Shown piece after piece: positions 1 to 43,807 of a DNA stretch of 43,807 nt. The notes under the pieces are model-generated. The model had not been told where the DNA came from and did not search any database. It was given only the letters and a program-made list of their open reading frames with translations. The translations under genes and the position numbers were made by a program. Source of the stretch: Nitrospirae bacterium CG2_30_70_394 (GTDB lineage Bacteria > CG2-30-53-67 > CG2-30-70-394); the NCBI GenBank assembly GCA_001873295.1, contig MNYW01000092.1, positions 1 through 43,807 on the forward strand, written 5' to 3'. The number at the start of each line of letters is the position of its first letter. Positions within the stretch are counted from its first letter, which is position 1.

Positions 1-47
1 AGGCTGGCCGCCACGATCACGAACAACTTGAAGAATAGGTTCCTCAT
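1..47 (-). CDS. N-terminal start of a CDS running off the left edge (MRNLFFKLFVIVAASL...), membrane anchor; possibly FtsH-like
   Basis: ATG at 47..45 on minus strand preceded by AAGGAGG Shine-Dalgarno; hydrophobic N-terminus; too short to identify. Confidence 0.55.
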   Translation of the reverse strand, partial: MRNLFFKLFVIVAAS

Positions 48-210
48 CTCACTACCTCCTTGATTTCTTGTTCTGCCGGCGCATCCGGCGCCGCGCTGGA
101 GTCGTACGGTGCTGGGTCAGCATGGGCCGCGGCGGCGCGCGCGCCCCTCTCCCGGAACGGCGCGGGCGCCGTTGCCCCTGGCCCCTCCCCACCTGACCTC
201 GGTGGCTGGC

Positions 211-299
211 CATGAAGCCCTTCGCGTGGGGATGGAGCGTGGGGGTAGGGGTGCTGCGGTGGGTGTCCATGCATGAAGCCCTTCGCGTGGGGATGGAGC
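211..299. repeat. two-copy 28-bp exact direct repeat CATGAAGCCCTTCGCGTGGGGATGGAGC, period 61 bp, 33-nt intervening sequence
   Basis: copies at 211-238 and 272-299. Confidence 0.85.
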
Positions 300-337
300 C
301 CATGGTGGGAGCCATCCCCACTTCTTGAGTGATGTGA

Positions 338-353
338 CGCCAAGGGTGTGCCG
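338..353 (-). promoter_or_regulatory. candidate sigma-54 -24/-12 promoter (CGGCACACCCTTGGCG)
   Basis: GG-N10-GC spacing, minus strand, between murA and the left-edge CDS. Confidence 0.4.
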
Positions 354-479
354 TAGAGCCTCTTTCTTGTTCTTTCAAGGGGTTATCCGCGTTGCTCCGC
401 TCCGGCAACGGGAAAAAGTGGAAAAGTCCGGAACACCTGAGCCCGCTGCCGAGAAAGAGCCCGTCTTTTCAACGGGTTG

Positions 480-522
480 CCCGTCTCAGATTGAGACTGG
501 CTCCGTCTCAATCTGAGACGGG
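480..522. promoter_or_regulatory. perfect 18-bp inverted repeat made of two palindromic operators GTCTCA-N3-TGAGAC, centres 22 bp apart
   Basis: CCCGTCTCAGATTGAGAC-TGGCTCC-GTCTCAATCTGAGACGGG read directly. Confidence 0.7.
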
Positions 523-712
523 CTGAGGCGGGCCCGGGGCGCCGGGGGCGCACCTACGGGCCGTATCGTTCCACCACCCGTGCCTCGCCGGGGCGAGGAC
601 GGAGTCACCGAGGTCTCAGCGCGGGTCGCCGGTCGCGGGGGGTCACCGCGGGTGGGGCGTCTCTCAATCACAGGGCGCGCCCCCTGGACGGCGGCGCGGG
701 CGGGGCGGCGGC

Positions 713-1972
<1,260 letters not shown>

Positions 1973-2082
1973 GGTGGCTTCCGACTGATGGGGGATGCGG
2001 ATCGTTCGCGGTCACCGCCGGCGGCCGATCGGTGGCCGAGAGGGTGGGACGGTCACCGCCTCAGGCACAACCCACACCGGCC

Positions 2083-3264
2083 CTATGGCGGCTGCCGGCC
2101 GACGAAGATCCGCTCGTGGCCGCTGTAGTCGCGGTGAATTGCCACCGTCGCAAACAGCGGGCGGGCGAGTCGGGTCACCGCGCGCCCTTGGCCAGCGCCG
2201 ATCTCCATCACCAACCACCCCCCAGGCAGGAGGTGGGCCGGGGCTTCGGCGACGACCCGGCGGAGGGCCGCGAGGCCGTCCGCGCCCGCGAAGAGCGCCG
2301 CCGCCGGCTCGTAGCCACGTACGTCGGAAGGCAGGATCGCGCCCTCTTCCACGTACGGCGGGTTGCAGCAGATGCAGTCGAACCGCTCGCCCGCCACCGG
2401 TGCGAAGAGGTCGCCGCGGCGGATCTCCACCGCGGTGGCGTGAAGGTTGAGGCGCGCCCAGGCAAGCGCCGCCGCCGACTGGTCCACCGCCACGATCCGC
2501 ACGTCCGGGCGCTGGCGGGCGATCGCCAGGGCGATGCAGCCGGAGCCAGTGGCGAGGTCGAGAAGGCGCAAAGCCCCGCCACCGGCTGGGTCGCGCTCGG
2601 TCGCGCGGCGGCGAAGATCGACCGGCGCCGGGCGCCCCGCTTCGTCGCCCTGGGAGCCTGTCGGACCTTGTCCCGATCGACTGAGCCGAGCGGAGCCATG
2701 GACGGAGTCGTGGGCCAGGAGTCGTGCCACGTTCTTCGTCGCATCATCCCCCGTCGCTCTACGAAGGGGTCGATCCGGGCTCGCGTTCGGCTCTTCTCGG
2801 ACCGATCGCCAAAGTCCGACCGACTCCCGGCCCACGCCGCGTCGCGAACGGCTCGCCAGCGGCACGTTCGGTCGCTTCGCCGCGTCGCCACCGGCGCAGT
2901 CCGCCGGACTCCGCAGGGTGGCGAGGGCGTGCTCGACCACTAGCTCGGTCTCCGGCCGTGGCACCAGGCAGCCCGGGCCGACCCGAATGACCTCGCCAAA
3001 GAAGTGGGCGCGGCCGGTGATGTACTGGAGGGGCTCGCCGCGCCGCCGCCGTGCCACCCAGGAAGCGAGGCGGCGCTGCTGGTGCCCACTCAGGTAGAGG
3101 GGGGTGGCGAGGGCGGCGGGGAAGAGACGGAGAAGCTCCAGCAGCAGGTAGCGCGCCTCGTCCGCGGGGATGGGCTGGTGGGCACACCAGCTTCGCCAGG
3201 CCAACGGCGGCACGGGGTCCGCGTGGGGGGTGGAGTGGGAAGCCACCACGCGCGACCTCGTCAC
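2083..3264 (-). CDS. prmC: peptide chain release factor N5-glutamine methyltransferase carrying a ~113 aa insert
   Basis: [18 protein letters not shown] motif and NPPYVE motif; N-domain ending [11 protein letters not shown]; insert between them overlaps the repeat element. Confidence 0.93.
2652..2828. repeat. palindromic TIR element copy 1 (177 bp), inside the prmC reading frame
   Basis: GGGAGCCTGTCGGACCTTGTCCCGATCGA...CGATCGCCAAAGTCCGACCGACTCCC; internal similarity to copy at 33918-34093. Confidence 0.85.
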
Positions 3265-4334
3265 TCGCCGCCGGCGGTGGCGAGTTGCTCCGCCTGATAG
3301 TGCTGGATCAGGGGGTCGAGGAGGGGGTCGAGGTCACCGGCGAGGAACTGGTCCATGGAGTGAAGGGTGAGGCCGATGCGGTGGTCGGTGATTCGCCCCT
3401 GGGGAAAGTTGTAGGTGCGGATCCGCTGCGAGCGGTCCCCGGTGCCTACCTGCGAGCGGCGCTGGGCGGTGCGTTCCGCCTCCGCCGCCTCCCGCTCCCG
3501 CTCCATCAGGCGAGCGCGCAGGACGCGCAGGGCCTTGTCCTTGTTCTTGTGCTGCGACTTCTCGTCTTGGCAGATCACCACTGTGTTCGTCGGCAAGTGG
3601 GTGATGCGCACCGCCGAGTCGGTGGTATTCACCGACTGGCCGCCCGGGCCGGAGGAGCGGAAGACGTCGATCTTCAGCTCGTTGTCGGCGATTGCGATGT
3701 CCACCTCCTCCGCCTCGGGCATCACCGCCACGGTCACCGCCGAGGTGTGGATCCGCCCCTGGCTCTCGGTCTCGGGGACGCGCTGGACGCGGTGGGTGCC
3801 GGCCTCGAACTTGAGGCGCGAGTAGACCCCGTCGCCCTTCACCAGGGCGATCACCTCCTTGTAACCGCCGATGCCGGTGACGTTCGCGGTAACCGGCTCG
3901 ACCCGCCAGCCGCGCCGCTCCGCGTACTTCACGTACATGCGGTAGAGCTCGGCGGCAAACAGCGCCGCCTCGTCGCCGCCGGTGCCAGCGCGGATCTCCA
4001 GAAAGGTGTTCTTGTCGTCGTTCGGGTCGTGCGGCAACAACAGGAGTTTCAGCTCCGCCTCCAGGGTGGCGAGGGTGGCGCGCTGATCGGCCAGCTCCTC
4101 CTCGGCCATCGCCACCATCTCCGGGTCGGTGCTCTCGGCCACCAACTCCTCTGCCTCGGCGATCGCCTGGTGGATCTCCCGATAGCGGGCGGCGGCCTCC
4201 GCCAGCTTGGCGAGGTGGGCGTGCTCGCGGGCGGTGTCGCGGTAGGTGGCGGGGTCGGCGAGGAGGGTGGGATCGCCGAGGCGCTCCCCCAGCTCCGCGT
4301 AGCGCCGCTCGATCTGGCTTAGCTTGTCGAGCAT
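3261..4334 (-). CDS. prfA: peptide chain release factor 1
   Basis: [24 protein letters not shown]..., GGQ motif in [23 protein letters not shown]. Confidence 0.96.
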
Positions 4335-4463
4335 GGGGCGTGGTACGGAGGGCGTGGCGAGCGAGGGGAGGGCGGCAGGAGGAACCGCAACCGCCCCCCA
4401 TCCACCGTGGGGAGGGCGCCATCGCCCGGCGGCGGTCACCGCCGGCGGAGGGTCCCCGGCGCC

Positions 4464-4670
4464 CTACTTCTTGGTGGTTCCGAACCGCTTGCGGAACTTC
4501 TCCACCCGCCCCTCGCTGTCGATGATCTTTTGGGTGCCGGTGAAGAAGGGGTGACAGGAAGAGCAGATCTCCACGCGGATATCCTTGGCGGTGGAGCGCG
4601 TCTCGATCACGTTGCCGCAGCCACAGGTGATCGTCGTGGGTTCGTAGGTGGGGTGGAGATCCGGCTTCAT
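4464..4670 (-). CDS. rpmE: 50S ribosomal protein L31
   Basis: [27 protein letters not shown]...[14 protein letters not shown], Cys-containing L31 type. Confidence 0.96.
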
Positions 4671-4923
4671 GGCAGGTGCCTCAGCGAAAAGGGAGCGGGA
4701 TTATAGGCGGGAGGCGTCGCCGTGCAAGGGATTCGGCGGGTGGCGGAGGGAGCCACGAGCCGCCCCGGCCACGCGGATCGCCCCCCGGATCAGGCGGTTC
4801 TCCGCTGCCGGGGCGAACCAGGGTTGAGCCGCTGCCCACCTTGGCTCGCCGCCGCCCTTCCGTGGGCCGCGACCGCGCCTTCCGACCGGCTCGCCGGCCA
4901 ACGCGCGCGGCGCGCTCCACCGC

Positions 4924-6165
4924 TTAGCCGTTCATTGCCGCCAACAGGGTGGCGTTGTCCGGGTAGCGGTGCAGCTTGTCGAGGAGGAACTCCATCTGCT
5001 CCACCGGGGTCATGGGCTGGAGGAACTTGCGCAGGATCCAGTGGCGCGCCAGGGCGGTGGGCTCGATCAGGAGCTCCTCCTTGCGGGTCCCGGAGAGGGT
5101 GATGTCGATGGCGGGGAAGATGCGCCGGTCGGCGAGCTTGCGGTCGAGGACGATCTCGCAGTTCCCGGTCCCCTTGAACTCCTCGAAGATCACCTCGTCC
5201 ATGCGCGAGCCGGTCTCCACCAGGGCGGTCCCGACGATGGTGAGCGACCCTCCCTCCTCGAAGTGGCGCGCGGCCCCGAAGATCCGCTTCGGCCGCTGCA
5301 GGGCGTTGGCGTCGATGCCGCCGGAGAGGAGCTTGCCGCTCGCCGGGCAGACGGTGTTGTAAGCGCGCGCCAGGCGGGTGATGGAATCCAGCAGGATGAC
5401 CACGTCGCGGCCGTGCTCCACCAGCCGCCGGGCCCGTTCAAGGACGATCTCCGCCACCTGCACGTGGCGGGTTGCCGGCTCGTCGAAGGTGGAGGAGATC
5501 ACCTCACCGGTGACCGACCGCTCCATGTCGGTGACCTCCTCGGGCCGCTCGTCGATGAGCAGGACCATGAGGGTCGCCTCCGGATGGTTGGCGGCGATCG
5601 CGTGGGCGATGGTCTGCAACAGCACGGTCTTGCCGGTGCGCGGCGCGGCCACGATGAGGGCGCGTTGCCCCTTGCCCAGGGGTGCGACCAGATCAATCAC
5701 CCGGCCGGCGTCGCCGCCGTTTTCCATCACCAGCCGTTGCTGCGGGTAGAGAGGGGTGAGGTTGTCGAACAACAGGCGCTCGCGTGCGGCCTGCGGAGGC
5801 TCGTCGTTGATCGACTCCAGCCGCAGGAGGGCGAAGTACCGCTCCCCCTCCTTGGGCGGCCGCACCTGGCCGCGCACCAAATCACCGGTGCGCAGGCCGA
5901 AGCGGTGAATCTGCGAGGGCGAGACGTAGATGTCGTCCGGGCCGGCAAGGTAGCTGGTGTCGCGGGAACGCAGGAAGCCGAAGCCGTCGGGCAGGGTCTC
6001 GAGGATCCCCTGGCCGGTGAGCGGCGTCGCCTCCACCTGGCCGTTGCGCGCCAAGGCGAAGATCAGCTCCTGGCGGTGCAGGCTGCTCGCCCCCTCGATG
6101 TTCGCCGCCCGCGCCAGGGCAGTGAGCTCATCAATCGATTTTTGTCTCAGCTCGACGAGGTTCAT
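4924..6165 (-). CDS. rho: transcription termination factor Rho
   Basis: [18 protein letters not shown]...[24 protein letters not shown]... Confidence 0.98.
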
Positions 6166-6407
6166 CGCGGTGCGGGAGGGGGGATGTGGCTGAACCGACC
6201 GCCCCCTTGCGGGTGGTGGGGGCGGAAGGTGGACCCCAGGACGGGGCGGCAGGAGCGCGGACCGTAGGAGACGCCGTTCACCCTGTCAATTTATCCCGAT
6301 TCGCCGACTCAGCCTTCGCCCCCGCGGGCGGTAGACGGTAGAACGGGGAGCTTTCCCGCCGGCGGTGCGGATACCACCCCTTCCTACCTTCTACTTCCCC
6401 CTACCTC

Positions 6408-7010
6408 CTACCCAGCCAGGGCAGCGGCGAGGCGGCGGTAGCAGGCGACTGGATCGGCGGCGCGGAAGATGGCCGCGGCCACCGCCACCCCGGCCAGACC
6501 GGTGGTGGCGAGGCGGGCGGCGTTGGGTGGGGTGATCCCGCCGATCCCCACCACCGGGCCGGGGAAGCTAGCGACGATCGCGCGGAGCGCCCCCGGTGCC
6601 AGCAAGCGGGCGTCTAGCTTGGTGGTGGTGGGGAAGAGGGCACCGCACCCCACGTAGTCGGCGCCCGCCGCGGCGGCCGCCGCGGCCTCGGTCGGGTCGT
6701 GGACCGAGACGCCGAGGAGGGCGCCGGGGAGCAAGCGCCGCGCCTCGCCAATCGGCAGGTCATCTTGGCCGAGGTGGAGACCGGCGCCGAGGGCGGCGGC
6801 GAGGTCCGCGCGGTCGTTGACGGTCAGCACGCCGCCCGCCGCGGCGACCAGGGCGGCGAGACGCGCGCCGCGCCGATAGAGATCACGGTCCGCGATCCCC
6901 TTGGCACGCAGTTGCAACCACCGCGCCCCGGCGCCGAGAAGCGACTCCACCACCGGCAGGAGGTCGTCTTCGCCGGTGGTGATCAGACAGATGGGGGCGG
7001 GGAGGGCCAC
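6408..7010 (-). CDS. thiE: thiamine-phosphate synthase
   Basis: WLQLRAKGIADRDLY..., VNDRADLAAALGAGLHLGQDDL, VGIGGITPPNA; start (GTG) inferred. Confidence 0.88.
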   Translation of the reverse strand: MALPAPICLITTGEDDLLPVVESLLGAGARWLQLRAKGIADRDLYRRGARLAALVAAAGGVLTVNDRADLAAALGAGLHLGQDDLPIGEARRLLPGALLGVSVHDPTEAAAAAAAGADYVGCGALFPTTTKLDARLLAPGALRAIVASFPGPVVGIGGITPPNAARLATTGLAGVAVAAAIFRAADPVACYRRLAAALAG

Positions 7011-7198
7011 GAGAAGGGGAGCGCGACAGCGACCACAACGGGCCGCGGGTGCGAGCTTACCGTGCGGCGCGTGGCGGGAGTCGAGGGGGGGCCGGACTTG
7101 CTCCCCGAGCGACCGCGACCCAGCAGGGGTGGCGCCCCGAGACCGACCAGGAACCGCCGGTGTTTCACCCGCACGGCTGGACGTGGTATTCCACCGCC

Positions 7199-7900
7199 AT
7201 GACCCATGAGGAAGCGATCGCGGTTGCCCGGCCACGCCTGATCTTCGCCCTCGACGTAGGATCGGCGGCGGAGGCGCGGGAGTACGTGGCGCGCCTGGCG
7301 CCGGAGGTCTCCTTCTTCAAGATCGGGCTGGAGCTCTTCATCGCGGCGGGTCCGGCGATGGTGGAGTGGCTGGTGGGGGAGGGCCACCGGGTCTTTCTCG
7401 ACCTCAAGATTCTCGACATCGCCACCACCGTCGGCCGGGCGGTGGCCGCCGCGGGGAGGCTGGGGGCGGAGGTGGTCACCGTCCACGCCGAGCCGGCGGT
7501 CCTCGACGCGGCGGCGCGCGGCAAGGTCGGCGGCCGTCCCCAGGTCTTCGCGGTGAGCCTGCTCACCAGCGAGGCGTGTGACTTCGCCTCTGACCGGGTG
7601 GCAAAGGTGGCGGGGATGGCGGTGGCGTGTGGCATCGACGGGCTGATCGTCGCCGGCCACGCGGAGGAGATCGCTGCGGTGCGCGCGGTGAATCCGGCCC
7701 TGGCGGTGATTTGCCCCGGGATCCGCCCGGTTGGGAGCGATCCCGGCGACCAGCGGCGGGTGGCCACCCCGGCGGCGGCGATGGCCGCCGGTGCCGACTA
7801 CCTAGTGGTGGGCCGCCCCATCCGCGACGCCGCCGATCCCCTCGCTGCCGCCCAAGCGATCCTCGCGGAGATGGCCGAGGGGCTTCTGGCGTGTGGGTGA
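7199..7900 (+). CDS. pyrF: orotidine 5'-phosphate decarboxylase
   Basis: LIFALDVGS...FFKIGLELF...VFLDLKILDIATTV...VICPGIRP...GADYLVVGRPI. Confidence 0.95.
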   Translation: MTHEEAIAVARPRLIFALDVGSAAEAREYVARLAPEVSFFKIGLELFIAAGPAMVEWLVGEGHRVFLDLKILDIATTVGRAVAAAGRLGAEVVTVHAEPAVLDAAARGKVGGRPQVFAVSLLTSEACDFASDRVAKVAGMAVACGIDGLIVAGHAEEIAAVRAVNPALAVICPGIRPVGSDPGDQRRVATPAAAMAAGADYLVVGRPIRDAADPLAAAQAILAEMAEGLLACG

Positions 7901-7927
7901 AGCGGCACGCCGGCCGCGTCGCCCCAT

Positions 7928-8143
7928 TCAAAGGGGTGGATTGCCGATCTGCCCTTCGGCCCACGCGAGCACTCGTTCGGCCAGGGCGATCGCCGCGCCC
8001 ACATCCGCCTCGGTGACCGGCTCCCAGTCTCCCGGGTAGCGGGTCTGGGCCGCGTACTGGGAGAGCTCGAAGGCGTTGTCCGCGCATGGTGGGGGGTGGA
8101 AGCAGGCGTCTTCGAACAGGAGATCGTTGGTGTTCACCGCCAC
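7928..8143 (-). pseudogene. HEPN-domain protein remnant with apparent internal deletion
   Basis: N-terminal-like DLALARVAVNTNDLLFEDACFH joins directly to C-terminal-like ELSQYAAQTRYPGDWEPVTEADVGAAIALAERVLAWAEGQI, lacking the usual middle segment. Confidence 0.65.
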
Positions 8144-8193
8144 GCGTGCGAGGGCGAGGTCTGCCGCGCCCGCTCCATCCAGGCGGCGCGGAG

Positions 8194-8530
8194 TCAGGTT
8201 GCGGCCGGGCGTTCATAGAGAAGGTGGCCCGCCTTGAGGGCGGGGGCATAGATGAGCCCAATCGCCTTGCAGTACCTAGCCGCCTGCTCCGGTGTGGCCA
8301 CCACGACGTCGACCGGCACGTGCAACCCGCGCACCACCCGGCGCAGGCGCGTGTGCTCCCGGCGCGGATGGGTCACCCTCCTCCAAGAGCCGTAGATCAA
8401 GGTCACTCTCCGCCCCACCCTTGCCACGCGCGCGGGATCCGAAAAGGATGATCTGCTCCGGGTCACTGACCATGAGGATCCTCCGGACGACCTCTCCCAG
8501 CAGCTCGCCCTCGTTTGTCCAGTGACCCAT
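8194..8530 (-). pseudogene. MNT-type nucleotidyltransferase, frameshifted
   Basis: MGHWTNEGELLGEVVRRILMVSDPEQIILFGSRARGKGGAESDLDLRLLEEGDPS then frame change to RREHTRLRRVVRGLHVPVDVVVATPEQAARY... near 8361-8368. Confidence 0.75.
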
Positions 8531-8879
8531 GGTCGTCTGGCAACCACGGAAGGGTGCGCGACCGTAACGCCCCTCCGCCGCTTTCTTGCGCCCGCGATAG
8601 CGTGGCGAGCCACCTCGGTGCCGGACCACCCGGGTGGGGGGCGCCGGGGCGTCGTCGGCGGACCTCCGGGTACGGTCCAGCCGGGCAGGTGGCGGTTCAG
8701 ACCCGCGCGCCCGTTCGCTCCGCCCGCCGGCGTTGCCCCTTCCCCAGCGCGGACTGGGTGGCGGTCGGGATCGTGACTGAACTCCCCCGCGATCGAGCTC
8801 GGGCGGGCAGGCGGGGCGCGGCGTTATCACGTCGGGGTCGTGAACCGCTCTCCCCCGCAATCGCGCCGCGCCTACCCTA

Positions 8880-9041
8880 GAAGCCTGTCGGACTTTGTCC
8901 CGATCTACTGCGCAGGAGCGGATCTCGCCCCGGATCGTGGCCGCTCTTCGTTTCAAGGCCCCACGCACCGGCTCGCACGGCTCTGCATCCGGGTTCGAGC
9001 CCGCTTGTCTGCGCCACGATCGACAAGGTCCGACAGGCTCC
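8880..9041. repeat. palindromic TIR element copy 2 (~162 bp), abutting the gltD stop codon
   Basis: CTAGAAGCCTGTCGGACTTTGTCCCGATC...GATCGACAAGGTCCGACAGGCTCCTAG. Confidence 0.85.
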
Positions 9042-10462
9042 TAGCCGCGCAGGACGCGGTCGATGGCGGCGGCGGCCTGGCGGCCCTCGGCGATGGCCCA
9101 GACCACCAGCGACGCCCCGCGGTGCATGTCGCCGGCGGCGAAGACGGTCGGGATCGAGGTCTGGTACTGGTCGTTCACCTGCACGTTGCCGCGCGCGTCG
9201 AGCTTCATCCCGAGTGTTTCGATGAGCCCCGTGTGGACCGGGCGGAGGAATCCCATGGCCAGCAGGACCAGCTCCGTCTCGAGGGTGAACTCCGAGTCGG
9301 CGATCTCCACCATCTGGCGGCGGCCGTGGGCGTCTGGGTCGCTCCACGCGAGGCGGACGCCGTGCAGGTGGGTCACCCGTCCCGCCCTGCCGGTGAGCCG
9401 CTTGGTGGCGATGGACCACTCGCGCGCGCACCCCTCGGCGTGGGAGGTGGAGGTGCGCAAGACCATCGGCCAGTTGGGCCAGGTCCCGGGCTCCGGCTCC
9501 TGGGGTGGCTGCGGCAACAGCTCGAACTGGTGGACCGCGAGCGCCCCCTGGCGGTTGGCGGTGCCGACGCAGTCGCTGCCCGTGTCGCCGCCGCCGATCA
9601 CCACCACCCGCTTGCCGCGTGCGTCGATGCGCTCTGCCTCCGGGATGGAATCGCCGGCCACCACGCGGTTTTGTTGGATGAGGTAGTCGAGGGCGAAGTG
9701 GATCCCCTTGAGGTCGCGGCCCGGGACCTCCAAGTCGCGCGGCTGGCCGGCGCCACCGGCGAGCAGCACCGCGTCAAACTCGCTCACCAGCCGGTCCGCG
9801 GGGAGGTCGACGCCGACGTTGATGTTGGTGCGCAGCTCCACCCCCTCCGCCACCAGTTGGGCGATGCGCCGGTCGAGGAGTGGCTTCTCCAGCTTGAAGT
9901 CGGGGATGCCGTAGCGCAGGAGGCCGCCGATTCGGTCCGCCTTTTCAAACAGCACGGCGGTGTGGCCGGCGCGGGCCAGCTCTTGGGCGGCGGCGAGTCC
10001 CGCCGGCCCGGAGCCGACCACCGCAACCCTTTTTCCGCTCTGCACCGGCGCCGGCCGCGGCTCAATCCATCCCTCGCTGAAGCCGCGCTCGGCGATCACC
10101 TTCTCGATGTTGCGGATGGTGACCGGGGCGTGCTCCAGGTTGATCACGCACGACGCCTCACACGGTGCCGGGCAGATGCGGCCAGTGACCTCGGGCAGGT
10201 TGTTGGTGGCGTGCAGGCGGGCCACCGCCTCTTTCCAGCGGCCGCGGTAGACGAGGTCGTTCCACTCGGGGATCAGGTTATGGAGCGGGCAGCCGTGGTG
10301 GCAGAAGGGGATGCCACAGTCCATGCAGCGTGCCCCCTGCTCGCGCAGCTTCGCCTCCGAAAGGTCGAGGGTGAACTCGCGAAAGTTGGTGAGCCGCTCC
10401 GCGACCGGGGCGTAGGCGGGCAGCTCGCGGGGGAACTCCAAGAAGCCGGTGATCTTTCCCAT
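9041..10462 (-). CDS. gltD: glutamate synthase small subunit
   Basis: [27 protein letters not shown]..., [22 protein letters not shown]. Confidence 0.97.
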
Positions 10463-10561
10463 GGAAACCTCGCGGGGGAGGGGATCGTGATTCGCGTTAG
10501 GCGTGCAGCCACGCGCTCCGCGGCGATGGGCGGGGGGTGGAGGAGAGGCGGTGGCCGCACC

Positions 10562-15217
<4,656 letters not shown>

Positions 15218-15339
15218 GGTAACAGCGCCCGCTCCGGCTGGTCAAACCCGACCGCCTCGGCGTGCGGCTTGCGGCGCGGGTCACCTGGGGCCAGGGGAGA
15301 ACCACGGGCGGAACGATGGGCCAGTCCCGCCCCCTGCCG

Positions 15340-15416
15340 CGCCTACGCCTCCTCGTGGCTGCATCGTGCGCGCGCCCGCTTGCTTGCATCACGCTCGACC
15401 AAGTTCGACAGACTCC
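15340..15416. repeat. palindromic TIR element copy 3, partial (right end)
   Basis: ...CGCCCGCTTGCTTGCATCACGCTCGACCAAGTTCGACAGACTCC; left boundary uncertain. Confidence 0.55.
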
Positions 15417-15710
15417 TCGCGGTCACTTGAACGGCGGGTGGGTGAGTTGGGGAACTCACACCCTAGCCATCTCGCACGAACGGTTGGCGCCTTGTTCGCC
15501 TTGGCGTCCGCCACCACCGAAAGTCAGCCGTTGGAAAGCGCCGGCGAACCGATCGGGTGGGAATCGATTCGGATCCGGAGGCGACGACCGACGGCGGGCA
15601 GGGGAAGCGCTGGGCGGGATCTCAACGACCGCCGGAGCGCAACGCCGGCTGGGGAAAGGCCGTATGCTTCGGTCGGCCGTTGAGCCACAGCCCGCTTTTG
15701 TTCTTTACCC

Positions 15711-17072
15711 ATGGCCCTCCTCGCCCTTGACCTCGGCAGCACACGGATCAAGGCGGCGATTGCGGACGCGGCGGGCCAGCTTGGGGAGGTCGGGGTTGTG
15801 GCGGCGCCACCTCTGCGGGTGGCGGGTGCGGCGGTGAGCGGGGATGCAGCGGCGTATGCCGCGGCGGCGCGGGCGCTGGTCGATCGCCTTGGTGGCGCAA
15901 GCCCGTCGCACCGCCTCGCCGTGGCCTGCCAGCGCTCCTCCTTCCTCCTGTGGGATCGGGCGACCGGCGCGCCGGCCACGCGGCTGATCTGCTGGCAGGA
16001 CCGCTCCGCCGCCGCCTGGTGCGGTGCCCACCGCCACCTCGCCGCCGCGATCACCGCCGCCACCGGTCTGCCCCTCTCGCCCCACTACGCCGGCCCTAAG
16101 CTCGCCGCCCTCTTGGCCCAAGAGCCCCACCTGCGGCCACGCCTCGCCACCGGCAGCCTGCGCTTCGGGACCCTGGAGAGCTTTCTCCTGGGCTCCCTGT
16201 CGCGCGGCAGTCTCCACCGCACCGACCTGACGATGGCGAGCCGCACCCTGCTCGTGGACCTCGCGACGGGCTCATGGTCTGCGCCGCTCCTCGACGCCTT
16301 CGGGATCCCTCCCGCCTGTTTGCCGGAGCTCGGTCTCACCGCGGGGATCGAGCTGGACCTGGCGCCCCACCTTCGTCTGGTGGCCTCGATTGCGGATCAG
16401 CCCGCCGCCTGCCTGGCGTTGCTCGGCGGTGCGGCGACGGCGACGGTGGTCAACCTGGGCACCGGCGGCTTCGTGCTCCACCCGACCGGCACCACGCCGG
16501 TTCGCCTCCCCGGCTACCTCACCACCCCCCTTTGCGCGCTGGCGGCACAAACCCTCTTTGCCCTCGAAGGGACGATCAACGGCGCCGGGGCTGCCCTCGA
16601 TCGGTACGGCAGCCCGCCCACCGACCTCCCCGAGACCGACCCGACGCCGGACGCCTTTTGCCTCCCCGATCTCGCTGGCGCCGGTGCCCCCCACTGGCGG
16701 CCGGATCTCGGTTTCACCCTCTCGTCCGCCGCCCAGCCCCTTGGCGCGGCGGGCCGCCGCCGTGTCGTCCTCGAAGGGCTCCTCTTTCGGGTGCGCGAGA
16801 TCCTCGACGCCCTCGCCCCCGCCGGGGATCGAGTGGTGGTGGGTGGTGGCGCCACCCTCGACCCGGCGGTCGCCGCCGGCCTCGCCGCGCTGCTCGGCCG
16901 GCCGGTGGCGGTGGCCGGCGAGGCCGAGGCGACCCTTACCGGCGCCGCCCGCCTCGCCGCCCTGGCCCCACCGCCGCCCGCCACCCGCACCGTCGCCGCC
17001 TCCCCGGCCGGCGCCTATCTACCCGAGAAGTACCCGCGCTGGCGCGCCTGGCTCGGGCAACTCCTTCGCTGA
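15711..17072 (+). CDS. FGGY-family carbohydrate kinase
   Basis: MALLALDLGSTRIKAAIADAAG..., NLGTGGFVL, LEGTINGAGAALD, VVGGGATLDP. Confidence 0.85.
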   Translation: MALLALDLGSTRIKAAIADAAGQLGEVGVVAAPPLRVAGAAVSGDAAAYAAAARALVDRLGGASPSHRLAVACQRSSFLLWDRATGAPATRLICWQDRSAAAWCGAHRHLAAAITAATGLPLSPHYAGPKLAALLAQEPHLRPRLATGSLRFGTLESFLLGSLSRGSLHRTDLTMASRTLLVDLATGSWSAPLLDAFGIPPACLPELGLTAGIELDLAPHLRLVASIADQPAACLALLGGAATATVVNLGTGGFVLHPTGTTPVRLPGYLTTPLCALAAQTLFALEGTINGAGAALDRYGSPPTDLPETDPTPDAFCLPDLAGAGAPHWRPDLGFTLSSAAQPLGAAGRRRVVLEGLLFRVREILDALAPAGDRVVVGGGATLDPAVAAGLAALLGRPVAVAGEAEATLTGAARLAALAPPPPATRTVAASPAGAYLPEKYPRWRAWLGQLLR

Positions 17073-17147
17073 GGGTCGGTTGGCCACCGGCGCGCGCCCT
17101 GCCCAGTGGGTCAGACGCGCCGCCGGCGGGGAGGTGGGACCCCTCCG

Positions 17148-18032
17148 TTACTCGTGCCCCACCGCGGAGCTGGGGGCGACCCTGAACGAACGGGAAGCGC
17201 GGCGACGGCGGACGACGCCCATCGTGGCCAGGCCGGCGACCACCAGCGCCACGCTGGCCGGCTCGGGCACCACTCCGGCCATCATCTCCGATGCGCCGTC
17301 TGGGGATGCGGCAACCAGCACGAAGCTGCCCGACAGGCTCAATGTGTCTAAGGCCGGCAGCGGCGGCAGTGCCAGGGGCAGACCGGAGATCACCTCCCCG
17401 AACCCGGCGCTCGGCCCCACGAAGTGAAGCTCCGATGCGCCCAGAGGTCCGAGGGCAGCGCTCGAGTAGTCGATCACCGCGTCAAAGCTCTGAGATCCCA
17501 GTGCACCGGCGGCTACCGCGTAGGCAATCGGGAGCAGCCCCCCCGCCACCCCGCCGCCATCGACGCTGAACGAGACCGAAAAATCCGCCCGCGTCTCCAT
17601 GGCGCCGGCGCCCGGGTCGGGCGCGCCTTGGCTAGCGATCGCCCCCAACAGCGGGTCGATCCCCGACCAGTCGGCGGGAATGACCACGCGCGCCATGGTG
17701 GGCGAAAAATCGTAGGCGACGGTGATCTGACCAAATCCGGTCGGCGGGTCCGGCGTGAAACCCGAGTCCGTCCCCGCCGGAGTCGGCCCCAAGGGGAGCG
17801 GCCCAAGGACCGCATACGCCACCCCGCCGGAACTGAACGTGAACGTGGTCCAGTTCGTCCCCGCTACGATGCCCACGATCGCCGCCTCCGCGGTGACACC
17901 ACCGAAAACACAGGCGCCCAGCCACAGCGCGGGGAGCAACAGAAGCCTTCGCAAAGCCGACCGCAAGCGGGGCGTGGCCCCAGGGTTGTCGAGCCGGCGA
18001 GCGAAACACGGAGAACCGAGGTGAGCACTCAT
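17148..18032 (-). CDS. PEP-CTERM sorting-domain protein
   Basis: signal peptide; C-terminal VPEPASVALVVAGLATMGVVRRRR followed by ~15 extra residues. Confidence 0.88.
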   Translation of the reverse strand: MSAHLGSPCFARRLDNPGATPRLRSALRRLLLLPALWLGACVFGGVTAEAAIVGIVAGTNWTTFTFSSGGVAYAVLGPLPLGPTPAGTDSGFTPDPPTGFGQITVAYDFSPTMARVVIPADWSGIDPLLGAIASQGAPDPGAGAMETRADFSVSFSVDGGGVAGGLLPIAYAVAAGALGSQSFDAVIDYSSAALGPLGASELHFVGPSAGFGEVISGLPLALPPLPALDTLSLSGSFVLVAASPDGASEMMAGVVPEPASVALVVAGLATMGVVRRRRASRSFRVAPSSAVGHE

Positions 18033-18198
18033 GGGGAGCCTCCTAGTGGGGTGGGGTTAACACGCCGTCCATGGAATCGTTACTAAAATAAGGGTGATTG
18101 CAAGGTTACTTTTTGACAAGGACAGCTCCGTGGCTGGATCGAGCGATCGCCCCGCGTGCGGGTAGCAGGCGCTAGGAGCCCGGCGATGGCGCAGTCGG

Positions 18199-18299
18199 GT
18201 GTGGGGTGGAGAGCACGCGGTGCGGCGATCACGTTTGGGCGACCCCTCCCAAGACCGCCCAAGCGTGTGGGTGGACAGCGCGCGCGGTGCGGCGATCAC
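18199..18299. repeat. two-copy 34/35-bp imperfect direct repeat with 32-nt intervening sequence
   Basis: GTGTGGGGTGGAGAGCACGCGGTGCGGCGATCAC (18199-18232) and GTGTGGGTGGACAGCGCGCGCGGTGCGGCGATCAC (18265-18299). Confidence 0.7.
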
Positions 18300-18558
18300 C
18301 GGCCTCGCCGGTGGTGGCGCCACCGGGGCGAGGTGCTCTTGTCCCCGCACAGCGGGGACCACGCCGTGGGGTCGCCTGGCCGGGCCATGTGGGGAGGGGG
18401 CGAGCCAACCCCCTCCGCCGCGCACGCGCGGCAGCCTTCCCCGCCGGTCGTCTTCGGTGGGGCGCGGAGGGTGCGGCGGCGCCCGTCGCCTGCACGCGCC
18501 GCCGTATGCCACTCCAGGAGCGCGGTGCGATGGGTGCGGCGGCGGTGCTCGCCCTCCC

Positions 18559-19899
18559 TTAGAGGCCGTGCTTCTCTAACCGGTAGTCGAGGGTGTGGCG
18601 GGTGAGGTGGAGGAGGCGGGCGGCGGCGGCCTTGTTGCCGCCGGTGCGGGCGAGGGCCTGGGTGATGAGCTGGCGCTCGACCTCCGCCAGATCCGCGCCA
18701 GCGGGCGGCAGTTGCCACTGGGCAGCGGCGGCGGCAGGCAGGAGGTCGGCCGCGAGCTGCTCCCGGGTCAGCTCTTGGGCCGGGTAGAGGAGCGCCCACC
18801 GTTCACACAGGTTCTTCAGCTCGCGGATGTTCCCGGGCCACGGCGCCTCCTCCAGCAGCCGCACCGCGGCCGCGGAGAGGGTGGCCAGTTCCCGGCCGTG
18901 GCGCTGGGCGGCTTGCTGGAGAAACTCCGCGGCGAGGCGAGCGAGATCGGCGCGCCGTTCGCGCAGCGGCGGCATGGCCAGGGTGATGACCGCGAGGCGG
19001 TAGTAGAGGTCGTTGCGAAAGCGGCCGCTGGCCATCATCGCTCGCAGGTCTTGGTGGGTGGCCGCGATCACCCGGGCGTCGACGCGCACCGGCCGATCCG
19101 CGCCCACCGCCTGCACCTCGCCTCCCTGCAGGAAGCGCAGCAGCTTCACCTGCGCGGCCAGGGGTAGATCGCCGATCTCGTCGAGAAAGAGGGTGCCGCC
19201 GTCGGCGGCCAAGAGGCGGCCGGGGCGGGCGTGGTCGGCGCCGGTGAAGGCGCCCTTCGCGTGGCCGAATAGCTCCGCCTCGACCAGGGTCTCGGGAAGA
19301 GCGCCGCAGTTCACCACCACCCACGGTGCCGCGGCGCGCGGCGAGCGGTCGTGGATCGCCCGCGCGAGGTGCTCCTTGCCGGTGCCGGTCTCGCCGAGGA
19401 TCAGAACGTGGGCGTCGGTGTCGGCGACCGCGAAGGCCTGGGCGTAGATCGCGTTGACCCGCGGCGAGCAGCTCGGGGTGGGCGCGCTGCGAGTGGTGAG
19501 GGCGTCGCGCAACCGCTGGTTGTCGCGCTTGAGCCGTGCCCAGGCAACCGCGCGCTCGACCGTCGCCAGCACGTGCGCCTCGTGAAACGGCTTGGTGATG
19601 AAGTCGAAGGCGCCCGCCTTCATCACCTCCACCGCCCCCTCGACGCTGGCGTAGGCGGTCATCACCACCACCGTCGCCTCTGGATCCTCCGCCAGCACTG
19701 CCGCCAGGACCGCCTGGCCGTCTTGGTGCGGCATGCGCAGATCGGTGAGCAACACCAAGGGCCGCTCTGCGCGGTAACGCTTCACCGCCTCGCGGCCGTC
19801 CGCGGCCTCGCTCACCCGATAGCCCGCGTCCACAAACTGGATGGCGAGGACCTGGCGCACCCCGGGGTCGTCGTCGGCGATGAGGATGAGCGGCGTCAT
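18559..19899 (-). CDS. sigma-54-dependent NtrC-family response regulator
   Basis: receiver DDDPGVRQVL/LLTDLRMP; GETGTGKEHLARAIH; ELFGHAKGAFTGA; C-terminal Fis-type HTH. Confidence 0.96.
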   Translation of the reverse strand: MTPLILIADDDPGVRQVLAIQFVDAGYRVSEAADGREAVKRYRAERPLVLLTDLRMPHQDGQAVLAAVLAEDPEATVVVMTAYASVEGAVEVMKAGAFDFITKPFHEAHVLATVERAVAWARLKRDNQRLRDALTTRSAPTPSCSPRVNAIYAQAFAVADTDAHVLILGETGTGKEHLARAIHDRSPRAAAPWVVVNCGALPETLVEAELFGHAKGAFTGADHARPGRLLAADGGTLFLDEIGDLPLAAQVKLLRFLQGGEVQAVGADRPVRVDARVIAATHQDLRAMMASGRFRNDLYYRLAVITLAMPPLRERRADLARLAAEFLQQAAQRHGRELATLSAAAVRLLEEAPWPGNIRELKNLCERWALLYPAQELTREQLAADLLPAAAAAQWQLPPAGADLAEVERQLITQALARTGGNKAAAARLLHLTRHTLDYRLEKHGL

Positions 19900-21056
19900 G
19901 GGGTGGCGCGGGGCAGGGTGAGGACAAAGGTCGTGGTACCCGCGGCGGAGGCGCAACGCAACGTCCCGTGGTGCGCCTCCGCAATCCGCGCCGCGATCGC
20001 CAGGCCGAGCCCGGTCCCCTCGGCGCGGGTGGTAAAGAAGGGATCGAAGACCCGCTCCCGATCGGCGGCGGCGATCGTCTCCCCGCGGTTCTCCACCGCC
20101 AGCTCCCACCCCTCCCCGGTGGTCCGCGACGCGACCTGAATGGTGCTGCCCGGCTCGGCGAACTGGCCGGCGTTGAGGAGCAGGTTGACCAGCACCTGGG
20201 CGAGCTGGTCTCGATCCCCGTCGAGGGTGAGGGCGTCAGAATCCTCGCGCAGCTCCACGCGCAGCCCCTGGGACTCGAGCTGCGGGCGCATCAACAGGAC
20301 GCAGTGGCGGACCACTGCATGCGGATCGAGGGGGCGGATGGCGGGAGTCGCGGGACGGGCGAACTCGAGCACGTGGTGGGTGATCTCCCCCAGGCGGCCG
20401 ATCTCGGACTGGAGGCGATCCAGCAGCGGCGCCACCCGCTCCGGGTGGCTGGTGGCGGAGCGGCGCAGGATGTCCACCGCCCCCTGCATGGTGGTCAAAG
20501 GATTGCGTACCTCGTGGGCGATCCCCGCAGCCATCTGCCCCAGCGCCGCGAGACGCTCGGCGCGGCGCGCAATCGCGTAGCTCCGCGTCGCCTCGGTGAG
20601 GGCCAGATCACGCTGGATCGCGGTTTGCCGGTGGCGCTCCAGCTCGCCGGCCAGGCGGTCGCGCAGCCAGCCGGTGACCCCGCCGACGAGAAAGAGCAGG
20701 ACCATGTCGCTCGCCTGGCTGGCGGTAAACATCCCCGAGTGGAGGTGGGCGCCGTGGCCGCGGTGCGGATAGAGGAGGGCGGCCACCGCCGCGGTGGCGA
20801 TCCCGCCGCGGCTGCCGGACCAGAAGCCGGCGAGGATCACCGGCACGAAGTAGAGCTTCTGGGTGAGGGTCATCCAGAAGGGGGCGCTGGCCAGGTGGAT
20901 GGCGTTGTGGGCGAGCGTGACCCCCACCACCAACAAGGCGATGGTTAGCCAGCGCGCGCGGCGCGCGGAGGCGGGGAGGGGCGGGGTGGCCGCGGGGAGC
21001 GGAGCGCTCCCGCCCGCGGCCGTGGGGCTCCGCTCTTCCGTGGAACCCCCGTTCAT
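19896..21056 (-). CDS. membrane sensor histidine kinase partner of the NtrC-type regulator
   Basis: ALGQMAAGIAHEVRNPLTTMQGAVDIL H-box; GTGLGLAIAARIAEAHHG; ATGA overlap with the regulator. Confidence 0.94.
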   Translation of the reverse strand: MNGGSTEERSPTAAGGSAPLPAATPPLPASARRARWLTIALLVVGVTLAHNAIHLASAPFWMTLTQKLYFVPVILAGFWSGSRGGIATAAVAALLYPHRGHGAHLHSGMFTASQASDMVLLFLVGGVTGWLRDRLAGELERHRQTAIQRDLALTEATRSYAIARRAERLAALGQMAAGIAHEVRNPLTTMQGAVDILRRSATSHPERVAPLLDRLQSEIGRLGEITHHVLEFARPATPAIRPLDPHAVVRHCVLLMRPQLESQGLRVELREDSDALTLDGDRDQLAQVLVNLLLNAGQFAEPGSTIQVASRTTGEGWELAVENRGETIAAADRERVFDPFFTTRAEGTGLGLAIAARIAEAHHGTLRCASAAGTTTFVLTLPRATP

Positions 21057-21074
21057 CGCCCGCCTCGCGGCGGA

Positions 21075-21111
21075 TGCGGCATATGCCGCACTGCCTGCCG
21101 CTTTTGCCGCA
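21075..21111. promoter_or_regulatory. tandem dyads TGCGGCATATGCCGCA and TGCCGCTTTTGCCGCA, centres 21 bp apart (candidate EBP upstream activating sites)
   Basis: first dyad a perfect 16-bp palindrome; second differs at one half-site base. Confidence 0.65.
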
Positions 21112-21187
21112 CCCTGCACCGCGGCGCCACCCGCGTCCTCGCCCGAAGGTCCAGCAACTGCGCCCTCCGCCCAGACCACCGCCGGGC

Positions 21188-21203
21188 CGGCACGCGGGTT
21201 GCA
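21188..21203 (+). promoter_or_regulatory. sigma-54 -24/-12 promoter (CGGCACGCGGGTTGCA)
   Basis: close match to TGGCACG-N4-TTGCW; ~70 bp upstream of lipoprotein start at 21273. Confidence 0.75.
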
Positions 21204-21272
21204 AGCTGCGGTTCGTCCCCGGTGCACCTGCCACCCACCCTGTTCCCGCCTCCCTCGGAGCCGATCGCCGCC

Positions 21273-23102
21273 ATGAATCGCCACCTGTGTCGCCGTGCAA
21301 CGTCGCGGCTGTTATTGCCCGCGGTAGCCCTCGCGTCAACGCTCGCCATGACCGCCGGCTGCGGCAGCAGCAGCGGCAGTGGCGGTACCCCCAGTGGTTC
21401 CACGACCCAGATCACCGGCCAGGCGATCGCCGGGGCGGTGACCGGCACGGTGGTGGTCGCGGATGGCGCCGGGACCACGGTCGCGTCGGCCGCCGTCACC
21501 GCGGGCGGATTCACGGTGAGCGTGGGGGACTCGGCCCTCGATGGGGAGCTCGACTTCGTTGTCACCGGCAGCTACACGGACGAAGTCTCCGGGGAGATGG
21601 TCCAGTTGACCGCCGCCGATCCCCTGGCACTGACCACGGCGGCGGGCCACTTCGTCGCCGGCGCGACCGGCAACGCGCCGATCACCCCCGGGTCTACCGT
21701 CGTGCGCAGGTTGGTCCGGGACCACACCATGACCCTCACCGCCGCGCGCGCCGCCTTCCAGGCCGCGTTCGGCTATGCGCCCGACCTGGACGCGCGGCCG
21801 TTCGATCCCACCGGCACCGCGCCCGCCGCGGCGACCGGCGCCGACGAGGATGAGGCGTTCCGCGCCGGCGTCTTCAGCCAGCTCGCCAGCGACCTCGGCC
21901 TGACCACCGGCGCGGCGATCGCGGCCCTGTTCCGCGGCCTGGCAGACGATCTGGCCGACGGCACCCTCGACGGGCTTGCCGGGGCGGGCCAGCCGGTGAT
22001 GGTCGGCACCGTTGATTTGGCGACACGCCACACGGAGAACGCCCTCTGCGCCCGCCTGCTCACCGCCCACGGCGAGTTTGTAGAGAACACCGCCAACGGT
22101 GGTGGGTTGGCCGCCCCCACCTCTGGTCTGCCGGCGCTGGTCTACGACGGCGCCGGCGCTCGCCGCACGGTCACCACCCCCGGCGGACGGAGGGTGACCG
22201 TCACCCTCAACACCGCGGCCGAGCCGCCGTTCACCGCCGGCTTTTGGACCGCGCGGGTCGCCCACCAGATCACCCTGACGGACGCGGACAACCACGACGC
22301 GCCAATCGACATCACCAGCGACCCGACGATCGTCGACGTGAGCCACCACCCCCTGATGCACATGCTCAGCGGCCACGACCACACCACCCCCCACGCCCAC
22401 GAGCCCGACACCCGCGGCGCGGCCGCGGGCCAGTACGTGCTCGACGCCTACTACGTGATGGCCTCGGAGATGGGGATGGGGGCGATGGCCATGCCCATGG
22501 GAGTGTGGGACTACACAGTGCGGATCGACGAGGACAGCAACCGCGATGGCACGGTGGACACCACCACCGAGGTGATCTTTCACCCGAAGGTGGATCCGCC
22601 GATGGGGGGCGCCGTGCTCTTCGCCCAGGTGAACCACGCCGCCGATACCTGGACCTCCATGGATGGGACGACCGGTCCGCGCCCCTACCGGGTGTGGCTC
22701 CACGAGGTGGTCACCAACGGCGACGGGAGCCACGACCTGACCCTCTTCGTCTCCACCCAGGAGATGGTGGACATGGCGATGGCGGGGATGGACCACCACG
22801 CCGGCATGACCTTCCCGGCGGTCTACCCGGGGTTGACCCTCCACGGTCCGGTGGATGAGATGGGGATGCGCCCGGAGGTCCTGATCGCCACGGTCGCCGT
22901 TGAGGTCTCCACCGACGGCGCGACCTGGGTCGCGTTGGCCGAGGAAGAGCCCTCCAGCGGCCGCTACCAGGTCACCCACCTGGCAGGCCTCGACAATACC
23001 GCCGCCGGTCCGGACACCCTGGCGGTGCGCCTGACGGTGAACGGCCATTCGATGCAGACCGCGGCCGGGGCGGAAAGCCAACTCCTCTTCACCGCGCCGT
23101 AA
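21273..23102 (+). CDS. His/Met-rich lipoprotein, unknown function
   Basis: lipobox ...STLAMTAGC; clusters HHPLMHMLSGHDHTTPHAHEPD, MASEMGMGAMAMPMG, MVDMAMAGMDHHAGM. Confidence 0.85.
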   Translation: MNRHLCRRATSRLLLPAVALASTLAMTAGCGSSSGSGGTPSGSTTQITGQAIAGAVTGTVVVADGAGTTVASAAVTAGGFTVSVGDSALDGELDFVVTGSYTDEVSGEMVQLTAADPLALTTAAGHFVAGATGNAPITPGSTVVRRLVRDHTMTLTAARAAFQAAFGYAPDLDARPFDPTGTAPAAATGADEDEAFRAGVFSQLASDLGLTTGAAIAALFRGLADDLADGTLDGLAGAGQPVMVGTVDLATRHTENALCARLLTAHGEFVENTANGGGLAAPTSGLPALVYDGAGARRTVTTPGGRRVTVTLNTAAEPPFTAGFWTARVAHQITLTDADNHDAPIDITSDPTIVDVSHHPLMHMLSGHDHTTPHAHEPDTRGAAAGQYVLDAYYVMASEMGMGAMAMPMGVWDYTVRIDEDSNRDGTVDTTTEVIFHPKVDPPMGGAVLFAQVNHAADTWTSMDGTTGPRPYRVWLHEVVTNGDGSHDLTLFVSTQEMVDMAMAGMDHHAGMTFPAVYPGLTLHGPVDEMGMRPEVLIATVAVEVSTDGATWVALAEEEPSSGRYQVTHLAGLDNTAAGPDTLAVRLTVNGHSMQTAAGAESQLLFTAP

Positions 23103-24151
23103 TGAGGCCGCCTCTCTTTCGGCTCGGCCGTGTGGATGGCGCGCAGACGCACAATCCAGCTCGGCGCCGGACCGTGGTGCGGCCCCTCCTTCGGCTGGGT
23201 TGCGCCGCCCTGGGGCTCCTTTTCCTTTTCGCCCCCGCCGCGGTCCACGCCGCCTCTTGTTGCGGTGGCGGCTCGGCCGCTGCCCTGGTGTTGCCCAAGT
23301 TCTCTCGGGCGATGGTCGCGGTGAGCCTCGACGCGGAGCACTACGACGGCTTCTGGAACGGCGACGGCTTCTGGCGCCGCGATCCGCCGGAGACCGATCT
23401 CAACCAGTACCGCCTCAACGTCGGCGGCGCCTATCGGTTGGCTTCGCGCTGGCAGGGGTTCGCGGTGCTCCCCTACGTCTGGAACCGCAACGACTACTCC
23501 GGTCTGGCGCGCGACACCGCCGGCCTCGGCGATTCCACGATCGGCGTCTGGTACGAGTCCTTTGACGACATCCGGTGCGTCTGGCGGGTGGGGAGCTGGC
23601 GAGACCTCAAGCCGGCGGTCTACTGGGGGGCGGCGGTCACGGTGCCCACCGGTACCTCGCCCTATGACGAGGTCAGCGACAACTTCGACATCACCGGCCG
23701 CGGCTTCTACCGCCTCGACGGCTCCGTGTTGCTCGACAAGACGATCTATCCCTGGTCCACCTCCGTGCAGCTCACCTATGGCCGCCACTTTGAGCGCGCG
23801 GTGAATCGCGAGTACGGCAACGCCGTGGAGCCGTACGACAAACGTCTCGGCGACCGGGCAAGCGCCACCGCGAGCCTCGGCTACACCTACTTCACCGGCG
23901 CGATGCACTCCCTCACCGGGACGGTCTCCTTCACCGACTTGTGGGAGGATAAGCAGCGGATCGACGGCGACGAGGACCCGACCTCGGGGTTGCGCAAGCG
24001 CGCCCTCGGAGGCGCCCTCGCGTGGGCCGCGCCCGACCGCAACTGGATTGTCAAACTCGCCTACAGCCACGCCCTGCAATACGACGGCTGGGGGCGGAAC
24101 TTTCCTACGACCGACGTCGTCTCGGTGGGGGTCAGCCATGTCTTCCGGTAA
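23102..24151 (+). CDS. outer-membrane beta-barrel-like protein, unknown function
   Basis: signal peptide then AASCCGGGSAAALVLPKF; alternating aromatic strands; C-terminal VSVGVSHVFR; TAATG coupling to the upstream gene. Confidence 0.7.
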   Translation: MRPPLFRLGRVDGAQTHNPARRRTVVRPLLRLGCAALGLLFLFAPAAVHAASCCGGGSAAALVLPKFSRAMVAVSLDAEHYDGFWNGDGFWRRDPPETDLNQYRLNVGGAYRLASRWQGFAVLPYVWNRNDYSGLARDTAGLGDSTIGVWYESFDDIRCVWRVGSWRDLKPAVYWGAAVTVPTGTSPYDEVSDNFDITGRGFYRLDGSVLLDKTIYPWSTSVQLTYGRHFERAVNREYGNAVEPYDKRLGDRASATASLGYTYFTGAMHSLTGTVSFTDLWEDKQRIDGDEDPTSGLRKRALGGALAWAAPDRNWIVKLAYSHALQYDGWGRNFPTTDVVSVGVSHVFR

Positions 24152-24722
24152 GCGCTGGCGGCCGCGGGTCGCCGCCGTGTTGTGTCTCCTCCTCGCGGCC
24201 TGTGGCGGGGTGGGGGATGATCTCGTGCCGACGGACACGGACCAGCGCGCCACCCTCGCCGCCGGCGCGGTGGGCTCCACCCCCGGGGCGACCGCTCTCG
24301 ACTTCCAGGTGCAGGACAGCGCCGACAACACGGTCAGACTCGCGGACTATCTGAGCGATGGCGCCACCCCTGCGGATGCGGTGGTCCTCTACTTCACCAT
24401 GTGGTGTCCGATCTGCCTGAGCCACTCGGACCACCTGCTCACCACGGTGGTCCCGCGCTTCCGCGACCGGGGCCATGTGGTCTACGCCCTGGTGGACTAC
24501 GTCTCCGGGTCGGTGACCCTGGCGCGGGCCGCGGAGCAGGGCAACGGTTACGCCGGCTCGGACTTCGTGGTCCTGGCGGATATCGGCCAGACGCTGTTTG
24601 ACCAGTTCGACGCCGCCATGGGGACAATCGTGGTGATCGACGCGGGCGGGGTGATCCGGCTCAACGAGGACTACCGCACCGGCGCCAACCTGGTGGCCAC
24701 CCTCGACGAGTTGTTGCCATGA
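24138..24722 (+). CDS. thioredoxin-fold/redoxin lipoprotein (CPIC)
   Basis: lipobox LLLAAC; LYFTMWCPICLSHSDHL active site; overlaps upstream gene. Confidence 0.8.
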   Translation: MSSGKRWRPRVAAVLCLLLAACGGVGDDLVPTDTDQRATLAAGAVGSTPGATALDFQVQDSADNTVRLADYLSDGATPADAVVLYFTMWCPICLSHSDHLLTTVVPRFRDRGHVVYALVDYVSGSVTLARAAEQGNGYAGSDFVVLADIGQTLFDQFDAAMGTIVVIDAGGVIRLNEDYRTGANLVATLDELLP

Positions 24723-25012
24723 CCTCGATCGCTCGGGCTTGCGCGGCCGTGGTGGCGGCGGTCGTGGTCGGCTGCGCCGCACCCGCGGCGGAGGTGGGCG
24801 AGGGGGAGGTCGCCCGCGGCGCGGAGGTCTTCGCGACCTACTGCACCGACCGCTGCCACCAGACGCCGCGCCCCGACTCCCTCACCGCGAACCAGTGGCG
24901 GGCGGTGGCGCAGACCATGCAGGCGCGCCTTGCGGAGCAGGGACAGGAGCCGATCGCCCCGGCGGACTACGCCGCGTTGCTTGCCTACCTGACCACCCAC
25001 GCCCGCGAGTAG
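24719..25012 (+). CDS. small c-type cytochrome-like protein with atypical CX3CH motif
   Basis: lipoprotein-type signal; FATYCTDRCHQTPRPDSL; ATGA overlap with upstream gene. Confidence 0.7.
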   Translation: MTSIARACAAVVAAVVVGCAAPAAEVGEGEVARGAEVFATYCTDRCHQTPRPDSLTANQWRAVAQTMQARLAEQGQEPIAPADYAALLAYLTTHARE

Positions 25013-25249
25013 CGGCGGCGCGGCCGGTGGCCCGTTGCGGGGAGCACGCCGGGCTCTCGACTGGCCCCAGGCGTGGGGTCGGCCGCGCTCCGCGGGCGTC
25101 TGGGAACTTGTCGGCCGGCCAATACCGCTGGCACCTTGGCGGGCGTGGCGCGCGGCCGAGCCGTCGGGCGGACGGGAGTCGATGGGGATCGCCCACGCGG
25201 TTGGATTGCGGGCGGTCGCACTGGGTAAAGCCAATGAACACCAACGGCT

Positions 25250-25350
25250 GCGAATCATGGACGGGGGAGGGCGCGGTCCACGCGGCTTGGGTTGGCGCTT
25301 GGTGCGGTAGACCATTCGCGTTCCTTCGCGTTGATGCGCGTCCATTCGCG
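25250..25350. repeat. repeat block: GCGAATCATGGACGGGGGAGGGCGCGGTCCACG followed by four 10-bp-phased ATTCGCG-like iterons
   Basis: ATTCGCGTTC CTTCGCGTTG ATGCGCGTCC ATTCGCG at 25314-25350. Confidence 0.75.
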
Positions 25351-25469
25351 GCCCGCTTTTGCGCGGGCCCAGCGATCTCATCCCGCACCACGCGCCCTTG
25401 CTTCGACGCACCATGGCGAACGCGACAGCCTTCTTACCCGCCCCGCGACTACCACCAGGAGACTCTCCG

Positions 25470-27428
25470 ATGAGCAGACCACGCCCTGATATGGAGGGGG
25501 ACGGTACGCGCCCCCCTCGCCATCCGGCACAGCTCCGGCTGGCTTCACCCCCCGTGGATGGCGAACTCTCGCCCACCCGTAGACCCTCCGGCGCGTCCCG
25601 CTCCAGAGGGTCTACGGGGGACCATCCCCTCACCGCCACCGCGGATCCGCCCGACAACCGCGACTGGCTCTACCGGCCGCCGCCGGTGCAGCTCAAGACC
25701 GTGATGGCCAAGCCGCGCGGGCTGAAGATCCTCGACCAGGGGACCGAGGGGGCGTGCACCGGCTTCGGCCTTGCCGCGGTGATCAACCTGCTGAATCAGC
25801 GGCGTGGTGCGGCAGTACGGGTGAGCCCGCGCATGCTCTACGAGATGGCGCGCAAGCACGACGAGTGGCCAGGCGAGGCGTACGCCGGCTCGTCATGTCG
25901 CGGGGCGATCAAGGGGTTCGCGCAGATGGGGGTGTGTCGCGACAGCTACTGGCCGTATCGGGACGATCGTCCCGGGGGGCTGACCGTGAAGGCGGCGCGG
26001 GATGCGCGCGCCAACACCATCGGCGCCTACTACCGCCTTGAACATCGGGTGAGCGACTTCCACGCCGCCCTCAACGAGGCCGGGGCGATCTTCTGCTCGG
26101 CCGACGTGCACGATGGCTGGGAGTCGCCGGCGGCGAAGAGTGGCGTCATCCCCCTGCGCTCGACGGTGACCGGTGGCCACGCCTTTGCGATCATCGGCTA
26201 CAACCGCGAGGGGTTTTGGGTGCAGAACTCGTGGGGTCGCACCTGGGGCCAAGGGGGGCTGGCCCTGTGGAGCTACGAGGACTGGCACGCGCACCTCACC
26301 GACGCCTGGGTTCTCAGCCTCGCGTTACCCACGCCACAGATCTGGTGTTTGGGCGAGGCGGAGCGCGCCTCCACGCGCGGTGGCGCCAGCAACACCGGGC
26401 GCGCACCGGCGCGCGGCCAGATCGCCGGCCACTTCATCCACATGGACGACGGCCAGTTCCACGACGCCGGTGACTACTGGAGCAACCTCGCGGACGTGCA
26501 GGCAACCGCGGCCAACCTGGCGGCCAGCACCAAATACGACCACCTGCTGATCTACGCCCACGGCGGCCTCAACAGCCCGAAGGACTCGGCGCGGCGGATC
26601 GCCGCCATGCGCGACGTGTTCAAGGACAATCGCGTCTATCCCCTGCACGTCATGTACGACACCGGGATTTTGGAGGAGATCAAGGACATCGTGGTGGCGC
26701 GCGGCGAGCAGACCGGGGCGCGGGCCGGCGGGGTGAGCGATTGGTGGGACCGGGTGCTGGAGCGGATGACGCGGCGGCTGGGGAGGGCGTTGTGGCGCGA
26801 GATGAAGCTCGGCGCGTGCCGGGGGTTCGAGCACAACAACGCGGGGGTCCAGACCCTGCGCACCTTTGCCCAAGCCCTGCGGGCGGGTGGTGGACTGAAG
26901 CTCAAGGTCCACCTCGCCGGCCATAGCACCGGCGGTATCCTGCTCGCCCACCTGCTCAACGCCCTGGAATCGATCGCCCCGCGCCTGCGCCTATCGACCG
27001 TCAGCCTGCTGGCCCCCGCCGCCTCGGTGGCGCTCTTCAAGAGCCACTACTACCCGCTGCTGGGGGCGACGCGAACGGCGTTCGGCATCGATCAGATGAC
27101 CGTCTACAACATCAGCGACGCGCTGGAGCAAGACGACACCGTCGGGCCGTACGGCAAGTCTCTCCTCTACCTGGTATCGCGCGCCTTTGAAGAGGAGACG
27201 CCCCTGCCGTTGCTCGGGATGCAGCGCTACGCCGAGCCCCTTGCGGCCGAGTGCAATGGCCGCGTCGAGTGGGTGGTCAGCCACGGGCGAGCGAAGCAGG
27301 AGGGGCGCAGCATGAGCACCACGCACGGCGGCTTCGACAACAACCCGGCGACCCTGAACGACATCCTGCGGCGGGTGGTCGGCAAGGAGCCAAAGCGGCT
27401 GTTCACCCCCAACGATCTGAACTACTGA
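25470..27428 (+). CDS. papain-like (C1) cysteine peptidase fused to an alpha/beta-hydrolase (lipase-like) domain
   Basis: DQGTEGACTGFGLAAV, GGHAFAIIGYN, WVQNSWGRTWG; then YAHGGLNSPKDSARRI and LAGHSTGGILLAHLL. Confidence 0.85.
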   Translation: MSRPRPDMEGDGTRPPRHPAQLRLASPPVDGELSPTRRPSGASRSRGSTGDHPLTATADPPDNRDWLYRPPPVQLKTVMAKPRGLKILDQGTEGACTGFGLAAVINLLNQRRGAAVRVSPRMLYEMARKHDEWPGEAYAGSSCRGAIKGFAQMGVCRDSYWPYRDDRPGGLTVKAARDARANTIGAYYRLEHRVSDFHAALNEAGAIFCSADVHDGWESPAAKSGVIPLRSTVTGGHAFAIIGYNREGFWVQNSWGRTWGQGGLALWSYEDWHAHLTDAWVLSLALPTPQIWCLGEAERASTRGGASNTGRAPARGQIAGHFIHMDDGQFHDAGDYWSNLADVQATAANLAASTKYDHLLIYAHGGLNSPKDSARRIAAMRDVFKDNRVYPLHVMYDTGILEEIKDIVVARGEQTGARAGGVSDWWDRVLERMTRRLGRALWREMKLGACRGFEHNNAGVQTLRTFAQALRAGGGLKLKVHLAGHSTGGILLAHLLNALESIAPRLRLSTVSLLAPAASVALFKSHYYPLLGATRTAFGIDQMTVYNISDALEQDDTVGPYGKSLLYLVSRAFEEETPLPLLGMQRYAEPLAAECNGRVEWVVSHGRAKQEGRSMSTTHGGFDNNPATLNDILRRVVGKEPKRLFTPNDLNY

Positions 27429-27439
27429 GAGGTGGACCC

Positions 27440-28009
27440 ATGGCCGATTTTGCCGCTGCCCTCGCCCTCGTGCTGATCCACGAGGGGGGCTATGCGAACG
27501 ACCCGGACGATCGCGGCGGGGAGACCTACCGTGGCATCGCCCGCCGCTTCCATCCCGACTGGCCCGGCTGGTCGCGGGTGGACGCTCTTTCGCGGCGTCC
27601 CGGTTTCCCGCGTTCCCTGGAGACGGACCCGCGCCTAGCAGCGGCGGTGGCCGCGTTCTATCGCGACCTCTACTGGGATCAGTTCCAGGGCGACGCCCTG
27701 CCGGATCAACGACTCGCCGAAGAGCTGTTCGACACGGCGGTGAACCTCGGGGTCCGGCGCGCGGTGCGCTTTCTGCAGGAGGCGCTGAACCTGCTCAACC
27801 GCAATCAGCGCACCTACGCCGACTTGGTGGTGGACGGCTGGCTCGGGGAGAAGAGCCTCGCCGCCTTGGCGCTGGTGAGCGCGGCGGATGGCGACGCGCG
27901 CTTCGTGGTGAAGCTGATCAACGCCCTGCAGGCGGCGCACTACCTCGACGTGATGCGCCACGACCCGACCCAGGAGAAGTTCGCCCGCGGCTGGCTCTCC
28001 CGGACGTAG
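27440..28009 (+). CDS. GH108-type N-acetylmuramidase / peptidoglycan hydrolase
   Basis: LIHEGGYANDPDDRGGETYRGIARR, FYRDLYWDQF, FDTAVNLGVRRAVRFLQEALN. Confidence 0.85.
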   Translation: MADFAAALALVLIHEGGYANDPDDRGGETYRGIARRFHPDWPGWSRVDALSRRPGFPRSLETDPRLAAAVAAFYRDLYWDQFQGDALPDQRLAEELFDTAVNLGVRRAVRFLQEALNLLNRNQRTYADLVVDGWLGEKSLAALALVSAADGDARFVVKLINALQAAHYLDVMRHDPTQEKFARGWLSRT

Positions 28010-28111
28010 GCGCCTTCCGGACTGGCAACACGGGGATCGGCGCCGAACGGCTGAGTTGGGGGCGACCCCCGGTGGGTGAAGGGCATTGGAAAATGGTTTT
28101 TGGATCTCGCC

Positions 28112-28240
28112 GCGAATCACTGCGAATGGGCGCGAATCCTGGAGGGGGAGGGTGCGGCCCACGTGCGCGGCGGGCGCTGCGCCGCCGGCAAGCGCCAGCG
28201 GTGCCTCGTGCAGTGCGGCCCACGTGCGCGGCGGGCGCTG
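28112..28240. repeat. three 10-bp-phased GCGAAT iterons, then GCGAATCCTGGAGGGGGAGGGTGCGGCCCACGTG..., with a 28-bp exact direct repeat (28152-28179 and 28213-28240, period 61)
   Basis: GCGAAT at 28112, 28122, 28132; repeat GTGCGGCCCACGTGCGCGGCGGGCGCTG twice, 33-nt intervening sequence. Confidence 0.8.
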
Positions 28241-28451
28241 GCTCCGCCTGGAAGGTGGGTGGTCCCGCTTGGCTCGGTCTGCCTTGGGGGTAAGTGCGTC
28301 CTCGGCCTGCGGGAAGGAGAGCCACCGGTAACGCCGGCCGAGCCCAACGCTTCGCGTGGATGCGCCTCCCTTGGTGGCCAGCCCTTCAAGTCCGGCAGAT
28401 TTCTCGGCGCCGGTCGGAGTTGGGCGATCGCGGGGAGCGCCGGCAGCCGCC

Positions 28452-30668
28452 CTACGGCGCGGCGGGGGGCGGGGTCACCGACGTGGGTGGGGTGGGGCTG
28501 GCGTGGTGGGCAGCCGGGGCGTGGTCGCCGAGGAGGTGGGTGCTGGTGAGCTGGTCGAGGGGCAGCCAGGGATCGAGACGGCCGGCGTACCACAGCCCGC
28601 CCAAAACCAGCACGGCCACGACGAAGAGATAGCTCTTCCACGGTCGCCGCTTGTCTGCGAACGGGTCCGCCAGGGAGCGCTCGGCGCCGGCGGGCAGCTT
28701 GGCAACGCCGGTGAGGGCGGCGCCAAACGGGACATTCAAGCGCGCCTTGGTGTTGATCGCCCAACCGTTCGCATCGAGGATCGGACCGAGGTTGCGCCGG
28801 CGCAGCTTCAGCCAGGCAAGGAGCATGGAGGGGCCCGAGATCGCCAGCCAGACGGCGGCGATGACCACCGGGTATTGCCACACCGCCAGCTCCATCAGCC
28901 CGGTGGCGACGCTCGCGATCGCCGTGCCGATCGCGCCCACCGCAACCCCCAGGGCGGCGACCGTGCCGACGTCGATCTTCTTCGCCTTGGCCGCCTCGGG
29001 CGCCGCCTTGTCCGCCGCACCCACCGTCGTGGCGACCTGGGTCATCTTGCTGATGGAGGGGGCCTCGGCCGCGGCGGCGCGCTTGCTGACCTGCTCCTCG
29101 ATCATCCGCACCAGCTTCTTGTAGGGCAGCCAGAACGCCTCGCGCAGGCCGATCGGGTTGGCGACGATCCGGGTGATGGTCGCGTCCCAGTCGCAACCTT
29201 GGCGGTCGTAGAAGACGCCATTGCGGCCCACCATCAGGTTGTCCGAGTCGCCGTCGGTGAACACCGCGACGATCGACCGCTTCTGCCCGCCGGGGCGGGA
29301 GAGGTCGCAGTAGGCGAGGTAGGCGCCGGCGAGGCCGGCAAGGGTCGCGTGCTTGGCGGCGTCGGCCACCTCGATGCACAGGGTGCAGCCACGCGCGTCG
29401 AGATACAGGGTCCCGGCCTGAAAGACGGCCCCGCGGCGGCCATAGAAGTCGGCGAAGTTCACGTAGTTCGCCAGCACCTTCCCCAGGTCGCGCTGGAAGC
29501 GCACCAACTTCTCTACCGCCGCAATCTGCGCGTACTCCGGCGCCAGGGCGGCGTCTTGCTGGATCAGGGCGGTGATGGCGTCACGGGCTGGACCGGCGAG
29601 CAACTCGTGAAGGCGCGCCGTACCGAGCTGCGCCACCGCGCTGGCCGGCTTGGCCGCCTGCCACGCCACGAAGGGGGCGAGCTTCGCCTGCACCGCCGAC
29701 CAGTCCGCCTCGCTCAGGGCGTCGCGTTCGCCCAACAGGGGGGCGATCGCCTGGCTGGCAAGGGTCGCGATGGCTCCCGTCCACGCCGGATTGAGGCCAT
29801 CGGTTAGGGGCAGGGGCGCGTCCGGCACGATCTTGGCCAGGACCAGGGTGGCGATCTCCGCGCTGGCAAGGGTCAGCTCCTTGGCCGCCAGGGCGAGGTA
29901 GTCCTTCTCCGAGAGATTGAGGGCGGCGGTCGCCCGGCCATCGAAGGTAGCCAGGCGAAGCCGCGCGAAGTAATCGTCCACCTTCCCCCGCACCGCTTCG
30001 ACCGCCGCTGCCGCCGCCGCGGTCGCCTCCTCCCCGAGGGGGGCGAGCCCCGGGTCCGCCGCCCGCGCCGCCCAGGCGCAATGGGCCGCGGCCTGGGTGA
30101 AGAAGGCGTCAAGCGTCACCTGATCCACCCCCACCTTGCCGCTCCGGTCGGGCTGCCCGCCGAGGGTGGCGATGATCTCCGTGATCGCTTGGCGCGTCGC
30201 CGGGTCGTCCGCGGATTCGGGCACGACGACCCCGTCGCCGTTGAACTGGGTGGTGGCGAAGATCGTGGCCGTGTCCGCCACGTCCGCCAGGGTGATGGCA
30301 GAGGCGTCCCCCTTGCCCAGCTCCGCCAGGACGCGCCTTGCCGCGGCCAGAATCCCCGGCTCTTGGATCGCAGCCAGGGCCACGCCATCGCCGCCACGCA
30401 ACACGTCACCCACGTCCCGCAAGGCGCCGGCCACCCACTGGACCGCGGCGATGAGCTCTGGCGGGCGGATCCGGCCGTCGTGGTCCGTGTCGATCAGGTC
30501 CGCGGTCTTGGGGTCGAGCTCGATGCCACGACTGGGCATGGCCAGGGCGACCCACAGCTTGGGGTCGAGCTCGCCAAGGTGGGCGAGGTCGGCGCCGTCG
30601 CGGAACATGACCTGATCGACCCCGCCGGCACGAAAGAACTTCCAACGATGGGGTGCTGGGGTCTCCAT
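28452..30668 (-). CDS. EF-hand-containing membrane protein of unknown function
   Basis: METPAPHRWKFFRAGGVDQV...; EF-hand DTDHDGRIRPPE and FNGDGVVVPES; C-terminal transmembrane segments. Confidence 0.75.
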   Translation of the reverse strand: METPAPHRWKFFRAGGVDQVMFRDGADLAHLGELDPKLWVALAMPSRGIELDPKTADLIDTDHDGRIRPPELIAAVQWVAGALRDVGDVLRGGDGVALAAIQEPGILAAARRVLAELGKGDASAITLADVADTATIFATTQFNGDGVVVPESADDPATRQAITEIIATLGGQPDRSGKVGVDQVTLDAFFTQAAAHCAWAARAADPGLAPLGEEATAAAAAAVEAVRGKVDDYFARLRLATFDGRATAALNLSEKDYLALAAKELTLASAEIATLVLAKIVPDAPLPLTDGLNPAWTGAIATLASQAIAPLLGERDALSEADWSAVQAKLAPFVAWQAAKPASAVAQLGTARLHELLAGPARDAITALIQQDAALAPEYAQIAAVEKLVRFQRDLGKVLANYVNFADFYGRRGAVFQAGTLYLDARGCTLCIEVADAAKHATLAGLAGAYLAYCDLSRPGGQKRSIVAVFTDGDSDNLMVGRNGVFYDRQGCDWDATITRIVANPIGLREAFWLPYKKLVRMIEEQVSKRAAAAEAPSISKMTQVATTVGAADKAAPEAAKAKKIDVGTVAALGVAVGAIGTAIASVATGLMELAVWQYPVVIAAVWLAISGPSMLLAWLKLRRRNLGPILDANGWAINTKARLNVPFGAALTGVAKLPAGAERSLADPFADKRRPWKSYLFVVAVLVLGGLWYAGRLDPWLPLDQLTSTHLLGDHAPAAHHASPTPPTSVTPPPAAP

Positions 30669-30941
30669 CCCGATTCTCCTCCTGCGAAGTCCCCACCACA
30701 GGGAGTGGCACCCATTATTCCGAATGGGGTGGAAAGTTCCACACGATACCAGCATCGTGCCATAGCGCTCCCGCACCGCCGCGCCCACGGCGACGACGGT
30801 TGCCCGCGCACCACGTCCGCCACCGTGCCGCGGGCGGCGGGATGGCGCATGGCGGCGATTCTGTCGCCGTGGTTTCGTTGCACTGGGTGAGCCACACTGG
30901 CCCGGCCAGCGAGGGGAGCCACCCTCCCCACATTCCTGCCC

Positions 30942-32129
30942 ATGGTTGCGATCGATAGTGATTCCGCGCCCGTAGCTACGGCGATCGCGGACCTCCTCGC
31001 CGTGGTTGAACGCCATGGTGGCCGGTTCGATGACCGACTGCGGATCCGCAGTCGCGGAGGCGAGCTCAGCGTCCACATCCAGGTGGAGGGGACGATGGGC
31101 GCACCCGCCCCTAGGATCATCCAGCTCCCCCCCGCGTGTTTGCTGCCCGTGGAGGCCTTTCACCTCACCGTCGCCGGGGACGACATCGTGGTTGTGGACC
31201 ACGATCCCGACCTATCCCCGGCCCGCCAAGGGATCATGCAGGCGGTCGTGGAGGTGTGGAATCTCACCCGCAAGATCCCCCACCACCGCTTCTCGAACCC
31301 CGCCTGGCTTCAGCACGTATCCCCCGCGCTCTATCGCCGGCTGAGCGCAGGACGCCACCCGCCGGCCACCCCCGCCCCGTCGCGCAACGATCCCCTGGTC
31401 GACAACCTGCTCGACACCCGCACCCTCGTCTATCGCCTCGACCCCACCTCCGACCGCCACACCCAGGTGATCATGCCGGTGATTGATTTCCTCAACCACC
31501 ATCCATTCGCGGCGCCATACCTGAGCGAGGCGGACGGGCCACACAACCACGTCCTTGCCGTCCAGGAGTTCTGCCCAGATCCCCAGAGCTGCGAGTGCTA
31601 CGCGCGGTACGGGATCTACGACGGCTACGACACCTTCCTGCACTACGGCTTCGTCGCCCGCGAGACCCCCTTCGTGATCTCGATTCCGCTGCACCTGGAC
31701 CTGCCCCCCCTGGGCAAGCTGACGGTCCACGCCTACAGCGGCCGGGCCCCGGACCAACAACTACCCAAGGCGATCGCGGACCTGGCCTTCTACCTCCCCG
31801 CCTTCACCGTCGACCGGGCGCACCACTCGGCGGAGGTTGGCTATCTGATGATCCCGCAGGGCAACGCCCCGCGCGCCCTACGGCGGGTCTTGGCGGTGAT
31901 CCTCCACGCGATCGAGCCGCGCCTCAACGACGCGAAAATCGCCACCATCGTCGAGGCCATCGAACCTGAAATCCTCGCGCGCAATGTCGAGTTCTACCAA
32001 GACCTCCGGCGCGACCTGGAGGAATACGCCGTCCCGCCGGGGTTTCGTTCGGTCGTCGACGGAGCGCGCGCGATGGCAGACCTCCAGCTTGAGAAACTAC
32101 GGCGCTACCCCTTCTTTGCAGCCCGGTAA
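30942..32129 (+). CDS. SET-domain-like protein (LSMT/SETD3-type architecture)
   Basis: VIMPVIDFLNHHPFAAPY and ECYARYGIYDGYDTFLHYGFVARETPFVISIPL resemble SET motifs DxxNH and YG..N..LL..YGFV. Confidence 0.65.
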   Translation: MVAIDSDSAPVATAIADLLAVVERHGGRFDDRLRIRSRGGELSVHIQVEGTMGAPAPRIIQLPPACLLPVEAFHLTVAGDDIVVVDHDPDLSPARQGIMQAVVEVWNLTRKIPHHRFSNPAWLQHVSPALYRRLSAGRHPPATPAPSRNDPLVDNLLDTRTLVYRLDPTSDRHTQVIMPVIDFLNHHPFAAPYLSEADGPHNHVLAVQEFCPDPQSCECYARYGIYDGYDTFLHYGFVARETPFVISIPLHLDLPPLGKLTVHAYSGRAPDQQLPKAIADLAFYLPAFTVDRAHHSAEVGYLMIPQGNAPRALRRVLAVILHAIEPRLNDAKIATIVEAIEPEILARNVEFYQDLRRDLEEYAVPPGFRSVVDGARAMADLQLEKLRRYPFFAAR

Positions 32130-32321
32130 CTGCCAGGTTGTTTGCGCCGGCTTCGCCCTCGTTGGCCGCGCCACGGGCGGAGCGCAATGGGGTCATGGCG
32201 CCTTGGTGTTGTGTCGCCGATCGGGCCGTGCACACTGCGCGGCCACGGCCGCCGGCAAGCTTCGCGCGCGGAGGTCGTGAATGAAGGGGGTGGGAGAGTC
32301 GGACCCCTTCCGGGGGCAACG

Positions 32322-33251
32322 ATGACGATGGCCAACGATCTCTTGCATCCCCGCCAGGGGCGCGCGGGCGCCCCGTCGCGCCGCCATTGGGTCGCACTGC
32401 ATCTTCTCCTCGGCTTGACCCTACTCGCGGTCGGGGTACCGGCGGCGGTGGCGACGGTCGCCATCCCACCGCTCACCGGGCGGGTGGTGGACGCGGCCGC
32501 GATGCTCTCGCCGCGGGCGGAGCAGGCGATCGACCGGGAGCTCGCTCAGTTGGAGCAAAGCGACTCGACCCAGGTGGTGGTCCTCACCCTTGCGACTCTC
32601 GCCGGCGAGGACCTCGAATCTTTTGCCCTGCGTGTGGCCCACGACACCTACCACCTCGGCCAACAGGGCAAGGACAACGGCGTCCTCTTGTTGGTGGTGC
32701 GGGATGACCACCAGATCCGCATCGAGGTCGGCCGCGGCCTCGAGGGGGTCCTCACCGATCTCCTCGCCGGCCGGATCATCGATCGCGTGATGACGCCGCG
32801 CTTTCGCGCCGGGGACTTCGCGGGCGGGATCAAAGCCGGGGTAGAGGCGATCGGCCAGGCGGTGCGCGGCGAGTTCAAGGCGCCCGCGGCGGGTGGCCGC
32901 AGCCACCGCGGGCGCGGCTCCGATGTGCTCTTCGGCCTCCTCTTGCTGCCCGCCATCCTCGGCCGCGGCGGCCTGCTTCTCGGCCTCATCGGCGGCGCGA
33001 TGGTTGGGCCGCTCATGGTCCTGCTCGCCTTCCCCCCCTTCTCTCTCATCAAGGCGGCGGTGGCGGCAGTTGCGTGCGGGCTCCTCGGGGCGGTGGCTGG
33101 CGCCCTGTTCGGGGGGCGGCGCAGCGGGATGGGGTTCGGCTACCCCGGCGCCTTCGGCTCCACCCGGATGGGCGGCGGTTTCGGTGGCTTCGGTGGCTTC
33201 TCGGGCGGCGGCGGCGGCTTTGGCGGTGGCGGCGCCTCGGGGGGGTGGTGA
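32322..33251 (+). CDS. TPM-domain (YgcG-like) membrane protein with Gly/Phe-rich tail
   Basis: GRVVDAAAMLSPRAEQAIDRELAQLEQSDSTQVVVLTL...NGVLLLVVRDDHQIRIEVGRGLEGVLTD; tail GGGFGGFGGFSGGGGGFGGGGASGGW. Confidence 0.88.
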   Translation: MTMANDLLHPRQGRAGAPSRRHWVALHLLLGLTLLAVGVPAAVATVAIPPLTGRVVDAAAMLSPRAEQAIDRELAQLEQSDSTQVVVLTLATLAGEDLESFALRVAHDTYHLGQQGKDNGVLLLVVRDDHQIRIEVGRGLEGVLTDLLAGRIIDRVMTPRFRAGDFAGGIKAGVEAIGQAVRGEFKAPAAGGRSHRGRGSDVLFGLLLLPAILGRGGLLLGLIGGAMVGPLMVLLAFPPFSLIKAAVAAVACGLLGAVAGALFGGRRSGMGFGYPGAFGSTRMGGGFGGFGGFSGGGGGFGGGGASGGW

Positions 33252-33252
33252 G

Positions 33253-33885
33253 ATGGCGACGACTCCCGAGCTCTTGAGCCGTGCCGCCCAGGGACGCATC
33301 GCCGGCGCGGTGGCGGCGGCAGAGCAAGCTACCTCCGGCGAGATTGTGGTCACCGTCGTCCCCGAGTCCAACCCGTACCCGCGCGCCGAGCTCCTCGCGG
33401 CCCTGATCGCCGGGGTGGCCGTTGGCCTCGCCGTCACCCTCGCCACCGGCTCCGAGTCGCTTTTCCGCTTCCTGCCCACGGCGCTCGCCGCCACCGTGGT
33501 CGCCCTCGGTGCCGTCCGCCGCTGGCCGGTCCTCAAGCGTCCGTTTGTCTCCCCGTGGATCCGCAAGGAGGAGGTGCACCAGCGGGCAATCCAGGCCTTC
33601 TTCGACCACCGCCTCTACCAAACCGCCGAGGCCACCGGTGTCCTCCTCTTTCTGTCGCTCTTCGAGCGGCGGGTGGAGCTCCTCGCCGACCAGGGGATCG
33701 ACACGCGCGTCCCCCGCGGGAGCTGGGACGCGATCGTCGCCGAGCTCACCACCGGACTGCGGCGCGGCGTCGTGGTCGAAGCCACGGTGGCGGCGGTGGA
33801 GCAGATCGGCGCCCTCCTCGCCACCCACGCCCCACCGCGCGCCGGCGACACCAACGAACTCCCCGACGGACCGCGGCTCGGGTAG
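33253..33885 (+). CDS. second TPM-domain protein (short, two transmembrane segments)
   Basis: AAEQATSGEIVVTVVPES...LFLSLFERRVELLADQGIDTRVPRGSWD. Confidence 0.8.
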   Translation: MATTPELLSRAAQGRIAGAVAAAEQATSGEIVVTVVPESNPYPRAELLAALIAGVAVGLAVTLATGSESLFRFLPTALAATVVALGAVRRWPVLKRPFVSPWIRKEEVHQRAIQAFFDHRLYQTAEATGVLLFLSLFERRVELLADQGIDTRVPRGSWDAIVAELTTGLRRGVVVEATVAAVEQIGALLATHAPPRAGDTNELPDGPRLG

Positions 33886-33914
33886 CCCGAAGGGAGCGGC
33901 AGGTTCCCTTCGGG
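33886..33914. terminator. intrinsic-terminator-like hairpin, 10-bp perfect stem
   Basis: CCCGAAGGGA-GCGGCAGGT-TCCCTTCGGG immediately after the TPM gene stop. Confidence 0.6.
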
Positions 33915-33917
33915 CTC

Positions 33918-34093
33918 GGAGCCTGTCGGACTTTGTCCCGATCGATTGCAGCGCGCGGACCCATGCTCGGATCGTGAGCCAGGGCGCGTGCGCCCTTCTT
34001 CGTCGCCTCGCCCCACGTAGCTCTACGAACGGGTCGATCCGGACTCGCGCTCGCTTCTCCTCGGCACACGATCGACCAAGTCGGACAGGCTCC
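33918..34093. repeat. palindromic TIR element copy 4 (176 bp), intergenic
   Basis: GGAGCCTGTCGGACTTTGTCCCGATCGATTG...CGATCGACCAAGTCGGACAGGCTCC. Confidence 0.9.
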
Positions 34094-34338
34094 GAGACCC
34101 CACGGTGCGGGACATGCCGTACCGCCGGCGGGTGGGCGCCCGTCCACGTTCCACGAGGAAAGACGCCACCCGGAACCGCATCGGGTCACGACAGGGGGCG
34201 CGTGCGCCCGCCATCCACGGGGTGGCCGAGAGGATCCGGGCCACCATGCCGGCCGGTGGATCTGGGCCCCATGGTTGCACCGCGCCGGTCAGGCGGAGGT
34301 CAACCCGCCGGGCGCTGCGTCCCGCGCCCCTGCTGATC

Positions 34339-34572
34339 TCACGCAGGCAGGCGGAGGAACTCCTTCATCGTCCGCATGAGGGTGGCAAAGTGGTCCGGGT
34401 TGCCGAGGTTGAGGCGGTACTCGTTGATCACGATCACCCGCTGTGCCTCCCATTCTTTCCAGCAGGCGGCACAGGTGTGGGCGAGGAGCTTCGTGCCGAG
34501 GGCGCCGCCGAAGTCGCAGGTGGTCATTGGCGCGGCGCTCTGGCCGCAACGGCTACAGGTGATGGTGGACAT
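34339..34572 (-). CDS. YggX-family (Fe-S/iron trafficking) domain with N-terminal CxxC segment
   Basis: MSTITCSRCGQSAAPMTTCDFGGALGTKLLAHTCAACWKEWEAQRVIVINEYRLNLGNPDHFATLMRTMKEFL. Confidence 0.75.
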   Translation of the reverse strand: MSTITCSRCGQSAAPMTTCDFGGALGTKLLAHTCAACWKEWEAQRVIVINEYRLNLGNPDHFATLMRTMKEFLRLPA

Positions 34573-34688
34573 GGAGAGTCGCCTGGCTCCAGGGGGGAGG
34601 GGATGCGGAGGGGTGGGCCGCGACTGCGGCCGGTGATCGGTTTGGGGGAGAGGGCCTCGTCGAGCTCCGAAGGCTCCTAGTCTCTCTC

Positions 34689-34901
34689 TCACAACGGCCG
34701 CACATGGCGGTAGAGGGGCTCGGGGAGAGGTTCGCCGGCGTGCCGTTGCTGGTTGGCGAGCGCGCTCACCTTGGTGAGGAGGGCGTCGATCGCCGCGTCG
34801 TAGGTGGCGCCGGTGGCCTCGACCGCGTCGAGCTCGGTGGCGACGGCAACGAACTGGGCGCCGCGTTGTTCGACGTCGAAGTGGTAAGCGGGCAGGGCCA
34901 T
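34689..34901 (-). CDS. small protein, HicB-antitoxin-like fold possible
   Basis: MALPAYHFDVEQRGAQFVAVATELDAVEATGATYDAAIDALLTKVSAL. Confidence 0.45.
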   Translation of the reverse strand: MALPAYHFDVEQRGAQFVAVATELDAVEATGATYDAAIDALLTKVSALANQQRHAGEPLPEPLYRHVRPL

Positions 34902-34950
34902 CCACACCCCCAAGGAGAGGGAGCCATTCAACCAGAGGGGTGGGGACCCA

Positions 34951-36540
34951 TCAAGCGCCAAGCGCCTCGTGGGCGAGGGTCAGCGGGGTGTTGATCAGGA
35001 CGGCCAGGCGCGCGGTAGGGGAGGCGCCGTCCACCGCGGGAATCTCGGTCAGGTCGGTGGCGCCGGCGGTGGCGGTGACCCCGTGGATCCCGTGGGCGAT
35101 GGCGTCGGCCACCGCCTCGGAGCGGTTGCCGTCGGTGACCAGCACGATGTCCTCGCCACACTCCTCGATGCGCGCCTCGGGGAAGAGGTCACGGAGTTGC
35201 TCCCACAAGATCGCCATCTCACCTGCGCCGGGGGCGACCGCGGCCACGGTGGTGGGCTCATTGCGCTCCAGACGGCCGCGCACCGCATCGAGAAAGCTCG
35301 CCGCCACCCCAGGCGGTAGCGGCGCGCTGAAGGCGTCGTCGCAATAGGTGGTGATCCGATCGCCCCCCTCCTCCTTCGCCCGGTAGAGGGCAAGGTCGGC
35401 ACAGCGCACCACCGCGCGGCCGCACACGTTGGCGTCCGCCACTCCGAGGCTGGCGGTGATCCGCACCATCGTGCCGGTGTCGCTGGCCACCGCGACGTTG
35501 CGGATCGCATCGCGCACCACCTCCGCCACATGGGCCGCGCCGGGGGCGTCCGTGTCGGTGAGCAATAAGAGGAACTCGTCGCCACCCAGGCGGTAGGCGC
35601 GGTCGTTCTCGCGGCATCGTGCGCCGAACACCGCCGCCACCGCGCGTAAGAGCGCGTCGCCGGTGGCATGGCCGTGGGTGTCGTTGACCGCCTTGAAGCC
35701 GTCGAGATCTAGGTAGATCGCCACCACCGTCTGGTTCGTCGCTCTTGTGTAACGGGTGCGCTGATTGGCGGCGAGGGCGTGGCCGAGGTCGCGGTCGAAG
35801 AGGGCGCGGCCGGCAAGACCGGTGAGGGCGTCGATCCCCGCCGCCGCCGCCTCCTCCTTCAAGCGGCGGATCGCCGCCACCAAGGGGCTGCCGCCGTCGC
35901 CGGTCGCGATCTGCTCCAGCTTCTCCACCACCTCGGTGAGCTCCATGGTCACCTCCATGAGCTCGCCACGGAGCGCCACACCCTCGAGGGCGAGGACCGT
36001 CTCCATCTCCAGCCGCGCCGCGGTGGTCATGCGTGGCAAGAGGGTCCGCTCCGTCTCCTCAATTTGCGCGAGCCGCTGGTTCAGCTCCGCCTCGCGCCGT
36101 TGTAAGGCAACCTCGCGCTCGGCAAGTTGGCGCTGTTCGGCGGCGAGCTGGGCCGCGAGCTCGTGGTACAGGTTGGTGACCACCGTCCGCCCCTGCTCGG
36201 CCCCCGCCTCCAAGGCGATCCGCTCGACGGACCAGGCGCGTGCCTGGCTCTCCAGCTCCGCCACCATTCCGGCAAGTCGCTTCACCTCCCGCTCCAGCTC
36301 CGGCGCCGGTCGCGCGTCGCCGTGGGGTGGCGGCAGGCCGATGCTCGCGCGAAAGAGGTCGGCGAGGCGGTCGCGGTTGCGCTGGTGGGGAGGCACCGCC
36401 TCCAGAAAGTGGCGGTAGACGCGACCGAAGAGTTGCAGGTAGTGGGCGGTCGCCGGCAGGTCGTGGTCGGCGAGGATCGCGTGGGCGAGCTCGGCGAGCT
36501 CGGCGGAGCGGTCGGCAGGGGAGGGGAGACGCGAAGCCAT
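34951..36540 (-). CDS. diguanylate cyclase (GGDEF) with long N-terminal coiled coil
   Basis: DLDGFKAVNDTHGHATGDALLRAVA...YRLGGDEFLLLLTDTD. Confidence 0.93.
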   Translation of the reverse strand: MASRLPSPADRSAELAELAHAILADHDLPATAHYLQLFGRVYRHFLEAVPPHQRNRDRLADLFRASIGLPPPHGDARPAPELEREVKRLAGMVAELESQARAWSVERIALEAGAEQGRTVVTNLYHELAAQLAAEQRQLAEREVALQRREAELNQRLAQIEETERTLLPRMTTAARLEMETVLALEGVALRGELMEVTMELTEVVEKLEQIATGDGGSPLVAAIRRLKEEAAAAGIDALTGLAGRALFDRDLGHALAANQRTRYTRATNQTVVAIYLDLDGFKAVNDTHGHATGDALLRAVAAVFGARCRENDRAYRLGGDEFLLLLTDTDAPGAAHVAEVVRDAIRNVAVASDTGTMVRITASLGVADANVCGRAVVRCADLALYRAKEEGGDRITTYCDDAFSAPLPPGVAASFLDAVRGRLERNEPTTVAAVAPGAGEMAILWEQLRDLFPEARIEECGEDIVLVTDGNRSEAVADAIAHGIHGVTATAGATDLTEIPAVDGASPTARLAVLINTPLTLAHEALGA

Positions 36541-36547
36541 GGCCCCC

Positions 36548-36860
36548 TTATCGACCGCCGCCGTGACCGCGCAAGACGACGGGGAGCAGGCCGGCGAAGG
36601 CGGAAGGCCGCGCCGGCTGGCTCGCCGTCAGCTCGGCGGCGGTGCAGCCGCCGGGGGTCACCGCGCAGGTGGCGATCCCCGCGGCGCGTCCCATCGCGAT
36701 GTCGTATGGGGTGTCGCCCACCGCCACCACGCAAGCCGGGGCGACACCGGTAACAGCGAGGAGCTCCTCCACCCTGTCCGGGAACGGTTGTGGACGAGCG
36801 ACAGCGTCACCGCACCCCAGCGCCGCGAAGGTCGCCCCCAGGCGCTCCTCGGCAAGAAGC
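36548..36860 (-). pseudogene. HAD-superfamily phosphatase C-terminal fragment, N-terminus apparently replaced by the repeat element
   Basis: QLLAEERLGATFAALGCGDAVARPQPFPDRVEELLAVTGVAPACVVAVGDTPYDIAMGRAAGI; the N-terminal DxDGT half is absent. Confidence 0.75.
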
Positions 36861-37010
36861 TGGTCGGACTTTGTCGGTCGTGGCGAGAAAAAGCGGGCTC
36901 GAGTCTAAATCCGCACCGTTCGTCACTGCGTGGGCCAGGGAACGCAAACGCCGCCCGATCCGGGGAGCGCATCGCAACTTCGCAGTTGATCGACAAAGCC
37001 CGACCGACCC
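36857..37010. repeat. palindromic TIR element copy 5, inverted orientation, abutting the accC stop codon
   Basis: GGTCGGACTTTGTCGGTCGTGG...GTTGATCGACAAAGCCCGACCGACCCC; reverse complement of copy 4 aligns internally. Confidence 0.8.
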
Positions 37011-38348
<1,338 letters not shown>

Positions 38349-38427
38349 CGGTGGAGTCCGTCGGCCGTAGGGAGGGGAGGCGTTCGCGACTAGGTTCCGG
38401 GTCAGGACTGCCCTGGGCCTAGCGCGG

Positions 38428-38925
38428 TTAGGTCTCAATCACGAAGAGCGGCTCGCCGAACTCTACCGGGGTCGCATCTTCCAGCAGGACCTTTACGATC
38501 CGGCACCCCTTCTCCGCCTCCACCTCGTTCATCAGTTTCATCGCCTCAATGACGCAGAGGGTCTGGCCTGCCTTCACCTGGTCGCCCTCCGCCACGTACG
38601 GCGGGGCGTCGGGAGCGGGCGCACGGTAGAAGGTGCCGACGATTGGGGAGGTGATCACCTCCTGCCCCTTCTGCAGACCCCCCTCCGCGGCCGGCGGCGC
38701 GGCGGCCGGTGCGTTCGCCACCACCGCGGCCACCGGCGCGGCCACCGCCGGGACGGCTCCCTGGGCGGCCACGGCGGGCGGCGTGCGACCGAAACGGCGC
38801 AGGCGCACGCGGGTGCCGGAGCGCTCCACCTCCAGCTCCTCCACGTCGGTGCGCGACAGGATGCGGATCAGATCGCGAATGTCCTTGTTCGTCAGACCGA
38901 GGTGTGTGGGCTTGTCGTTGGCCAT
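38428..38925 (-). CDS. accB: biotin carboxyl carrier protein
   Basis: [23 protein letters not shown]...; [11 protein letters not shown] biotinylation motif. Confidence 0.96.
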
Positions 38926-38948
38926 GGTCTCCCCGGGAAAGGGTGGAA

Positions 38949-39389
38949 TCACGCCTCGCCGCGCAGACGGCGCACCAGTCCATCGAGGGCGAGAAGGTAG
39001 CTGTCCGCGCCGAGGCCCGTGATGACACCGGCAGCAATGTCCGAGAGGTACGAGCGGTGGCGGAAGGGGTCGCGGGCGAAGACGTTGGAGAGATGCACCT
39101 CGATGAACGGCCGGTCGATCGCCAGCAGCGCGTCACGGACCGCGACGCTCGTGTGGGTGTAGGCGGCCGCGTTGATCAACAACCCGTCGCCGCCTCCCGC
39201 CGCGTGGATCGCCTCCACCAGGGCCCCCTCGCCGTTGTACTGGCCGCACACCAGCGCCACCCCCAACGCGGCGGCCCGCTCGCCGAGGCGCTGGTCGATC
39301 TGCGCCAGGGTGAGGCGGCCATAGCGCTCCGGCTCGCGCTGCCCCAACAGGTCGAGGTTCGGACCGTGCAGGCAATAGATGGTGGTCAC
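38949..39389 (-). CDS. aroQ: type II 3-dehydroquinate dehydratase (GTG start)
   Basis: [21 protein letters not shown]...[16 protein letters not shown]...[31 protein letters not shown]. Confidence 0.95.
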
Positions 39390-39910
39390 GACTGCGGCTC
39401 CTGCTCCAAGGCGGTGATGCGCGCAGTCAGCACCGAGTCCCCCGGGTTGCGGCGCAGGAGGGTGCGGTAGATGGCGATCGCCTTGGCGCGGTGGCCCTGG
39501 CTCGCGTAGAGCTGCGCCATGGTGGGGTTGACGAAGGGGTCGTCGCCCGGCGCGGCCGGCCGCGGCGGGGTGGCGGGCGGCTCGCTGGCCACCAGCCCCA
39601 GCAAACGGTGGGCCGCGAAGAGGTTGGCCGGACAGGCGGCGATCACCGCCCGGTAGGCTCCGATTGCCTCCGCCGTGTGCCCCTCGTGCTCGGCGAGCTT
39701 TCCGAGGGTGAGGTGGAGCTGGTAGTAGCCGGGCTTGGCCCGCAGCCCCGCCTCGGCGATCGCCCGCGCCGCCGCGGTCTCGCCGGCCGCCAGCCACCGC
39801 TCGGCAAGGGGGTACTCCAGGTGGAGGTCGGGGCGCCGCGCGTGGAGCTGTTCCAGGGCCAGCAGCACCTCGCCGTCGGACGACGCGGGGGCGGTCGCCA
39901 TGGCGCTCAC
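39386..39910 (-). CDS. TPR-type protein
   Basis: [61 protein letters not shown] repeats; overlaps aroQ start. Confidence 0.75.
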
Positions 39911-40248
39911 CCGGGAAGGTCTCCGCGGCGCGCCAGCTCCGGGTCACGCTCCCACGGCTGGCGCGGATTGCGATGGACCACCACCTGCCCGCCGGTCACC
40001 TCCGTAAATCCGTGGATGAAACCGGCCGCCTGCTGACGCTGAAAAAAATCGCGGAGCCACGCCAGGCCGTCGGTCGACCCCTTGCCGATGCGCATCCACG
40101 GCGCCGGCTTGAGGGTGAGATCCGCCTCCGCCGCCTTCACCAAAAAGGTGGGAAGGTGCACCTCGCAGTGGTTCAAATCGCCGCCGCGCAGGGTAACCAG
40201 GCTCTGGCGGCCCTGGACGTCGACGACTTCAAACTGGTGGTTAACCAT
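39907..40248 (-). CDS. conserved hypothetical protein
   Basis: [46 protein letters not shown]...; coupled to the TPR gene. Confidence 0.65.
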
Positions 40249-40387
40249 CGCTTCTTCCTGACCCGCGGGTGGGCGACACGAACCGGCGCGCATCCTACAT
40301 CGACAAGGGAGGCGCCTGTCACGGGGGCAGGTGGTTGCGGTCCCACCCAGCCAGGAAGGGGAGGGCGACCCGCGGGCCACCCCCACC

Positions 40388-40495
40388 CCGGCGCAATCGC
40401 CGCTTTGGAGACGACCCGGCAAGCACCGGTGCGGGTCACGAGGTCGTCGATCTCCGCGGCCGGCGCAATCGCCACTTTGGAGACGACCCGGCAAG
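40388..40495. repeat. two-copy 36-bp repeat CCGGCGCAATCGCCRCTTTGGAGACGACCCGGCAAG, period 72, 36-nt intervening sequence
   Basis: copies at 40388-40423 and 40460-40495, one mismatch. Confidence 0.85.
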
Positions 40496-40639
40496 GGCGG
40501 ACTCCCCCAACGGGAGGAGCGAAGGCGCAGCTCGCGCCCCGGCGCAGAGGCAGAGGGGGAGGGTGGCCGGCAGGGGCGTCGCCGCGGCGTGGTCGCCAGC
40601 CATGCGCCCCTGACCAGGGCGACGTTGAGCCCTGCACTC

Positions 40640-40742
40640 CCCCAACCCAGCGCTTGAAGGTCGGTTCGCCGCCCCCTGCGCGCCATCGACATGCGCTTGC
40701 TCGCCCCGCCCCAACCCAGCGCTTGAAGGCTGGTTCGCCGCC
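40640..40742. repeat. two-copy 34-bp repeat CCCCAACCCAGCGCTTGAAGGYYGGTTCGCCGCC, period 69, 35-nt intervening sequence
   Basis: copies at 40640-40673 and 40709-40742, two mismatches. Confidence 0.85.
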
Positions 40743-40820
40743 ACCCCGGGAAGAGCCCTCCGCGCCTCCGCGCGCCCCAGCCAGCGTCCCGCACCCTCCC
40801 CCGATCGGTTGTGCCCGCCT

Positions 40821-41888
40821 CTACGGCACGAGCGTCTCGGTGATCGCGGTCACTGCCGCCGTGCCGGCGGGCCAGGCGGCGAGGAGCGACTCGGCGGTCG
40901 CTCGCCAGCGGGTCGCGCCCACGGTGGCCGCCATCGCCAAAGGGGTGGCGTCGCCGGTGGCGCAAAACCGCTCGTAGGCGGCGACCCACTCTCCGGCGAG
41001 AACACGATGCAGGCCGCGCAGGTGGGCAAAGTAGAGGTGCAGCGGCGCGGCCGCGCCGGTGGCCACGAGGTAGGGGAGGGTGGTGAGAGAGTCGGCGAAA
41101 AGGTCGCGCACCGCCCGCAGGCAGAGCTCCGGCCGGCCGCAGCCGATCGCCGCCTGCATCTCCAGCCAACCGGTTCCCAAAATTCTTCCGGCGAGCCCCT
41201 CACCTACTTCATGAAGGGTTGCCGCCGCTACCTGGGCGGTGGTCACCCGTTCCAAAAGAGCCTCCGGCCCACCGTCGCCGGCGGCCGCGAAGAGCGCCAT
41301 GGCGCGATCCAGTGGCCCGTCACGGTGTTGTCCCTGCCACTCCTCGATCCGCGACCACACCTCGCGCCGGAGGGCGTCGGTGCGCACGAAGATCTGCTCC
41401 CCCTGGAGCATGGCGGGCGGCGCGGCCATGTCACGGGCGAGCTCGCGTCCCGCCACCTGGATTGCAAACCCCTCCCGTTGTTCGGCGCGCGCCAGCTCGG
41501 CGAGGAAGAAGGTGGGCCGGCCGCGGTGGCCGAGCCCCGCGCCGTAGACGAGGCCGAGGGGAGAGAGCGCCGCGTTCGCGTGCGCCACCGCGAAGGGGTC
41601 GCACGGTCCGGACGGAAGGGGCAGGGGACCGAACTCATCCCCCTCGATCTGCTCCCACAGGGCCTCGCGCCGACTCAACCAGTCGCCCACCTCCTGCTTC
41701 GCCAGGGTCGCGGTAAGCCCCATGCCACGCTCCCAGCGAAAGTGCTCACGCATCTTCAGAAGAAAGATGCACAAGGTGTGGTCGGCGGCGTAGCGCGCGT
41801 CGGCGATGTCGCAGTTGCGTTGAACCGCACGCACCAACTGGGTCGGGGCGTCCATCGGCCGGTGTAGCACGGAGGGAGGGGAGTGCAC
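40821..41888 (-). CDS. conserved hypothetical protein (possibly Sfum_1244 family)
   Basis: long ORF with VRAVQRNCDIADARYAADHTLCIFLLKMREHFRWERGMGLTATLAKQEVGDWL; family name from memory. Confidence 0.65.
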   Translation of the reverse strand: MHSPPSVLHRPMDAPTQLVRAVQRNCDIADARYAADHTLCIFLLKMREHFRWERGMGLTATLAKQEVGDWLSRREALWEQIEGDEFGPLPLPSGPCDPFAVAHANAALSPLGLVYGAGLGHRGRPTFFLAELARAEQREGFAIQVAGRELARDMAAPPAMLQGEQIFVRTDALRREVWSRIEEWQGQHRDGPLDRAMALFAAAGDGGPEALLERVTTAQVAAATLHEVGEGLAGRILGTGWLEMQAAIGCGRPELCLRAVRDLFADSLTTLPYLVATGAAAPLHLYFAHLRGLHRVLAGEWVAAYERFCATGDATPLAMAATVGATRWRATAESLLAAWPAGTAAVTAITETLVP

Positions 41889-42359
41889 ACCGCCCGCGGC
41901 GCGGTGCGACGGGGGTTCGCCGGCGACCCGCTCGGGGAGCGGTTGGCGCTCGGCAAGGGGGGCGCAGGGGCGACGTCGTACGGGGTTGGCGATGTGGGCG
42001 GGGGGACCGTGTCGCCAGACCCCGGCCCGCAGAGGGAACGACAGCGTTTGCTAGCCGTGGCTTGCGACGATCATTTGGACAAACGAGTGAGGCGAAAGCG
42101 AGCGCCGCTGCGCCACGGCGGCGAACCCACCGAACCATTGCAGGCGCGCGCCTCGGCTCGCGAACCACACCCCTCCAACGCCCGCGCGACCGCCTCTTTC
42201 CCCACTCCTCTCCGCGCCTTTCCACTCTTTCCTAACCCGCAGCCCCAGGGGGCGCCCGCACCGAGGCCGCCCTCCGCGGCACTGTCGCGCCGGCCGGCTC
42301 CGGGGGTCGGTGCGCGAGTCGCGCTTCCAGATCGACCCCGTTGTTTCAGATAAGAAGGA

Positions 42360-43529
42360 TTATGGAAACTTTTTTCCGATCCCGATCAGCTCGCCGAGGA
42401 TCGCGCCGCGCCGCCGGCGCAGGAGGGTCCGCGCCACCTGGTAGCTCGCCTCCCCGCTCAGGTAGGTAGCGAGAAGGTCGCGCAACGACGCGCTGTGGCT
42501 CGCGGCGCCGACGAGGAGGTTGAGGAGGCGCGGCCGGAGGTAGTCGTGGGCGATCGCGTACCCCTTCTCCAGCTCGGGGACGACGGTGCGGCGCACCGCC
42601 GCCGTGTAGGTCGCGGGCTCGTCCAATAGAAACGCCTCGGCGAGCAACCGCGCCGACGCCAGCGCGTAATAGATCCCCTCGCCGGTGAGTGGATCGGCGA
42701 GGCCGGCGGCGTCGCCGATGAGCGCCCAGCGATCGCCCTGAATCCGGTACCGGTCCAAAAAGCCGCGGCCGTGGAGCGGGATCACCCAGCGCATCGGCGA
42801 AGCGTCCGGGGCCACCGCCCCGGGATAGTGGCGGTCGAGAAACTGGCGCAGGCTCGCCGCCAGGGCCGCGCTGCGGTGGCTGGCGGCCGGGGCGCCGATC
42901 CCGATGGAGGCGTAGCGGGCGGCGACAAACGCCCAGACGTAGCCCATACCACGACCGAGAAAGGCGATGTCAACGCCAGGAGTTAGCTCCGGCTCATTGA
43001 GGTGATAGTCGAGGGCGAGGATCAGCTCGCCGCGAGCCAATGGGCGGTCGAGACAACGGCGCACCGTGGAGACCGCGCCGTCCGCGCCCACTAGGTGGGT
43101 GTAGCCGCCCTCCCCGCTCGCCTCGCCCCCTTCGCCCCCCTCGGTGGTCAGCCGCCACCCCCCCCCGTCGCGCCTCACCGCGGTGACCCGGAGGTCAAGG
43201 TGGCGGGCGCCCGCGGCCACCGCCTGGCGCAGGAGGAAGCGGTTGAGCGCACGGCGGGGGAGCAGCCAGAGGGGGCGGCCGCTGTCGATCTCCGCGATCC
43301 GCCCGGACGGCGCGATGAGGCGGAAACGCGCCACCGCCTCCGCCTCCGCGGCCAACCCCGCGAGGAGGGGGAAGGAGGCGATCGCCTTGGTAGTAATCCC
43401 GCCGCCGCACGGCTTCGACCACGGGGCGAGCGGGTCGAAGAGGTCGACGGCGACGCCGTTGCGCGCCATGAGATAGGCGAAGTAGCTGCCGGCGACGCTG
43501 GCGCCGACGATGGCGATGCGGGTGGGCAT
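42360..43529 (-). CDS. geranylgeranyl reductase-family FAD-dependent oxidoreductase
   Basis: MPTRIAIVGASVAGSYFAYLMARNGVAVDLFD...CGGGITTKAI...ALIGDAAGLADPLTGEGIYYALASARL. Confidence 0.88.
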   Translation of the reverse strand: MPTRIAIVGASVAGSYFAYLMARNGVAVDLFDPLAPWSKPCGGGITTKAIASFPLLAGLAAEAEAVARFRLIAPSGRIAEIDSGRPLWLLPRRALNRFLLRQAVAAGARHLDLRVTAVRRDGGGWRLTTEGGEGGEASGEGGYTHLVGADGAVSTVRRCLDRPLARGELILALDYHLNEPELTPGVDIAFLGRGMGYVWAFVAARYASIGIGAPAASHRSAALAASLRQFLDRHYPGAVAPDASPMRWVIPLHGRGFLDRYRIQGDRWALIGDAAGLADPLTGEGIYYALASARLLAEAFLLDEPATYTAAVRRTVVPELEKGYAIAHDYLRPRLLNLLVGAASHSASLRDLLATYLSGEASYQVARTLLRRRRGAILGELIGIGKKFP

Positions 43530-43742
43530 GGGCTCGCGGCGCGTGCGTGTACAGCCTGCAAAGGACCGCGGACAGCTTACCCGGCGGGCGGCGAAAATCG
43601 ACCCGGCCGCCGCCCCCCGCCCGCTGCTCCGCCCGGTGTCGACTGAACCTGGTCGCCGGTCGGCCTTGGACAGTCGTGACCCGCGGAGGCGGGCGCCCGT
43701 CCGGATGCAGACCGGTTCGCCGCGGGGCGCGGGGCCAGGGGC

Positions 43743-43807
43743 GTGTCGGACTTTCACCCGGAGGCAGGGCCAAGCGGGTGGTGGGCCCGGTTCTTCGTCA
43801 CCGCGGG
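43743..43807. repeat. palindromic TIR element copy 6, truncated by the window edge
   Basis: GTGTCGGACTTTCACCC...TTCTTCGTCACCGC resembles the left part of copy 4. Confidence 0.5.

Follow-up and report, generated by a model that had tools for sequence, protein, structure and literature searches.

The intergenic region between a two-component kinase/regulator pair and a divergently transcribed operon in Nitrospirae bacterium CG2_30_70_394 raises the question of how that operon is switched on and whether the neighbouring pair is responsible. It is likely, in our view, that these 216 bp form a sigma-54 control region for the operon (21273-25012), with the adjacent pair acting through twin dyads. 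The window, by which we mean the whole stretch of DNA analysed (43,807 nt), is contig C15 of a draft genome of 2.65 Mb in 182 contigs, estimated to be 94% complete. The phylum is small, and eight of its genomes were searched. Below, the promoter, the dyads, the pair and the operon are described in turn, followed by the control of related operons in other bacteria and the alternatives to the preferred reading.

The intergenic region and its promoter

The region is bounded by the start codon of the kinase gene (ATG 21056, minus strand) and that of a lipoprotein gene (ATG 21273, plus strand); its sequence and coordinates, as given in the original prediction, were correct on rechecking. Beyond ATG 21056 the kinase frame continues open, but third-position GC declines there from 0.91 to 0.67. 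On this ground a longer kinase gene reaching into the region was rejected, and the 216 bp are truly intergenic and non-coding.

On the plus strand, at 21188-21203, the region carries the -24/-12 promoter CGGCACGCGGGTTGCA, in which the GG and GC elements stand at the proper spacing within near-consensus flanks. The element (CGGCACG-CGGG-TTGCA) departs from TGGCACGN4TTGCW by one mismatch and reads into the lipoprotein gene. It is the only sigma-54 site with one mismatch or fewer in the window, so that the near-consensus promoter originally proposed is borne out; among 3000 dinucleotide-shuffled versions of the region, six gave a site of this quality on either strand. The genome also encodes rpoN (PF04552, E 6e-59), the absence of which had been named beforehand as a reason to abandon the proposal. 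When the strict pattern YGGCACGN4TTGCW was sought throughout the genome, 11 sites were found, compared with 0 and 3 for the reversed control on the two strands. All 11 lie 18-87 nt before an ORF, several of these with a visible Shine-Dalgarno sequence, and this organism therefore very probably uses promoters of the -24/-12 type. Of the candidate starts downstream of 21188-21203, a GTG comes first, at 18 nt, but the ATG at 69 nt is favoured as the start of the lipoprotein because of the signal peptide.

The twin dyads

A dyad scan, shuffles and a genome search were applied to the sequence upstream of the promoter. As originally described, it contains one perfect and one near-perfect dyad with centres 21 bp apart: TGCGGC-ATAT-GCCGCA at 21075-21090, a probable (predicted) regulator site, and TGCCGC-TTTT-GCCGCA, with one mismatch, at 21096-21111. 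The second ends 76 bp before the -24 box, and the two centres fall at approximately -131 and -110 relative to the transcription start expected at 21213-21215. A lone dyad means little, because loose dyads are common at such GC: single dyads with up to two mismatches numbered 18, with 12.3 expected. When the 216 bp were put through 3000 dinucleotide shuffles, pairs of like quality (similar arms, within 60 bp) appeared in 15. The twin arrangement occurs nowhere else in the 2.65 Mb draft genome, where two matches with three mismatches have no dyad symmetry, and it is absent from the other NtrC-type regulator loci inspected, 14 in the genome and one in a sister species. The simplest reading of the twin dyad is that of a dedicated local site, to which the adjacent regulator is predicted to bind. 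Elsewhere in the genome, contigs C124, C144, C117 and C5 have perfect or near-perfect dyads, but these are situated within or next to other open frames and were set aside.

A long near-perfect inverted repeat, CCGTCTCAGATTGAGAC...GTCTCAATCTGAGACGG, is found in another intergenic part of the window (480-522); it has the character of a terminator-like hairpin or of a repeat element, not of an activator site.

The kinase and the NtrC-type regulator

The regulator (18560-19899, minus strand) has a receiver domain (PF00072), a sigma-54 activation AAA+ domain (PF00158) with the GAFTGA motif and a Fis-type helix-turn-helix (PF02954), which is the domain content of a group I enhancer-binding protein, and it aligns over its full length to solved NtrC-family proteins. 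Its assignment to the NtrC class, with GAFTGA, is thus upheld by sequence and domain matches alike. The partner is a membrane sensor histidine kinase (19896-21056, minus strand), with Pfam HisKA and HATPase_c domains behind a membrane region; its stop codon and the regulator start overlap as ATGA at 19896-19899, in agreement with the coupling proposed for the two genes. The regulator scores below every NCBIfam equivalog cut-off tested, namely AtoC (416 bits, cut-off 714), NtrC (412, cut-off 559), the PEP-CTERM regulator (385, cut-off 503) and ZraR (367, cut-off 760). The PEP-CTERM regulator family is nevertheless among the closest to it, though below cut-off, and a protein with a PEP-CTERM sorting signal (17148-18032) is encoded beside the regulator genes.

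The eight genomes of the phylum hold no orthologous kinase/regulator pair through which the dyads could be footprinted. Full-length regulators there reach 40-47% identity at best, with no evident orthologue among them, and the nearest kinase (37-39%) was rejected as an orthologue, being a different kinase beside another conserved gene set. Dyad binding by the adjacent regulator is accordingly put forward as a prediction.

The probable target operon

The genes of the operon, all on the plus strand, overlap by a few bases each. The first encodes the lipoprotein (21273-23102), which matches no Pfam or NCBIfam family but has homologues, with conserved Met/His positions, at four gammaproteobacterial loci (L013-L016); the structure model of its core was too poor to use (pLDDT 49). 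It is followed by a predicted outer-membrane beta-barrel (23102-24151), with the mature N-terminus ASCCGGG and 54-59% identity to its relatives, for which a model of moderate quality was closest, by Foldseek, to FapF and the COG4313 channels. The third product is a thioredoxin-like (AhpC/TSA) lipoprotein (24138-24722; PF00578), conserved in the operon. The fourth is a small c-type cytochrome (24719-25012), for which the Pfam cytochrome match is weak and below cut-off and the operon position is conserved. The four-gene unit recurs in the gammaproteobacterial MAGs of L013-L016 (L015 ends at a contig end) and in five other genomes; no plasmid records with the channel protein were found.

The first proposal, which holds in part, took the divergent operon as the target; what it missed is the identity of the operon, the relatives of which point to copper handling. 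By association with the genes around those relatives, copper handling is our best guess for the operon of the window as well.

Control of the related operons

In other bacteria the operon is accompanied by other control signals. A DUF2946 protein heads it at L053 and L054, with a match above the family cut-off, and at L052, with a weak match; all three leaders share a C-x2-C motif and a C-terminal RAPP or RGPP with CruR of Bordetella. DUF2946 is the family of the copper sensors CruR and CutF: nascent CruR detects copper and thereby regulates the genes downstream of it (PMC9426467), and CutF is similar to CruR (PMC9973294). The likeness suggests copper-dependent leader control at L052, L053 and L054. 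At the window locus, where the leader is approximately 60 nt, and in the rest of the genome, there is no DUF2946 leader ORF. At L051 the operon is preceded by a DUF326 protein, and the DUF326 family includes the Csp copper-storage proteins.

A second type of control would involve the redox two-component system RegB/RegA (PrrBA, ActSR), the genes for which are divergent to the same operon at L014 and L016, with the regulator in the same place at L015 also. Upstream of the operon at L013-L016 stands TGCGACA-N3-TGTCGCA, or a version of it with one mismatch, and the copy at L013 agrees with the RegR consensus quoted in PMC5506826. The half-site resembles that of the window dyads, but RegA has no AAA+ domain and the loci in question have no sigma-54 site. 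RegA control of the window operon is unsupported, as a search of the genome with E up to 1e-25 found no relative of RegA. The RegA/RegR box GNGRCRTTNNGNCGC has a spacer of 5 between GCGRC and GNCGC, as opposed to 4 in the window dyad. We would regard the shared TGCGRC, speculatively, as the mark of a common Fis-type fold or as chance.

No sigma-54 site within two mismatches is present at any of the nine related operon loci. Sigma-54 control therefore looks local, and it seems to be a solution particular to CG2_30_70_394. A broader idea, which we offer tentatively and consider rather doubtful, is that a single conserved envelope operon with links to copper has had its control rewired in at least three ways (by DUF2946 leaders, by RegB/RegA with a sigma-70-like promoter, and by an NtrC-type pair with sigma-54 here), the TGCGRC half-site being kept while regulator class and sigma factor changed. 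A comparison of these loci could show how a single operon changes its regulator and sigma factor. The locus also draws attention to an envelope operon, copper-linked and uncharacterised, of lipoprotein, channel, thioredoxin-like protein and cytochrome c, with lineage-dependent regulation.

Mechanism and alternatives

In the scheme we favour, the kinase would respond to a cue, perhaps copper or the redox state of the envelope, and phosphorylate the regulator, which would then bind both dyads, contact sigma-54 polymerase at 21188-21203 by looping and drive open-complex formation, turning the operon on; the same dyads may also serve to autoregulate the pair. The binding to the dyads, the transcription start, the signal and the autoregulation are what we infer. 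Like ZraSR, AtoSC and DctBD, NtrC-family systems with a local divergent target, the locus combines a kinase, a receiver/AAA+/Fis-type regulator and dyads upstream of a -24/-12 promoter; unlike them, it has a regulator below the equivalog cut-offs and a different target operon. The architecture is a textbook type of switch, and the mild surprise lies in the other control signals of the same operon in other bacteria. For a phylum that has been little studied, the locus supplies a sigma-54 circuit that is clean and testable.

This reading is favoured by the rarity of the promoter in shuffles, the 11 genome sites, rpoN, the adjacent GAFTGA regulator, the unique twin dyad and the conserved operon; against it stand the lack of an orthologous pair, the nine related operons without a sigma-54 site and the approximately 18 NtrC-type regulators encoded in the genome, any other of which could act at the dyads. 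That number, together with the resemblance of the half-site to the RegR/RegA-type box before related operons, lends something to the view of a genuine promoter with dyads that bind another factor (of RegA-like specificity or another NtrC-type protein), the adjacent regulator acting elsewhere. We consider this unlikely, given the missing RegA relative, the spacer of 4 and the occurrence of the twin dyad only beside the adjacent regulator. The original description of the circuit as self-contained is made plausible by the lack of a second twin dyad in the genome; the wiring, however, is not conserved, since relatives of the operon lack the sigma-54 site.

The dyads are also situated upstream of the kinase gene, 19-55 bp from its start, and the leader containing them folds somewhat better than shuffles (z -2.6), as might be expected of an autoregulatory operator or leader RNA hairpin serving only the pair, with no action on the operon. 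A sigma-54 promoter needs an upstream activator site, though, and the dyads are at a normal distance for one; a search for a sigma-70-type promoter of the pair found none, and the best fold has no separate dyad hairpins, all of which makes this restricted role distinctly improbable. It is scarcely credible that GC-rich sequence has yielded functionless dyads and a promoter-like match by chance: loose dyads are indeed common, and the window has dyad pairs of different sequence in other places, but each element is rare in shuffles, and here the two are combined, correctly ordered and spaced, next to a matching regulator.

Other sigma-54 sites of the genome

The ten other strict sigma-54 sites of the genome (L003-L012) each stand just before an ORF and constitute a draft sigma-54 regulon. 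The genes that follow them include those for a PEP-CTERM protein (L007), a multihaem-type cytochrome (L008), an outer-membrane efflux-like protein (L009), a response regulator (L005) and a ferredoxin-like protein (L012).
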